Source: an uncultured Opitutaceae bacterium
Lineage (GTDB): Bacteria > Verrucomicrobiota > Verrucomicrobiia > Opitutales > Opitutaceae
NCBI GenBank assembly: GCA_937902925.1
Contig: CALFNN010000105.1
Location: 239,605-303,604, forward strand
Direction: 5' to 3'
Length of the DNA stretch: 64,000 nucleotides
In this document: positions 1 through 64,000 of the stretch, piece by piece
Position numbering within the stretch: position 1 is the first letter of the stretch
Layout of the letters: each line of letters opens with the position of its first letter
The notes under the pieces: model-generated
Told to the model about the DNA's origin: nothing
What the model saw: only the letters and a program-made list of their open reading frames with translations
Databases searched by the model: none
Position numbers and translations under genes: made by a program

Positions 1-1
1 C

Positions 2-76
2 CCGCTGTGGATCGTCGGCCCCACGCTGTTTGCCGCCGCGTTCATCACGGTGCTCTGGACGGCGCATCGCGAGTAG
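2..76 (+). CDS. 3' end of a membrane protein gene (partial)
   Basis: An open frame enters from the left edge and stops at TAG 74-76. The 24 visible residues include a hydrophobic stretch (LFAAAFITVLW) followed by a short charged tail (TAHRE), which looks like the last transmembrane helix and cytoplasmic end of an inner-membrane protein. Nothing more of the gene is present, so family and function cannot be stated. From 77 to 204 I see no further gene. Confidence 0.4.
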   Translation, partial: PLWIVGPTLFAAAFITVLWTAHRE

Positions 77-204
77 ATCGTTACCCCGGCTGGCCGGATT
101 GGAGGGCAGCCGCCCGAAGACGGCTGCGACCTTCGGTTTGCACGGGCGGATGAAAACGGGATTGATTCGTCCGGGGCGGCTGTCCACGTTCTCGCCCTCT
201 GATT

Positions 205-281
205 GGACGCTTAGCTCAGTTGGTTAGAGCACCTGCTTCACACGCAGGGGGTCTGCGGTTCGAGTCCGCAAGCGTCCACCA
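205..281 (+). tRNA. tRNA-Val (anticodon CAC)
   Basis: A 77-base cloverleaf: acceptor arms GGACGCT (205-211) and AGCGTCC (271-277) pair fully, followed by discriminator A and an encoded CCA (279-281). The D arm reads TAGCTCAGTTGGTTAGAGCA and the T arm contains GGTTCGAGTCC. The anticodon loop is TTCACAC with anticodon CAC, reading GUG valine codons. It stands alone, between a membrane protein gene and a convergent gene. Confidence 0.95.
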
Positions 282-402
282 TCCTTCGCTCGCCGCATAG
301 CGAGCTGGCAAGGACGCGAATTCCCAATGCCAGAACGCCAGGTTCTGGCGGGCAGGCAGCAAAGAGGAAGACAGAACGCAGGGCTCGACCCTTCCGGGCC
401 CC

Positions 403-1758
403 TCACAGGCTCGGGATTTCCACGGCGTAAACGTTGTTGGCGGTGCCCTTGAGATGCACGGTCAGCACGATCCAGTGGTAATCAGGCGTCAGATGGGGAT
501 TGGGTTCGATATACTCGGCCTTCGGGTTTTCGTAGGTCGGGGAGAAATCGCAGATCCGCACGACCGGCACCTCCAGGGTCTGTGGGTTCCGCTGGTCGAG
601 GCGGTAGATGCACAGCCACGGATTGGTATGCTGGAAACCGTCGCCGACCGCCCACTTGGCGCCCGGCCCGATGGCATAATGGATGGAGCGATTGTTGGAT
701 CGGTCCAAGGCCGCGACGGTCGCGCCACCGTAGGAAGCGGCGGTGACCTTCTCGCCGCCGTAGGAATAGCGCGTCTCCACGCCGGTTTTCACATCCAGGT
801 GGGCGAGCGCCCCCGCGCTGCTGATGTCATACCAGACGGATTCGCCGTCGCGATCCCAGAACTCATGCGTGATGCCCTCGGCCTCCAGCGCCGCTCCCGT
901 CCGCGGCATGGTCACCTGCCCCGTCGTCAAGTCGAGCAGGCGCAGGCGATTTTTGATGTGCACCGAGACGAAGCCTTCGTGGATGAACAGCGCCAGGTTC
1001 GAATTCGTGGGTGAGCCCTGCACGTGTCCCAGCCAGTTGTTCTCCTTGTCCTCGAACACCACCGCGACCTTTCCCGAGTCGATGTCGACCGAGTAGATGG
1101 CGTTGTGCCGCTGCATGTGTTCATACGCCTCCACCCAGTCGACCCGCCGCAGATGCGGGTCGTCCATGACGGGCTTGGCCTTCACCAGCGCGGCATGCTC
1201 CTCGGCGAGCTGATCGCAATAGGCGAAAAGCAGTTTGCTCTCGTCCGCGGTGAAGCCGAAACCCGCGCCCTGATCCAGCCGGCCATGCGGGACCGTGGCG
1301 ATCTTGCGGGTCTCGCCGGTGTCGAGATTCAGCAGGAAGACGTCGTCGCCGCGATCGAACGCCGCGCTCCGCCGACGTGGCAGCACGACGAGGTGCTGGC
1401 CGGTCTGGTGGGTGAGTTGGCGGATCTCGCCAGTCCGGAGGCTCAACGCGAAATAACCGCGGTCTTCGCCGCGCTTGCCGCTGAAGAGCATCAGGTCGCC
1501 GTCGGCGGTAAAGATGTTCTGGTGAAAATAGAACACGCTGGCGGTGTCGAAGCCGCTCGTCAGGTTGACGACGCGGGTGTGGGAGGCGGGATCGCGCCAG
1601 GCCACTTCCGGGTTGCTGGAATACTTTTGCCAGATCGCACCGATGGTCTCGGACGAAGGCGGGGCCGCGGCGGACACGGCTTCTGCTCCCGCGAGCGCAG
1701 CCCCGAAAGTCAGGGCGATGCGGGCGAGAAAACGCGTGGGGTTGGGGGACGTTTGCAT
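403..1758 (-). CDS. Exported oligogalacturonate lyase-like beta-propeller protein
   Basis: Resembles the oligogalacturonate lyase family (Pectate_lyase22, seven-bladed propeller), which cleaves unsaturated pectin oligomers by beta-elimination. Family-like stretches include RVVNLTSGFDTASVFYFHQN near residue 62, GHVQGSPTNSNLALFIHEG in the middle and EGITHEFWDRDGESVWY, which carry His and Gln residues that typically bind the metal. At 451 aa it is longer than cytoplasmic enterobacterial Ogl (about 390) because it has an N-terminal signal peptide (hydrophobic LARIALTFGAALAGAEAVSA, likely cleavage before AAPP), so it should act in the periplasm or outside. The GH28 gene at 7801-9435 would fit the same pectin pathway, but the two are not in one operon. 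The family call is by recalled motifs; lyase activity is inferred. Confidence 0.75.
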   Translation of the reverse strand: MQTSPNPTRFLARIALTFGAALAGAEAVSAAAPPSSETIGAIWQKYSSNPEVAWRDPASHTRVVNLTSGFDTASVFYFHQNIFTADGDLMLFSGKRGEDRGYFALSLRTGEIRQLTHQTGQHLVVLPRRRSAAFDRGDDVFLLNLDTGETRKIATVPHGRLDQGAGFGFTADESKLLFAYCDQLAEEHAALVKAKPVMDDPHLRRVDWVEAYEHMQRHNAIYSVDIDSGKVAVVFEDKENNWLGHVQGSPTNSNLALFIHEGFVSVHIKNRLRLLDLTTGQVTMPRTGAALEAEGITHEFWDRDGESVWYDISSAGALAHLDVKTGVETRYSYGGEKVTAASYGGATVAALDRSNNRSIHYAIGPGAKWAVGDGFQHTNPWLCIYRLDQRNPQTLEVPVVRICDFSPTYENPKAEYIEPNPHLTPDYHWIVLTVHLKGTANNVYAVEIPSL

Positions 1759-1958
1759 CGGCTGAATAATTGGACGCGTGGCCCGGGAAAGCGATGCGCG
1801 ATTAGCCGATCGCGGACGCGGGGTTGGCCGCTACCGCGGGCGTGCGACATTCGAGCGGCTACGATGAGGCCAGCCAGCTGATTTGCTTGTTGCGGGATGG
1901 CCGGCTACCCGGGCGGGCCTGAGTTCCACGGCGATACGCGTCCACTAACCGAGGCTGC

Positions 1959-1980
1959 GTCGGAGACTCCGCCCTACCTC
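1959..1980. repeat. Short dispersed repeat, GTCGGAGACTCC type
   Basis: GTCGGAGACTCCGCCCTACC occurs at the 3' end of the helicase gene and overlaps its last codons. It is related to the elements at 17081-17105, 22773-22795 and 29053-29078. The surrounding 1759-1973 gap holds no gene that I can see. Confidence 0.4.
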
Positions 1981-4064
1981 GCGGCCGATGCCGCCGCCGG
2001 CGGTCGCGGCGTTCGGGCGCGCAGGACGCTATGGTTGACCGGGCGGCGCTGGTCGACGGTGAGTGGCGGCAGGTCGGGCAGGGCATCGGCTTTTGCTTCG
2101 CGCAACCAGTTTTGCGCGAGCGCGCGAAACACGTCCCAGCGTTCCGCGATGAAATGGTCGCGCCCCGTCATCGGGCTGCCGTCGCCGAGCAGCGGGCCGG
2201 CTCCGGCGACCTGCCGCAGCAGGCTGCGCCACTCGGTGAGCAGCCGGTCGACGTCGCCCCGGCCGGCGGTCTCGATGCCGTCGAGCGCCTCGCGGGTCTT
2301 CGCGCCCTCCGCCACGAGCGCGCGAACCACTTCGCTCGCGCCGGAGCCGTATTGGATCGGCACGCCCTCGTGGAGCCAGCCCTCGATCGTGAGCCGATGG
2401 TAGGCCCGCTCGCACGCGGCGGCGAGCCGGCCGAGCCGGCGCGGGTTGGTGCCCGCGAACCGGTCGCCGGCGAAGAGGTTGGCGCCGTCGAACAATAAAT
2501 CGTCGAGCGGGTAGCGGCGATCCTCGAGGGCGGCGGCGAGCGCGAGGCCTTCGGGGCCGAGGAAGAACGACACGATTTCCCCGCGGACGGTGAGCCGCAA
2601 TTCGCGATCGAGCACGTCGGTGCGCTGCCATTGCCAGAGCAGGGTGGGTTGCGGCGAGAGCGCGAGGCAGGCGGCGCGGTGGACGCAGGTGCGGCAGGCG
2701 GGAAACGGATTGCGCTCGCGGCGGACGAGGCGCGCGCGGCCGGTGTCGGTGCGCTGGCCGCAGGGGAGCGAGTCTGGCGGCAGCGCCGCGGTGTGTTCGA
2801 GGCCGAGCGGGATCGGCTCGTCGGTGAAAAACCGCGCACCATCGGTCACCGCCACGTCCGCTGCGCTGCGACCGGAGCGGAGCTGCCGGAGAAAGAACGC
2901 CCACGGGAGCGGCGCGGCGCGCTTGAGTTGCAACGGCTCGGCGCGGCGCATCCGGGGCGAGCTGCCGCTCACGAGCACGTAGCCGAATTCGTCGAGGCCG
3001 CGGCGGCCGGCGCGGCCGATCATCTGGAGCAGTTCGTGCGGCTCGATTTCGTGCTCGAAGTGCTCGTGGCGGTAGCCGCCCGCCGTGATGAGCACGGAGC
3101 GGAGGGAAAAGTTGATGCCCGCGCTGAGCCCGAGCGTGGCGACGACCGCGCGCAACTGGCCGGCCTTGGCGAGCGGCTCGAGGACGCCTGCGCGCTGCGC
3201 GTAAGTGAGTCCGCTGTGGTGATAGGAAACGCGGGCGCGGAGGAGCTTCGCGAGCCTCGGCCCGCAGAGTTGCTCCTGCTCCGGCGTGAGCGTGAGCGGC
3301 TCGGCGAGCGGCAATTCGCGCGCGAACTGCCGGGCCAGCCGTTCGGCGTCCGCCCGGTGCGGCGCAAACACGAGCACGGGGCCGAGGTTTTCGCGCAGGG
3401 CGCCGGCCACGCGTCGCGCCCAAAAACCCTCGATGCAGCGCGGCAGCCCGCGCACCATGTCATCGATCTCGACCTCCTCGAGTTGCACGGGACGTTCGCG
3501 ATGCGCGATGACTTCCGGCTCGCGCCCAAGCCGACGCAGCCACGCCGCCACATCCTCCGGGTTCGCAACGGCGCCGGAGAGCAACAGAAACTGCAAGTCG
3601 CGCGGCGCGGAGAGCATGGCGCCCTCGTAGTGGTTGCCGCGGTGCTCGTCGGCGAGCCAGTGGTATTCGTCGATGACGAGGAGCCGGAACGGCGGCTGGT
3701 CGCCGCCGGCCGGGCGGATGGCGGGCGCGGGACCGATCTGGCCCTGCACGGCCTCGAGTGTGGCGACGACGACGGGCGCACCGGGCGCGATGCAGACATC
3801 GCCCGTCATGATGCCGACGTCCCAGCCGCGGGCGCGCCACTCGGCGAACTTGTCGTTGGCGAGCGCGCGCGTGGGGACGGTGAAGAGCGCGCGGCGCGCA
3901 AAACTGGTCTGCTCGGCCCAGCGCTCGAAGACGTAGGTTTTGCCCGCCCCCGTCGGCGCATCGACGATCACGTCGCGCCCGGCTTGCAGCGCCCGGACCG
4001 CCAGCGCCTGCCAGCGGTCCGGCAACATGAGCTTCTGCAAACCTGCGAACGCGTCCGAGAGCAC
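1974..4064 (-). CDS. Superfamily II DEAD/DEAH-box helicase, Ski2-like
   Basis: ATP-dependent nucleic-acid helicase of 696 aa. Visible motifs in order: motif I APTGAGKT (36-43), Ia PTRALANDK, motif II DEYH in VIDEYHWL, motif III SGAVAN, motifs IV-V with ATLGLSAGINF, and motif VI QMIGRAGRRG. This set is typical of Ski2/Hel308-like enzymes. After the core there is a cysteine cluster, C-G-Q followed later by CRTCVHRAAC, which could bind zinc or an Fe-S cluster. The first codon is GTG at 4064; an ATG at 4028 (MLPDRW) is an alternative that keeps all motifs. The C-terminal 250 residues match nothing I recognise. It stands alone and its substrate cannot be told from sequence. Confidence 0.85.
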   Translation of the reverse strand: MLSDAFAGLQKLMLPDRWQALAVRALQAGRDVIVDAPTGAGKTYVFERWAEQTSFARRALFTVPTRALANDKFAEWRARGWDVGIMTGDVCIAPGAPVVVATLEAVQGQIGPAPAIRPAGGDQPPFRLLVIDEYHWLADEHRGNHYEGAMLSAPRDLQFLLLSGAVANPEDVAAWLRRLGREPEVIAHRERPVQLEEVEIDDMVRGLPRCIEGFWARRVAGALRENLGPVLVFAPHRADAERLARQFARELPLAEPLTLTPEQEQLCGPRLAKLLRARVSYHHSGLTYAQRAGVLEPLAKAGQLRAVVATLGLSAGINFSLRSVLITAGGYRHEHFEHEIEPHELLQMIGRAGRRGLDEFGYVLVSGSSPRMRRAEPLQLKRAAPLPWAFFLRQLRSGRSAADVAVTDGARFFTDEPIPLGLEHTAALPPDSLPCGQRTDTGRARLVRRERNPFPACRTCVHRAACLALSPQPTLLWQWQRTDVLDRELRLTVRGEIVSFFLGPEGLALAAALEDRRYPLDDLLFDGANLFAGDRFAGTNPRRLGRLAAACERAYHRLTIEGWLHEGVPIQYGSGASEVVRALVAEGAKTREALDGIETAGRGDVDRLLTEWRSLLRQVAGAGPLLGDGSPMTGRDHFIAERWDVFRALAQNWLREAKADALPDLPPLTVDQRRPVNHSVLRARTPRPPAAASAAR

Positions 4065-4203
4065 GCCGCAAGACTGATGGCCTGGCGGCGGGCGTCAATT
4101 GGCCGCGACGCTTCGGGAATCGGGCGGGATGCGGAGCGTTGCAGCCGGGTAACTTCGATGGCACACCGGCGGGCATGCATGGTCTGACCAGCCGCCCCAT
4201 CGA

Positions 4204-7200
4204 GTGAGATTCCTCCGCCGATCTTTATTTTTCCTGACGCTCGCGCTCGCGCTGGTCGCGATTCTCGCGCTCGCCGCGTTCCTGCCCCGAGTGCAGACCT
4301 TGATCGCGGGGATGATGCTCCCGGATGAGCCGGGCCGCCAAGTGACGCTCGGATCGCTGTCCGCGGGACTTTCCGGCGTCGAGGTCACGGACCTGCGTGT
4401 GGAGGTTGACGGCGCGGTTCTCACGCTGCCGTCCCTCACGGCCAAACTTCCGCTCAAGACCGCCGGCTGGGATCGCAAACTGGTTATCCGAAGCCTCGTC
4501 GCGAAGGGCTGGACGCTGGACCTCACCCGGCAATCCATATCGGCCGGCGGAACTGCGACGGCGTCGGTCGTGACGACGCGCGACGACAACCGGGGCGGGC
4601 CGGCGACGAGCGTCGCTTCCGCGGAACGGGTGGCGCGGGTCTTTCGAGGGATCCTCGGCGACGGGAGATTTCCGTGCGACACATCGCTCGACGGAGTGGT
4701 GCTCGACGGGGATGTGCTGGTCGCAGTGCCGGCGGAACCGGAGCCGGTCCGGGTGCACATGAATTTGACCGGCGGGGGCCTGGCGGCCGGCCATGACGGC
4801 GATTTCGCAATTGAGGTCACGGGGAAGGTGGCGGATCCGAGCCTTCCGTTCCATGCCGCGATGGCGAGTGGTCATCTCAAGGTGACGATGGGAACTCCGC
4901 AGACGATCAACCGGGTCGAGTTGCAGGCTGCGTTGTCGGCCGAGGGTGGGGCGCTGCCCGGGAATCTCGCGCTGGCGGCGAGTGTCGCCCGGCCCGGCGG
5001 CGTGGGAAAGGAAACTTACCGTGTCGATCTCAGCCGTGGCGCCCGGCATCTCGCCACGGTGCTCGCAAATCATCCGAGCGCGGCCGGCGGGTTCGACGGG
5101 ACGTGGAGCGTGGATCTGCGGGATTCGGACGTGACGGGGCTTTTCCCGGACCATCCGTTCCCGGCGATCGCGACCGCCGGCGAGGGGCGCTTCGATGCCG
5201 ACGGGGATTTCGCGCGGGTGCACGCCACCGGCCGGTTGAACTCGGCGGCGGGCCGGCTGGGAGTGGTCGCGCCGGTGCTGGCGCGAGTCGGGGATGTCAC
5301 GGTCGTCGCCGATTTCGATTTGTCCCGGAGCGGCCGGTCGGTGCGGTTCGACCGGTTGAGCGTCGCCGTGGCGGGACGACGACCGATCGCCGCGGTGAAA
5401 TCGCTGCAACCTTTCACGTTCGACGAGAAAACGAGCGGATTGACGCCCGGCGATTCGAACGCCGATTGGTTCGAGGGGTCGGTGCAGGGATTGCCGCTGG
5501 GTTGGTTCGCGGGCATGGTGGACGGGATCACGTTGGTGGGGAACGATGCGACCGGCGAATTTTTGGTGCGGCCGACGGCAGAGGGAGTTGCCGTGGTTTC
5601 GAAAACGCCGCTCGCGGCGACGGCGGTTGCAATCAAGTGTGGGGATCGGGCGCTTGGGCAGGGACTCGACCTGTCGCTTCCGCTCACCGCGGAGTTTTCT
5701 CCGAAAGGCTGGCAGATGCAGGCGACACCCCTGACGCTCGGAGTTGACGGGCAGCGGCTCGCGACGATCGAGGCCAAGGCGTCCGGGACGGCGGAGTCGG
5801 ACGGGAAGATTCAGGTCAGCGGAACATGGCACGCCGACCTGGCGGCGCTCGAGACGCGACGGGTTATTCCCGGTGTGAGCGGAATCAAGGGTCAGTCGGC
5901 GTCGGGCGATTTCACCGCAAAGTTCGGGAGCGCGACTGAAGTGGAGGGCAAACTGAGTGTGGTCGGCCATGATGCCGGGCATGTGCTCACCGCCAGCGTG
6001 AACGGCTATGTCGGTGCCCGCGGCTCGGCGGCGCTGCGGATTCCCGTGCGGATCGCGCTCGGGTCGAAGGTGGCGGAGTTCACGGCGGAAGGCCGGAGCA
6101 ATGCCGGGAAGGACGGAACCCGGTTCGACGTCGATTTGTCGGGAGTGAAGGTCGCGCTCGAACCGGTCGGATTTCTGCTCGGGTGCCTGCCGGTCGTCGA
6201 CGGGGTTTTGCGACCGGCGCTGACGGCCGACGCCGCGCTGGTGCACGTGGGCGCGCGGGACGAGCGTCCATTCTGGGGAAACGCGAGCGGGCGGGTGGGC
6301 GTGGATTTTTATCAATTGTCGCTGGGAAGCCGCGAACTCGACGAGGTGGCGGGGACGTTCGAGATCGAGCATGGGGCGATCCGGCTGAAGGGAGGTCGCG
6401 GCAAGATTCCCGCGCCGATTCCGGCGGCGACGGAGCGGCGAAACAGTTTCGGTTCCCGGCGATCGGAAGTGGCGCCAAGTGTCGTGACTGCCGACGGAGC
6501 GGTCACGTTCGATGCCGCCGCCGAAATTCCCTACAGCGTCAAGGCCACGGCGACCCTCGATACGATCGATGCGGCCCGGTTGTTCGGGGCGCGGGGATCC
6601 GGAGACGATCCGCTGGTCGAAGGTCGCTTCGCGGTCGCGGGCACGCTGGCGTGCGACGGCAAAAACCTGACCGACCTGATCCGGCGCCGCCGCGAGGAAT
6701 ACCGGTTCACGAGCACGGCGGGAATCATCCGGTTCCTGAAGACGAGCGTGGCGGATTCGATCACGGAGCCGCCCTCGAAGAGCGCGGGCGCGCTCGTTGC
6801 CGTCAGTTCCGCGGTGGGTGCGGTGCTGGGGATCAAGGGGCACACGCTTTATTCGGGAGAGAACAAGCTCGCTCCGAACACCGAGGCGGTGCTCGATTTT
6901 ACCAGCGAGATCGGGGAGATCGGTTTCGACAAGGCTTCGGTCACAGTCGTGCGCGATGCCGACCGCACGATCCATCTCACTGAGATCGCGCTGAGCGGCC
7001 CGAATGCGAGCCTGTCGGGTTCGGGCGAAATCGGCTACGCCGAGGACGTGCCGCTGGCGGGGCGACCGCTGAGTCTGGATTTGCGGCTCGGGGCGCGCGG
7101 CGGAATGGCGGGGCTCCTCTCGAACGCCGGTCTGCTGGCGCCCGGCAAGGACGAGCAGGGCTATTCGCTGCTGAACCAGACGATTCACCTCGGTGGCACG

Positions 7201-7293
7201 TTGCGGGACTTCGACGTGAGCCAGTGGCACGACCTGCTGCTCAAGGCGGCGAACGCAGCGCCGGCGTCGGCCGGGCCGAAGAAAGGTGGGTGA
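4204..7293 (+). CDS. AsmA-like / DUF748-type envelope protein
   Basis: A 1029-aa protein starting at a GTG codon, with a single N-terminal membrane anchor (LFFLTLALALVAILALAAFL, about residues 8-27) and a long, low-complexity beta-rich remainder full of short alternating strands, such as VTLGSLSAGLSGVEVTDLRV. This architecture is that of AsmA-family proteins, which anchor in the inner membrane and span the periplasm as beta-groove lipid-transfer bridges. The C-terminal part (FTSTAGIIRFLKT, LDLRLGARGGMAGLLSNAG, GGTLRDFDVSQWHDLL) resembles the AsmA-like C-terminal region. No enzymatic motif is visible. Its stop overlaps the next gene's start (TGATG), so the two are translationally coupled. The family call is by architecture only. 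Confidence 0.65.
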   Translation: MRFLRRSLFFLTLALALVAILALAAFLPRVQTLIAGMMLPDEPGRQVTLGSLSAGLSGVEVTDLRVEVDGAVLTLPSLTAKLPLKTAGWDRKLVIRSLVAKGWTLDLTRQSISAGGTATASVVTTRDDNRGGPATSVASAERVARVFRGILGDGRFPCDTSLDGVVLDGDVLVAVPAEPEPVRVHMNLTGGGLAAGHDGDFAIEVTGKVADPSLPFHAAMASGHLKVTMGTPQTINRVELQAALSAEGGALPGNLALAASVARPGGVGKETYRVDLSRGARHLATVLANHPSAAGGFDGTWSVDLRDSDVTGLFPDHPFPAIATAGEGRFDADGDFARVHATGRLNSAAGRLGVVAPVLARVGDVTVVADFDLSRSGRSVRFDRLSVAVAGRRPIAAVKSLQPFTFDEKTSGLTPGDSNADWFEGSVQGLPLGWFAGMVDGITLVGNDATGEFLVRPTAEGVAVVSKTPLAATAVAIKCGDRALGQGLDLSLPLTAEFSPKGWQMQATPLTLGVDGQRLATIEAKASGTAESDGKIQVSGTWHADLAALETRRVIPGVSGIKGQSASGDFTAKFGSATEVEGKLSVVGHDAGHVLTASVNGYVGARGSAALRIPVRIALGSKVAEFTAEGRSNAGKDGTRFDVDLSGVKVALEPVGFLLGCLPVVDGVLRPALTADAALVHVGARDERPFWGNASGRVGVDFYQLSLGSRELDEVAGTFEIEHGAIRLKGGRGKIPAPIPAATERRNSFGSRRSEVAPSVVTADGAVTFDAAAEIPYSVKATATLDTIDAARLFGARGSGDDPLVEGRFAVAGTLACDGKNLTDLIRRRREEYRFTSTAGIIRFLKTSVADSITEPPSKSAGALVAVSSAVGAVLGIKGHTLYSGENKLAPNTEAVLDFTSEIGEIGFDKASVTVVRDADRTIHLTEIALSGPNASLSGSGEIGYAEDVPLAGRPLSLDLRLGARGGMAGLLSNAGLLAPGKDEQGYSLLNQTIHLGGTLRDFDVSQWHDLLLKAANAAPASAGPKKGG

Positions 7294-7598
7294 TGCGCGT
7301 GGCATCTCCCGCTGCATCCGAAGGTGCCGCCCAATCCGGTGGGTTGAACTGCCGTGCCGGTTGCGGCGCGTGCTGCATCGCGCCCTCGATCTCGTCGCCG
7401 ATCCCCGGGATGCCGCACGGCAAGCCGGCCGGGATTCCGTGTGTGCAATTGCTGCCGGACTATCGCTGCGCGCTGTTCGGCAAGCCCGAGCGGCCGGCGG
7501 TGTGCGCGAGCCTGCGGCCGACGGAGACGATGTGCGGATCGGACCGCGACGAGGCGATCGCGTTTCTCGAAAGGCTGGAGGCAATGACGCGGAGGTAG
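7293..7598 (+). CDS. YkgJ-family cysteine cluster protein
   Basis: A small 101-aa protein with the signature CRAGCGACC near residue 22-30, then CVQLLPDYRCALF and further cysteines (VCASLRP, MCGS). This matches the YkgJ/UPF0153 family, whose members bind zinc or an Fe-S cluster through eight cysteines; their cellular role is not established. I chose the ATG at 7293 because it overlaps the upstream TGA (7291-7293) and has AAAGGTGGG just before it; an upstream in-frame ATG at 7224 would overlap the AsmA-like gene by 70 bases without a clear ribosome binding site. Confidence 0.85.
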   Translation: MRVASPAASEGAAQSGGLNCRAGCGACCIAPSISSPIPGMPHGKPAGIPCVQLLPDYRCALFGKPERPAVCASLRPTETMCGSDRDEAIAFLERLEAMTRR

Positions 7599-7710
7599 GT
7601 TGAGCTGCGCTGAAGAAGAAATAAGGTTTATGGTGGGAGCGGCTCCGAGCCGCCCAGAATCGCAGGTGACGAGGGCGATTTTGGGACGGGAACCCAAGCC
7701 CGCTCGCCCG

Positions 7711-7743
7711 TTCGACGAGCTCAGGGTCCCGAGCCGGTCGAGG
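7711..7743. repeat. REP-like palindrome (TTCGAC...GTCGAG)
   Basis: An imperfect inverted repeat, TCGACGAGCTC and GAGCCGGTCGA, with a short GGGTCCC centre. It lies in the 202-base gap between the YkgJ-like gene and the convergent GH28 gene. Sequences of this pattern occur as dispersed extragenic palindromes in many bacterial genomes (recalled knowledge). No T-tract follows, so it is not a standard terminator, but its position between convergent genes would allow it to limit read-through. The rest of 7599-7800 shows no gene. Confidence 0.5.
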
Positions 7744-7800
7744 GAGAGATCGAGTCCCGTCGGCGCAGACACGCCAATAGCAACAGCGACGGCGCGGCGC

Positions 7801-9435
7801 TTACCTCGCTTCCGTCGGGGTCTTCGCGTTGTCGAGGATGTTGCCCTCGAGGTGGAGCGATTTCAGTTCGCCGGCGCCGGCGGAAAGAAATGTTTCCGTT
7901 CCTGGAAAGGTGCGGCTGTTGCGCAGGATCGCGCCCGGAGATTTTGCGAGGCGCAGCACGGGTGAGCCGGCGACGGGTTTCCGGGTCGTTACGTCGTCGA
8001 GTTCGAGATCGCCCGCGGATTCGATGGCGAAGGCGGGACCGCGGTCGGCGTTCACCTGCACGTGGTGCAATTCCAGCGCATCGGTGTAGCGCGCACTGAG
8101 GCCCGTCTGGCCGGCGCCGACGACGTCGGTCAGCCGGAGCGCCGCGATGCGCATTTCGGGCAGCCCGTCGATGTCGGCCACTTTGCGGGCGCCGTGGATG
8201 GTGATGTTGCTGATGCCGATGTTGCGGAAGACCGGCGTCCGATCCGACACCGGTTCCTCCGTGGTCGCGGATTCACCACCCATGACATAGTAGCTCGTGA
8301 CGACGATGCCGGTGCCGACGTTTTCCATCGTCCAGTTGTCGAAGCGGACGTCCTCGACCACGCCGCCGCGTCCGCGACGGCTCTTGATCCGGATGCCGAC
8401 CTGCGTGTCGATCGCAGTGATGTTGCTCGCGACGACGTTGCGAACGCTGCCGGCGGTCTCGCTGCCAATGACGACCGCGCCGTGCGCGTGGTGCACGGTG
8501 CAGTTGGTGATCGTGACGTGCTCGGACGGCCGGTTGACGCGGAGACCGTCGGCGTCCTTGCCGGACTTGATGACGATCCCGTCGTCGCCCGTGTCGACGT
8601 AGCAGTCGGAGATGTGGACGAAGCGGGAGGAGTCGACGGCGATGCCGTTGGCGTGCGGGCCGGGGTAGGTCTGGATCATCACGTTGCGGACGGTCGCGTT
8701 TTCCGAGTAAAGCAGGTGCACCACAAACATCGGCGCGCCGACGATGCGGACATCCTCCACGAGGACGTTCTTCGCGTTCATGAAGCAGATAAACGAAGGG
8801 CGCAGCTCGCCGGCGGCGTCGCGGTATTCCTGCTCGGAAACCGGCTTTTTGTCCTCCAGCGCCTGCAGCAAGTGATCCCAATGCGGACCGTTGGCGCTCA
8901 TCGACTCGTCGCCGCCAGTGGAGACGACGCCGTTGCGCGCCTTGAGATAATTCGCGTAGGCATCCGGGTAGGCCTTGCGCCACGCCTCGTAGTCGCCGGT
9001 GGTGATCACGCCCCGCCCGGTGACGGTGACGTTTTCCACATCGTGACCGCCGATGAGCGGCTGCGGCACCAGCGCTTCGACGCCCAGATAGCGGCCCTGC
9101 ACGAACGGCAGCGACGCGACGGGAAACGCGATCGTCGCGCCGGCGTCGACGTCGAGCGTCATGTTGCTGAACAGCTCAATCGGCCCGGAGGAGTATTTCC
9201 CCGGAGGCACGTAGATGGTGCCGCCGCCGGCGGCCCTGGCGGCGGCGATGGCCTGCCGGAAGGCGTCGGTGGCGAGCGCCGAGCCGTCGCGTTTCGCGCC
9301 ATAGTCGGCGACGTTGAACACCTGCCGGCCGGAGTCGGCGGCGAAGGCGCGATCGGCCGTGATCGACGTTGTGGTGAGCACAGCGCTCCAAAGGGCGACG
9401 CGCGCGAATGATTTCTTTCGAGACGAATATGACAT
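7801..9435 (-). CDS. Exported glycoside hydrolase family 28 (polygalacturonase-like)
   Basis: A 544-aa right-handed beta-helix enzyme of the polygalacturonase family. It starts with a signal peptide (FARVALWSAVLTTTSITADRAFA, cleavage before ADSG), then the GH28 N-terminal motif FNVADYGAKRDG and the parallel-helix body. Of the four GH28 active-site motifs, DD (DTGDDGIVIKSG), HG (HHAHGAVVIGSE) and RIK (GIRIKSRRGRGG) are present, but the usual N-T/N-D-G-I-D is HANGIAVDSS: the first catalytic Asp is Asn (codon AAC). Substrate is probably a pectic galacturonan or a branched pectin side chain; with the altered motif this is uncertain. The gene stands alone, 73 bases after ilvN on the same strand. 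Confidence 0.85.
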   Translation of the reverse strand: MSYSSRKKSFARVALWSAVLTTTSITADRAFAADSGRQVFNVADYGAKRDGSALATDAFRQAIAAARAAGGGTIYVPPGKYSSGPIELFSNMTLDVDAGATIAFPVASLPFVQGRYLGVEALVPQPLIGGHDVENVTVTGRGVITTGDYEAWRKAYPDAYANYLKARNGVVSTGGDESMSANGPHWDHLLQALEDKKPVSEQEYRDAAGELRPSFICFMNAKNVLVEDVRIVGAPMFVVHLLYSENATVRNVMIQTYPGPHANGIAVDSSRFVHISDCYVDTGDDGIVIKSGKDADGLRVNRPSEHVTITNCTVHHAHGAVVIGSETAGSVRNVVASNITAIDTQVGIRIKSRRGRGGVVEDVRFDNWTMENVGTGIVVTSYYVMGGESATTEEPVSDRTPVFRNIGISNITIHGARKVADIDGLPEMRIAALRLTDVVGAGQTGLSARYTDALELHHVQVNADRGPAFAIESAGDLELDDVTTRKPVAGSPVLRLAKSPGAILRNSRTFPGTETFLSAGAGELKSLHLEGNILDNAKTPTEAR

Positions 9436-9508
9436 GGGGGCCTTTCGTGACGACGCGCCGGAGCGGCCGGGGTCCTCACCATTGCCAGTCGCGGCGGCTT
9501 GGGACGAC

Positions 9509-9835
9509 TCAATTCAACGATGAGCCGCACTTACGGGGTTCGAACACGCGGGAGAAGAAGTCCGGGCCGAGGTCGGGGCGGACGCGGACGGAGAGGACGT
9601 CGTGGAGTTTTTCGAGCTGGCGTTCGACTTGTTCGAGCCGCGGCTCGTCGGCGACAAGGAGGAGGATGCGGCTCGTTGAGCGATCACCGGTCGGCGCGCA
9701 GACGATCGCCTCGAGGTTGAACGCGCGGCGGGCGAAGAGGCCGGTGATGTGTGACATCGCGCCGGGATGATTCCGGACGAGGAGTTCGAGGACGGCCGTG
9801 TTTCCGCAGGGCGGGGCGGAAGAAGTGTCACCCAT
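9509..9835 (-). CDS. ilvN: Acetolactate synthase small (regulatory) subunit, AHAS I type
   Basis: Regulatory subunit that binds valine through an ACT domain and gives feedback inhibition to the IlvB catalytic subunit in branched-chain amino acid synthesis. The 108-aa product matches E. coli IlvN closely (VLELLVRNHPGAMSHITGLF, ARRAFNLEAI, LLLVADEPRLEQVERQLEKL). It lacks the second domain of the more common 150-170-aa IlvH type. Start ATG at 9835 has AAAGGG seven bases upstream; longer in-frame extensions overlap ilvB and are not coding. It follows ilvB by 55 bases and shares its leader-controlled transcript. Confidence 0.93.
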   Translation of the reverse strand: MGDTSSAPPCGNTAVLELLVRNHPGAMSHITGLFARRAFNLEAIVCAPTGDRSTSRILLLVADEPRLEQVERQLEKLHDVLSVRVRPDLGPDFFSRVFEPRKCGSSLN

Positions 9836-9890
9836 TATGTGACCCTTTTCGGGAGCGGACGGAGTCGGGCGGGAGGCGATGGTGGTTGAT

Positions 9891-11603
9891 TCAGGCATGG
9901 GAGGCGGCGGGTTGGAGGTTGAGGGCGAGTTCGGGGGCGGTGATGGTCTGGTGATTCGCGGCGCCGGGGGGCACCATCGGATAGACGTTGGTCTGGTCGT
10001 GGATCGGGATGTCGATGAGGCACGGGCCGGGTTGGGCGAGGGCGTCGGCGAGATCGGCGAGCGGATCGCCGGCGGGATCGAGGCGGACGCCGCGGATGCC
10101 GAACGCGCGCGCAACGGCGGCGAAGTCCGGCGCCCGGTGCAGCGACGACGCAGCGTAGCGGCCGCCGTAGAACAACTCCTGCTGCTGGCGGACGAGGCCG
10201 AGGTTGGCATTGTTGAAGAGGAGGATCGCGACGGGCAGATCGAGTTCGGCGAGCGTGGCGAGTTCCTGGATGTTCATGAGGATCGAGCCGTCGCCGCTCA
10301 CGCAGGCGACGCGCCGGCCGGGGCAGGCGAGCGCGGCGCCGATTGCGGCAGGCACGCCGAAGCCCATCGTGCCGAGTCCGCCGGAGGTCAGCAGCGTGCG
10401 CGGGCGGCGGAACGGATAGGCCTGGGCGACCCACATCTGGTGCTGGCCGACGTCGGTCGAGATGATCGCGTCGGCGGGGAGTTGCTCGGACAGGAAGTCG
10501 ATCAGGTTGAGCGGATGCAGCGGGTCTTCCGCGCGCGGCGGGCAATGGAGCGGATGCGCGGCGCGCAGGGCGGTAGCGCGGGCGCGCCACGTGGAGCGCG
10601 ACATCGAGGACGGCAAACGGTCGAGCAGGCGGCGGAGGATTTCGGCGGCGTCGCCCGTGAGCGCGAGCGCGGTGGATTTGATTTTGCCGAACTCGGCGCG
10701 GTCGATGTCGAGGTGCGCGATGGTGGCGTGCGGGCAGAACTCGGCGACCTTGCCGGTGGCGCGATCATCGAAGCGGGCGCCGATGGCGAGGAGCAGGTCG
10801 GTTTCCTGCAGGAGGAGGTTGGTGCCCTTGCCCCCGTGCATGCCGAGCATGCCCATGAAACGCGGATCGCCGGCGGGCATCGCGCCGAGTGCCATGAGCG
10901 TCGACACGACGGGCGCGTCGAGCCGGCGGGAGAGTTCGCGGGCGAGGTCGGAGGCGCCGGCGCCGATCACGCCGCCGCCGAGGTAGAGGACCGGGCGTTG
11001 CGCGCGGCGGAGGTGGGCGGCGAGTTCTTCGATTGCGGAATCGGCGCACGGCGGTGGCGGTTGCGCGCGGCCGGGTTCGGGGAGCGAGCCGACGTCGATC
11101 GTGGCATTGAGAACGTCCTTCGGCACATCGATGGCGACGGGGCCGGGGCGGCCGGATTCGGCGAGTTGAAACGCGAGCGGAACGGTTTCGAGCAGCTCGC
11201 CGATGGAGCGGACGAGGAAGTTGTGTTTCGTGATTGGCAGCGTGAGGCCGTAGGTGTCGACCTCCTGAAAGGCGTCGGTGCCGATGAGCGATTGCGGCAC
11301 CTGGCCGGTGATCGCCACGAGCGGGACGGAGTCGAGACGCGCGTCGGCGATGGCGGTGAGGAGGTTGGTGGCGCCGGGGCCGGAGGTGGCGACGCAGACG
11401 GCGGCGCGGCCGGTGGCGCGCGCCATGCCCTGCGCGATGAAGCCCGCGCCCTGTTCGTGGCGCGCGAGGACGTGGCGGATGGCGCTGCCGTGGAGGGCGT
11501 CGTAGAACGGCAGGATGGCGCCGCCGGGGATGCCGGCGAGGGTGTGGATGTCCTGGCGCTCCAGCAGCGTGCGCAGGAGGGTGGCTCCGGTGTATTTTTT
11601 CAT
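9891..11603 (-). CDS. ilvB: Acetolactate synthase large (catalytic) subunit, AHAS I type
   Basis: Thiamine-diphosphate enzyme that condenses two pyruvates to 2-acetolactate, or pyruvate plus 2-oxobutyrate to acetohydroxybutyrate: first common step of Val/Leu/Ile synthesis. The 570-aa product has the catalytic Glu50 in ARHEQGAGFIAQG, the FAD/TPP regions TDAFQEVDTYGL and TDVGQHQMWVAQAYPFRRP, and the ThDP-Mg motif GDGS...NN. The end, YPMVPPGAANH, and many other stretches are those of E. coli IlvB (AHAS I) rather than IlvI/IlvG. I chose the ATG at 11603 (MKKYTGATLL), because the open frame further upstream runs through the attenuator hairpin. Expression is very probably set by the leader at 11659-11803. 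Confidence 0.95.
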   Translation of the reverse strand: MKKYTGATLLRTLLERQDIHTLAGIPGGAILPFYDALHGSAIRHVLARHEQGAGFIAQGMARATGRAAVCVATSGPGATNLLTAIADARLDSVPLVAITGQVPQSLIGTDAFQEVDTYGLTLPITKHNFLVRSIGELLETVPLAFQLAESGRPGPVAIDVPKDVLNATIDVGSLPEPGRAQPPPPCADSAIEELAAHLRRAQRPVLYLGGGVIGAGASDLARELSRRLDAPVVSTLMALGAMPAGDPRFMGMLGMHGGKGTNLLLQETDLLLAIGARFDDRATGKVAEFCPHATIAHLDIDRAEFGKIKSTALALTGDAAEILRRLLDRLPSSMSRSTWRARATALRAAHPLHCPPRAEDPLHPLNLIDFLSEQLPADAIISTDVGQHQMWVAQAYPFRRPRTLLTSGGLGTMGFGVPAAIGAALACPGRRVACVSGDGSILMNIQELATLAELDLPVAILLFNNANLGLVRQQQELFYGGRYAASSLHRAPDFAAVARAFGIRGVRLDPAGDPLADLADALAQPGPCLIDIPIHDQTNVYPMVPPGAANHQTITAPELALNLQPAASHA

Positions 11604-11658
11604 GAGGCGATGGCGATGGCGGTTGATGCCGCCTCCCGCGCCGGGTCCGAACGGGGCC

Positions 11659-11695
11659 AAAAAAAAAGCCCCCTCCGGTCGGCACCGGAGGGGGC
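11659..11695 (-). terminator. Intrinsic terminator acting as ilvBN attenuator
   Basis: Read on the minus strand, a perfect 12-bp GC-rich stem GCCCCCTCCGGT / ACCGGAGGGGGC with a four-base loop is followed directly by nine T. It lies between the leader peptide stop (11711) and the ilvB start (11603), so it can only stop transcription before the structural genes: the position of an attenuator. The leader end contains GAGGGG (11716-11721), which can pair with CCCCTC in the terminator's 5' arm and so could form an antiterminator when a ribosome stalls upstream. Confidence 0.9.
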
Positions 11696-11710
11696 GAAAG
11701 CGTATTGCGT

Positions 11711-11803
11711 TCAGGCCCCTCGCGGCGCGTGCGTAACGACGACGACGCTGACGACCACGAGGGCGAGGCCAGAGAGAGTGCGCGTTGTGCCGGAGGAAAT
11801 CAT
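11711..11803 (-). CDS. ilvBN leader peptide with Val run (ivbL-like)
   Basis: A 30-codon frame ATG...TGA encoding MISSGTTRTL followed by SGLALVVVSVVVVTHAPRGA. It holds three Leu (10, 13, 15) and seven Val in an eight-codon stretch (16-23, interrupted by one Ser). The pattern matches the E. coli ivbL leader, whose core is VVVVRVVVVVGNAP. Its stop is 15 bases before the attenuator hairpin and it precedes ilvB. The expected role is to sense charged tRNA-Val and tRNA-Leu: stalling at the Val run favours antitermination. No strong ribosome binding site is visible before the ATG, so the exact start is less certain than the peptide itself. Confidence 0.88.
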   Translation of the reverse strand: MISSGTTRTLSGLALVVVSVVVVTHAPRGA

Positions 11804-12007
11804 GAACGAGTGATGGGCGGAAAAAGGAGCGCGGACGCGCACGTGTCAAGAACGCAGTAACCTGCGAGCCGACCGGCGTGCGCGTTGCGCCCGGGGTATT
11901 ATCGGCACAAGGCGCGGCGGCTTGAGCGGAGTTGAGGGCGTGGGACAAGGAAGGAAAGCGCGTTGTCGCTTGCGGGTTCGGGGGCCGACGCTTTGCGTTG
12001 CCGGCGC

Positions 12008-13696
<1,689 letters not shown>

Positions 13697-13715
13697 AGAC
13701 CGGGAGATTGAAGGA

Positions 13716-13766
13716 GGAAGCCAGGAAACCAGGAATCGGATTCAGATTTCTTGGCTTTCTGGCTTC
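13716..13766. repeat. Interspersed palindromic repeat, copy 1
   Basis: Left arm GGAAGCCAGGAAACCAGGA and right arm TTTCTTGGCTTTCTGGCTTCC pair over about 22 bp with few mismatches around a short loop. It sits between the ettA stop and the msrA start. The same arms occur at 19514-19594, 23958-24025 and 27970-28036. No T-tract follows the hairpin. Confidence 0.75.
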
Positions 13767-13817
13767 CCGCTTCTTCTGCATCAGGAATAACGACCGTGCC
13801 CGATTCTCTCACCGACG

Positions 13818-14411
13818 ATGAATCGCATTTCTTTGCTTCTGGGCGCCTTTGCGCTTCTTTCTCCGCTCATGAATGCCGCTGACTCCAAAACCGAATCGCT
13901 CGTCCTCGGCGGCGGGTGCTTCTGGTGCACCGATGCCGCCTACAAACTGCTCGACGGGGTGGAGCACGTTACCTGCGGCTACGCCGGCGGCGATGAGGCG
14001 AACCCGACTTACGAACAGGTCTGCGCGCACGCAACCGGCCATGCGGAGGTGATCAAGATCGAATTCGATCCGGCGGTCGTGTCGCTCGACCGGCTGCTCG
14101 AATATTTCTGGCACGTGCACAACCCGACGCAGGTCGGCGGGCAGGGCAACGACATGGGCCCGCAATATCGCTCGATCATCCTCTACGCGAACGCCGCGCA
14201 GAAGGCGGCGGCGGAAGCGTCGCGCGCGGCGGCGGCGAAGGTGTTTCGCGATCCGATCACGACGGAGATCGTGCCGTTGAAAAAATTCTGGCCGGCCGAG
14301 GACTACCACCAGGATTATTTCGCGAAGAATCCCAACCAGGGCTATTGCTCGTTCGTGATCGCGCCCAAGGTCAAGAAGCTCGAGCATATGCTCGAGGCGG
14401 AGAAGAAGTAG
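13818..14411 (+). CDS. msrA: Peptide methionine sulfoxide reductase MsrA, exported
   Basis: Reduces methionine-S-sulfoxide in oxidised proteins. The 197-aa product has the catalytic motif GCFWC with nucleophile Cys34, the substrate-pocket sequences VTCGYAGGDEANPTYEQVC, GHAEVIKIEFDP and GNDMGPQYRS, and a C-terminal Cys177 in NQGYCSFV that can act as the resolving cysteine. A signal peptide (ISLLLGAFALLSPLMNA, cleavage before ADSK) places it in the periplasm, whereas most MsrA enzymes are cytoplasmic. Its reductant partner is not encoded nearby. A palindromic repeat lies between it and ettA. Confidence 0.93.
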   Translation: MNRISLLLGAFALLSPLMNAADSKTESLVLGGGCFWCTDAAYKLLDGVEHVTCGYAGGDEANPTYEQVCAHATGHAEVIKIEFDPAVVSLDRLLEYFWHVHNPTQVGGQGNDMGPQYRSIILYANAAQKAAAEASRAAAAKVFRDPITTEIVPLKKFWPAEDYHQDYFAKNPNQGYCSFVIAPKVKKLEHMLEAEKK

Positions 14412-14439
14412 CGGTCCCCGGGGGCGCGCGTCTCTTCGG

Positions 14440-15351
14440 TCACTTCTGTTTCTCGCGCAAGGCGTGGATCGCTTTTTCCGCGGTCGCGGGATCGAGGGCC
14501 GGCTTGAAATAGGGCATGATATCGGCGATGTCCGGCGTTGCAGAGCTATTCTTTGCCGCGGCGTAGGCTCTGATGGCGCCCATCAGTCGCTCGTTAAAAT
14601 CCGGGATCCATCCCAGCGGACCGGGCATGGCTGATGAACCGAAGCTGCCGGATTCACTCGCACTGATTTGGATGCAACTGTCGAAATCCTCGTCGATGGG
14701 AGCTTTGTTTTGCACGATCCATTCGACGCGGCCGCCGAGTCGCGTGGATGAGATTTTCGAGAGTCCGTAGCGATCCAAGATGGTGGCGTCGACGGGTTGG
14801 GCCAGGAATGGCAGCAAGGCGAGGACGGTTGCGGAGCCGTCGGCGTTGGGGGATTGGGCAAGCTTGCGCAGACCGTCGCTGAGGCGTTGCGTGAAATTTG
14901 AAATCGCGGTGTCGCGAGCCGCGGCGAGGGCGCGTCGGGTGCTTTCGTCGGAATCGAAGCTGATGTTTTTCCCGATGCGCAGCCAGTCCTGGTCGGTGAG
15001 GAATTGCAGCTCGGGGATGCGTTGATCCGGGCGCTCGTCGAAGAGCCGGCGCAGCCGTTTCACGCGGCCGAGCCACGTTTTCATTTCGTCAAGGCGTTCG
15101 ACCGGGATCGAGGGATCGTTGGTGCGGGGCGGAGGCAACTCCGCAAGCTGGCGCCCAGCCTCGGCGAGATCGTGGACAGTCGCGTCGTGCTGTCGGCGGA
15201 GCGACGTCGTGGCGGCCGAGAGAAGAGCGGCACGGTGACGGAGCGTGGCAAGCTCCCGTTCCCGCCGGCCCGCAACCCGGGCTTGGTAGCCGGCGAAGCC
15301 CGCAAGGCCGAGAAACACGACGCCAACGAGGCAGGCGCGGGTCGGGGTCAT
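14440..15351 (-). CDS. Membrane-anchored paralogue of the sigma factor's C-terminal domain
   Basis: A 303-aa protein of unknown function: transmembrane helix at about residues 6-22 (ACLVGVVFLGLAGFAGY), a coiled-coil-like stretch (about 28-72), then a domain with RIPELQFLTDQDWLRIG (about 111). The same features, in the same order, make up the C-terminal half of the sigma factor encoded just upstream, which has WNIPELKLLPDDRWFSAA. The start ATG at 15351 overlaps the sigma stop as ATGA, so translation is coupled. A role as partner or modulator of that sigma factor is inference from coupling and homology. An in-frame start at 15414 would overlap the sigma gene further. Confidence 0.7.
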   Translation of the reverse strand: MTPTRACLVGVVFLGLAGFAGYQARVAGRRERELATLRHRAALLSAATTSLRRQHDATVHDLAEAGRQLAELPPPRTNDPSIPVERLDEMKTWLGRVKRLRRLFDERPDQRIPELQFLTDQDWLRIGKNISFDSDESTRRALAAARDTAISNFTQRLSDGLRKLAQSPNADGSATVLALLPFLAQPVDATILDRYGLSKISSTRLGGRVEWIVQNKAPIDEDFDSCIQISASESGSFGSSAMPGPLGWIPDFNERLMGAIRAYAAAKNSSATPDIADIMPYFKPALDPATAEKAIHALREKQK

Positions 15352-16946
15352 GGCGTGCGCTGGGCGGCCGATGGGTTGAGGTATTTGTCCAATGTGGCGG
15401 CGCTGACGGGCCACTTGAGATAAGGCAGCAGCTGCTCTGCGCTTGTGGCGCGCTGCCCACCGTTGGCTGTCGAGAATTTGCGCTGGGCGTCGCGAATATC
15501 GGGATAGATGGCGACGCCTTCATTGCCCCAACTATTGAGACCGATGAAGAAATGCGCGTCGTATTCGACGTCGGCGGGGACTTTCGGCTCGATGAGGTGC
15601 GACGCTTCGGTCCGGGGGACATCGCTGGCTTTGCCGGTGTGGAGCATCTGATAACGGGCGAGGATGGCTTCGTCGATGGGCGGATCGAATAGCGGGGTGA
15701 GATCGAGCGGACTGGCGGGCAATATGCCGCCATGGGCGGCGACATAGGCCTTGAGAGCTTGCATGATCCGCCCGCCGGCCAGGCTTACGGCGTCGTCGCG
15801 CAAGCGAGCTGTAGCGCGGCGGAACTGTTCTTCATTTTCGAAACGGTCGGTGGCGGCGGCGCTGAACCAGCGGTCGTCGGGGAGCAACTTCAGCTCGGGA
15901 ATGTTCCACTGCGGACGTTGCGTGAGGAACTCCTTGATGCGATCGAGCTGTCCGAACCATTGCTGCATCTGCGATTCGAGCGCGGTGTCGCCCGGGCCGA
16001 GGGGCAGGGCGGCGGCCAGGCGCGCGTCAAGGCGTTGTTCGACGTCCTTGAGTTTCGCCGCGGTCGCAGCCTGCGCGAGACGCAGCTCGTGATTCTCGCG
16101 CTCGGAGCGGTCGATTTGCTGGACGAGGCCGGTGGCTTCGGCGGACTGGCGGGCAACCAACCTAGTCTCATACAGGCCGGCGCCGCCCACGGCGAGAAAC
16201 GCGGCGACAACGGCGGACTTTTGCAGCGTGGTCATGGTGATGAAACGGGTGACCGCCAGTGCAGCCCCTGACGCGGCGACGGAGGATACCGCGGTGGCCG
16301 CCGAAATCGCGGCACCGAGGCCGGCCGGGGCAAACTGCAGCGCATGAGCGGAGAGGTCGGTGGCGAGGCTGGCGGCGGTGGTGGCGATACCGCGGCTGAG
16401 GAAAAACGCGCGGAGCTGCTCGACGGCGCGGGCGACGCGTTTCTGGGCGGCATCTTCAGAGGCGCCGAGCGCGGCGCCGACCTCGCGGAGGCTCTTGTTT
16501 TCGAAGAAGCGAAGGAGAACGGCGGTGCGGTCGACGGGGTTGAGCGACTCAACGGCGTCATCGAGCAGCGGTTCGACGTCGGTCCACGACGGAGGAGTCG
16601 GATTCATGGTGGATTCGGCAAGCCCACCACGAGCCGCGGATTCCGTGGCGGCGGCAGTTTCGCGGGCTTGGCGGCGGGATTCACGGCGGACGACATCGAT
16701 GGCCGTGCGGCGGGCGACGACGTGGAGCCAGGCGACGAGCGGGGTTGCCGTGCCAACGCGTTTGGCATTGCGGGCGAGGTCGACGAAGACCGACTGCGCG
16801 ACGTCTTCCGCAAGTTGAGGCGAACGGACCTGCCGTCGCGCGGCGGAGTAGACGAGGTTCAGGTGGCGCTCGACCAGCGCGGCGAAGGCGGATTGCGAGC
16901 CGCCGCGGACATATTGGCGAAGGAGGTCGAGGTCACTCGGGGCCAT
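15348..16946 (-). CDS. ECF sigma factor with transmembrane C-terminal extension
   Basis: RNA polymerase sigma-70 family, ECF-type, 532 aa. Region 2 (about residues 14-85: SAFAALVERHLNLVYSAARR, AEDVAQSVFVDLAR, AWLHVVARRTAIDVVRRE) and region 4 (about 125-182: LNPVDRTAVLLRFFENKSLR, GASEDAAQKRVARAVEQLR) are complete. A typical ECF factor would end near 190. Here it continues through an Ala-rich segment, a transmembrane helix (about 242-260, LQKSAVVAAFLAVGGAGLYE), a coiled-coil stretch and a domain shared with the coupled downstream gene. This would tether the sigma factor to the membrane, with the C-terminal domain probably outside. No anti-sigma gene with a recognisable zinc motif is adjacent. 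Confidence 0.88.
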   Translation of the reverse strand: MAPSDLDLLRQYVRGGSQSAFAALVERHLNLVYSAARRQVRSPQLAEDVAQSVFVDLARNAKRVGTATPLVAWLHVVARRTAIDVVRRESRRQARETAAATESAARGGLAESTMNPTPPSWTDVEPLLDDAVESLNPVDRTAVLLRFFENKSLREVGAALGASEDAAQKRVARAVEQLRAFFLSRGIATTAASLATDLSAHALQFAPAGLGAAISAATAVSSVAASGAALAVTRFITMTTLQKSAVVAAFLAVGGAGLYETRLVARQSAEATGLVQQIDRSERENHELRLAQAATAAKLKDVEQRLDARLAAALPLGPGDTALESQMQQWFGQLDRIKEFLTQRPQWNIPELKLLPDDRWFSAAATDRFENEEQFRRATARLRDDAVSLAGGRIMQALKAYVAAHGGILPASPLDLTPLFDPPIDEAILARYQMLHTGKASDVPRTEASHLIEPKVPADVEYDAHFFIGLNSWGNEGVAIYPDIRDAQRKFSTANGGQRATSAEQLLPYLKWPVSAATLDKYLNPSAAQRTP

Positions 16947-17080
16947 TTACCACTGCTATCGCCGCCGAGGGCGAAATCCGACAGGAAAGTTTCCAGTCGA
17001 AGCCGGGAAATCAGCACGAGACAGCCGGAGCGAGACGCGCGAAACTTGGGCGCCGACCGGCGCGCGGTCGTCCTGCCGGG

Positions 17081-17105
17081 CCGGCCGGAGGTCGGCCCCT
17101 ACCTC
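17081..17105. repeat. Short dispersed repeat, GGAGGTCGG-C-CTACCTC type
   Basis: GGCCGGAGGTCGGCCCCTACCTC lies between the sigma factor and the hydroxylase fusion. Related sequences are at 1959-1980 (GTCGGAGACTCCGCCCTACC), 22773-22795 (GTCGGAGACTGGCGCTACCT) and 29053-29078 (GGTCGGGCCTTACCCC). All are extragenic or at gene ends and share the (G)TCGG...C-TACC pattern. The family is loosely defined by eye. Confidence 0.4.
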
Positions 17106-17123
17106 GATCGGCGGCGGCGCCGT

Positions 17124-18641
17124 TCAGGCGGCGCGTGGGAGGACAAAGACCAGGACGGCGATCAGGTGGCAGGCGCTGCCGCCGATGGCGAACGCGTGGC
17201 GCATCACCTGATGATAGCGGACGTGGTGCCAGAGGTGAAAGATCGTCCCACCCGCGTAGCATACCGCGCCCGCCAGCAGCAGCCAGATGGCGCCCGGCGG
17301 AACGGTGGCGAGCACCGGCTTGAGGGCGATCAGCCCGAGCAGGGCCAGGGAAACGTAGGCGAAATTGGACACTGCGCGGAACCGGTGGTCGAAGATCAGG
17401 CGGCTGAGCGCTCCGATGAGACACAATCCCCAGACGACGCCGAACAAGCTCCAGCCCCATGGTCCGCGCACGTTGCCGAGGAGAAAGGGCGTGGCCGTGC
17501 CGGCGATGAGCAAAAATACGGCGGCATGGTTGTATTTGTGGAAACGCAGCCGCGATGCGATGGGCTGCCCGCGGCGGATGCTGACAAACGTGGCGTAGAG
17601 CAGCACGAGGGCAGTGCCGAACGCCACGGCGCTCATCACGTGGCGCATGTCACCGCGGAGCGCAGCGAGCACCACCAGCACGACCAGCGCGGCGATGCTC
17701 GCGGCGAGACCCGTGCCGTGGGTGAGATAATGGGCGATCCGTTCGCCGCGAGAGTAAGCCGAGGCGGCGGCGGGCGCCGGTTCCGTCTTGGCCTGCTGGC
17801 GGCGGCTTTTCACGAGCGCGTCGGTTTTCGCGTCGCACCAGCGGATGAGCGCGACGGGCCGCGGGCTGGTGAACTCGGTGGGCGTCCACTCGGAGCCGTC
17901 GACGTAGAGCGACTTCGGGAGGATGAACGTGCCAAAGACCCAGTCGAAGACGGGCAGCGTGAAGAAACCGGAGATGGCCTCGTTGCAATCGATCACGGCG
18001 TGGTGGCGCAGGTGGAAGCTGTAGACCTTGCGCCAGAACCAGCCCATCTGCGGATGCTCGATGAGCGGCGCCCAGCGTTCGAACGCCCAGTGCTCGATGG
18101 CGTGGAAGATTTCGTAGAGCGCGAGCGAGAAGGCGAGGGCGGCGAAACCGGCGAAGAACCAGGGAAACGCGGGCGCGATGGTCTGCAGCACGACGAACAG
18201 CGGCGTCAGGATCGCCGCGAAGACCAAGAGCGTATACCACGGAAAGAACGAGGCTTCGCCCTGCTCGGGTTCGGTGACCGGATAGATGTTTTCAACAAAG
18301 GGCACCGCGCGGCCCGCGGAGGTGTAGCGTTTGCCGATGCGCGTCAGCGAGTGGTGCAGCGTGTGCTGGCGATAGAAGCGGCTCAGGAAGGAAACGACCG
18401 GCTTGTGCAAGACATAGCGGTGGAAGACATATTCGACGAAACAGTTGAGCAGGTGGACTGCGAGAAACGCGGCGGCAAACCGCCACCACACCGCGCCGAG
18501 CTGGGCGTGCCAGACGGTGTCGGGGGCGACGAGCTTGAGGAGTCCGACGAGACCGGCCAGCGACGTGACGATCGTGAACAGGAAGAGCGGCAGGGAAAAG
18601 TGTTCCTCGGGAGCCGCGCTGGAAGCGGAGGGATGGGCCAT
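17124..18641 (-). CDS. Fusion: fatty acid hydroxylase domain + hemolysin III/PAQR domain
   Basis: A 505-aa multi-spanning protein. The N-terminal half is a fatty acid hydroxylase/sterol desaturase-type di-iron membrane domain with histidine boxes H74xxxxH79, H93xxHH97, H180xxxH184 and H210xxHH214. The C-terminal half (from about 298) is of the hemolysin III/PAQR family: GERIAHYLTHGTGL, NHAAVFLLIAGTATPF, GGTIFHLWHH and RHAFAIGGSACHLIAV align with the E. coli YqfA type. The usual PAQR motif STLYH is replaced by YATFVSI, the DH Asp is Asn371, and HxxxH has become H477xxxxH482, so the zinc site looks altered. Hydroxylase boxes look intact. Start is ATG 18641, placing the first helix at about residue 16. 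A lipid (possibly sphingolipid) substrate is inference. Confidence 0.8.
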   Translation of the reverse strand: MAHPSASSAAPEEHFSLPLFLFTIVTSLAGLVGLLKLVAPDTVWHAQLGAVWWRFAAAFLAVHLLNCFVEYVFHRYVLHKPVVSFLSRFYRQHTLHHSLTRIGKRYTSAGRAVPFVENIYPVTEPEQGEASFFPWYTLLVFAAILTPLFVVLQTIAPAFPWFFAGFAALAFSLALYEIFHAIEHWAFERWAPLIEHPQMGWFWRKVYSFHLRHHAVIDCNEAISGFFTLPVFDWVFGTFILPKSLYVDGSEWTPTEFTSPRPVALIRWCDAKTDALVKSRRQQAKTEPAPAAASAYSRGERIAHYLTHGTGLAASIAALVVLVVLAALRGDMRHVMSAVAFGTALVLLYATFVSIRRGQPIASRLRFHKYNHAAVFLLIAGTATPFLLGNVRGPWGWSLFGVVWGLCLIGALSRLIFDHRFRAVSNFAYVSLALLGLIALKPVLATVPPGAIWLLLAGAVCYAGGTIFHLWHHVRYHQVMRHAFAIGGSACHLIAVLVFVLPRAA

Positions 18642-18758
18642 TGGAAAACACGGTCGGGTCGTTCCCGGCGGTTGGCAACCGTCGAAACCGGGTATTTTCA
18701 CGCACGAAGATTGAACGCGCATCGACACGGTGTGGCCGGCCCGCTTGCGTCGGGGCGC

Positions 18759-19883
18759 GTGAAACCCGCCGGCGCTCCGCTCGTGTCCGTGGTGATGCCC
18801 GTCCGCAATGCCGCGGGCACCGTGGCGCGCGCCGTGGCGAGCGTCCGGGCGCAAACCTGCACGGACTGGGAGTTGGTCGCGGTCGACGACGGATCGACCG
18901 ATGTGACGCCGGCGATTCTGGCGGAGCTGGCGCGGGTGGAGCCGCGGCTGCGCGTAATCCCGCGGCGGCATGAAGGAGTCGCGGCGGCGGCGAACGCGGC
19001 GGTCGCGGCGGTGCGGGGCGAATTGATTGCGCGGATGGATGCGGACGATGTGGCGCAGCCGGAGCGGCTGGCGGCGCAGGTGGCGTTTCTGGCGGCGCCG
19101 GAGAGCGGGGAGGTGGGCGTGGTGGGATCGCTCGTGGAGTTTGGGGGCGACCGGGAGGCGGGGGAAGGTTACGCGCGGCACGTGGAATGGGTGAACTCGC
19201 TCGTGACGCCGGAGGAGATCGCGTTGAACCGGTTCGTCGAATCGCCGCTGGCGAATCCGAGCGTGATGTTTCGGCGCGAACTCATCGCGCGACACGGCGG
19301 GTGGCGGGACGGCGATTTTCCGGAGGACTACGAGCTATGGCTGCGCTGGCTCGACGCGGGCGTGCGGATGGCGAAGGTGCCGCGGGTGCTGCTGACCTGG
19401 CACGATTCGCCGGGGCGGCTGACGCGGACGGATTTGCGCTATGGGCCCGAGGCGTTTTTCCGGCTGAAGGCGGAGTGGATCGCGAAGTGGCTGGAGAAAA
19501 ATCTCGGAGGAGAGAATTCAGAAGCCAGGAAACCAGGAGCCCGAACCGACGGGCCCGCGATCATTCGTGGCTTTCCGGCTTCCGGATTAAAATTGGTCCG
19601 GCCGGTTTGGATCTGGGGCGCGGGACGGCATACGCGGAAGCGCGCGGCGCATCTCGAAAAGCATGGCGTGGTCATTGCCGGCTACGTCGATGTCGATGCG
19701 AAGAAGACTGGGCGCGGGTTGGGCGGGAGAGGCGTGCCGGTGATCGGGGAGGAGGCGTTGCCGCCGCCGGGGGAGATTTTCGTGCTGAGCTATGTGACGA
19801 CCCGCGGGGCGCGCGACTACAACCGCGCCAGCCTCCGGCGGCGTGGCTACGTCGAGGGGCGGGATTTTTTGATGTGCGGCTAG
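18759..19883 (+). CDS. Family 2 glycosyltransferase with C-terminal nucleotide-binding-like domain
   Basis: Inverting GT-A glycosyltransferase that would transfer a sugar from a nucleotide sugar to an envelope or exopolysaccharide acceptor. The GT2 domain covers residues 8-230: VSVVMPVRNAAGTVARA, DDGSTD, the DxD-like MDADD, and ED in DFPEDYELWLRW as probable catalytic base. A second domain after residue 280 begins with WIWGAGRHTRKRAAHLEKHG, a Rossmann-like GxGxxG, and resembles tails seen on bacterial GT2 proteins. Between them lies repeat copy 2 read in frame (about residues 253-279). Starts GTG 18759 and GTG 18732 are both possible; neither has a clear ribosome binding site. Confidence 0.82.
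   Translation: MKPAGAPLVSVVMPVRNAAGTVARAVASVRAQTCTDWELVAVDDGSTDVTPAILAELARVEPRLRVIPRRHEGVAAAANAAVAAVRGELIARMDADDVAQPERLAAQVAFLAAPESGEVGVVGSLVEFGGDREAGEGYARHVEWVNSLVTPEEIALNRFVESPLANPSVMFRRELIARHGGWRDGDFPEDYELWLRWLDAGVRMAKVPRVLLTWHDSPGRLTRTDLRYGPEAFFRLKAEWIAKWLEKNLGGENSEARKPGARTDGPAIIRGFPASGLKLVRPVWIWGAGRHTRKRAAHLEKHGVVIAGYVDVDAKKTGRGLGGRGVPVIGEEALPPPGEIFVLSYVTTRGARDYNRASLRRRGYVEGRDFLMCG
19514..19594. repeat. Interspersed palindromic repeat, copy 2 (inside a coding sequence)
   Basis: Left arm AATTCAGAAGCCAGGAAACC and right arm CGTGGCTTTCCGGCTTCCGG...AAAATT are inverted copies of each other with a central CGGGCCCG-rich loop. The element is about 81 bases, a multiple of three, contains no stop in the gene's frame, and lies exactly between two domains of the glycosyltransferase. 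Confidence 0.75.
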
Positions 19884-19929
19884 GTCGGGCTTTACGCCCG
19901 ACGAATCGGGGATTAACCCCGACCTTCAG

Positions 19930-20622
19930 ATGTCGACGGGCGAAACCGACTCCCACCGGAAGTTGAAGGTGCTGGCGCTCGCGTGGGCGCGGGCGAACGG
20001 CTTCGCGATCGCGGCGTGCGAGGTGCGGGTGCCGAAGAGCGGGTATCGCGCGGACGTGGCCGCGTGCTCGCGCGGTGCGGAGCGGAGAACCGCAGTCTTC
20101 GAGTGCAAGCAGGCGCGAGGCGATTTGTTGAAGGATGCGCATGCCGAAGCCGCGACGCGACAGAAGCTCGCGGAGCTGGTCGAGCGGCGGAAAAAGCTGG
20201 AAGAGCTGCTCGCGGTGCACCGGCCGGACTTGCGGCGCGGCGAGGCGCTGTGGGCGGAATTCGACACGTGGGATTTTTCCGGGCTGGAGCACGCGACCTA
20301 TCGCGCGGTGCTCGCGGAGCTGGCGACGGTGCAGGCGCGGCTGCTGAAGGGAACCAAGTTCTCGAAGATGTTCCGGTATCGCTGCGCGGATTTCCTCTAT
20401 CTGGTCGTGGAGGATAACATCTTTGCCGAGGCGGAGATTCCCGCCGGCTGGGGCCTGCTCGTGCGCCGCGGGGAGGAACTCGAACTCGCGCGCCCGCCGC
20501 TGGCGCTCGAGACGGCGGACACGCAACGACTGGCGTTGCTGGAGTGCATCGCGGTTGCGGCGACGCGCGTGGTCATGGGCGAGGGCAAAAACCGGGCTCC
20601 GCAGCGGGGTGCTGGACTTTGA
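19930..20622 (+). CDS. Hypothetical protein with PD-(D/E)xK-like nuclease motif
   Basis: A 230-aa protein I do not recognise by name. The N-terminal third carries GYRADVAACSR followed by AVFECKQARGDLLKD, which fits the D...ExK core of the PD-(D/E)xK nuclease fold, with the preceding KVLALAWARANGFAIAACEV supplying the usual helix. The centre is a charged helical segment (RQKLAELVERRKKLEELL). No signal peptide or membrane segment. It precedes the Hsp33-like gene by 24 bases on the same strand, so the two are probably cotranscribed. Nuclease function is an inference from the motif only. Confidence 0.6.
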   Translation: MSTGETDSHRKLKVLALAWARANGFAIAACEVRVPKSGYRADVAACSRGAERRTAVFECKQARGDLLKDAHAEAATRQKLAELVERRKKLEELLAVHRPDLRRGEALWAEFDTWDFSGLEHATYRAVLAELATVQARLLKGTKFSKMFRYRCADFLYLVVEDNIFAEAEIPAGWGLLVRRGEELELARPPLALETADTQRLALLECIAVAATRVVMGEGKNRAPQRGAGL

Positions 20623-20646
20623 AGGAATTCGGCGAACCTTCCGCGG

Positions 20647-21447
20647 ATGCCTGAAACCACACCGCCCAACCTGACCGACGCCGGGCTCGAGGTGCGCACC
20701 TATTTCGTGCGCCGCCGCAACGTGCTGCTCGCCCGCGCCGACTTCGGCGAACTGTTCGTCGACTACTACCTGCATCTCGGCGCGAACCGGATCCGGGTCG
20801 CGCCGGAGCACGATGCGATGTTCAAGCGCGCGCTGGCGGCGTTCGTGCTGCACTGCGCGTCGCGGCCGCGCAACGAGCTGGTCGCCTGGACGATCAATTT
20901 CCAGGAGCCGCGGGTAAACCTGTTCCTGACGGCCGATAACGAGACCGGGGCGGTGACCGGACGGGTCTTTGACGAGAATGTGAAGGAGCTGCCGGAAAAT
21001 ATTTTTTATGCGGACGTGGTGCGTGGGCGCGAGCCGAAGCGGCGGAGCGCGGTGACATTTGCCGGCGCCGATCCGATCGCGGCGGCGGAAAAGTTCTACG
21101 CGCAGAGCGAGCAGCGCGGCGCGCGGTATTTTCAGCTCGGCGAGGAAAGCTTCGCGTTGGTGACCGAGCATCCGGACTGCGACCTCGCGTGGTTTCGCGG
21201 ACTGACCGTGGACGGCGTGCGGGGCCTCGATGCGGCGGAGACGCTCGCGCCGCTGGAGCAGCGGATTTATCGCTGGCATTGCGGCTGCAACCAGGCGCGG
21301 ATGATGGAGGTGCTGGCGCCGACGATGCGGCAGGAGCCGCGGGAACTGTTCGGCGACGACCAGAAGCTCGAGATTCGCTGTCCGCGTTGCGGGGCGCGGC
21401 ACGCGATCACGCGCGAGGCGCTGGAGGCGTTCGTGGCGGAGAAGTAG
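20647..21447 (+). CDS. Hsp33-like redox-regulated chaperone
   Basis: Holdase chaperone activated by oxidation in the cytoplasm. The 266-aa protein ends in the Hsp33 redox zinc site, C212-x-C214 (WHCGCNQARMMEVL) and C245xxC248 (IRCPRCGARHAITREAL), which hold zinc in the reduced form and form disulfides under oxidative stress. The N-terminal domain is divergent and a little short (Hsp33 is usually about 290 aa), starting MPETTPPNLTDAGLEVRTYF; overall pattern still matches the family. hslO is the usual symbol, which I leave out because the body is so divergent. Confidence 0.78.
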   Translation: MPETTPPNLTDAGLEVRTYFVRRRNVLLARADFGELFVDYYLHLGANRIRVAPEHDAMFKRALAAFVLHCASRPRNELVAWTINFQEPRVNLFLTADNETGAVTGRVFDENVKELPENIFYADVVRGREPKRRSAVTFAGADPIAAAEKFYAQSEQRGARYFQLGEESFALVTEHPDCDLAWFRGLTVDGVRGLDAAETLAPLEQRIYRWHCGCNQARMMEVLAPTMRQEPRELFGDDQKLEIRCPRCGARHAITREALEAFVAEK

Positions 21448-21549
21448 CCGCCGGACGGTTTGGAGTGGCACGGCGTCCCGACCCGTGTTTCCTCGGTTTT
21501 ACGGGCATGACGCCCGTGCCAAAAAATCGCCCACGCGCGGATTCATCAC

Positions 21550-22206
21550 TTGCAAGCCATCCTACAAAATATCTGGGCCGGCATCATCGGCACCTCCTGG
21601 CTCGATCCGCTCAACTTCGTGCTGGGGGTGGTGGGCGTGTGGCTGATGATCAAGCGGACGCTGTGGGCGTTTCCGATCGGACTGGCGGCGGTCACGGTGC
21701 AGGGCGTGTTGTTCTACCAGACGCATTTTCCGGCGGACGCGACGCTGCAGGTCTTTTACTTCGTGATGCTGGCGTGGGGCTGGCGGCATTGGGTGCGGGA
21801 CCGTGGCGCCGCGCCGGAGCTGCCGGTGACGAGGTTGTCGGCGCGCGGGCGCGTCGTGACGCTGCTGGTGGCGGCCGGGGTCACGGTGGGCTGGGCGCTG
21901 ACGATCGGGCCGTGGATGAACGCGGCGATGCCGTGGCGGGATGCGTTCATCGCGGCATTCAGCGTGGCGGCGCAGCTTTTGCAGGTGAGAAAAAACCTGG
22001 AGAACTGGCCGCTGTGGGTCGTGGTAAATCTGGTGGCGGTCGCGTCGTATTGGAGCGCGGAGCTGGCCTATACGGCGTTTCTCTACGCGATCTATCTCGG
22101 GCTGGCGTTTGCCGGGTGGCGGGAGTGGGCGAAGGCGATGAACGGTGCCGGCAGGTTGCAGCCGGTCGAAGACGCCGGCCGGCAGGAGGCCGGCGCCACG
22201 AAATGA
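21550..22206 (+). CDS. pnuC: Nicotinamide riboside transporter PnuC
   Basis: Inner-membrane facilitator importing nicotinamide riboside for NAD salvage. The 218-aa protein has about seven membrane helices and the family pattern: WLDPLNFVLGVVGVWLMIKR, TLWAFPIGL, QVFYFVMLAWGWRHW, LENWPLWVVVNLVAVASYW and a final helix TAFLYAIYLGLAFAGWREW. The start is TTG (21550) as no in-frame ATG precedes the first helix. Its TGA overlaps the next gene's ATG, pairing the transporter with a predicted NR kinase. The last 20 residues are a GC-rich non-conserved tail. Confidence 0.88.
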   Translation: MQAILQNIWAGIIGTSWLDPLNFVLGVVGVWLMIKRTLWAFPIGLAAVTVQGVLFYQTHFPADATLQVFYFVMLAWGWRHWVRDRGAAPELPVTRLSARGRVVTLLVAAGVTVGWALTIGPWMNAAMPWRDAFIAAFSVAAQLLQVRKNLENWPLWVVVNLVAVASYWSAELAYTAFLYAIYLGLAFAGWREWAKAMNGAGRLQPVEDAGRQEAGATK

Positions 22207-22757
22207 ATGCGATCAAGCGGGTCGCGGTGTTTGGGACGGAGTCGACCGGCAAGACGTCGCTCGCGCAGAACCTGGCGGCGCATTTTGGCGAGCCCTGGGC
22301 GGCGGAGTTTGTGCGGGAATTCTGGGATTTGCGGGAGGGGAAAATCACCGCGGAGGATTTGGGGACGGTCGCGCTCGGGCAGATGGCGAACGAGGACCGG
22401 GCGGCAAGCCAGGCGCGGCGGACGGTGTTTTTCGACACGGACCTGCTCACGTGCACGCTGTGGGACGACGTGTTGTTTCCCGGGGCGTGTCCCCCGTGGG
22501 TGCGGACGGAGGCGGAGAAGCGTTCCCGGGAGATGGCGCTCTATCTGTTGTGCGATGCGGATGTGGCGTGGGAGCCGGATCCGCAGCGGTGCTTTCCAGA
22601 TGCGGCGGGACGCGAGCGGGCGCGGCAGCTCTGGCGTGAAACGCTGGTTTCGCGCGGGCTGCCCGTCGTGGAGATTCGCGGGGGTTGGGCGGAGCGAGAG
22701 GCCACGGCGATCGCAGCGGTGGAGGAGTTGTTGAAACGGAGTAGTGCCGGTCTTTGA
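22203..22757 (+). CDS. NadR-type ribosylnicotinamide kinase / AAA ATPase
   Basis: A 184-aa P-loop kinase: Walker A GTESTGKTS (residues 11-19), then the NadR-like motif EFVREFWDLREGKIT and a DTDLLTCTLW element, as in the C-terminal kinase domain of NadR, which phosphorylates nicotinamide riboside to NMN. It lacks the repressor and adenylyltransferase domains of full NadR. The ATG at 22203 overlaps the pnuC stop (ATGA), so PnuC imports NR and this enzyme traps it. The CDS context makes the kinase call strong, although exact substrate specificity is inferred. Confidence 0.83.
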   Translation: MNAIKRVAVFGTESTGKTSLAQNLAAHFGEPWAAEFVREFWDLREGKITAEDLGTVALGQMANEDRAASQARRTVFFDTDLLTCTLWDDVLFPGACPPWVRTEAEKRSREMALYLLCDADVAWEPDPQRCFPDAAGRERARQLWRETLVSRGLPVVEIRGGWAEREATAIAAVEELLKRSSAGL

Positions 22758-22772
22758 CCGGCGACGGCGCTA

Positions 22773-22795
22773 GTCGGAGACTGGCGCTACCTACA
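22773..22795. repeat. Short dispersed repeat, GTCGGAGAC type
   Basis: GTCGGAGACTGGCGCTACCT lies in the 33-base gap between the NR kinase and the convergent alcohol dehydrogenase-like gene. It resembles the element at 1959-1980. It may be a bidirectional extragenic element; no function is shown. Confidence 0.4.
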
Positions 22796-23945
22796 GGGCG
22801 CGCTCGAGGATCGCGGCGAGTTCGTCGGGCGTGAGGGCGATGGGATTGGCCTTCATGCTGCTGGCTTTCGCGGCGGCGGTGACGAGGGCGGGAAAATCGC
22901 CGGGGAGGATTCCGTAGGTCGTCAGCGCGGGGATGCGAAGATCGGCGATCAGCTTTTGGGTCCAGCGGACGCCGTCGTCGGCGGTGGCGTGCGGATCGGA
23001 GGTGAGCAAGCGGGCGACTTCGTCGTAACGGCGGAGTGCCTCGTGGCCGGGAGCGCGCGAGCGGAGGGCGGCGAGGTTGGCGGACATCACGTGCGGGAGG
23101 AGCGCGGCGCAGATCGCGCCGTGGGCCGCGGGAAACATTCCGCCAATCGGCGAGGCGAAACCATGGACGGCGCCGAGGCCGGAGTTGGCGAGAGCGAGGC
23201 CACCGAAGAGACTGGCAAGCGCCATGTCTTCGCGAGCGGAGGCGTCGCGGCCGTTTTCGAACGCGCGACGGATCGAGCGGGCGGCGCGACGGATGCCGTC
23301 GGCGCAGAGGGAATCGGTCAAGGGATTGGCACGGGAGCAGACGAAGGGTTCGATGAGTTGGGTGAGGGCATCGAGGCCGGTGGTCGCGGTGAGCGCGGGC
23401 GGGAGATCGCAGGTGAGATCCGGGTCGACCAGGGCGACGCGGGGCAGCAGGTGCGGGCTGCGCAGGCTGACTTTCAGGCAGTGTGCGGGCGAGGAGAGGA
23501 CGGCGTTGCGCGTGACCTCGGCGCCGGTGCCGGCGGTCGTGGGAACCGCGAGGCACGGCGCGGCGGGGCGCGCGAGAGGCTGCGCGCGGCCGATGACCTC
23601 GAGGTAGTCGAGGAGTTCGCCATCGTTCGTGAGGAGCGCGGCGACGGCCTTGGCGGTGTCGATCACGCTGCCGCCGCCAAAGCCGATCACGAGATCGCAA
23701 CCGGCAACGCGGGCTTGAGCGATGCCAGAGACGACGTCGTCGGTCGTTGGTTCGCCGGCGATGGAGAACGGCGTCACGGCGATTTGCGCGAGGGAAAGCA
23801 GATCGAGGAGCGGTTGCGCGCGCTGCGAGTCGCGGCCGGTGACGACGAAGGCGTGGCCGCCGAGTTCGCGCGCGAGCGCGCCGACCTCGGCGAGCGTGCC
23901 GGGGCCGAAGACGATGCGCGTGGCGGTGGCGAATTCGAGGCGCAT
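22791..23945 (-). CDS. Iron-containing alcohol dehydrogenase family protein
   Basis: Group III alcohol dehydrogenase-like oxidoreductase, NAD(P)-dependent. The 384-aa body has the nucleotide-binding GFGGGSVIDTAKA and the family core PTTAGTGAEVTRNAVL. At the metal site, GLDALTQLIEPF keeps the Asp but has Gln where the second ligand is usually His; VHGFASPIGGMFPAAHG has Ser where the third ligand (in AHPLG) is His, but keeps the last His. So metal binding may differ from that of FucO-type enzymes. Start taken as ATG 23945 (MRLEFATATRIVFG); in-frame ATG 23957 and TTG 23960 lie at the edge of repeat copy 3. Substrate unknown. Confidence 0.85.
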   Translation of the reverse strand: MRLEFATATRIVFGPGTLAEVGALARELGGHAFVVTGRDSQRAQPLLDLLSLAQIAVTPFSIAGEPTTDDVVSGIAQARVAGCDLVIGFGGGSVIDTAKAVAALLTNDGELLDYLEVIGRAQPLARPAAPCLAVPTTAGTGAEVTRNAVLSSPAHCLKVSLRSPHLLPRVALVDPDLTCDLPPALTATTGLDALTQLIEPFVCSRANPLTDSLCADGIRRAARSIRRAFENGRDASAREDMALASLFGGLALANSGLGAVHGFASPIGGMFPAAHGAICAALLPHVMSANLAALRSRAPGHEALRRYDEVARLLTSDPHATADDGVRWTQKLIADLRIPALTTYGILPGDFPALVTAAAKASSMKANPIALTPDELAAILERAL

Positions 23946-23957
23946 GCAGGCAGGCAT

Positions 23958-24025
23958 CAATTCAGAAGCCAGGAAGCCATGAACCTGACTTGGTTCGATT
24001 CCTGGATTCCTGGTTTTTGAATTAA
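23958..24025. repeat. Interspersed palindromic repeat, copy 3
   Basis: Left arm AATTCAGAAGCCAGGAAGCC and right arm GGATTCCTGGTTTTTGAATT form a long imperfect hairpin. It occupies the gap between the iron-ADH-like gene and the monooxygenase-like gene, and reaches the alternative ADH start codons. Confidence 0.75.
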
Positions 24026-24029
24026 CTTC

Positions 24030-24335
24030 CTACCAGCCGGCGTCGGTGGGAAAGACGTTGGCGAATTTCACGCTGGTGCGCGGGGCGGCCATCATCGGGG
24101 CGACGGTGTCGCGCCAAGTGGCGTAGTGGGCGGTTTCCTTGTGCGCGGCGGGAGCGGCGGGCGTGCGGTAGGCCTCGACGAAGACGAAGCGCGTCGGGTC
24201 GTCGGCTTGCTGGACGACATCGAAGCGGGCGATGCCGGGCTCACGGACGCTGGCGCTGGCGTTGGCCAGGGTCGCGGTCTTGAAGGCTTCGACGCACTCG
24301 GGTTTCACCTGAACCTGGATGTGGACGACGAGCAT
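24030..24335 (-). CDS. Antibiotic biosynthesis monooxygenase (ABM) domain protein
   Basis: A 101-aa ferredoxin-like fold protein of the ABM/LsrG/YgiN group: [18 protein letters not shown], then [40 protein letters not shown] and [12 protein letters not shown]. Members include quinol monooxygenases and the LsrG autoinducer-2 phosphate isomerase; the sequence alone cannot say which. It is the last of a same-strand pair, 43 bases after the DUF1080 gene's stop. No cofactor-binding motif is expected in the family. Confidence 0.8.
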
Positions 24336-24378
24336 GGGAGTCCTTTTGGGATGGGATGGAAAGCAACGGAGCGAGCGA

Positions 24379-25164
24379 TCAGAACTGTTTCAGCAGGAAG
24401 TTCCGGTATTCGACTTTCATCGGACCACCGACATGGACCTGAACGCCGATGAGGCCGTCGAAGCGGCGATTCTTGGCATCGTCGTCGAGGACGATGCTCA
24501 TCACATGGCCGTTGAGAATGTGGGTGAGCTGGTTGCCGCGGATGATCAGGTGAAAGGAATTCCAACTGCCGTCGTCCTTGATGTAGGCCTTCAGCGCCTC
24601 GGAGTCGCCGAGCGAGCCGATGACGGACGGCTTGGCGGTGTCGTCGACGCGGACCATCTCGCCGCGGCGGGCGAGGAAGGTGCGGCCGCGCTCCTCGTAG
24701 TTCTGGCCGGTGTGGCGGAGAGGAGGTTTGTTTTTCTCGGGACCGTCGATGTCGGCTTGATAACCGGCGAGCGACCACGGCGCGTCGCTGAGCTGGATGC
24801 TGCGATAGTTGATGCCGCTGTTGCCCTTCGCGGAGATGCGATACTCGACCTTGAGCTCGAAGTCGCGGGGCGTGCCGCCGCGCCAGATGAGGAAGGTGTT
24901 TCGCTTGATGAGCGTCTCGGGCGTGATCTCGCCGACGATGCAGCCGTTTTCGACGCGCCAGTATTTCGGGTCGCCGTCCCAGCCGGCGAGGGTCTTGCCG
25001 TCGAACATGGGGACGAAGCCGGCGTTGGAGTCGACGATGGTGGGCGCGGCGGACGTCGCGGCAGGCGGCGGGGCCGGAGAGACGGTGGGCGCCGAAATCT
25101 GCGCGTGCAGGGCGGTGCCGACGAGGCCGACGAGGAAAGGAAGGGAACGGGGGAGGGATTTCAT
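24379..25164 (-). CDS. Exported DUF1080 / 3-keto-disaccharide hydrolase domain protein
   Basis: A 261-aa protein with a signal peptide ([15 protein letters not shown]) and a laminin-G-like jellyroll domain of the DUF1080 family: [58 protein letters not shown] and [21 protein letters not shown] are typical. The family, expanded in Planctomycetes, Bacteroidetes and Verrucomicrobia, includes enzymes that hydrolyse 3-keto-glycosides; members are often near GFO/IDH/MocA oxidoreductases, which are absent here. Should act outside the inner membrane. Function beyond the family is not established. Confidence 0.88.
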
Positions 25165-25261
25165 CGCACAGGCATGCAGTCGGAAATTTCACGACGTGCG
25201 AAGCGCGAAATGGAGTGCGGTGTTGCCATGCGCGGGCAACCCGGTTCTCGCTTCGCGGAGC

Positions 25262-26062
25262 ATGACGGCGGAATCGGACTATCTGGAGCGTTTCGGTGGC
25301 GTGGGCCGGCTGGTGGGCCGCGCGGGCCTCGAGCGGTTGCGTGTGGCGCACGTTGGGGTGATCGGCGTTGGAGGCGTGGGCTCGTGGGCGGTCGAGGGAC
25401 TGGCGCGCAGCGGCGTCGGCGCGCTGACGCTCGTCGATCTCGACGACGTGTGCGTGACCAATGTGAACCGGCAATTGCCCGCGCTCGACGGCCAGGTGGG
25501 GCGGCCGAAGGTCGCGGTGCTGGCCGAGCGGGTGCGGCTGATCAATCCCGCATGCCGGGTCGAGGCGGTGTCGGAGTTTTTCACGGAAGCGACGGCGGAG
25601 CGGCTGCTGGCGCCGAAGTTCGATTTCGTGATCGATGCGGTCGATCTCATGTCGCACAAGGCGCTGCTGATCGCGGGGTGCCGCGACCGCGGACTGCGGT
25701 GCCTTACGGTGGGCGGCGCGGGCGGACGGCGCGACCCGACGCAGGTGCGAACGGGCGATCTCGGCGACGCGGAGAACGACCTGTTGTTGCGGCAGGTGCG
25801 CAAGAAGCTGCGGCGGGATTATGGATTTGCGACGGGGGCGCAGCGGGGGCGGATGAACTTCGGCGTGCGGTGCGTGTGGTCGGGCGAGCGGCCGGTATTC
25901 CCGTGGGCCAACGGCACGTGCGCGGCGGAGCCGGAGGCGGGCAGCAATCTCAAGCTGGATTGCGAAACGGGGTTCGGCACGGCGGTGTTCGTGACGGGAG
26001 CGTTCGGACTCGCGGCCGCGGGCGAGGTGGTCCGGCGGATTGCGCTAAACGACGGCGGTTAG
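25262..26062 (+). CDS. tcdA: tRNA threonylcarbamoyladenosine dehydratase TcdA
   Basis: E1-like ThiF-fold enzyme that dehydrates t6A37 of ANN-reading tRNAs to the cyclic ct6A form, using ATP. The 266-aa sequence has GVIGVGGVGSWAVEGLARSG (nucleotide loop, residues 33-52), LTLVDLDDVCVTNVNRQLPA, a DAVDLMSHKALLI element, and GSNLKLDCETGFGTAVFVTGAFG near the end, all typical. Start is ATG 25262 (MTAESDYLERFGGVGRL). The gene is divergent from DUF1080 and convergent with the exchanger, with which it overlaps by four bases at the stop. Confidence 0.92.
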   Translation: MTAESDYLERFGGVGRLVGRAGLERLRVAHVGVIGVGGVGSWAVEGLARSGVGALTLVDLDDVCVTNVNRQLPALDGQVGRPKVAVLAERVRLINPACRVEAVSEFFTEATAERLLAPKFDFVIDAVDLMSHKALLIAGCRDRGLRCLTVGGAGGRRDPTQVRTGDLGDAENDLLLRQVRKKLRRDYGFATGAQRGRMNFGVRCVWSGERPVFPWANGTCAAEPEAGSNLKLDCETGFGTAVFVTGAFGLAAAGEVVRRIALNDGG

Positions 26063-27054
26063 CCGGCGGGGAGGCCGCTCACGGCAAGCAATGCGGCGAC
26101 GTAAATGGCGTAGCCGGCGATGAGGGCCGCGCCGCTCCCGCGCCCGATCCGGCGGCGCCAGAGGGCGAGGACGGCGAGCGCGAGCATGAAGACGAGCGCC
26201 GCGGGAAAGTTGAACAACTGCATGGAGCGGTCGAGGCGGATGTCCTGCAGGCAGGCGGCGGCGCCGACGACGAGCGTGAGGTTGGCGATGTTGGCGCCGA
26301 TGACGTTGCCGACGGAGAGTTCGGAGACGGCCTGGCGTGCGGAGGTGATGGCGGTGACCAACTCGGGCAGTGAGGTGCCGGCGGCGACGACGGTGAGACC
26401 GACGACGATCGGCGGGATGCCGATGGCGGCGGCGAGCCCGATGGCGCCGCCGACGAGCAGCCGGCTGCCGAGCACGACGAGCAACGCACTGGCGACGAAC
26501 TGCACGGCGGTGCCGGTGCGGGTGGCGAACCACGCCCAGCGGGCCGCCGGCGGGGCGAGGTTGGCCTCGAGCGCGACGGCTTGGGCCGATTCGCTGCGGC
26601 GCGCGTGGCGGATGTGCCGCCACAAATCCCATCCGAAGTAACCGACACCGGCGGCGACGAGGCACGCGCCCTGACGACGGCTGAGCGAGAGGTCGAGCGT
26701 GAGGAGGAACAGGACAACTCCGCTCGCGACCATGGCGGCGAGCGGCACGAGGATCGTGCGCCGGTTGATCTCGATCGAGCGGATGACAGCGCCGAGACCG
26801 AGGATGAGCCCGATGTTGCAGATGCAGGAACCGACGGCGTTGCCGACGGCGAGACCGGGGGCGTTCGAGGCGCCGGCCATCACCGAGACAGAGAGTTCCG
26901 GCGTCGTGGTGGCGAGGCTCACGAGGGTCGAGCCGATGACGATGTGCGGCACGCGGAGAAACCCGGCGGTCCGCACGGCGGCGGACACGAACAGATCGCC
27001 GCCGCGGACGAGAATCACGAGGCCGGCAACGAGGAGAAGGGAGTCGGCGAGCAT
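26059..27054 (-). CDS. Calcium/sodium antiporter (CaCA family, YrbG-like)
   Basis: A 331-aa inner-membrane cation exchanger of two homologous halves, each with an alpha repeat: GSTLVSLATTTPELSVSV (about residue 41) and GLTVVAAGTSLPELVTAI (about 219). The conserved acidic residues in TPEL and LPEL and the following GNAVGSCICNIGLILGLG and GNVIGANIANLTLVVG match the family. It probably extrudes Ca2+ in exchange for Na+ or H+. It is the last gene of a sufE-tatD-exchanger series, nine bases after tatD. Confidence 0.9.
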   Translation of the reverse strand: MLADSLLLVAGLVILVRGGDLFVSAAVRTAGFLRVPHIVIGSTLVSLATTTPELSVSVMAGASNAPGLAVGNAVGSCICNIGLILGLGAVIRSIEINRRTILVPLAAMVASGVVLFLLTLDLSLSRRQGACLVAAGVGYFGWDLWRHIRHARRSESAQAVALEANLAPPAARWAWFATRTGTAVQFVASALLVVLGSRLLVGGAIGLAAAIGIPPIVVGLTVVAAGTSLPELVTAITSARQAVSELSVGNVIGANIANLTLVVGAAACLQDIRLDRSMQLFNFPAALVFMLALAVLALWRRRIGRGSGAALIAGYAIYVAALLAVSGLPAG

Positions 27055-27063
27055 CGGCGGGGC

Positions 27064-27957
27064 TCAGGTTAGGAAGAGCCGGCGGAAATTCGCAGCGACC
27101 TGAGCCGCGAGGGTGTCGACCGGTTCGCGGCGGAGATCCGCGAGCGCGGCGTAGGTGACGGTGAGATTGGCGGGGTGGTTGATCGGCGAACCGTCGGCCG
27201 CGGGGGCGAGGGAAAATTTTTCGCGATCAGAGGGGAGTCGCATCGCGGGAGCGTCGGTTTCGACGAGGAGCCGGTCGGCGGGGAGCGTGGCGTAGAGTTC
27301 GCGGAGGCGGGCGTGGCGTGGCGCGAGGAAGGCGCCGTTGAAGGAAAAAAACGCGCCGAGGTCGGCGAAGGATTTCACCATTTCGACCGGGCCGCTGTAA
27401 GCGTGGAGGAGAAAACCGCGGGCGGGGAGATTCGCGGTGCGGAGAAGATCGTGGAGGAGGCCGAAGGCGTCGAGGCAGTGAATCGAGGCGGGGAGATTGC
27501 GTGCGGCGGCGAGGGCGAGTTGCCAGAGGAAAACCTCGGTCTGCTCTTCGATGGGGGCGCGGCGGAGGCCGGCGAGGCGTGGGTCGTCGGGGCGGGCGCG
27601 ATCGAGGATCCAGCGGTCGAGGCCGATTTCACCGAGGGCGGGTGGGGGATGGGACGAATGGGACGGAGAGGACGGATGGGACGGCGTGAAGCCGAGATGG
27701 GCGAGGAGGTGGCGCTGCCAATCGGGCGTGCGGTTGCCGACATCCCAAGGGTGGAGGCCGTAGGAGGACAGAAGGCGGAGCTTGGAGCCGGGAGCCGAGA
27801 ACCGGGAGCTGAGAGCCGCGACCTCCGGCCAGTCGGATTCGCAGGTGCCGTTGACGACGGCGGCACGGACGCCGAGGACGGCGAGGCCGGCGAGGATTTT
27901 CTCACGGTGCGGGGTGAGCCACGGGTCCTGATAGTGACAGTGGGCGTCGTAGAGCAC
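27064..27957 (-). CDS. TatD-family metal-dependent hydrolase
   Basis: TIM-barrel hydrolase of 297 aa related to TatD DNases and amidohydrolases. Motifs are the N-terminal metal-binding DAHCHYQD, then YGLHPWDVG, LGEIGLDRWI, ASIHCLDAFG and LLVETDAPAMRLP. Start taken as GTG 27957 (VLYDAHCHYQ), because the family begins just before the HxH motif; no in-frame ATG is close. The longer open frame upstream crosses into the repeat and sufE, so it is not part of this protein. The C-terminus (LTVTYAALADLRREPVDTLA) is family-like. Confidence 0.88.
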   Translation of the reverse strand: MLYDAHCHYQDPWLTPHREKILAGLAVLGVRAAVVNGTCESDWPEVAALSSRFSAPGSKLRLLSSYGLHPWDVGNRTPDWQRHLLAHLGFTPSHPSSPSHSSHPPPALGEIGLDRWILDRARPDDPRLAGLRRAPIEEQTEVFLWQLALAAARNLPASIHCLDAFGLLHDLLRTANLPARGFLLHAYSGPVEMVKSFADLGAFFSFNGAFLAPRHARLRELYATLPADRLLVETDAPAMRLPSDREKFSLAPAADGSPINHPANLTVTYAALADLRREPVDTLAAQVAANFRRLFLT

Positions 27958-27969
27958 GGAGGAAGAATT

Positions 27970-28036
27970 CAATTCAGAAGCCAGGAAACGGAACGAACTG
28001 AAATAGAGTCGTTCATGGTTTCGTGGCTTCTGAATC
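27970..28036. repeat. Interspersed palindromic repeat, copy 4
   Basis: Left arm AATTCAGAAGCCAGGAAAC and right arm GGTTTCGTGGCTTCTGAATCG are near-perfect inverted copies. The element spans the gap between tatD and sufE, and supplies the last codons and the stop of sufE. Confidence 0.78.
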
Positions 28037-28447
28037 GACGAGGTTCGCCCGGGCGAAAGCGCGGATGGCGGCGCGGGTGCTGGCGAGGCCGTTGCGGCGC
28101 GTCGGCGAGAGGTTTTGCAGGAGGCCGATGGCCTCGAGCGGGTCCGCGTCGGTGGCGGCGATGGCTTCGGGTGTGGCGCCATTGAAAAAATCGCAGAGCA
28201 GCGCGACGAGGCCGCGCACGAGGGGCGAGTCGGCGTCGCAACGAAAGTAACAGCGGCCGTCGCGGACCTCGCCGACGAGGTGGACGAGCGAGACGCAGCC
28301 GCGGACGCGGTGGGCATCGGTGCGCTCGACGGCGGCCAGGGGCGGAAGTTTTTTCGCGCGGTCGACGACGACAGTGAGGCGTTCCTGCGCGTCGTCGATG
28401 GCGGCGAAATCGTCGACGAGCCGGCGTTGTTTCTCGGAAAGGGACAC
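28013..28447 (-). CDS. sufE: SufE-like sulfur acceptor protein
   Basis: Accepts persulfide from cysteine desulfurase SufS and passes it on for Fe-S cluster assembly. The 144-aa protein has the family start SLSEKQRRLVDDFAAIDDAQ, the sulfur-accepting Cys51 in RVRGCVSLVH, and the C-terminal DADSPLVRGLVALLCDFFNG. I chose GTG 28447 by family comparison; the in-frame ATG at 28534 would add 29 non-conserved residues. The last residues (SEATKP and stop) lie within repeat copy 4, so the natural C-terminus may have been replaced. No sufS is nearby. Confidence 0.86.
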   Translation of the reverse strand: MSLSEKQRRLVDDFAAIDDAQERLTVVVDRAKKLPPLAAVERTDAHRVRGCVSLVHLVGEVRDGRCYFRCDADSPLVRGLVALLCDFFNGATPEAIAATDADPLEAIGLLQNLSPTRRNGLASTRAAIRAFARANLVDSEATKP

Positions 28448-28569
28448 GACGGCAAGGTGGTGCGGGGGAGAAGCGTGGGCAAGTTCGCCGATGACGGGGA
28501 GAGTCCGGCACAATGGCTGCTTCAGTCGGGGCATGGACGAGCCGTTATCTGGGACACGTGATTGCCGCC

Positions 28570-29004
28570 ATGTCTGAAAATGTGCTGATACCGCTTTCAG
28601 GTTTTACCCTGCCCCACGATTATCCGTGGCGGGTGGGGTTCGTCGCGCTGGTGGATGACCAGTTGCGGCGGCTGCGGGCGACCGGGCACTTTCTGCCGCC
28701 GCGTTTCTTTGGCTACTATTTTCAGGACGGCGTGCCGATGGCGGTGGGGGGGAGCTGGACGGTCGCGCTGGAGGCCGTGCCGCCGGTGACCAAGCTGCCG
28801 AGTTCGCTCTACCGGCTGACGCAGGGGCGGTTCAGCATCATGAGCCCATCGCGCCATGTGCCGCCCGAGTTTGTCCTGGTGCATGACCGGCGGGATGGTG
28901 CGTGCTGGCTGTGGAGTTTTGCCGACGGGGTGAAATTCATCGAGGCGGTCGAGCCGGTGAGCGAGGGCGCGGACGTGGCGGACAAGAAAATGCTCGGACC
29001 GTAA
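28570..29004 (+). CDS. Hypothetical protein
   Basis: A 144-aa soluble protein that I do not recognise. It starts MSENVLIPLSGFTLPHDYPW, contains RFFGYYFQDGVPMAVGGSWT and a Trp/Cys patch CWLWSFADGVKF, and ends with an acidic tail. No signal peptide, helix-turn-helix or catalytic motif is visible. An in-frame upstream ATG (28513) would extend it into the divergent sufE promoter area; the ATG at 28570 seems more natural. Codon use is like that of its neighbours, so the frame is probably real. Confidence 0.6.
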   Translation: MSENVLIPLSGFTLPHDYPWRVGFVALVDDQLRRLRATGHFLPPRFFGYYFQDGVPMAVGGSWTVALEAVPPVTKLPSSLYRLTQGRFSIMSPSRHVPPEFVLVHDRRDGACWLWSFADGVKFIEAVEPVSEGADVADKKMLGP

Positions 29005-29052
29005 GTCCGCGTCGAAAAGGGAAACGGTTTCGCAAAGCGGAAATCCGAGCGG

Positions 29053-29078
29053 CCCGTCCGGAGGTCGGGCCTTACCCC
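29053..29078. repeat. Short dispersed repeat, GGAGGTCGGG type
   Basis: CCGTCCGGAGGTCGGGCCTTACCCC lies between the hypothetical gene and the convergent PSCyt1 gene. It resembles 17081-17105. Convergent placement would suit a transcription limiter, but this is not shown. Confidence 0.35.
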
Positions 29079-29100
29079 GGAGCCGCATCCGAGACGGGCA

Positions 29101-31653
29101 TCACTCGTAGAACATCGCCTCGTTCGACTGAAAGAGGGCGTGGGCGAGTTTTGTCCAGGCGTCGAGCGGGGCGCGGGTGTCGTAGGTGCCGCCGACCTGG
29201 GTGGCGAATTTCCCGGGGCCGCCGCGCTTGCCGGCGGCGGCCTTCTGCGCGGCCCTTTGCGCCGCACGCTGGGCGGCCCGGGAATTTTGCTGGGGTGTGG
29301 CGGCCCCGGGCGGCGGGGAGAGCTCGACGGCCGTGCCGGACGGATTGGCCTTCACGTAGCGGACGCCGAGCGCGACTTCCTGCGGGGTCGGCCAGCGCTG
29401 GTAAATGGCGAGGTAAAGCGCGGTGACGCGATCGGTATCGTTGTCGAGCTGGGCAAAGACCGGGCGGTCGACGAGCTTGCGGGCGGCCTCGACGACCATC
29501 GGGCTGTTCATGAGGAAGAGCGCCTGTTGTGGAACGATGGTTTCGTAGCGATGGCCGGATTCGACGTCGGGACTGGGAAAATCGAACTGGGTGAGCAGCT
29601 CGGGTGGATTGCGGCGGTCGATCGTCGTGTAGATGGCGCGGCGCTTCGCGAAATCCTCGCTCGTGATGAACACCGGCCGGCCGCCCATCGTGGGATCGAG
29701 TTCGCCGGTGATGGCGAGGAGCGAGTCGTGCATTTCCTCGAAGTCGAGGCGCCGGAGATTGAAACGCCAGAGAAGCTGGTTGTGCGGGTCGATTTCGGCG
29801 TATTTCGGATTGTTCGCGGCGCTCTGGCGGTAGGCGTTGCTGAGGACGATGAGGCGCTGGAGTTTCTTGATCGACCAGCCATCCTCGACGAAACGGGCGG
29901 CGAGATAGTCGAGCAGCTCGGGGTCGGTGGGCGGAGCGGACTGGTTGCCGAGATCGTCAGGCGTCGAGACGATGCCGGCGCCCCAATCCTGCTGCCAGAT
30001 GCGGTTGACGAGGACGCGGGCGGTCATCGGGTTTTTCGGATCGACGATCGCCTGCGCGAGCTCGAGGCGGCCGGAGCCACTGCGCCACTCGGGCCGGTGC
30101 TTCGGGTCGGGGGAAAGAATCTCGAGGAAGCGGCGCGGGACGATGGGACCGGCGTTCTTCACTTCGCCACGAAGAAGCACAGGATAGTCGCGCGAGCGCG
30201 GGACGTCGTAGAGGACGTTGGCCCGGGGGAAGGAGCCGGGACTGGTCGAGTCGAGGTCGGCGATCTCGCGGTCGACCGCGCGCTGGCGATCGACGAGCTC
30301 TTTCCGTTTTTCCCGGTCGCGGGAGCGGGTGCGCTGGAAGGCGGCGAAGTCGGCGCGAACCTGCTCCTGCTTTTGTTTCAGCTCGCCGGCCTTCGCGATG
30401 TAGTCGAGCAGGGCGGGCGTCTTGGGGAACTTCGTCTGCAGCGCGGGCAGTTCGGCCGGCACGACGGTGTTGGCGAAGACGCCATAGAGCGAATAGTAGT
30501 CCTTCGTCGGGATCGGGTCGAACTTGTGATCGTGACAGCGCGCGCAAGCGACGGTGAGGCCGAGGAAGGCTTTGGTCGTAACGTCGATGCGGTCGCCGAT
30601 GATGTCGTCCACCCGGCCCTCGAACTGCGGGCCGAGCGTGAGGAAGCCGAGGGCGGCGAGGCTGGACTGGTCGAAGGGCGGCTCGGCGTTCTTGTCCTTC
30701 GCCTTGGCTTTGGCGATGTTGGCGGCGAGCAACTTGTCGGCCGCGAGCTGCTCGAGCACGAACTGGTTGTAGGGCTTGTCGTGATTGAACGCGTCGATGA
30801 CGTAGTCGCGATAGGTCCACGCGTAGGGGAAGCGCGGGTCGGTATTGTCGCCGGGGCGCTTGGGCGGCTCGCCCTTCGTATCGGAGTAGCGCGCGACATC
30901 GAGCCAGTAGCGGGCCCAGTGTTCGCCGTAGAACGGCGACGCGAGCAGGCGGTCGACGAGTTTCTCGTAGGCGTCGGGTGAAGTGTCGTCGACGAACGCC
31001 TGCACATCGCGGGCGCTGGGCGGGAGACCGACGAGGTCGAAGTAAATGCGGCGGGCGAGCGTGGCCTTGTCGGCGGGCGCGTTGGGCGTCATCCCGTTGG
31101 CGTCGAGCTTGGCGAGGACGAAACTGTCGACGGGGGTCTTGCACCATGCGGGGTTGCTGACGGCGGGAAGCTCCGGCTTCTTCACGGGCTTGAAAGCCCA
31201 GTGATCCTTGCCGACGCCGCCATAGGTGGAGGAGCTGCCCTTGGCGACGAGGGTGCGCGGGTCGGGGGCGCCGCGGCGGACCCACTCGGTGAGGTCGGCG
31301 ATCTGCGCGTCGGAAAGCTGGCCGCCGGCTTTTTCGGGCGGCATTTGCAGGTTTTCGTCGGTGTAACGGACGGCCTGGATGAGGATGCTGTCGTCGGGCT
31401 TGCCCGGGACGATGCCCGCGCCGCCGTCACCGCCGTGGAGCAGTCCCTCGCGGGTGTCGAGCATGAGGCCGCCCTTGACCTTGTCGGCATCGTGACTGTG
31501 GCACTTGTAGCACTTGTCGACGAGGAGCGGGCGGATCTTCGCCTCGAAGAACTGGAGGTCGCCGGAGGAGATCGCGGGCGTGGCGTCGACCGCGCGAAGG
31601 CCGGGCGCGAGGCCGAACAGGACGGAGGCGATGAAGAGGCGGGGACGGCGCAT
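29101..31653 (-). CDS. Exported PSCyt1-DUF1549-DUF1553 protein (planctomycete-type)
   Basis: An 850-aa exported protein: signal peptide (LFIASVLFGLAPGLRA), then a c-type cytochrome-like PSCyt1 domain with heme motif C48-x-x-C51-H52 and a possible distal Met104 in LQMPPEK, followed by DUF1549 (LARRIYFDLVGLPPSARDVQ; ACARCHDHKFDPIPTKDYYS) and DUF1553 (NPMTARVLVNRIWQQDWGAGIVSTPDDLG; LSNAYRQS; QALFLMNSPMVVEAARKL). This family is greatly expanded in Planctomycetes and Verrucomicrobia and usually sits with a DUF1501 gene. It is probably a periplasmic or envelope oxidoreductase of polysaccharide or sulfated-sugar use; activity is not established. It starts six bases after the DUF1501 gene. Confidence 0.92.
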   Translation of the reverse strand: MRRPRLFIASVLFGLAPGLRAVDATPAISSGDLQFFEAKIRPLLVDKCYKCHSHDADKVKGGLMLDTREGLLHGGDGGAGIVPGKPDDSILIQAVRYTDENLQMPPEKAGGQLSDAQIADLTEWVRRGAPDPRTLVAKGSSSTYGGVGKDHWAFKPVKKPELPAVSNPAWCKTPVDSFVLAKLDANGMTPNAPADKATLARRIYFDLVGLPPSARDVQAFVDDTSPDAYEKLVDRLLASPFYGEHWARYWLDVARYSDTKGEPPKRPGDNTDPRFPYAWTYRDYVIDAFNHDKPYNQFVLEQLAADKLLAANIAKAKAKDKNAEPPFDQSSLAALGFLTLGPQFEGRVDDIIGDRIDVTTKAFLGLTVACARCHDHKFDPIPTKDYYSLYGVFANTVVPAELPALQTKFPKTPALLDYIAKAGELKQKQEQVRADFAAFQRTRSRDREKRKELVDRQRAVDREIADLDSTSPGSFPRANVLYDVPRSRDYPVLLRGEVKNAGPIVPRRFLEILSPDPKHRPEWRSGSGRLELAQAIVDPKNPMTARVLVNRIWQQDWGAGIVSTPDDLGNQSAPPTDPELLDYLAARFVEDGWSIKKLQRLIVLSNAYRQSAANNPKYAEIDPHNQLLWRFNLRRLDFEEMHDSLLAITGELDPTMGGRPVFITSEDFAKRRAIYTTIDRRNPPELLTQFDFPSPDVESGHRYETIVPQQALFLMNSPMVVEAARKLVDRPVFAQLDNDTDRVTALYLAIYQRWPTPQEVALGVRYVKANPSGTAVELSPPPGAATPQQNSRAAQRAAQRAAQKAAAGKRGGPGKFATQVGGTYDTRAPLDAWTKLAHALFQSNEAMFYE

Positions 31654-31659
31654 GGCGGT

Positions 31660-33144
31660 CTAGGCGAGGATCGGCGAGATGACGTTGCCGGCGACGTCGG
31701 TGAGGCGGAAATCGCGGCCGTTGAAACGGAAGGTGAGCTTCGTGTGGTCGAGGCCCATGCACCGCAGGATGGTCGCGTGGAGATCGTGGATGTGGACCTT
31801 GTCGGTGATGGCGGCGGCGCCGAATTCGTCGCTCGCGCCGTAAGCCATGCCGCCCTTCACGCCGCCGCCGGCCATCACGACGGAGAAGGCCTTCGCGTTG
31901 TGATCGCGGCCGGGCTTGTCGTTGGCGTTGTCGTTCTTGTCCTTGGTCGGCTTGCGGCCGAATTCACCGCCCCAGATCACGAGGGTGGAGTCGAGCAGCC
32001 CGCGCTGCTTGAGATCGGCGAGGAGGGCGGCCAGCGGCTGGTCGATCTCGGAGGCCTTCTTCGTGATTTTTTCCTCGAGATCCTGGTGGTGATCCCAGCC
32101 GTCGTGCCAGACCTGGACCACCCGCACGCCGCGCTCGACGAGGCGGCGGGCGATCAGGAGCTGCTTCGCGGCGTCGCCGGCCCCGTTGGCTCCGCCCCGG
32201 CCGGGCGCGGGCCGGTCGGCCACCCCGTAGGCGGCGCGAGTCTCCGCGGATTCCTTGCTGATGTCGAACGCGTCCATCGCCTCGGCCTGCATGCGGAAGG
32301 CGATCTCGTAACTCTCCAGGCGGGTCTCGAGCGCGGCGTCGCGCTGGAGGTTTTTCGCGTGGAGCTCATTGAGCTGCTGGATGAAGTCGAGCTGGCGGCG
32401 CTGTTCGCGGGTGCTGACGTAGGTGTTGCGGATGTTCTGGATCATCTGCGGCACGCTCGGAGCCTCGGTGTCGATGCTCGCGCCCTGATAGACGCCGGGC
32501 AGGAATGCGGCCTGATAGTTGGCGGAACCGCCGGGGGGAAGCTTGCCGCCGCGCAGCGCGATGAAACCGGGAAGATTCTGGTTTTCCGTGCCGAGGCCGT
32601 AGACGAGCCACGAGCCCATGCTGGGCTTGGCGATGCGCAGCGAGCCGGTGTTCATGAACACGGTGGCGACCTCGTGCGCGGGGATGTCGGTCCACATCGA
32701 GCGAATGACCGTGAGATCGTCGGCGTGCGCGGCGGTCTTGGCGAAAAGGTCGCTGATCTCGAGGCCGGACTGGCCGTATTTCTGGAACTTGAACGGCGAG
32801 GCCATCGCGACGCCGCCGTCGATGGTCTTGTTGTTCATCCGCGCGAGCGCCGGCTTGGGATCCCAGGTGTCGACATGCGACGGCGCGCCTTGCGCGAAGA
32901 TGTGGATGATCGCTTTCGCCTTCGCAGGAAACATCGGGGGCTTCGGCGCGAGCGGCCCGGCGACCACGGGTCCGGCGGAGGCGGCGACGAGATCCTTGGG
33001 ATCGAGCATCGCGGCGAGCGAGAGCGCGCCGAGGCCCATGCCCATGCGATTCAAAAACTGGCGCCGGGTCTGAAAATAGTCCGCGAGGTTCGTGGAGACG
33101 CCACAGCACGGATGAGAATGAGGGCCGTCATGAGGTGAGGACAT
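31660..33144 (-). CDS. Tat-exported DUF1501 protein (alkaline phosphatase/sulfatase superfamily)
   Basis: A 494-aa protein with a twin-arginine signal (RRQFLNRMGMGLGALSLA, residues 27-44) for folded export. The body has the DUF1501 pattern: FAQGAPSHVDTWDPKPALAR, TVIRSMWTDIPAHEVATVFM, GSWLVYGLGTENQNLPGFI, RGVRVVQVWHDGWDHHQDL, GGEFGRKPT, and DHNAKAFSVVMAGGGVKGG. It shares the metal-dependent phosphatase/sulfatase fold, but activity is unknown. It is first in a two-gene operon with the PSCyt1-DUF1553 gene. Tat export suggests a cofactor or folding in the cytoplasm before transport. Confidence 0.93.
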   Translation of the reverse strand: MSSPHDGPHSHPCCGVSTNLADYFQTRRQFLNRMGMGLGALSLAAMLDPKDLVAASAGPVVAGPLAPKPPMFPAKAKAIIHIFAQGAPSHVDTWDPKPALARMNNKTIDGGVAMASPFKFQKYGQSGLEISDLFAKTAAHADDLTVIRSMWTDIPAHEVATVFMNTGSLRIAKPSMGSWLVYGLGTENQNLPGFIALRGGKLPPGGSANYQAAFLPGVYQGASIDTEAPSVPQMIQNIRNTYVSTREQRRQLDFIQQLNELHAKNLQRDAALETRLESYEIAFRMQAEAMDAFDISKESAETRAAYGVADRPAPGRGGANGAGDAAKQLLIARRLVERGVRVVQVWHDGWDHHQDLEEKITKKASEIDQPLAALLADLKQRGLLDSTLVIWGGEFGRKPTKDKNDNANDKPGRDHNAKAFSVVMAGGGVKGGMAYGASDEFGAAAITDKVHIHDLHATILRCMGLDHTKLTFRFNGRDFRLTDVAGNVISPILA

Positions 33145-33315
33145 GGGCGGGAGAGCGGGTGAGGAACGCGAGTGGGAAACGCTGACGCAATAGACGCCGC
33201 GATGCCGGGGTGGTTTCAGGCGAAAATCGGCACGGGGAGGGAACCGACGGAGGGATCTTAGGGGACGGCGCCGGCCCGGGGCAAACGCTTTGAGGCGGCG
33301 CGAGCGCGAGAGTCG

Positions 33316-33329
33316 TTAAAATATTTTAA
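33316..33329. promoter_or_regulatory. AT-rich perfect palindrome upstream of dctA-like gene
   Basis: TTAAAATATTTTAA is a perfect 14-bp palindrome in otherwise very GC-rich DNA, 49 bases upstream of the dctA-like start and 171 bases from the divergent DUF1501 start. It could be an operator or part of a promoter for dctA. The rest of the 234-base divergent gap (33145-33378) shows no gene. Confidence 0.35.
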
Positions 33330-33378
33330 GACTTCCGCCTTTGACGCGCGGCGCGTGCGTCGTTCAACTCCGCGCCCG

Positions 33379-34671
33379 ATGCACCCCGAGACGACCCCCA
33401 ACCCGGCGGACAAATCGCCGCGCAAACGCGATACGCTTTATGTGCAGGTGCTCGTCGCCATCGTGCTGGGCGCGCTGATGGGCTGGCTGAAACCGGAATG
33501 GGGCGTGGCGGTGCAGCCACTCGGCGACGGGTTCATCAAGCTGATCAAGATGCTGATTGCGCCGATCATCTTCACGACGGTGGTCGCGGGAATCGCGGGA
33601 ATGGGCGACCTGAAACGGATCGGCGGCGTGGGCCTGCGGGCACTGCTCTACTTCGAGGTGGTGACGACCATCGCACTGATCATCGGGCTTACCGTTGTTA
33701 ATGTCATCGGCCCGGGCAACGGGATGCACGTCAACCCGGCGTCGCTCGATACCAAGGCGGTGGAGGTCTACATCACGCAGGGCAGGGCGCAGAGCATGGT
33801 GGCGTTTTTCCTCAACATCATCCCGAAGACTTTCGTCGGCGCGTTCGCCGAGGGCGACATCCTGCAGGTGCTGCTGCTGGCGCTGCTGTTCGGCTTCGCG
33901 CTGGCGCGGGTCGGCGAATACGGCCGGCCGGTGATGAACCTGCTCAACGAGGTCGCGCGGGTGGTTTTTTCCATCGTGTGGATCGTGACGCGGCTGGCGC
34001 CGATCGGCGCGTTTGGCGCGATGGCCTTCACCGTCGGGAAATTTGGCGTGCATTCGCTCGTGTCGCTCGGGCAACTGCTCGCGACGGTTTATCTGACGTG
34101 TTTTGTCTTCATCGTGTTCGTGCTCGGCAGCATCGCGCGTGCAGCGGGGTTCAATTTCTGGCGCGTGTTGCGTTATGTGAAGGAGGAGATCTTCATCGCG
34201 GTCGGCACCTCATCGTCGGAGGCGGCGCTGCCCGGCTTGATGGACAAGATGGAGCGGATCGGCTGCCCGCGGCCGGTCGTCGGGGTCGTGGTGCCGGCCG
34301 GCTACTCGTTCAACCTCGACGGCACCTGCATCTACCTGACCGCCGCGGCGATTTTCCTGGCGCAGGCGACGGACACGCCGATGACACTCGGCGAGCAAAT
34401 TGGATTGCTGGTGGTGATGCTGCTCACCTCGAAAGGGGCGGCGGGGATCACGGGGAGCGGCTTCATCGTGCTCGCCGCGACGCTGTCAACGACAAGCAAG
34501 ATCCCGCCGGCGGCGCTGGCGATCGTGTTTGGCATCGACCGGTTCATGTCGGAAATCCGGACGCTGACGAATTTCATCGGCAACACGGTGGCGACGCTGG
34601 TGGTGACCAAGTGGGACGGCTCGCTCGACCGCGAGAAGGCGAAGGAGATTCTGGCGGGGAAGCAGAATTAG
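33379..34671 (+). CDS. C4-dicarboxylate:cation symporter (DctA-like, DAACS family)
   Basis: A 430-aa inner-membrane transporter of the glutamate/dicarboxylate symporter fold, which uses Na+ or H+ to import aspartate, succinate, fumarate or malate. Motifs: LGDGFIKLIKMLIAPIIFTT, FLNIIPKTFVGAFAEG, the hairpin VGTSSSEAALPGLMDKM, PAGYSFNLDGTCIYLT (DGT cation site), SKGAAGITGSGFIVLAATL and FIGNTVATLVVTKW. The length agrees with E. coli DctA (428). Start is ATG 33379; an earlier in-frame GTG at 33355 adds eight residues of no family similarity. Succinate versus glutamate preference cannot be told reliably, although PAGYSFNLDGT is typical of DctA. Confidence 0.92.
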   Translation: MHPETTPNPADKSPRKRDTLYVQVLVAIVLGALMGWLKPEWGVAVQPLGDGFIKLIKMLIAPIIFTTVVAGIAGMGDLKRIGGVGLRALLYFEVVTTIALIIGLTVVNVIGPGNGMHVNPASLDTKAVEVYITQGRAQSMVAFFLNIIPKTFVGAFAEGDILQVLLLALLFGFALARVGEYGRPVMNLLNEVARVVFSIVWIVTRLAPIGAFGAMAFTVGKFGVHSLVSLGQLLATVYLTCFVFIVFVLGSIARAAGFNFWRVLRYVKEEIFIAVGTSSSEAALPGLMDKMERIGCPRPVVGVVVPAGYSFNLDGTCIYLTAAAIFLAQATDTPMTLGEQIGLLVVMLLTSKGAAGITGSGFIVLAATLSTTSKIPPAALAIVFGIDRFMSEIRTLTNFIGNTVATLVVTKWDGSLDREKAKEILAGKQN

Positions 34672-34773
34672 AGTTCATTGGACACATTCCTTGCGCACCG
34701 ACGAGGTCGACGGAAGTCGGAAAGGCGAGAGAAGGCTGGATTGTTGTTTAGCGATTCCACCTGCGAATTGCCT

Positions 34774-35055
34774 CTACCATTTTTCGCTCCCAACCTTCCA
34801 GTCGAATCGCCCCGACAAGTTTTCACTCGTGAGATACGGAGTGGCCAAAGTTGCCAGCTCTACTTTGTCGATTGTTTTCCGGCCAGGCTCCGTCTCGCCG
34901 AACGAACTTCCTTCGGCAGAAGCAAAGAACCTTTCAAACTGCTCTGGCGCGCGACGCTTCTTGTCGGGGAAGACTTTGGTCAATGCATCGGCTGGTAGGT
35001 AGTTCTCGATCTCCTTCGCTGCGGTTAATGACGTTGATCGGGCGAATCTCTTCAA
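34774..35055 (-). pseudogene. Possible remnant of an OLD/TOPRIM-type ATPase-nuclease
   Basis: An open frame of 93 codons in a 530-base stretch (34672-35203) whose base composition is clearly more AT-rich than its neighbours. The product contains KEIENYLPADALTKVF and, near the end, KVELATLATPYLTSENLSGR, a pattern I associate with the C-terminal ends of OLD-family/TOPRIM ATP-dependent endonucleases. Nothing of the ATPase half or the TOPRIM core is present nearby, so if real this is a decayed fragment of a transferred gene. No other feature is seen in the rest of the stretch. The family guess is weak. Confidence 0.3.
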
Positions 35056-35203
35056 ACCCGGCCCAGGAGTTTTTGAAGCAGGGATGTTTTCTAAATTTGC
35101 TCGAGGTAGCGTTCATGAGGGCGCATGACTATGAAAGATCCCTGGCCACTTGAAACAGTGGAAGGGGCGGTTCGGCAATGACGACCAATATCTGAATCGG
35201 CGA

Positions 35204-37207
35204 TCAGGCCGCGGCCAGCAACGGAGGCATCGGACAGTCGAGGGCGGCGGCGACGGCGCGGAGGAGTTCGGCTTCGGCGACGAGGATCTGGCCGTCGGCG
35301 CCGACGACGTGCGCGGCGGCGACCAGGGTGCGCTGCTTGATCGGGCCGCTGGCGACGGCGAGTTTGTCGAGCGCGGCGTCGAGCGCGGTGAGGTCGCAGG
35401 CGGAGGGTTCGAGGAAGGCGAGGCGGCTCTCGACGAGCTTGAGTTGCGCGGCGCCGGCGGCGAAAGCGGCGGCGGCGTCCATGTCGGCGTTGCTCGAGGC
35501 ATGGGCAAGGGCGGAGAGGACGATGGCGATTTCGTCGGTGACGGCGTTGAAAGAATAGATCTGGACGACCGCGGCGTTGGGTTCGCGGCCGAGGGCGAGC
35601 GTGCGGATGAGGAGTTTTTGCAGCGCGAACTCGAAGGTCGAAACGTGATCGTCGGCGTGGACGAGTTCGTCGAGCGTATCGAGGAACGGCGAAAGCGCGG
35701 AGGGTTGCAGCGTGCGCAGCGCGGGGAGCGCGAGCTGGAGCAACGGAAGGCGGTGCTCGGGTTTGAGCGCGCGGAACGCCGGATCGAGGTCGTCGAGGAG
35801 ATGGAGGGCCTCGCCGCCGGCGCGGCTCGCGACGAGTGCGCGTTGTTTCGCCCGGACGGCCGGATCGGTGTCGTCGAGGAGTAGCCCGTAGAGCAGGACG
35901 GCGGCGCCGACGGGGGTGCGCGCCGCCGTGCGGAGACCGTCGGGGGTGGAATCGAGGAGAGCCTGGGCGTTGGCGATTTGTTCCGCGCTGAGCGTGCCGA
36001 TCGAGGCGACGGCCTGAATGGGATGCAACGCGGGCGGAATATGACTCGTGGTGGCGGCCCGCGGGGGTTCGTGGAATTTTGGCTGCGCCGGGGCGAGGCC
36101 GGCGGCGACGAAGGACTCGTGGGTGACATCGACCATCTCGGGCGGGTCGAACATCCTGCCGTCGAACTGCGGGTCGATGGCACGGATGCGCTCGGCGAGC
36201 GGCGGATGCGTGGCCCAGGCGCCGCCGAACATGGAGGTGAAACCCTGCGCGAAAAAGAAGTGACCGAGCGCGGCGCTTTTCGTCGACTCGAGCGACGAGC
36301 CGAGGGCATAGCCGCCGATTTTTTTCAACGCGCCGGTGAGGCCCGCGGGATTGCGCGTGAACTGCACGCTGGAGGCGTCGGCGAGGAATTCGCGCTGGCG
36401 TGAGACGGCCGCCTGGATGAGCCGGCCGAAAAAGTAGCCGACGTAACCGATGACGAGGAGCGCGATGCCGGCAAGGGCGATGGCGGCGACGGCGCCACCG
36501 CCGTTCTTGCCGCGCGAGCTGAAACGGGCGCCGCGCAGCGACCAGAGGACGCCGCGGCCGGCGATGCCGAGGACGAGAATCCCGAAAACGATCGCGGTGA
36601 GCCGCATGTTGAGCCGCATGTCGCCATTGAGGATGTGGCTGAACTCGTGGCCGACGACGCCCTGGAGTTCGTCGCGGGTGAGTTTTTGCATCGTGCCATG
36701 GGTGACGGCGACGACGGCGTCGCTCGTCGTCAGACCGGCGGCGAAGGCGTTGATGGCGGGCTCGTCGGGGAGAACATAGACGGCGGGGACGGGGACGCCG
36801 GAGGCGATGGCCATCTCCTCGACGACGTTGAGCAGACGGCGCTCGGCGAGATCGGTGGTGTGCGGATCGACGCGGCGGCCGCCGACGCTCTCGGCGACCG
36901 CGGCACCGCCGCCGGCCAGTTCGTTCCATTTGTAGAGCGAAGCGAGGCCGATGATGGCGAGCGTGCCGAGGGTCACGACGGCGAGCACGCCGGGCTGCCA
37001 GAGCGAGGGCGGCGGCCCGGACTCGCGATCGTAAACCTGATAGCGGCGGTAGCCGGCGCGACGGGGATGGTAGTTGTCGGTCGCGCGCAGACCGACGATG
37101 GTGCCGAAGTAGCCCGCGGCGACCGTGCCGAGCACGGCGACGGCGAAGAGCGCCACGAGGCGCGACGTGCGTTTTTTCGCGCGGGCTTGGGCCTCGAAGA
37201 AGTCCAT
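35204..37207 (-). CDS. M48-family membrane metallopeptidase with C-terminal extension
   Basis: A 667-aa zinc protease related to HtpX. Membrane helices occur near residues 15-40 and 72-92, then the peptidase domain with H187-E-F-S-H191, the third ligand Glu273 in SRQREFLADASSV, and two more helices between (about 202-222 and 240-260). THPPLAERIRAI is also typical. The C-terminal 300 residues are an alpha-helical, Leu/Ala-rich extension not found in HtpX, of unknown role. Starts ATG 37207. It follows lemA and a small coiled-coil gene in one probable operon; LemA and M48 proteases are commonly linked, and may act together in membrane protein quality control. Confidence 0.9.
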   Translation of the reverse strand: MDFFEAQARAKKRTSRLVALFAVAVLGTVAAGYFGTIVGLRATDNYHPRRAGYRRYQVYDRESGPPPSLWQPGVLAVVTLGTLAIIGLASLYKWNELAGGGAAVAESVGGRRVDPHTTDLAERRLLNVVEEMAIASGVPVPAVYVLPDEPAINAFAAGLTTSDAVVAVTHGTMQKLTRDELQGVVGHEFSHILNGDMRLNMRLTAIVFGILVLGIAGRGVLWSLRGARFSSRGKNGGGAVAAIALAGIALLVIGYVGYFFGRLIQAAVSRQREFLADASSVQFTRNPAGLTGALKKIGGYALGSSLESTKSAALGHFFFAQGFTSMFGGAWATHPPLAERIRAIDPQFDGRMFDPPEMVDVTHESFVAAGLAPAQPKFHEPPRAATTSHIPPALHPIQAVASIGTLSAEQIANAQALLDSTPDGLRTAARTPVGAAVLLYGLLLDDTDPAVRAKQRALVASRAGGEALHLLDDLDPAFRALKPEHRLPLLQLALPALRTLQPSALSPFLDTLDELVHADDHVSTFEFALQKLLIRTLALGREPNAAVVQIYSFNAVTDEIAIVLSALAHASSNADMDAAAAFAAGAAQLKLVESRLAFLEPSACDLTALDAALDKLAVASGPIKQRTLVAAAHVVGADGQILVAEAELLRAVAAALDCPMPPLLAAA

Positions 37208-37223
37208 GGGCCAGGCCCGGCGG

Positions 37224-37526
37224 CTAGAGCTTGCCGGTGAACTTGCCGTCGGCGGCGCCATCGGAGCGATCGATGGCATCGACGATTGCCCGCAACTCCG
37301 CATCCGTTACGATATTCTTGGCCGCGAGGAGGCGAACGACCGCAGCGAGGTAAAGTTTCAGCTCCTGGTTCTCCGCGGTGAGCTGCTGGATGCGCCGGGA
37401 GAGGTCCTGGTCGCTGCGACCGATCTGATCGAGCTGGGCGTCGATTTGCGACAGTGCAGCCTGCGTGTCGTTGATGTCGAGTTGCTGGCCCAGATTGCCC
37501 AGCAGAAGCATGCGGCCCCAGCCCAT
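37224..37526 (-). CDS. Small coiled-coil protein between lemA and M48 protease genes
   Basis: A 100-aa protein with a predicted coiled coil in the middle (TQAALSQIDAQLDQIGRSDQ, then QQLTAENQELKLYLAAVVRL) and a C-terminal helix (TDAELRAIVDAIDRSDG). No signal peptide or membrane helix. Lies 23 bases after lemA and 16 before the protease gene, so all three are probably cotranscribed. I do not recognise a family; it could be a scaffold or adaptor of the LemA/M48 pair. Confidence 0.7.
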   Translation of the reverse strand: MGWGRMLLLGNLGQQLDINDTQAALSQIDAQLDQIGRSDQDLSRRIQQLTAENQELKLYLAAVVRLLAAKNIVTDAELRAIVDAIDRSDGAADGKFTGKL

Positions 37527-37549
37527 GGCGGTAGTGTGGGGTTGAAGGA

Positions 37550-38152
37550 TCAGGCGAACGAGACCTTCGGCGCGTTGCGCTCGGTGGGGTCTTCGATCTT
37601 GAAAAGCTCGGCGGGGAGGAAACCGAACATGCCGGCGAAAATCACGTTGGGGAACGTCTCACGCGTCGTGTTGTAGCTCATGACGCTGTCGTTGTAGGCC
37701 TGACGGGCGAAGGCGATCTTGTTCTCGGTCGAGGTCAGCTCCTCGGTGAGCTGCAGCATGTTTTGGTTGGCCTTGAGGTCGGGATACTGCTCGGAGACGA
37801 CCATGAGGCGGCTGAGGGCGCCGGTGAGGCCGCTCTCGGCGGACACGAGGTTCTTCATGGCGTTCGCATCGGCGGGATTCGCGGCGGCGGATTGCGAGGC
37901 GGCGAGCGCGATGTTGCGGGCCTTGATGACATCCTCGAGCGTGGTGTGCTCGTGCTTCATGTAGCCCTTCGCGACCTCGACGAGATTAGGAATGAGGTCG
38001 TAGCGGCGCTTCAGTTGGACGTCGATCTGGGCGAAGGCGTTTTTGAAGCGGTTGCGGAGGGCGACGAGGGTATTGTAGATGCCCGCGATCCACGCGCCGA
38101 GGATGACGACGATGACGAGGACCACGAGCAGGACGATGAGGAGGGCTTTCAT
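37550..38152 (-). CDS. lemA: LemA family protein
   Basis: A 200-aa inner-membrane protein with one N-terminal helix (ALLIVLLVVLVIVVILGAWI) and a helical bundle outside the membrane. Characteristic stretches are YNTLVALRNRFKNAFAQIDV, QLKRRYDLIPNLVEVAKGYM, RLMVVSEQYPDLKANQNM, LTEELTSTENKIAFARQAYN and NTTRETFPNVIFAGMFGF. The role of LemA is not settled; it is often next to TPM-domain or M48 protease genes, as here. It is the first gene of the three-gene unit and is divergent from the TPR operon (127-base gap). Confidence 0.95.
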   Translation of the reverse strand: MKALLIVLLVVLVIVVILGAWIAGIYNTLVALRNRFKNAFAQIDVQLKRRYDLIPNLVEVAKGYMKHEHTTLEDVIKARNIALAASQSAAANPADANAMKNLVSAESGLTGALSRLMVVSEQYPDLKANQNMLQLTEELTSTENKIAFARQAYNDSVMSYNTTRETFPNVIFAGMFGFLPAELFKIEDPTERNAPKVSFA

Positions 38153-38279
38153 GGCGGGAGGAGGGGTTGGGAAAAACCGACGGCCGCGAGTGTGCCGATG
38201 GAACAGCGGCGCGCCAGACGGAACTACTTACAACGCGGTTGATTGTTTCCAGCGTGCAAACCAAGCTCGCCGCGCCGTC

Positions 38280-40973
38280 ATGCGTTTTCGAAAACCCTTC
38301 GTCCTGCTCGCGCCGCTGTGCTTCGCGGCGCTTGCGCCGGTGCAGGCGCAGACGCCGCTGAACCCGGCGGTGCCGTTCGTGCGAACGACGGGCGCGGCGC
38401 TGTCAGCGGGTGCGGCGGCGGAATTGCTCGCGGCGGCGCAGCGCGCGCAGGCGCTCGGATTTTCGTCGGTGGCGGCGGAGAATTACCGGACGCTGCTAGC
38501 GCAGCCGGGGGCCGATCGTGCGAATCTCACGCTGGCGCTGGCGACGGTGCTGCTCGACGCGGGGCTGGCCGCGGAGGCGGAAAAGGCGCTGGCGGAGCCG
38601 GCGGCGCCGCGCGGTGCCGCGTGGCACCTGCGTGCCGGGCTGACGGCGCTGCAGTTGAAAAAGCGCGACGCCGCGCAGGCGGAATGGGACGGGATCAAGG
38701 AAAGCGAAGTCACGCCGGCGGACCATCCGTGGTATTGGTTTTTCACCGGCGCGCTTTACGACACGGCGGCGGTTCGCGACACGACGAGGGCGAATGATTT
38801 CTACCATCGCGCGGAAGCCGGGGCGGCGACCGACCTCGCCCGCGCCCGTTTCCTGCTCGCGGAGGAGCAAGTTCGCCTGGAGCTGAAGCCGCCGAGCAAG
38901 GCGGACATCGAGAACGTGTTTAACAACTACCAGGCGCGCCAAAGTTCGGACTTGGGCTATTCGTTCGCGCGGTCTTACGCCGTGATGCTCGACATGGACG
39001 GGCGGAGGAGCGAGGCCGTGACTTTTTTGCGGGAGGTTTTGCTGACGCTGCCGCCGTCCGAGCGGGAGCGGCAGGATGATTTTCGATTCCTGCTCGGGCT
39101 CATCGACAACCGGGGGCATGGGGCCGCGGGGCGCTCGGCGTTGATTCAGCTGCTGGAGAACGGAAGTGACGCCGACAAGCAGCTGGAGGCGCTGCAACTG
39201 CTCTCGGGGGCGTCGCTCAGCGGGGTGGAGCGCGACGGGTTTCGCAACGAACTCGAAAGGCTGATCCGGGTGACGCCGCCCCACCGGGTGCTGGACAGCC
39301 TGCTATTGTTCCGCGCGCAACTGGCGCTGGCGGATAAGAACACGGTGTTGGCGTGGGACACGTCCGAGCGGCTGTTGCGGGAGTATCCGGGTTCACGGTT
39401 GCGGCCCTATGCGTTGGCGGTGCAGACCGCCTCGGCGTGGGATCGCCAGAGCTACCGCACGGCCGCGGCCAGCGCGCGCCGGGCGCGAGACGACCTGGGC
39501 ACGAGCACGATTGGCACAGCCGCCGAGCGGGCTGAGGCGCGGGGACGACTCGGGGTGCTCGAGGCGGAGGCATGGTTCCGGGCTGGAGAAACGGGCGACA
39601 CGAACGACTATCGTCAGGCCGCCGACGCCTACAAAGCGGTGCTCGACGAGCGGCCGGTGGGAATCCCCGTCGGGGACCTGATGCTCCAGCGCGTGCTGGC
39701 GGAAATCCGGGCGGGTTCCAACGAAGGGGCGGAGCGCCTGTTGGATGAGCTGGCCCGGGATCCCGCTTTCGACCTGACCAAGGAAACCCGGTGGCAAGCG
39801 GAGTGGACGCTGGCGCGCGAACTCCAGATCGAGGGCAAGACGGCCGAGGCTTATGCGCGCGTGAATGCAGTGCTCGCCAACACCGCGACCGGCGGGCCCG
39901 CGCTGCCCGCGGAACTGACCGTGCAGATGAAATGGTTGCAAGCCCGGCTGTCGTTCGACACAGGCCGGCCGGACCAGACGTTGAGTCTGCTCGATAAACT
40001 GACCACGGCGGCCGGCGAACTGGCCCAGCCGTTGAAGGATGAAATTCTCAGCACCAGCGCGTTGCTGAAGGCGGAGGCGAACTTCCAGCTCGGCGGGGAC
40101 GCCAGGGATCCAAAGGTCGCGCACGACCGCGAAACCGCGGCGTTCGAGGCGCTCGCGAAACTGCGGAAGGATTATGCAGGGTCGGACGCGGCGATTTCAT
40201 CCTATTTCGTCGAAGCGCACCACTACGCGAAATTGAATCGGATCGACGAGGCCCGGAAGGCGCTGAAGAGCCTGGCGGACGATTTTCCCCGGAGCGGCTA
40301 CGCGCCGCAGGCGCTGTATCAGGCGGCGTTGCTGGCCGAGCGGCTGGGCCAGAAGTCGGGCTACGAGGAGGCGAATGGCTTGCTGGTCGACCTGGTGAAA
40401 AAATATCCCGAGAGCGACCTCGTGTTCTACGCCCAGTTGCGCGAGGGCGGATTGCTGCAAAAATTGCTGCAGCAGCCGCTGGCGCAAAACGTCTACCAGG
40501 AGCTGGTGAACAAATTTCCGCGGCACGGCGACGTGACGCTGGCGCAACTGGCGCTCGCGGAGTGCATCAACGCGCAGTCGTCGGACAATCCCGCGTTTCT
40601 CGACATCGCGAAGACGAAATTCGAGGAATTGCGCGATCGCGTCGACGCGCCGGTCGATGTGCGCGTGGAGGCCGGCTACAACCTCGGGGAAATCCTGGTG
40701 AGGCAGGGGCAGGAATCCGCGGCCGTCGGGAAGTGGTGGAATCTCGTGGTGATGCCGTTTCTCGAAAACGAATCATCGGCCGCGAAGCTGGGCCCGACCG
40801 GCCGCTACTGGATGGCGCGAACATTGATGCGGACCGGGGAAGTCGACCAGAAGCTGGAGAAGCTCGAGGAAGCGAAAAAGGCCTGGACCTACATCCTGCA
40901 GAAGCAACTGCCGGGCGAGACCCTCGCGAAATCGAATCTGGTCTCGGTCGGGGTGCTGGATCCGAAGCCATGA
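38280..40973 (+). CDS. Exported tetratricopeptide-repeat protein
   Basis: An 897-aa periplasmic protein: signal peptide (FVLLAPLCFAALAPVQAQ), then almost entirely alpha-helical repeats of TPR/Sel1 type with frequent Ala, such as AEAGAATDLARARFLLAEEQ, DSLLLFRAQLALADKNTVLA, PQALYQAALLAERLGQKSGY and NVYQELVNKFPRHGDVTLAQ. No enzyme motif. It heads a same-strand set with exbB-, exbD- and tonB-like genes (58 bases to exbB), so it is probably the periplasmic scaffold of an envelope machine driven by the proton gradient. Start ATG 38280 fits the signal peptide; longer in-frame starts run into the divergent lemA promoter. Confidence 0.85.
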   Translation: MRFRKPFVLLAPLCFAALAPVQAQTPLNPAVPFVRTTGAALSAGAAAELLAAAQRAQALGFSSVAAENYRTLLAQPGADRANLTLALATVLLDAGLAAEAEKALAEPAAPRGAAWHLRAGLTALQLKKRDAAQAEWDGIKESEVTPADHPWYWFFTGALYDTAAVRDTTRANDFYHRAEAGAATDLARARFLLAEEQVRLELKPPSKADIENVFNNYQARQSSDLGYSFARSYAVMLDMDGRRSEAVTFLREVLLTLPPSERERQDDFRFLLGLIDNRGHGAAGRSALIQLLENGSDADKQLEALQLLSGASLSGVERDGFRNELERLIRVTPPHRVLDSLLLFRAQLALADKNTVLAWDTSERLLREYPGSRLRPYALAVQTASAWDRQSYRTAAASARRARDDLGTSTIGTAAERAEARGRLGVLEAEAWFRAGETGDTNDYRQAADAYKAVLDERPVGIPVGDLMLQRVLAEIRAGSNEGAERLLDELARDPAFDLTKETRWQAEWTLARELQIEGKTAEAYARVNAVLANTATGGPALPAELTVQMKWLQARLSFDTGRPDQTLSLLDKLTTAAGELAQPLKDEILSTSALLKAEANFQLGGDARDPKVAHDRETAAFEALAKLRKDYAGSDAAISSYFVEAHHYAKLNRIDEARKALKSLADDFPRSGYAPQALYQAALLAERLGQKSGYEEANGLLVDLVKKYPESDLVFYAQLREGGLLQKLLQQPLAQNVYQELVNKFPRHGDVTLAQLALAECINAQSSDNPAFLDIAKTKFEELRDRVDAPVDVRVEAGYNLGEILVRQGQESAAVGKWWNLVVMPFLENESSAAKLGPTGRYWMARTLMRTGEVDQKLEKLEEAKKAWTYILQKQLPGETLAKSNLVSVGVLDPKP

Positions 40974-41031
40974 GCGTCGCGCCCTTTCAAGTTTACGCGC
41001 CGCGGTGAACCCTCTCTAACTTTGGCGCACG

Positions 41032-41697
41032 ATGTCCGCTTTCAACCTCAGTCTGTTCGCAAAGGGTGGCCCGATGATGTTCGTGTTGCTGGCGCTCGGC
41101 GCGCTCGGGGCGATGCTGTTTGTCGAGCGGACGCTTTACCTGCATCGGGGCCAGATCCGGGCGAAGGCGTTTGTCGACGGCTTGAAGAACATCCTCGCGA
41201 AGCGCCGGCTGGTGGAGGCGCTGACCGTGTGCGAGGAAACCCCGGGGCCGGTGGCGGCGGTCGCGAAAGCGGCGTTGCTCCATGCGAGCGACCCGGCGGA
41301 TGCGATGCGTTTTCATGTGCAGGAGGCGGCGATCGTCGAACTGCCGGCCTTGGAGCGCCGGCTGGGATCGATCGCGGCGATCGCGCAGGTGGCGCCGCTG
41401 GTCGGGCTGCTGGGAACCCTGCTGGGAATGATCACAACGTTCACGGCGTTCGAAAAGGGCGGCAACTATGCGATGGCCGGCGCGCTTTCCGCGGGGATGT
41501 GGCAGGCGTTGTTGAGCACGGCGGCGAGCCTGATGCTGGCGATTCCGGCCCACCTGGCGCATCACTTTCTGAGCGGACGCGTCCGCGCAATCGTGCGCGA
41601 CATGGAGTGGTCGGCGAACGAGGTCATGAAATATCTGCTCACCGATTATCGCAACGCGGGGCCGGCAGAGACCGGAGCCGGAGGGGAGAAGACGTGA
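41032..41697 (+). CDS. MotA/TolQ/ExbB proton channel family protein
   Basis: Inner-membrane proton channel subunit of 221 aa with three membrane helices: one near residues 12-30 (MFVLLALGALGAMLFVERTL), and two after the cytoplasmic loop, with the TolQ/ExbB motifs APLVGLLGTLLGMITTFTAF and GMWQALLSTAASLMLAIPAH. With an ExbD/TolR partner it couples proton flow to a periplasmic process. The next gene starts inside its stop codon (GTGA), so the pair is coupled. Whether it belongs to a Ton-, Tol- or a new system cannot be told; the TPR partner suggests the last. Confidence 0.93.
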   Translation: MSAFNLSLFAKGGPMMFVLLALGALGAMLFVERTLYLHRGQIRAKAFVDGLKNILAKRRLVEALTVCEETPGPVAAVAKAALLHASDPADAMRFHVQEAAIVELPALERRLGSIAAIAQVAPLVGLLGTLLGMITTFTAFEKGGNYAMAGALSAGMWQALLSTAASLMLAIPAHLAHHFLSGRVRAIVRDMEWSANEVMKYLLTDYRNAGPAETGAGGEKT

Positions 41698-42140
41698 CGA
41701 CCCGGCCGCTCGAGCTGGCGTCGCGGTTGCGGCCGGAGCCGTGGAATTTTGGCGCGCTGTTTTTCGTCAATGCCGGGCTGCTCGTGCTCTTTTTTTTCCT
41801 GTTTGGCTCGAGTTTCGTGCTGGCGCCGGGAATTGGGGTGGATTTCACGCTGCCGAGGATCGCGGGCGCGACGGCGGCGGGAGCGCAGGCGACCCATCAG
41901 ATCACGGTCAAGCGCTCGGGCTTGATAATCATCGAGGACGGCCCAGCTGATCTGGTCCGGCTGCGCAAATGGCTGATCGAGCAGAAAGGGACGACCGGCC
42001 ATCCGTCGTTGCTGGTCAAGGCGGACGTTGGCGTCGAAACCGGGGAACTGGCGGAGATCTGGAGCGCGGCCCGCCAGGCGGGATTCGAGGTGCTGTGGGC
42101 GGCGGAAGAGCCGGCGGCGACCTCAAACGGAGGAGGGTAG
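41694..42140 (+). CDS. ExbD/TolR-like protein with Asn in place of the transmembrane Asp
   Basis: A 148-aa protein with one membrane helix (residues about 20-42: GALFFVNAGLLVLFFFLFGS), then a short periplasmic domain (GIGVDFTLPRIAG, ITVKRSGLIIIEDG, LLVKADVGVETGELAEIW) that matches ExbD/TolR. The helix normally contains an Asp essential for the proton path (as in IDVVFLLLIFF), but here the aligned residue is Asn (codon AAT). GTG start at 41694 overlaps the exbB stop. It may have lost proton coupling, or another residue may take over. Confidence 0.82.
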   Translation: MTTRPLELASRLRPEPWNFGALFFVNAGLLVLFFFLFGSSFVLAPGIGVDFTLPRIAGATAAGAQATHQITVKRSGLIIIEDGPADLVRLRKWLIEQKGTTGHPSLLVKADVGVETGELAEIWSAARQAGFEVLWAAEEPAATSNGGG

Positions 42141-42144
42141 CAGG

Positions 42145-42900
42145 ATGGGTGGCGCTACTTCGGGCGAGAAAAGACGCTGGGCTTGGGCGGCGGGGTGCGC
42201 CTTTGGCGGGATGGCTTTGCTGTTGTTGCTTTTCAGCCTGACCCGGCCGCCGGCGCCAGCGACCTCGCCGATGCCCGTGCGTTCGGCCATCCGGTTCGAC
42301 AAACCCCCGAAGGGTTCGGCGCTAAGCGATCAGACGACTGTGCTCGACCCAACCCCGTTGTTTCTGCCGACGGATCATAACGCCTCCCAAAAAAAAATCG
42401 ACTGGCCCGAGCTGGGCGGGGCGTTTCAGAGCTATCGCTTCAAGCCGAAGCTCCTTTTTAACGACACGAATCTGAACATCGATCTGCCCCCGCCGGTGGC
42501 GGTTCCCGCCAAGCCGGCGAATGCCCTGACGGTGGACGCCCCGGGAGCCCTGGCCCTGGGGTTCGGGCGACCGGACGCCCAAATCGCGCCGCTGCCCCGG
42601 CGCGGGGCGAGCGTCGAGATCGTCGAGACCCGAACCGGCCAGCCGGCGCTCTCCCCGCGCGCAATGGCGCAGGTGGAAAAACTGGCGGCGGAGGCGCAGC
42701 CGCCGGGCAGTCAGGCCTGGCAGCCGGTGTCGTTTCTGGCGACGGTGGACGCGGCGGGACTCTTCGGACCGCTGGCCATCGAGGAACCACGATCAGGGGT
42801 GGAAGACGTCGACAATTACTTCCAGGATTTCCTCGAGCGAACGCTCCATTTGGGTGAACGTTTAGCGCCCGGGTTTTATCGCATTTCCGTGGGACCATAG
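42145..42900 (+). CDS. Membrane-anchored TonB-like protein of the ExbBD operon
   Basis: A 251-aa protein: one N-terminal helix (AAGCAFGGMALLLLLFSL), a Pro-rich linker (TRPPAPATSPMP; IDLPPPVAVPAKPANAL) and a C-terminal domain ending in NYFQDFLERTLHLGERLAPG. This is the plan of TonB/TolA energy transducers, although I see no clear TonB C-terminal motif. It follows the ExbD-like gene by four bases with GGAGGAGGG ahead of the ATG at 42145, a good ribosome binding site. It likely transmits force to the outer membrane or to the TPR protein. Confidence 0.65.
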   Translation: MGGATSGEKRRWAWAAGCAFGGMALLLLLFSLTRPPAPATSPMPVRSAIRFDKPPKGSALSDQTTVLDPTPLFLPTDHNASQKKIDWPELGGAFQSYRFKPKLLFNDTNLNIDLPPPVAVPAKPANALTVDAPGALALGFGRPDAQIAPLPRRGASVEIVETRTGQPALSPRAMAQVEKLAAEAQPPGSQAWQPVSFLATVDAAGLFGPLAIEEPRSGVEDVDNYFQDFLERTLHLGERLAPGFYRISVGP

Positions 42901-42994
42901 TTTTTTGGAGAAATGGGCTAATTTGCTGTTGACGGTGCCAACGGCGGGCTGCACTTTCACCGGCTCTTTTCGTTTTTTGGCACTCCCTTGGTCT

Positions 42995-43070
42995 GCCCAG
43001 ATAGCTCAGTTGGCAGAGCACCCCCTTGGTAAGGGGGAGGTCGCCGGTTCAAATCCGGTTCTGGGCTCCA
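42995..43070 (+). tRNA. tRNA-Thr (anticodon GGT)
   Basis: A 76-base cloverleaf: acceptor arms GCCCAGA (42995-43001) and TCTGGGC (43060-43066), discriminator T and encoded CCA. Anticodon stem CCCCC/GGGGG encloses TTGGTAA, anticodon GGT, reading ACC/ACU. Just ahead of tuf, as in many bacteria; probably part of the same transcript. A TTGACG at 42929-42934 could be a -35 box. Confidence 0.95.
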
Positions 43071-43157
43071 TTGCCTAAAAACAACGTCGGCAGGCTTCTA
43101 CGACGCTAAACCAGAGGTCGCTTTTCATCTCAACCGAAACATCCGTCTCCCACGCAC

Positions 43158-44348
43158 ATGGCCAAAGCCACATTCGAACGCAAGAAACCGCACGTCAACA
43201 TTGGCACGATCGGCCACATCGACCACGGTAAAACCACGCTGACCGCGTCAATCCTCGCCTGTCAGGCGCGCAAAGGCTTGGCGGAGTTGAAGTCCTACTC
43301 GGACATCGCGAAGGGTGGCACGGTCCGCGATGCCACGAAGACGGTGACGATCGCCGTGGCGCACGTCGAATACGAGTCCGACAAGCGCCACTACGCGCAC
43401 GTCGACTGCCCCGGCCACGCCGACTTCGTGAAGAACATGATCACTGGCGCCGCACAGATGGACGGCGCCATCCTCGTCGTTTCCGCGGCGGACGGCCCGA
43501 TGCCGCAGACGAAGGAGCACGTGCTGCTCGCCCGCCAGGTTGGCGTGCCGAAGATCGTGGTGTTCCTCAACAAGGTCGACCTGATCGACGACCCGGACTT
43601 GCTCGAACTCGTCGAAGAGGAAATCCGCGACTTGCTGACGAAGTATCAATTCGACGGCAAGAACGCCAAGATTATCCGTGGCTCCGCCACGGCAGCGCTC
43701 GAGGGCAAGCCCGAGGGTGAGAAGGCGATCGCCGACCTGATGAACGCGGTCGACAGCGAGATCGCCGAGCCGGTCCGTGAGATGGACAAGCCTTTCCTGA
43801 TGTCCGTTGAGGACGTCTTCTCGATCACCGGCCGCGGCACGGTCGCCACCGGTCGTATCGAGCGCGGCGTCGTCAAGGTCAACGACACGGTCGAGATCGT
43901 CGGCCTGCGCGACACGACCTCGTCCGTCGTGACCGGCATCGAAATGTTCCGCAAGCTGCTCGATAGCGGCCAGGCGGGCGACAACGTCGGCATCCTCCTC
44001 CGCGGTGTGGAAAAAGACGGCATCGAGCGCGGACAGGTCATCGCCGCCCCGAAGAGCATCACGCCGCACAAGAAGGCGAAGGCCGAAATCTACGTCCTGT
44101 CGAAGGACGAGGGCGGCCGGCACACGCCCTTCTTCAACGGCTACCGTCCGCAATTCTACTTCCGCACGACGGACGTGACCGGAGTCGTCAACCTGCCGAA
44201 GGGCGTGGAGATGATCATGCCGGGCGACAATATCTCGGTGGATCTCGAACTGATTTCGCCGATCGCGATGGAGAAACTTCAGAAGTTCGCCATCCGCGAA
44301 GGCGGTCGCACGATCGGTGCCGGTCGTATCACCGAGATCACGGAGTAA
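43158..44348 (+). CDS. tuf: Elongation factor Tu
   Basis: GTPase that brings aminoacyl-tRNA to the ribosomal A site; 396 aa. G1 GHIDHGKTT (residues 17-25), G2/G3 with [16 protein letters not shown]4 NKVD and the domain 2 motif [20 protein letters not shown] are all present, and the C-terminus [15 protein letters not shown] is standard. The Thr in switch I ([10 protein letters not shown] region) is slightly divergent: RGITI of most EF-Tu is KTVTI here. Located upstream of secE with tRNA genes on each side, not after fusA. Confidence 0.98.
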
Positions 44349-44426
44349 GCGCTCCATCAACCTCTAACCCGGCATCGCCGAGGTCTCGATCCGGGGCCTC
44401 GGCTGCGTCGTCTAAAAGCCCATTAC

Positions 44427-44502
44427 AGGCGTGTAGCTCAATTGGTAGAGTAGCGGTCTCCAAAACCGTCGGTTGGGGGTTCGAGTCCCTCCGCGCCTGC
44501 CA
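44427..44502 (+). tRNA. tRNA-Trp (anticodon CCA)
   Basis: A 76-base cloverleaf: acceptor arms AGGCGTG (44427-44433) and CGCGCCT (44492-44498), discriminator G, encoded CCA. The anticodon loop CTCCAAA gives anticodon CCA for UGG. It stands between tuf and secE with nine bases to the secE start, the usual bacterial order. The gap from the tuf stop contains an inverted repeat, GCCGAGG/CCTCGGC (44377-44403), without T-tract. Confidence 0.95.
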
Positions 44503-44511
44503 AATCTTCGC

Positions 44512-44715
44512 ATGAAAAATCCTTTCCGCAGCACCCGCATCTTCGTCGGTGAAATGATCGACGAGCTGAAGAAAGCCACGTGGCCGACCAAGGCCGAGCT
44601 GCGCGATTCCACCGTCGTGGTGGTCGTCGCCGCGGTGATCCTCGGTGTGTTCACGAGCATCAGCGATTTCTCCCTTTATCAGGTCGTCGACCTTTTCACC
44701 TCCTGGGTCAGCTAA
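44512..44715 (+). CDS. secE: Preprotein translocase subunit SecE
   Basis: Small inner-membrane subunit of the SecYEG channel, 67 aa. The amphipathic helix with FVGEMIDELKKATWPTKAEL and a single membrane helix (STVVVVVAAVILGVFTSISD) are the conserved core of the short, one-helix SecE. ATG 44512. Followed by nusG after 12 bases. Confidence 0.95.
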   Translation: MKNPFRSTRIFVGEMIDELKKATWPTKAELRDSTVVVVVAAVILGVFTSISDFSLYQVVDLFTSWVS

Positions 44716-44727
44716 CTTCCGTCCGCC

Positions 44728-45306
44728 ATGTCCGCTCAAACGACCGCGCCCGCCGGCGCCCAGTGGTTCGCCCTTCACACGCTCTCCGGCCAGGAGAACA
44801 AGGTGAAGAACTACATCGAGAAGTTCAAAAAAGCCGAGGAGCTGGACGACCAGATCTTCGAGGTGCTGCTGCCCACCGAGGTCGTTTCCGAGGTCAAGAA
44901 CGGCAAGAAGTCGACGAAGGTCCGCAAGCTCTACCCGGGCTACGTCTTCATCCAGATGTGCCTCTACGGCGAGGACAAGAAGGTCATCAACAAGCCGTGG
45001 TATTTCGTGAAGGAAGTGGCCGGCGTCATCGGCTTCGTGGGCGGCGACCGCCCCGCCGCGTTGCGCCAGGCCGAGATCGACGAGATCCACGCCCGCATCG
45101 AGGCGGCCAACGGCAAGGAAGTGCCGAAGGTGCAATATTCGGTCGGCGAGGAAGTGAAGATCACCGACGGCGCGTTCGCGTCGCTCACCGGCCGCATCGA
45201 CGAGATCGATCCCGAGCGCGGCAAGCTCAAGGTTTCCGTTTCCATTTTCGGCCGGTTCACCCCGGTCGAGCTCGAATACTGGCAGGTCCAGCGCCTCGCC
45301 GAGTAA
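44728..45306 (+). CDS. nusG: Transcription termination/antitermination protein NusG
   Basis: 192-aa RNA polymerase-associated factor that couples transcription to translation and Rho. N-terminal NGN domain with QWFALHTLSGQENKVKNYIE and LYPGYVFIQM; VGGDRPAALRQAEID before the KOW domain, with VKITDGAFASLTGRIDEID and a C-terminal LEYWQVQRLAE. Length and order are standard (E. coli 181). Same operon as secE and rplK. Confidence 0.97.
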   Translation: MSAQTTAPAGAQWFALHTLSGQENKVKNYIEKFKKAEELDDQIFEVLLPTEVVSEVKNGKKSTKVRKLYPGYVFIQMCLYGEDKKVINKPWYFVKEVAGVIGFVGGDRPAALRQAEIDEIHARIEAANGKEVPKVQYSVGEEVKITDGAFASLTGRIDEIDPERGKLKVSVSIFGRFTPVELEYWQVQRLAE

Positions 45307-45336
45307 ATCCACATTTAAGCATCCGACTTTCCTAAC

Positions 45337-45762
45337 ATGGCCAAGAAAATCCAAGGTTACATCCGCCTCCAGTTGCCCGCCGGCGCCGCGAATCCCGCGC
45401 CCCCGGTCGGCCCCGCGCTCGGCGCGCAAGGCGTCAACATCATGGCGTTCTGCAAGGACTTTAACGCCCGCACCAAGGACCAGAACGGCATGATCCTGCC
45501 GGTGGTCATCACGGTGTTCACGGACAAGAGTTTCACGTTCATCCTCAAGTCGCCCCCCGCGTCCGTGCTGCTGAAGAAGGCGGCCAACATCGCGAGCGGC
45601 TCGGCCAAGCCGAACCAGGACAAGGTCGGCAAGGTGACGAAGAAGCAGCTCCTCGAAATCTACAATCTCAAGAAGGCCGACCTCAACGCCAACGATCCCG
45701 AGGCCGGCATCAAGGTCATCGCCGGCACGGCCCGCAACATGGGCATCGAGGTCGTCGACTGA
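45337..45762 (+). CDS. rplK: 50S ribosomal protein L11
   Basis: 141-aa protein of the GTPase-associated centre of the large subunit. Starts with [40 protein letters not shown] (the Pro-rich N-terminal domain that binds release and elongation factors) and ends [11 protein letters not shown]. Directly before rplA. Confidence 0.97.
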
Positions 45763-45839
45763 GTTCAATTTCGTCCGCACTAAAACCAAACTCATCGCGG
45801 GAGTCCCGCCCGGGACGTTCGCACCGCAAGGAGTCCTCC

Positions 45840-46538
45840 ATGGCAAAAACGCACAGCAAAAGATACAACAGCGCCCTCAAGGTCGCTGACCTCACCAAGG
45901 ATTATCCGCTCAAAGACGCGGTGGAGATCCTCGCGAAGTTCCCGAAGACCAAGTTCGACGAGACCATCGAGCTCTCGTTCAGCCTCGGCGTCGACGCCGC
46001 CTCCGGCGACCAGAACGTGCGCGGCACCACGCCGCTCCCGAACGGTTCCGGCAAGAAGGTGCGCGTCCTCGTGTTCACCGCCGACACCAAGGCGGCGCTC
46101 GATGCGGGCGCCGATTTTGCCGGCCTGCAGGACATGATGGCGAAGATCAACGAGGGCTGGCTCGACTTCGACGTCGCGATCGCGACGACCGAGGCGATGA
46201 AGACCGTCCGCACGCTCGCCCGCGTGCTCGGTCCCAAGGGCCTGATGCCGAACCCGAAGTCCGGCACCGTGACCGACGACATCCCCGCCGGCATCAAGGC
46301 CGTGAAGGCCGGCCGCGTGGAGTTCAAGATGGACAAGACCGCCAACATCGGGGTTGGCGTTGGGAAACGTTCCTTCACGTCCGCGCAGATCCTGGAGAAC
46401 GCGCAGTCGGTCCTCGAGGCCGTCGGCAAGTCCAAGCCCGCCTCGTTCAAGGGCAGCCAGTTCATCAAGAGCGTCGCCATCTCGTCGAGCATGAGCCCGG
46501 CGGTGAAAGTCGCGTCGACCGAGTTCAGCAAATTCTAA
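45840..46538 (+). CDS. rplA: 50S ribosomal protein L1
   Basis: 232-aa protein of the L1 stalk. KFDETIELSFSLGVDAASGD, VRGTTPLPNGSGKKVRVLVF, RVLGPKGLMPNPKSGTVTDD and the closing SSSMSPAVKVASTEF are characteristic. In other bacteria L1 represses the rplKA mRNA; an operator could lie in the 77 bases before it, but I did not find a clear one. Confidence 0.97.
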   Translation: MAKTHSKRYNSALKVADLTKDYPLKDAVEILAKFPKTKFDETIELSFSLGVDAASGDQNVRGTTPLPNGSGKKVRVLVFTADTKAALDAGADFAGLQDMMAKINEGWLDFDVAIATTEAMKTVRTLARVLGPKGLMPNPKSGTVTDDIPAGIKAVKAGRVEFKMDKTANIGVGVGKRSFTSAQILENAQSVLEAVGKSKPASFKGSQFIKSVAISSSMSPAVKVASTEFSKF

Positions 46539-46549
46539 GGAGCCCGACC

Positions 46550-47047
46550 ATGAGAGCCGAAAAACAATACCTGATTTCCGAGGTCGAGACTCACCTGAAG
46601 AAGTCCGACTACGTCATCCTCGCCAACTTCACGAAGGTCACCGTCGCCGACGTCGCCGAGCTGCGCAAGAAGCTCGCCGCCGAGAAGGCCGAGTTCCACG
46701 TGGTGAAGAACAGCTCGCTCCGCGTCGCGGCCAAGGCCCTCGGCCTGCCCGAATTCGAGGGCGCGCTGACCGGCCCGACGGCGGTTGTCGTCGGCGGCAA
46801 GAATTCCGCGGGCGTCGCGAAGATCCTGAAGGCCTTCTTCAAGGACAAGCAGAAGCTCGAGGTGAAGGTGGGCGTGATGGACAAGAAGATCGTCTCCGCC
46901 GCCGATCTCTCCGCGATCGCCGATCTCCCGCCGTTCGAAGCGCTGCGCTCGCAGCTCCTCGGGCTGTTCAGCCAGAACGCCGCGGCGTTCGTCCGCGTGC
47001 TCGACGCCAAGGTCAAGAAGGAGCAGCCCGCTGCTCCGGCCGCGTAA
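46550..47047 (+). CDS. rplJ: 50S ribosomal protein L10
   Basis: 165-aa base of the L7/L12 stalk. MRAEKQYLISEVETHLKKSD, AEFHVVKNSSLRVAAKALGL, LTGPTAVVVGGKNSAGVAKI and the helical C-terminal tail that binds L12 dimers (LLGLFSQNAAAFVRVLDAKV) are visible. 11 bases after rplA. The 144-base gap to rplL contains no obvious gene. Confidence 0.96.
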   Translation: MRAEKQYLISEVETHLKKSDYVILANFTKVTVADVAELRKKLAAEKAEFHVVKNSSLRVAAKALGLPEFEGALTGPTAVVVGGKNSAGVAKILKAFFKDKQKLEVKVGVMDKKIVSAADLSAIADLPPFEALRSQLLGLFSQNAAAFVRVLDAKVKKEQPAAPAA

Positions 47048-47191
47048 CCGGGCGTTTTTAATCCTTTTAATTCCAACCAATTTTTCCGGCGCAAGCCGGG
47101 GAAGCAAAATCCAACGAGGCAGGCTAGGGGATACGTCTCTTAAACGCGTTTCACCTCCCGAAACCGCTAGTCCGCCTCAGGAGCAGTCATC

Positions 47192-47575
47192 ATGAGCAAC
47201 ATCACCAAAGACCAAGTCATCGAGTGGTTGTCCGCGCAGCCCGTTCTCGAGCTCGCCGCCCTCGTCAAGGATCTCGAAGGCAAGTGGGGCGTTTCCGCCG
47301 CCGCTGCCGTCGCCGCCGCTCCTGCGGGCGGTGCCGCGGCCGCCGCGCCTGCGGCCGAGGCCCAGACCGAGTTCACCGTCGTCCTCAAGGAGGCCGGTGC
47401 GAACAAGATCGGCGTCATCAAGGAAGTCCGCGCCATCACCGGTCTCGGCCTCAAGGAGGCCAAGGATCTCGTCGAGGCCGCGCCGAAACCCGTCAAGGAA
47501 AACGCGCCGAAAGCCGAGGCCGAGGAAATCAAGAAGAAGCTCGAGGCGGCCGGCGCCAAGGTCGAGCTCAAGTAA
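47192..47575 (+). CDS. rplL: 50S ribosomal protein L7/L12
   Basis: 127-aa stalk protein that recruits translational GTPases. N-terminal dimer domain ([20 protein letters not shown]), the Ala/Gly-rich hinge, and the C-terminal domain [20 protein letters not shown] with [18 protein letters not shown]. Followed by a hairpin at 47622-47665. Confidence 0.97.
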
Positions 47576-47621
47576 GCGACCCAGCTTGGCGCTTTCATCC
47601 GCATTCCTTCCGAATTCTTCG

Positions 47622-47665
47622 GGACAGGCCGCGCGCTCGCACGGCCTGTCCTTTGCCTTTTCGTT
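47622..47665 (+). terminator. Partial terminator / attenuator between rplL and rpoB
   Basis: Perfect 10-bp stem GGACAGGCCG (47622-47631) and CGGCCTGTCC (47642-47651), ten-base loop, then TTTGCCTTTTCGTTTT. The T-tract is interrupted. In E. coli this junction carries an attenuator that lowers rpoBC transcription relative to rplL; the same role is likely here. Confidence 0.65.
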
Positions 47666-47752
47666 TTCTGTTCTTTTGTTTGTTGCCCGCCTCTCACGCT
47701 GACCAGCAGCGCGACGCCCTTTTTTGTCTCTTAATCTCTACCGGGAAATCTC

Positions 47753-50700
47753 ATGGCCGACCGCAATAATTCCGAGCGCATCAACTTCGGCAAACTCCGC
47801 GAAGTCATCCAGCCGCCGAATCTCATCGAGATTCAGATCACGTCGTATCTCGACTTCCTGCAGAAGGGCGTGCCCGAGAAACAGCGCAAGCCGCAGGGAC
47901 TCGAGGCCGTCTTCCGCGAGGTGTTCCCCATCCTCTCCTACGACGAGCGCCTGACGCTCGAATACGTCTCCTACAATCTCGGCGATCCCAAGAACACCGA
48001 GCTCGAGTGCCTCCGCGAGGGCATCACCTACTCGGTGCCGCTCTATGTGAAGCTCCGCCTCCGCGAGGAAGACTTCATCAAGGACGAGGACATCTACATG
48101 GGCGAGATCCCGATGGTGACCGAGCGCGGCTCCTTCATCATCAATGGCGCCGAGCGCGTCGTCGTTTCGCAGCTCCATCGCTCGCCCGGCATCGCGTTCG
48201 AGGTCACCCCGCATCCGAACGGCAAACCGCTCCATTCCTTCCGCATCATCCCGGACCGCGGCACCTGGCTCGAGGTGCAGTTCGACAACAACGACCTGCT
48301 CTACGTCTATCTCGACCGCCGTCGTCGCCGCCGGAAATTCCTCATCACGACCCTGCTCCGCGCGATCGGCTACAGTTCGGACATCGACCTGCTGAATCTC
48401 TTCTACGACATCAAGGACCTCAAGGTCTCGAAGGCGCTCGACATGGAGAACGTCTCCACGCTCGTGCTCGTTGAAGATGCGATCGACGCCCAGAAAGGCG
48501 TCGTCCTCGCGCGCGCATTCGAGCCGCTCACAAAGGCGATCGTCCGGACGTTCGAGAAGCACGACATCACGACGCTCCGCGTGATCGACACTGCGATCGA
48601 CGAGGGCGCGCTCATCCGCGCGCTCAAGAAGGACCCGACCCGCAACGAGGAGGAAGCCCTCAAGGAAATCTACAAGCGCCTCCGCCCCGGCGAGCCACCG
48701 ACCACGGCGAACGCGAAGGCGCTCCTCAAGCGCCTGTTCTTCGACCCGAAGCGTTACGACCTCGGCCGCGTCGGCCGTTACAAGGTCAACCAGAAGCTCG
48801 GCCTGAAGGCCGCGCTCGAGCAGCGCATCCTCGAGAGCTCCGACATCGTCGCCGCGACGAAATACCTCGTCCGCCTCAAGAAGGGTGTCGGCGTCGTCGA
48901 CGACATCGATCACCTCGGCTCCCGCCGCGTCCGCACCGTCGGCGAGTTGCTCGCCAACCAGTGCCGCGTCGGCCTCAGCCGCACCGAGCGTCTCGTGCGC
49001 GAGCGCATGACGATGTATGACCAGAGCGTCGACTCGATCACCCCGCAGAAGCTGATCAACCCGAAGGCGCTGACGACCGTGATCCGCGATTTCTTCGCGC
49101 GCAGCCAGCTGTCGCAGTTCATGGACCAGATCAACCCGCTCGCCGAGGTCACGCACAAGCGCCGCCTCTCCGCGCTCGGGCCGGGCGGTCTCAACCGCGA
49201 GCGCGCCGGCTTCGAGGTCCGCGACGTCCATCCGTCGCACTACGGCCGCATCTGCCCGATCGAAACACCCGAAGGCCCGAACATCGGCCTGATCAACTCC
49301 CTCTCGACCTACGCTCGCGTCAACGAGTTTGGTTTCATCGAGACTCCTTACCGCGTCTGCAAAGACGGCCGCGCCACCGAGAAGATCGAATATCTCACCG
49401 CCGACCAGGAAGAAGCCAAGATCATCGCGCAGGCCAACGCGGAGATCGACGACAAGGGTCACTTCATCGGCAAGGTTACCGTCCGGCAGGACGGCAACTT
49501 CCTCGAAGTGCCCGCCGACGACGTCCACCTGATGGACGTCTCGCCGAAGCAGGTCATCTCGATCGCCGCCGGCATGATCCCGTTCCTCGAGCATGACGAT
49601 GCGAATCGCGCGCTCATGGGCGCCAACATGCAGCGCCAGGGCGTGCCGCTGCTCCAGGCCGAGTCGCCGTTTGTCGGCACCGGCATCGAGGAGCGCGTTG
49701 CCCGCGATTCCAAGATCGTCGTCGTGGCCGATGAGGCCGGCGTCGTCGCCTCCGTCGATGCCAAGCGCATCGTTATCACCAAGGACGGCGAGCTGCCCCG
49801 CAGCCTGAAGAATGATCCCAAGAACCACACCTACGTCTACGAGCTGCGGAAGTTCATGCGCTCAAACGCGGGCACGTGCTTCAACCAGAAGCCGATCGTC
49901 AAGCAGGGCCAGAAGATCAAGGCCGGCCAGATCATCGCCGACGGTCCCTCGACCGATCAGGGCGAGATGGCGCTCGGCCGCAACGTGCTCGTGGCGTTCA
50001 TGCCGTGGAACGGTTACAACTTCGAGGACGCGATCCTCATTTCCGAGAAGGTGCTCCGCGAGGACATCTTCACGTCGATCCACATCCAGGAATTCGAAGT
50101 CACCGCCCGCGACACCAAGCTCGGGCCGGAGGAAATCACCCGTGACATTCCGAACGTCGGTGAAGAGGCGCTCAAGAACCTCGATCACAACGGCGTCATC
50201 CGCATCGGCGCCGAGGTGAAGCCCGGCGACATCCTCGTCGGCAAAATCACCCCGAAGTCCGAAACCGAACTCGCGCCCGAGGAAAAGCTCCTCCGCGCGA
50301 TCTTCGGCGAAAAGGCGGCGGACGTGAAGGACACCTCGCTCATCGTCCCGTCCGGTGTCACCGGCATCATCATGGACGTGAAGGTTTCCTCGCGCATCGA
50401 CAACCAGGAGGAAAAACTCTCCCCGTCCGATCGCCGCCGTCAGGCGAAGCAGATCCAGGAGGAATACAAGACGCAGATGGACAAACTCCGCGAGGGTTTG
50501 ACCGAGGCGCTCTCGAACATCCTCCTCGGTGAAAAGATCCCGCTCGACGTCATCAACGGCGAGTCTGGCGAGATCATCATCCCCGCCAACCGCAAGATCA
50601 CCAAGACGCTCCTGCGCAAGCTCGCTGCCGTCTCCAAGCACGTCCAGATCGACCCGTCCCCGGTTCGCATCAAGATCATGGAGATCATCGGCAGCTACCA

Positions 50701-51532
50701 GACGAAGTTCGACGAGCTGGAGAGCGACCGCGAGCGCAAGATCGGCTCCATCGAGTCGGGCGAGGGCTCGGCTGACGGCGCGATCAAGCAGGTCAAGGTT
50801 TACATCGCCACGAAGCAGAAACTCGAGGTCGGCGACAAGATGGCCGGCCGTCACGGCAACAAGGGCGTGGTCGCCAAGATCGTGCCCGAGGAAGACATGC
50901 CGTTCCTCCCCGACGGCACGCCCGTCGAAATCTGCCTGAACCCGCTCGGCGTGCCTTCGCGCATGAACGTCGGCCAGGTGCTCGAGACGCATCTCGGCTG
51001 GGCCTGCAAAAAGCTCGGCATCAAGGTGGCAACGCCCGTGTTCGACGGCATTCCGGAAAAGAAAGTCCGCGAATACCTCCGCGACGCGAAGCTGCCGTCC
51101 TCCGGCAAGAGTCCGCTCTACGACGGCCGCACTGGCGAGAAAATCGACCAGGAGGTCGTGGTCGGCTACATCTACATGATGAAGCTGAACCATCTCGTGT
51201 CGCACAAGATTCACGCGCGTGCGGTCGGTCCCTACTCGCTCGTCACGCAGCAGCCGCTGGGCGGCAAGGCCCAATACGGCGGCCAGCGCTTCGGTGAAAT
51301 GGAAGTGTGGGCGCTCGAGGCCTACGGCGCGGCGCACACGCTGCAGGAACTGCTCACCGTCAAGTCCGACGACGTGCAGGGCCGCACGAAGATCTACGAG
51401 TCGCTCGTCAAGGGTGACAACACGCTCGTCGCCGGCACGCCGGAGTCGTTCAACGTCCTCATCAAGGAAATCCAATCCCTCGGCCTGGACATCAAGCTCC
51501 AGAAACGCGACGCGATCAGCTACGGCACCTGA
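47753..51532 (+). CDS. rpoB: DNA-directed RNA polymerase subunit beta
   Basis: 1259-aa beta subunit, forming one jaw of the RNA polymerase active cleft. Recognisable: rifampicin region with [20 protein letters not shown] and [74 protein letters not shown] and the C-terminal [17 protein letters not shown]. In this rif region the residues seem wild type. Shorter than E. coli RpoB (1342), consistent with missing lineage-specific inserts. 57 bases before rpoC. Confidence 0.98.
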
Positions 51533-51588
51533 GCCGGCGCCCGCGTTTTCATCTTTTCACGCCATTTATCGAATAGGGAGACAACACA

Positions 51589-55728
<4,140 letters not shown>

Positions 55729-55758
55729 GCTCCCTGAAAGACAAATACTTGGATTCTC

Positions 55759-55792
55759 GAAGCCGCGGACTCGATGTCCGCGGCTTCTTTCT
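55759..55792 (+). terminator. Rho-independent terminator after rpoC
   Basis: Perfect 12-bp stem GAAGCCGCGGAC / GTCCGCGGCTTC with loop TCGAT, followed by TTTCT. It is 30 bases after the rpoC stop and is the first of three hairpins. Confidence 0.85.
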
Positions 55793-55798
55793 GCTCCG

Positions 55799-55838
55799 GC
55801 GCCATGCCAAAATTCGCCTTGTCATGGCGCGGTTTTTG
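55799..55838 (+). terminator. Second terminator-like hairpin after rpoC
   Basis: An 8-bp stem GCGCCATG / CATGGCGC around a 16-base loop, followed by GGTTTTTGTT. Weaker because of the loop size. Confidence 0.5.
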
Positions 55839-55897
55839 TTCACGTTTTCAATCCCTCCCGCCAAAAACGCATGTTGAGCCTAGCTCCATGTGCTTTT

Positions 55898-55929
55898 ACG
55901 CCCGGTCTTCACCGACCGGGCGTTTTTTT
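55898..55929 (+). terminator. Third, strong terminator after rpoC
   Basis: Perfect 10-bp stem ACGCCCGGTC / GACCGGGCGT with loop TTCACC and a run of seven T. It separates the rpoBC unit from the rpsL-rpsG-fusA unit. Confidence 0.88.
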
Positions 55930-56360
55930 GGCAGGCTCGGAATTGTCCCTCGGCCACATGCCATCGATCATTGGCAGCGCGTGGAACAGCACTCGCCCTG
56001 CGTTGGGGGGGGCGCAGCGAACGACACGGGAAACATCGTGATCACTCGAGTGCGAAACGCGCGAAGACGATCCACGCGATGGCAGAGTGGAGTCCGCGAC
56101 TCGGGTTAATTTTTCCGCGCGGCACGGAAATCTGCTTGTGTTCTTTGCCGCATCCGCAACGTTCGACCCTCTTTTCTCTCTTCTCAGCGCGTCGCCGGTC
56201 TCCGCCGTCACCCGCTTTTCTCATTCGCGAACCGGGGCCGAATCCCGGATTTCGCGAGCTGTTCTACTTTTCGCCAAAAAGTTCTTGCCGAGCTTTCGGC
56301 GCAAGGTAGCGTCTCACCTCTTTTCTCAAATTTTCTCCCTGTAACACTCACTTTCCTCGT
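55930..56360 (+). other. Gene-free region upstream of rpsL
   Basis: 431 bases between the rpoC terminators and rpsL with no supportable gene. It must contain the promoter of the rpsL-rpsG-fusA/S10 unit, but I cannot single out a convincing -35/-10 pair. A pyrimidine-rich segment (TTCGACCCTCTTTTCTCTCT, 56161-56180) is a likely part of the untranslated leader. Confidence 0.5.
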
Positions 56361-56741
56361 ATGCCGACCATCAACCAGCTCGTGCGCAAAGGCCGCCGCA
56401 AGATGCGCGTCAAGTCGAAGTCGCCCGCCTTGTCGGGTAACCCTTTCCGTCGCGGCGTGTGCGTGCAGGTCATGACTCGCACGCCCAAGAAGCCAAATTC
56501 GGCTATCCGCAAGGTCGCGAAGGTCCGGCTCACGAATGGCAACGAGGTCATCTCCTACATCCCGGATGAAGGACACAACCTCCAGGAGCACTCGATCGTC
56601 CTCGTGCGGGGTGGTCGCGTGAAGGACTTGCCCGGCGTGCGTTATCATATCGTCCGCGGTGCGCTGGACGCCACGGGCGTCGAGAAGCGCCGTCGCTCCC
56701 GTTCCAAATACGGCGTCAAGCGCCCGAAGGCCGCCAAGTAA
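56361..56741 (+). CDS. rpsL: 30S ribosomal protein S12
   Basis: 126-aa decoding-centre protein. [20 protein letters not shown] and the loops [20 protein letters not shown] and [20 protein letters not shown] are conserved; the lysines at the streptomycin-resistance positions are the wild-type ones, and the Asp in KDLPG is the usual methylthiolation target. First gene of the str cluster, 30 bases before rpsG. Confidence 0.98.
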
Positions 56742-56770
56742 GCTGCGTTTTTCCTTAACCCTATTTCGTC

Positions 56771-57244
56771 ATGTCACGCCGTCACAGAGCAGAGAAACGC
56801 CAGCCCGTCCCGGATGCCCGTTACAAGAGCCCGCTCGTCGCGCACTTGGTCAACGTCATCATGAAGAGCGGCAAGAAGAACCTTGCCCAGCGCATCGTCT
56901 ACGGGGCTTTCGAAAAAGTCTCGGAGAAGCTCGAAAAGGGCGACCCGGTCGACCTGCTGCTCGGCGCGCTCGAAAACGCCCGCCCGCGTCTCGAGGTGAA
57001 GAGCCGCCGCGTCGGTGGCGCCACCTATCAGGTGCCGGTCGAAATCTCCTTTGAGCGCCAGGAATCGCTCGCCCTCCGCTGGATCGTCGACGCCGCCCAT
57101 GCCCGCAAGGGCGTGACGATGCGCGACGCCCTCGCGGCCGAGATCATCGACGCCTACAACAACACCGGTGGGGTCGTGAAGAAAAAGGAAGACACTCACA
57201 AGATGGCGCAGGCCAACCGTGCCTTCGCCCACCTCCGCTGGTAA
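56771..57244 (+). CDS. rpsG: 30S ribosomal protein S7
   Basis: 157-aa primary 16S binding protein of the head. Contains [60 protein letters not shown] and [18 protein letters not shown] at the end. Next to fusA by 17 bases. Confidence 0.98.
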
Positions 57245-57261
57245 CCAGTCCGGTCCGCGCC

Positions 57262-59457
57262 ATGTCTGCTTCCGCCGCTCCCGCCATTACTGTCGTCACC
57301 GACAAGGCCAAGATCTCCCCGGTCAACGCCAAGGATCGTCCGTTCCCGCTCGAATGGACGCGCAACATCGGCATTGCCGCGCATATCGATGCTGGCAAGA
57401 CGACCACGACCGAGCGCATCCTGTTCTACTCGGGTGCCGTCCACAAAATGGGCGAGGTCCACGAGGGCACGACGGTGACCGACTGGATGGAGCAGGAGCG
57501 CGAGCGCGGCATCACCATCACTGCCGCCGCGATTTCCTGCGCATGGAACGCCTCGTGGGGCCCGTGGAAGGGAATCAAGCAGCGCATCAACATCATCGAC
57601 ACGCCCGGACACGTGGATTTCACGGCCGAGGTGGAGCGTTCGCTCCGCGTGCTCGACGGTGCGGTCGCCGTGTTCGACGCGGTCGCCGGCGTGCAGCCCC
57701 AGTCGGAAACTGTCTGGCGTCAGGCCAACAAATACAGGGTGCCGCGCATCGCTTTCATCAACAAGATGGACCGGGTGGGCGCGGATTTCTTCCGCTGCAT
57801 CGAGGACATTCGCATGAAGCTGAAGGCGAATGCGCACGCGATCTACCTGCCGATTGGCGCCGAGGAGAATTTTTCCGGCCTCATCGATCTCGTGCAAAAC
57901 GTCGCCTACAGCTTCATCGACGATCCAGCTGATCCACTCGGGATGAAGCCGGTCACGATCGAGATTCCCGACGCCATGAAGGCGCAGGCGAAGGAATATC
58001 GCGACAAGCTCATCGAGGCGGTTTCCGATTTCGACGACGTCATCGCGGAAAAATATCTCAACGGCGAGGATATCTCCGTGACTGAGCTGATGCTCGGCGT
58101 GCGCAAGGCGACGATTTCGCTCCAGTTCACCGGCGTGTTTCCCGGCTCCGCGTTCAAGAAGAAGGGCGTGCAACGCCTCCTCGACTGCGTCGTGAACTAC
58201 CTTCCGAGCCCGATCGACGTTCCGCCGATGCAGGGGCAGGACGGCGACGGCAAACCCGTCGAGGCCGTCGTCGACGACAAGGCGAAGCTCGCCGGTCTCG
58301 CGTTCAAACTTTGGAACGATCCGTTCGTGGGCCGTCTCGTATTCTTTCGCGTTTACACGGGCACCCTGCCGAAGGGCATGCCGCTCTACAATCCGCGCAC
58401 GCGGCGCACCGAGCGCGTTTCGCGCCTCGTGCTCATGCGCGCGATCGAGCGTGAAGAAATTGAAAAGGCTTACGCGGGCGACATCTGTGCGCTCGTGGGC
58501 GTGAAGGACGTGATCACCGGCGACACGCTGTGTGACGAAGATTTCGACATCCGCCTCGAGCCGCCGTCTTTCCCCGAGCCCGTCATTTCGATGTCCATCG
58601 AGCCGAATTCGAAGGCCGATCAGGAAAAGATGGGCACCGCCTTGCAGCGCCTTGTTGCGGAAGATCCGACGCTGCGCGTCAAAACCGATCCCGACACCGG
58701 CCAGACCATTCTTGCCGGCATGGGTGAGCTTCACCTCGACATCATTCGCGATCGCATGAAGCGTGAGTTCAAGGTCGAAGCCACCTCGGGCAAGCCGCAG
58801 ATCGCTTATCGCGAAACCATTCTCAAGGCCGCCGACGGCGAAGGTAAGTTTATCCGCCAGTCCGGTGGTAAGGGCCAATACGGCCACGTCTGCATCAAGC
58901 TCGAGCCGAACATCAAGGGCAAAGGCATCGAGGTCATCAACGAGACCGTCGGTGGCTCGATCCCGAAGGAATTCATCAAGCCTTCGACTGAAGGCATCAT
59001 GGAAGGCTGTAACAACGGAGTCGTCGCGGGCTTCCCCGTCGTCGATGTCATCGTTCGTATTACGGACGGTTCCTTCCATGAGGTGGATTCGTCGGAAATG
59101 GCGTTTAAGATGGCGGGCATCTTCGCGTTCAAGGACGCGATGAAGAAGGCGAACCCAATTCTCCTCGAGCCCATCATGGGCGTCGAAGTCACCACGCCGG
59201 AGGACTACCAGGGCGATCTCATCGGCGACATCAACCGTCGCCGCGGCACGATTCTCGGCATGGAGAATAAGTCCGGCGCGTGCATCATCGATGCCCGCGT
59301 CCCGCTCGAACTACTCTTCGGTTACATCACGGACATCCGTTCGCTCTCGAAGGGCCGCGCCTCTGCTGCGGTCTCGCCGTCGCATTTCGAACAGGTGCCG
59401 AATTCCCTCCTCGCCAAAATCGTCGAGAGCAACGCCAAGGGGCCGGCCCGCACTTAA
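57262..59457 (+). CDS. fusA: Elongation factor G
   Basis: 731-aa translocase GTPase. G1 [15 protein letters not shown] (about residues 41-55), [44 protein letters not shown]; domain IV/V with [19 protein letters not shown] and [20 protein letters not shown]. An N-terminal extension of about 30 residues (rich in Ala, Val, Lys) is present compared with E. coli EF-G (704); the first ATG at 57262 is kept because it is 17 bases after rpsG, but a shorter start is possible. Canonical fusA, from its location between rpsG and rpsJ. Confidence 0.98.
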
Positions 59458-59477
59458 ACCTCCGTTCTTTTTCCACC

Positions 59478-59786
59478 ATGAAAGGTCAGCGCATCCGCAT
59501 CAAACTCCAGGGCTTCGACTATCGCGTCATCGATCAGTCGGCCCAGGACATCGTCGAGACCGCGAAGCGCTCCGGCGCCCGTGTGTCCGGCCCGATCCCG
59601 CTGCCCACCCGCATCGAGAAGCTTTCGGTCAACCGCTCCCCTCATGTCGACAAGAAGTCCATGGAGCAGTTCGAGACCCGCACGCACAAGCGGCTCATCG
59701 ATATCATCGAGCCCACCGCGCAAACCGTGGACGAGCTCAAGAAACTCAACCTGCCCTCGGGCGTGGATATTACCATCAACGTCTAA
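59478..59786 (+). CDS. rpsJ: 30S ribosomal protein S10
   Basis: 102-aa protein of the 30S head and of NusB-E antitermination complexes. [40 protein letters not shown] and the end [17 protein letters not shown] match the family. 20 bases after fusA, so the S10 cluster continues the str cluster. Confidence 0.97.
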
Positions 59787-59823
59787 GACGCACTCCTAAC
59801 TTTCAACATTGGCAGTTGCCTGT

Positions 59824-59839
59824 GTGCCCTCCGGGGCAC
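59824..59839 (+). other. Hairpin in the rpsJ-rplC gap
   Basis: GTGCCC-TCCG-GGGCAC, a 6-bp stem with a TCCG tetraloop, in the 113-base gap before rplC. Not followed by T, so not a terminator. A leader element for ribosomal-protein autoregulation is possible but not shown. Confidence 0.35.
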
Positions 59840-59899
59840 CGCCAGGTTTCGACTAATGTAGGTCGTTAAACGGAAACCCTTCCACCTACCACTTAGCCC

Positions 59900-60637
59900 A
59901 TGATCTCATCGCTCCTCGGCAAAAAAATCGGGATGACGCAGGTCTACGACGCACAAAACGTGCTCGTGCCCGTCTCCGTGGTCGAAGCCGGACCCTGTTC
60001 TGTGGTCCAGGTCAAGACTGTCGAAACCGACGGCTACAATGCCGTTCAGCTCGGTTTCACGACGAAGAAAACCAAAAACACGAGCGCCGCCGAACTCGCC
60101 CATGCGAAAAAAGCCGGCCTCGACCTCGCGCCCCGCATGCTCGGCGAGGTCCGCCTCGCCGCCGCGCCGACCTTGAAGGTCGGCGATGTGGTCACCGTTG
60201 CCGCCTTCACCGAGGGCCAGCTCGTTGACGTCAGCGGCGTCAGCAAGGGCAAGGGCTTTCAAGGCGTCGTGAAGCGCTTCCGCGTCGGCGGCGGCCCCGC
60301 GGCGCACGGCTCGATGTTCCACCGCCGCATCGGGTCCATCGGCATGCGCCAGACTCCCGGCCGCTCGTGGAAAAACCAGCGCATGCCCGGCCACATGGGC
60401 AGCGACGCCCGCACCGTGCAAAACCTGCGCGTCGTGAAGATCATCGCCGACAAGAATCTTATCCTTGTGAAGGGCGCGATCCCCGGTGCGAACGGCGACG
60501 ATGTCGTCGTCCGCTCCGCGATCAAGGGCCAGTGGGCCCTTCCGGTCGTCGCGGCCCCGGCGCCCGCCGCCGCGGCCAAACCCGCCAGGCCGGCGGCCGC
60601 CGCCAAACCCGCCGCCGCTCCGGCTGCGAAGAAATAA
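59900..60637 (+). CDS. rplC: 50S ribosomal protein L3
   Basis: 245-aa protein close to the peptidyl-transferase centre. SSLLGKKIGMTQVYDAQNVL, VSGVSKGKGFQGVVKRFRVG, GSMFHRRIGSIGMRQTPGRS and KNQRMPGHMGSDARTVQNLR are characteristic; the Gln in GMRQTPGR area is the usual methylation site of L3. A 35-residue Ala/Pro/Lys tail (PAPAAAAKPARPAAAAKPAA) extends the C-terminus beyond the E. coli length (209). Confidence 0.97.
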   Translation: MISSLLGKKIGMTQVYDAQNVLVPVSVVEAGPCSVVQVKTVETDGYNAVQLGFTTKKTKNTSAAELAHAKKAGLDLAPRMLGEVRLAAAPTLKVGDVVTVAAFTEGQLVDVSGVSKGKGFQGVVKRFRVGGGPAAHGSMFHRRIGSIGMRQTPGRSWKNQRMPGHMGSDARTVQNLRVVKIIADKNLILVKGAIPGANGDDVVVRSAIKGQWALPVVAAPAPAAAAKPARPAAAAKPAAAPAAKK

Positions 60638-60653
60638 CCCGGAGACTCCCGCC

Positions 60654-61289
60654 ATGAAACTCACCGTTTTTAGTTCCGACGGCACGACCAGCAGCGAGAA
60701 GGATTTCGCCGGTCTGCCGACCTTCGAAGGCGACAAGGGCCTCCAGGCCGTGAAGGAAGTCGTCGTCGCGATCAATGCCAACAACCGCCAGGGCACGCAT
60801 TCCACGAAGACCCGTGGCGAAGTCCGCGGCGGCGGCAAGAAGCCGTGGCGCCAGAAGGGCACCGGCCGCGCCCGCGCCGGCTCCATCCGCTCGCCCTTGT
60901 GGTCCGGCGGCGGCGTCGTGTTCGGCCCCAAGCCTCGCGACTACTCGAAGAAAATCAACGCCAAGGTGAAGCAGCTCGCGTTCAGCCGCGCGCTCTTCGA
61001 TCGCGCCAGTGCCGGCGAGCTCGCCGTCATCGAGCAGTTTGCGGTCGCGCAACCCAAGACGAAGCTCGTGGACCAGGTCGTCGGCCGGATCGCACCCCAG
61101 GGGAAGATTCTCCTGGTCGACGCGCCGTTCGCCGTCGAGACCGCCCGGGCCGCGCGCAACATCGAGCGCGTTTCGCTCCAGGAGGCCGCCAAGCTCAACA
61201 CGCACGACCTCTGCCAATACCGGAAGATCGTGGTGAGCGCGAAGGCGCTCGAGGCGATCATCGCCCGGGTCAATGGAGGGAAAAACTGA
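60654..61289 (+). CDS. rplD: 50S ribosomal protein L4
   Basis: 211-aa protein; its loop TRGEVRGGGKKPWRQKGTGR, ARAGSIRSPLWSGGGVVFGP lines the exit tunnel, followed by RDYSKKINAKVKQLAFSRAL. In other bacteria L4 controls the S10 operon. Its stop overlaps the ATG of rplW (TGATG). Confidence 0.97.
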   Translation: MKLTVFSSDGTTSSEKDFAGLPTFEGDKGLQAVKEVVVAINANNRQGTHSTKTRGEVRGGGKKPWRQKGTGRARAGSIRSPLWSGGGVVFGPKPRDYSKKINAKVKQLAFSRALFDRASAGELAVIEQFAVAQPKTKLVDQVVGRIAPQGKILLVDAPFAVETARAARNIERVSLQEAAKLNTHDLCQYRKIVVSAKALEAIIARVNGGKN

Positions 61290-61570
61290 TGCAAGCCGAC
61301 AAGATTCTCAAACTCGTCCGTCTCTCGGAAAAGTCCAACAAGCTGAGCTCCGAGCTCGGGCAATACACTTTCGAGGTGTTCGGTCACGCCAACAAACACC
61401 AGATCGCGGAGGCGGTCGAGCAGACCTTCAAGGTGACAGTCCGCCGCGTGAACACGCTGACCTATCGCGGCAAAAACAAGAAGAGCCGGCAGGGCCGCCC
61501 GAGCGTCGGCTCCGACTACAAGAAGGCGATCGTGACCCTCAAGGCCGGCGACAAGATCGAGCTCGTCTAA
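61289..61570 (+). CDS. rplW: 50S ribosomal protein L23
   Basis: 93-aa tunnel-exit protein that docks trigger factor and SRP. QADKILKLVRLSEKSNKLSS, NKHQIAEAVEQTFKVTVRRV, NTLTYRGKNKKSRQGRPSVG and KKAIVTLKAGDKIELV. The ATG (61289) overlaps the rplD stop, coupling translation. Confidence 0.96.
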   Translation: MQADKILKLVRLSEKSNKLSSELGQYTFEVFGHANKHQIAEAVEQTFKVTVRRVNTLTYRGKNKKSRQGRPSVGSDYKKAIVTLKAGDKIELV

Positions 61571-61600
61571 CGCGCCCGCCCCACCCGGAGAAAATCCACC

Positions 61601-62467
61601 ATGCCTATCCATTCCTTTCGCCCCCTGACGCCGTCCGGCCGCTTCACCTCGCTGAACATGCAGGCGGGTCTCTCGAAGGAGCGCCCCGAGCGCTCCCTCA
61701 CCGAGCACAAGCACAAGAGCGGCGGTCGCAACGTCTACGGCCGCGTCACCTCCCGCCATCGCGGCGGCGGCCACAAGCAGCTTTACCGCATCATCGATTT
61801 CAAGCGCGACATCCTCGACATGCCCGCCCGCGTGCAGGCGATCGAGTATGATCCCAACCGCAGCGCCAACATCGCCCTCGTCGCCTATGCGAATGGCGAG
61901 AAGCGCTACATCATTTCCCCCGAGGGCCTTGCGGTCGGCACCGTCATCGTCGCCTCGAACAAGGCAACGACGAACGATTTCACCGTGGGCAACAATTTCC
62001 CGCTGAAATTGATCCCGCCCTCGACGCTCCTGCATTGCGTCGAGCTTGTCCCGGGCCGTGGCGCGCAGATCGCCCGCGGAGCCGGTGCGAGCCTCGAGCT
62101 GATCGGTGTCGAAGGCGACAAGGCCCAGCTCAAGATGCCTTCCGGCGAGTTCCGCTACGTCCACGCCAACTGCCGCGGCACCATCGGCGTCGTCGGCAAC
62201 GGCGAACACAACCAGCAGTCGCTCGGCAAAGCCGGCCGCAAGCGGTGGCTCGGCGTCCGCCCGACCGTGCGCGGTATGGCGATGAACCCGGTCGATCACC
62301 CCAATGGTGGCGGTCAGGGCAAGTCCAAGGGTGGTGGTGGCCGCCAGCATCTCGTGTCGCCGTGGGGCCAGCTTGCCAAGGGCTACGTCACCCGCCGCCG
62401 CCGGAAGCTCTCCACCAGCATGATCATCACCCACCACAACGGCCGCAAGCCGCGCACCAAGAAGTAA
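61601..62467 (+). CDS. rplB: 50S ribosomal protein L2
   Basis: 288-aa protein needed for subunit joining and peptidyl transfer. SFRPLTPSGRFTSLNMQAGL, HKSGGRNVYGRVTSRHRGGG, IIDFKRDILDMPARVQAIEY, MNPVDHPNGGGQGKSKGGGG and RQHLVSPWGQLAKGY. The active-region His in MNPVDHP is conserved. Length is a little above E. coli (273). Confidence 0.98.
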   Translation: MPIHSFRPLTPSGRFTSLNMQAGLSKERPERSLTEHKHKSGGRNVYGRVTSRHRGGGHKQLYRIIDFKRDILDMPARVQAIEYDPNRSANIALVAYANGEKRYIISPEGLAVGTVIVASNKATTNDFTVGNNFPLKLIPPSTLLHCVELVPGRGAQIARGAGASLELIGVEGDKAQLKMPSGEFRYVHANCRGTIGVVGNGEHNQQSLGKAGRKRWLGVRPTVRGMAMNPVDHPNGGGQGKSKGGGGRQHLVSPWGQLAKGYVTRRRRKLSTSMIITHHNGRKPRTKK

Positions 62468-62485
62468 GCCGCCCCTCTTCGCACC

Positions 62486-62761
62486 ATGGCACGTTCCATC
62501 AAAAAAGGTTTCTTCGTCGACTACCACTTGCTCGAGAAGATCGAGAAGGCCGTGAAAGCCGGCGCCAAGAAGCCCATCCAGACCTGGTCCCGCCGCTCGA
62601 CGATCACGCCCGATTTCATCGGCCACACGTTCAGCGTGCACAACGGCAAGATCTTCACGGCGGTTTACGTCACCGAGAACATGGTCGGCCACAAGCTCGG
62701 CGAGTTCGCGCCGACGCGCATTTTCAAGGCGCACGGTGGCATGACCCGCAAGGAAATCTAA
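62486..62761 (+). CDS. rpsS: 30S ribosomal protein S19
   Basis: 91-aa head protein. [60 protein letters not shown] and [10 protein letters not shown]. Its usual neighbour rplV does not follow directly: an exported-protein gene intervenes. Confidence 0.97.
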
Positions 62762-62787
62762 CCGCCCGCCCGCCCGCGTTTTTCCCG

Positions 62788-63114
62788 ATGCTCCGCCGCC
62801 TCCTCCAGTCCAGCCTGCTCGCGCTCGCCGCCGTCGTGCCGTTTGCGGCGCGGGCGGCGACCGTGCCCGGCGCGGCTACGGTGGTGGCGGTCCGGTCCGG
62901 GAGCGCCGCCGACCTCGTTCTCCTCGATCGTGGCTTCGATGCCGGTCTCCGCCAGGGCATGATTTGCCGCCTCGCGCGCGGTGGAGCGGACATCGCCGAG
63001 GTTCTCCTCGTCGGGCTCCGTCCGACTTGCGGCGCGGCCCTCATCCTCAACCTCGCCCCCGGTCAGTCGATCCGGGCCGGCGACGTGGCCACCATCAAAC
63101 TCCTTAAAACCTAA
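62788..63114 (+). CDS. Small exported protein inserted in the S10 cluster
   Basis: A 108-aa product with a clear signal peptide (LRRLLQSSLLALAAVVPFAARAA, cleavage before TVPG) and a small beta-rich domain: TVVAVRSGSAADLVLLDRGF, DAGLRQGMICRLARGGADIA, EVLLVGLRPTCGAALILNLA, PGQSIRAGDVATIKLL. The repeated Gly-turn-strand layout resembles small beta domains of exported proteins such as the FlgT C-terminal type; I do not recognise the family with certainty. It is 26 bases after rpsS on the same strand, in a transcript otherwise made of ribosomal proteins. The unusual neighbourhood and codon use in line with neighbours suggest a stable, highly expressed gene. Confidence 0.75.
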   Translation: MLRRLLQSSLLALAAVVPFAARAATVPGAATVVAVRSGSAADLVLLDRGFDAGLRQGMICRLARGGADIAEVLLVGLRPTCGAALILNLAPGQSIRAGDVATIKLLKT

Positions 63115-63140
63115 AATCCTCCACCAACCAAAAGGGTAGG

Positions 63141-63158
63141 GTCCCGCTCCGGCGGGAC
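63141..63158. repeat. Small palindrome GTCCCGC-TCCG-GCGGGAC
   Basis: A 7-bp perfect hairpin with a TCCG loop in the gap between the exported-protein gene and rplV. No T-tract follows. The sequence around it (AGGGTCCCGCTCCGGCGGGAC) is of the kind seen as dispersed extragenic palindromes. Confidence 0.45.
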
Positions 63159-63198
63159 TGCTATCGCCGAAGTTCAAATCGGAATCCTCACCACCACC

Positions 63199-63540
63199 AT
63201 GGAAGTCCAAGCCCTCACCCGCTACGCGCGCATGTCGCCGAAAAAGATGCGCGACGTGTCCCGCATCATCCAGGGGCGCAAAGCCTCGGAAGCCGTCGAT
63301 TACCTCGCGCTCATTCCGCGCAAGTCGGCCAAGCTCATCGCCAAGACGCTGAAGAGCGCCATCGCGAACGCCGAGAACAACAACAACCTCTCGGCCGACG
63401 ATCTCACCGTGAAGCTCGCGCTGATCGACTGCGGTCCGGTCCTGAAGCGCTTCAAGGCCGGTGCGCGCGGCACGGCGATGCCCCGCCGCAAGAAGATGTC
63501 GCACATCCGCATCGTCCTCACCGACGGCAATTCCAACTAA
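63199..63540 (+). CDS. rplV: 50S ribosomal protein L22
   Basis: 113-aa tunnel protein. EVQALTRYARMSPKKMRDVS, RIIQGRKASEAVDYLALIPR, SAIANAENNNNLSADDLTVK and RKKMSHIRIVLTDGN; the hairpin loop between residues 80-100 (RFKAGARGTAMPRRKKM) reaches into the exit tunnel. Ten bases before rpsC. Confidence 0.97.
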   Translation: MEVQALTRYARMSPKKMRDVSRIIQGRKASEAVDYLALIPRKSAKLIAKTLKSAIANAENNNNLSADDLTVKLALIDCGPVLKRFKAGARGTAMPRRKKMSHIRIVLTDGNSN

Positions 63541-63549
63541 TCCACTTCC

Positions 63550-64000
63550 ATGGGCCAAAAAACCAATCCCACCGGCTTCCGTCTCGCCGTCCGCCGCAAC
63601 TGGCAGTCCCGCTGGTTCGCCACGAAAAAGGATTTCCCGAAGCTGCTCCTCGAGGACCAGATCATCCGCACCAAGCTGATGGAGAAACTCAAGCAGGCGT
63701 CCGTGCCGCGCATCTTCATCGAACGCGCCTCGAGTCGTGTCCGCGTCAAGATTTACACCGCGCGCCCCGGCATCGTCATCGGCCGCAAGGGCCAGGAAAT
63801 CGAGAAGATCAAGGAGGAGCTCTCCAAGCTCACCGGCAAGGAAATCCTCCTCGATATCCAGGAAGTGAAGAAGCCCGAGATCGAGGCCGCGCTCGTGGCG
63901 GAGAACGTCGCGCTCCAGCTCGAGCGCCGCATCGCGTTCCGCCGGGCCATGAAGAAGGCCGTCGAGATGGCCATGGCGCTCGGCGCCGAGGGCATCCGCA
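63550..64000 (+). CDS. rpsC: 30S ribosomal protein S3 (5' part)
   Basis: The first 150 codons are visible; the gene continues beyond the window. GQKTNPTGFRLAVRRNWQSR starts the protein and the KH domain follows with RIFIERASSRVRVKIYTARP, GIVIGRKGQEIEKIKEELSK. Full length in bacteria is about 210-240. The next genes are expected to be rplP, rpmC and rpsQ. Confidence 0.97.
   Translation, partial: MGQKTNPTGFRLAVRRNWQSRWFATKKDFPKLLLEDQIIRTKLMEKLKQASVPRIFIERASSRVRVKIYTARPGIVIGRKGQEIEKIKEELSKLTGKEILLDIQEVKKPEIEAALVAENVALQLERRIAFRRAMKKAVEMAMALGAEGIR

Follow-up and report, generated by a model that had tools for sequence, protein, structure and literature searches.

The ilvBN operon of the window (the whole stretch of DNA analysed, 64,000 nucleotides) is preceded by a short valine-rich reading frame and by two mutually exclusive RNA helices. 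We read this arrangement as a ribosome-mediated transcription attenuator of the ivbL type that would mainly sense Val-tRNA, and on the sequence and its comparative analysis we put the probability of this reading at roughly nine in ten. A run of end-product codons, a predicted intrinsic terminator, a computed antiterminator sharing a strand with that terminator and a ribosome geometry suited to switching between the two are all found at this locus.

The leader frame lies on the reverse strand at positions 11803–11711, with an ATG at 11803 and 30 codons followed by a TGA (11713–11711), and encodes MISSGTTRTLSGLALVVVSVVVVTHAPRGA. Seven of the eight codons from 16 to 23 (GUG GUC GUC AGC GUC GUC GUC GUU, 11735–11758, reverse strand) specify valine, at codons 16–18 and 20–23, and leucine occupies codons 10, 13 and 15. 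Fifteen bases (11710–11696) separate the stop codon from the predicted terminator (11659–11695, reverse strand), which comprises a G+C-rich 12-bp stem (11695–11668) closed by the loop GCCG and followed by nine T (11667–11659). The first-pass annotation of this DNA had reported a 30-codon frame with seven valines in codons 16–23 and three leucines ahead of them, with its stop 15 bases before a 12-bp stem and nine T and all of this ahead of ilvB; the coordinates and the translation agree with it in every respect.

The ATG of ilvB, encoding the acetolactate synthase large subunit (9891–11603, reverse strand), is located 55 nt beyond the T tract at 11603, and the ATG of ilvN, encoding the small subunit of 129 residues (9509–9898, reverse strand), overlaps the ilvB stop by 8 bases. 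The two products score over the cut-offs of TIGR00118 and TIGR00119, respectively, with residues 2–129 used in the ilvN profile search. Their best NCBIfam models are NF006016 (PRK08155) and NF006036 (PRK08178), which we take to represent IlvB and IlvN of E. coli, and both scores are below the strict cut-offs; ilvBN was assigned to the E. coli AHAS I type by the clade that it shares with E. coli IlvB. Between the T tract and ilvB (11604–11658) there is a G-rich, GGAG-like sequence with the potential to fold into a small hairpin, and, as judged by eye, several group A relatives (defined below) keep it too. A gene read from its sequence as ABC-F-like and ATP-binding (12009–13696, forward strand) diverges from the same upstream region, and a tRNA-Val gene with anticodon CAC (205–281, forward strand) lies some 9 kb past the distal end of ilvBN. 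A known RNA family was ruled out for the leader, as a search of Rfam (release 15) returned no match at the gathering score in the leader region and just three tRNAs elsewhere in the window.

Chance was ruled out as the origin of the valine run by a count of the frames of the window and by simulation. Among 726 short frames (10–60 codons) in the 64-kb window the leader alone has at least seven valines in eight codons and one other frame has six, and no short frame with six or more appeared in 40 simulated windows generated with an order-3 Markov model trained on the window. The other frame with six valines begins at 44554 on the forward strand and encodes 53 residues (MIDELKKATWPTKAELRDSTVVVVVAAV...); its product presumably resembles SecE, so that valine runs occur in ordinary membrane proteins too. 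A run of five GTN codons is by itself nothing special in this genome, with 70 matches against 99 for the reversed pattern, and this pattern misses the leader described here (VVVSVVVV); its match inside the window, at about 44614, falls within the SecE-like frame. Among 49 stretches around such sites outside the window (about 74 kb), nine short or nearly ended frames were seen, none with a terminator within 90 nt. When the leader and terminator were compared with 200 dinucleotide shuffles, two of these folded at least as well (z −3.37). Conservation is a stronger test of the element than any of these chance and shuffle statistics.

Orthologous ilvB genes, defined by E ≤ 1e-150, turned up in 49 of 252 genomes from the family, counting that of the window, in two further genomes from a sample of 57 and in four from a sample of 387 of the phylum. 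The resulting 55 loci form group A, with 33 loci at 68–100% identity to the window, and group B, with 22 loci at 53–61%. Conservation of the frame, the valine run and the hairpin in relatives, which the first-pass annotation had proposed to examine, was borne out at 51 of the 55 loci (29 of 33 in group A and all 22 in group B). The four incomplete loci belong to group A; one (L051) has N in the frame, with the valine stretch and the hairpin still visible, and three others (L044, L063, L068) run off the end of their contigs. No complete locus among the 55 lacks the leader. Across all the loci put through the terminator script, it found no terminator for L081 and L103, and the hairpins of L047 and L052 were added by hand. 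Three of the ilvB matches (L015, L038 and L155, from genomes G033, G183 and G386) contain one internal stop each, possibly through decay or sequencing error, and their leaders are present.

The leader goes with this one type of ilvB. The other ilvB of the same genome (42% identity) has no such leader, and neither do 14 of 15 like copies in relatives when scanned for at least five Val/Ile in eight codons. The exception, L025 of genome G038, has before its ilvB a valine-rich frame that starts with GTG and ends in GVVVVTVDVVS, with an inverted repeat (CGTGGTGAG..CTCACCACG) and no T tract; it is possibly a separate leader.

The end of the leader frame is predicted to pair with the 5' side of the terminator. 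Segment 2 (11716–11728, reverse strand; GCGCCG-C-GAGGGG), within the end of the frame, forms the 5' strand of the antiterminator, and segment 3 (11682–11693, reverse strand; CCCCUC-CGGUGC), which overlaps the 5' arm of the terminator and extends into its loop, forms the 3' strand. The pairing of GAGGGG with the terminator arm had been noted in the first-pass annotation and stands, but its extent was understated, since the predicted helix has 12 bp and includes the loop. In ribosome-free RNA the predicted partner of the frame end is instead segment 1 (11755–11770, reverse strand; GGCC followed by CCUCGUGG). Folding for the terminator and antiterminator states, also proposed at the first pass, gave mutually exclusive helices in the window. 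Each leader was then folded from the end of the valine run to the start of the terminator 3' arm, mimicking a ribosome on the valine run, and the frame end paired with the terminator 5' side in 60 of 60 leaders (29 from group A, 22 from group B and nine others) with 9–18 pairs.

Both helices covary in the alignment of 29 group A leaders. For the terminator 97.4% of the cells are paired, with a score of 0.202 against 0.118 after shuffling (0 of 500 as high). The antiterminator has 87.6% of its cells paired and scores 0.220, compared with 0.138 for shuffles, of which 0 of 500 came as high. Double-change cells in the antiterminator number 18, against 5.0 in the shuffles (0 of 500), and sliding the partner strand by one to three columns lowers the pairing to 48–59%. 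Antiterminator pairs changed on both sides (4 against 3.0, 152 of 500) and further pair types (11 against 9.0, 33 of 500) do not go beyond the shuffles. The innermost antiterminator pair (columns 32–61) is unpaired in 23 of the 29 leaders, so that in most of them the antiterminator has 11 pairs at best. RNAalifold reported the terminator only for this alignment. In a swap test on 59 leaders (L082, though folded for the antiterminator, was left out), segment 2 paired with its own segment 3 at a mean of −22.2 kcal/mol and with that of other species at −17.7; none of 2000 permutations was as low, and the own pairing was better than the mean of the others in 56 of 59. Against its own shuffles, segment 2 reached z ≤ −2 in only 35 of 59 leaders, with some values near 0. 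The loop of a terminator needs no partner, yet here it covaries with segment 2, which makes a good case for selection on both helices. GAGGG is kept in differing reading frames, being read as PRG in the majority of group A leaders and as REG in a subgroup. This suggests that the constraint acts on the RNA sequence and not on the C-terminus of the peptide. Sequence and comparison show the frame, the conservation and covariation of the helices and their geometry.

The position of the valine run fits the helices. With a ribosome footprint assumed to reach 10 nt beyond the A-site codon of the window leader, 12–13 antiterminator pairs can form with codons 13–22 in the A site, 9 with codon 23 and 0 with codon 26, and at most one from there on; as the antiterminator is lost once the ribosome moves past codon 22, the valine run ends where the antiterminator starts being covered. 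In the same model, once the ribosome stands on the stop codon, segment 2 is hidden beneath it while the terminator stays accessible. The distance from the stop to the terminator is at least 13 nt at all 70 loci with a terminator found by the script (among 74 loci for which a frame was given), with ranges of 14–25 nt in group A, 18–30 nt in group B and 22–25 nt in six enteric loci. In the complete RNA at equilibrium the terminator is preferred at every ribosome position tried, so read-through must stem from the order of folding. Antitermination through the order of folding is usual in ribosome-mediated attenuation.

From these features we infer translation of the leader, stalling, read-through and a response to valine and possibly also to leucine. 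The polymerase would transcribe the leader while a ribosome begins on the valine-rich frame. If charged Val-tRNA is short, the ribosome would halt on the valine codons 16–22 and leave segment 2 free, and segments 2 and 3 would pair over 12 bp before segment 4 exists, blocking the terminator and allowing ilvBN to be transcribed. If valine is ample, the ribosome would reach the stop codon and mask segment 2, not segment 3, and the 12-bp terminator would end transcription. In the absence of a ribosome, segment 1 would pair with segment 2 and the terminator would form as well.

The start of the leader transcript is predicted from a conserved box upstream. A putative −35 box, TTGACA (11844–11849, reverse strand), whose preceding C is invariant across group A, is followed at 17 nt by a T-rich, −10-like hexamer (11826–11821, reverse strand). 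A CTTGA(C/T) box is found 38–50 nt upstream of the leader ATG at 29 of 29 group A loci (at 44 nt in L043), with the T-rich, −10-like block 17 nt after it; in group B, TTGA(C/T) occurs at a comparable distance at only six of 22 loci. A scan for consensus promoters from 9400 to 12100 listed none at all, neither at the CTTGA box nor between the T tract and the ilvB ATG. The first-pass annotation had raised a transcription start between the hairpin and ilvB as the observation that would count against attenuation; judged from sequence, with no promoter listed in that 55-nt gap and the box placed upstream of the leader at all 29 of these group A loci, the predicted start lies ahead of the leader. 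If transcription starts 36 nt from the box, the 5' end would fall 2–14 nt before the leader ATG, which predicts that group A leader transcripts begin near-leaderless. Most group A leaders show no pairing with the anti-Shine-Dalgarno sequence ahead of their start (median +0.4 kcal/mol, with two loci at about −5), so that in most of them translation of the leader rests on an unproven kind of start. Whether such a frame, with no Shine-Dalgarno sequence and only a few bases predicted ahead of its ATG, couples well enough to transcription to drive attenuation is a question that the element raises.

Control through the charging of both tRNA-Val and tRNA-Leu had been proposed in the first-pass annotation. 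The valine part is upheld by the frame, run and hairpin conserved at 51 of 55 loci, and leucine is less certain as a sensor. Leucine codons ahead of the valine run might act as co-sensors, with leucine read about as strongly as valine. They are present in all 29 group A leaders (2–7, median 4), the antiterminator can form while the A site holds codon 13 or codon 15, and E. coli ivbL has been shown to respond to both valine and leucine (PMC11187965, in the part available). Against equal sensing, valine codons are about twice as numerous as leucine codons (medians 8 and 4), and the leucine codons, 81% of which are CTC in group A leaders, double as pairing bases of segment 1. The Leu15–Val16 stretch (CCUCGUGG) pairs with the frame end, so structure alone could keep these codons. 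Valine codons in group A leaders are also biased (GTC 61% and GTA 12%, where the ilvB genes themselves have 37% and 1%), and the bias in both could reflect either tRNA supply or RNA pairing. We regard sensing of leucine on a par with valine as possible, while leaning against it.

The relationships of the IlvB proteins bear on the history of the leader. In a quick tree of 83 sequences, one clade of 32 rows (support 99) contains groups A and B, Enterobacteriaceae, Accumulibacter, Myxococcota, Fibrobacterota, Spirochaetota and Bacteroidota; the named rows were taken from among at least 80 loci. All 32 ilvB genes of this clade have a valine-rich frame, 30 of them found by the script, one (L080) by a looser scan and one (L076) with 11 valines scattered over 51 codons. 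The hairpins of L076, L080 and L081 were judged by eye, and that of L081 has no T tract. In a more careful tree of 32 rows, E. coli and the other enterics join group B and Accumulibacter (100/98), and holding groups A and B together was rejected with an AU p of 0.0025 for a grouping named after seeing a tree; the long branches L094 and L125 are unsure in their own positions. As E. coli IlvB falls within a leader-bearing clade of several phyla, beside one of the two Opitutales groups, the leader and operon probably moved together, and movement of the operon with its leader between phyla is the simplest reading of these sequences. The leader itself is short and diverged, and the valine-rich frame is found throughout the sampled clade. 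A search of plasmids for ilvB gave matches below 60% identity only.

Alternatively, valine leaders could have arisen separately in each phylum before similar ilvB genes. The leader and terminator sequences do differ between groups A and B, and leaders are described before other ilvB genes too, for example in Actinobacteria (PMC1262725, in the part available). The presence of valine-rich frames in all 32 rows of one clade argues against separate origins, as does their distribution outside it, where among 51 rows the script (at least five Val/Ile in eight codons) found a leader with a terminator only in 11 gamma-proteobacterial rows of a single clade, with mixed Ile/Val/Leu. We consider such convergence unlikely.

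A plain terminator of fixed efficiency, or an RNA-processing element, next to a valine frame that is untranslated or irrelevant would account for the prediction of the terminator in the complete RNA at all ribosome positions and for the missing Shine-Dalgarno sequence of most group A loci. Such a hairpin has no need of a covarying loop partner, yet segment 2 covaries with the loop, and the valine run is present at all 51 complete loci, spelled with all four valine codons, which together make this explanation very improbable. That the switch senses a small molecule or an RNA-binding protein instead of a stalled ribosome is hardly credible, even though some ilvB leaders elsewhere are described as ppGpp riboswitches (PMC10272879, in the part available) and a class outside the known families might be at work, given that no Rfam family is matched at the gathering score in this region or at 20 related loci, with only weak matches below that score, that little outside the helices is conserved in the alignment of frame end and terminator, and that the end of the valine run coincides with the point where the antiterminator becomes covered.

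The valine attenuator proposed here can be compared with several described systems. The ivbL region of E. coli and other Enterobacteriaceae shares the valine-rich leader and hairpin, the order ivbL-ilvB-ilvN and an IlvB of the same clade, and the antiterminator reaches into the terminator loop in all six enteric loci folded. It differs in the terminator sequence, which is AACCCCGCCGGCGC in the enterics and GCCCCCUCCGG or close to it in group A, in the distance from stop to stem (22–25 nt in the six enteric loci against 14–25 nt in group A), and in that group A has the CTTGA box 38–50 nt upstream of its ATG and in most cases lacks a Shine-Dalgarno sequence. Attenuation of ilvB by upstream frames is described as likely to be common, and the ilvB-OMG motif has 41 representatives in various phyla; this motif and ilvB-II of Corynebacterium have a predicted upstream frame rich in branched-chain residues before ilvB, in ilvB-II with a terminator and an antiterminator (PMC10272879). 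As described in the available part of that source, these frames are rich in branched-chain residues generally (and in threonine for ilvB-OMG) and have no valine run, and our region has no Rfam match; some ilvB-OMG representatives may overlap the present leaders, the comparison being by description only. The ilvB1NC leader of Mycobacterium tuberculosis likewise has an upstream frame and mutually exclusive terminator and antiterminator, with a ribosome at the stop masking the antiterminator, and differs in its regulatory codons, LVVI (PMC13236596, in the part available). Terminator, antiterminator and anti-antiterminator hairpins are described for ilvBNC of Corynebacterium glutamicum (PMC11857589, in the part available). 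The LEU element and ilvB leaders of Actinobacteria also encode leader peptides with branched-chain codons before leuA and ilvB; in those leaders the runs of Ile/Val/Leu codons share sequence with the terminator hairpin, whereas here the run is upstream of it, and in Streptomyces coelicolor replacing possible control codons is described as having had no effect (PMC1262725, in the part available).

No earlier description of such leaders in Verrucomicrobia was found in the available portions of the open-licence literature. The assignment to this phylum is indirect, in that those of the nearest IlvB proteins that carry an organism name belong to Verrucomicrobia bacterium, Opitutaceae bacterium, Opitutae bacterium or Opitutus sp. 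ER46. The element would be a well-supported addition to the ivbL-type attenuators, extending a model mechanism of gene control to a phylum with no earlier report found and bringing clean comparative evidence for both alternative helices. Because the leader accompanies a single type of ilvB in several phyla, how a classic attenuator evolved becomes a testable question.

Two further candidate leaders were seen in the same genome. Its citramalate synthase gene (TIGR00977, 687.7 bits against a cut-off of 450) is preceded by an isoleucine-rich leader, MNSAPAIVRAISTIIIGRSPGRGKMA, and a terminator, CCCCGGGC, about 163–33 nt before the match at 1501 of L208 (G000:C6). A leader of this kind was recognised at eight of 30 citramalate synthase loci, its own included, and at none of the other 22 (the gene is present in 34 of 43 genomes); seven of the terminators were found by the script, and the eighth, at L229, is a similar hairpin seen by eye. 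Before leuA (L209, G000:C80) a leucine-containing leader, MRVSLQALRLIIAHDL, follows a TTGACT box about 287 nt upstream of the leuA match, with the hairpin GCACGACC..GGTCGTGC and no Rfam match, and in position it resembles the LEU element described in the available part of PMC1262725. The motif CGACTTA recurs before leuA at 24 of 30 loci, 17 of them with exactly CTTCGACTTA; the frame around it was missed by the script at many of the 30.

Taken together, these observations suggest a wider picture to us, tentatively and at a little under even odds. In it, ivbL would be one member of a portable cassette in which a valine leader travels with ilvBN among Opitutales, Enterobacteriaceae and other phyla, group A would use a near-leaderless start with no Shine-Dalgarno sequence, and this genome would have three dedicated leaders (valine for ilvBN, isoleucine for citramalate synthase and leucine for leuA), with each branch controlled by its own end product. 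The three-leader picture is the weakest part of this reading. No leader was seen before ilvN-ilvC (L212, L211). A gap of 24 nt separates the end of a tRNA-Val gene with anticodon TAC (1400–1476 of L212, G000:C36) from the other ilvN-ilvC pair of this genome, which follows it.
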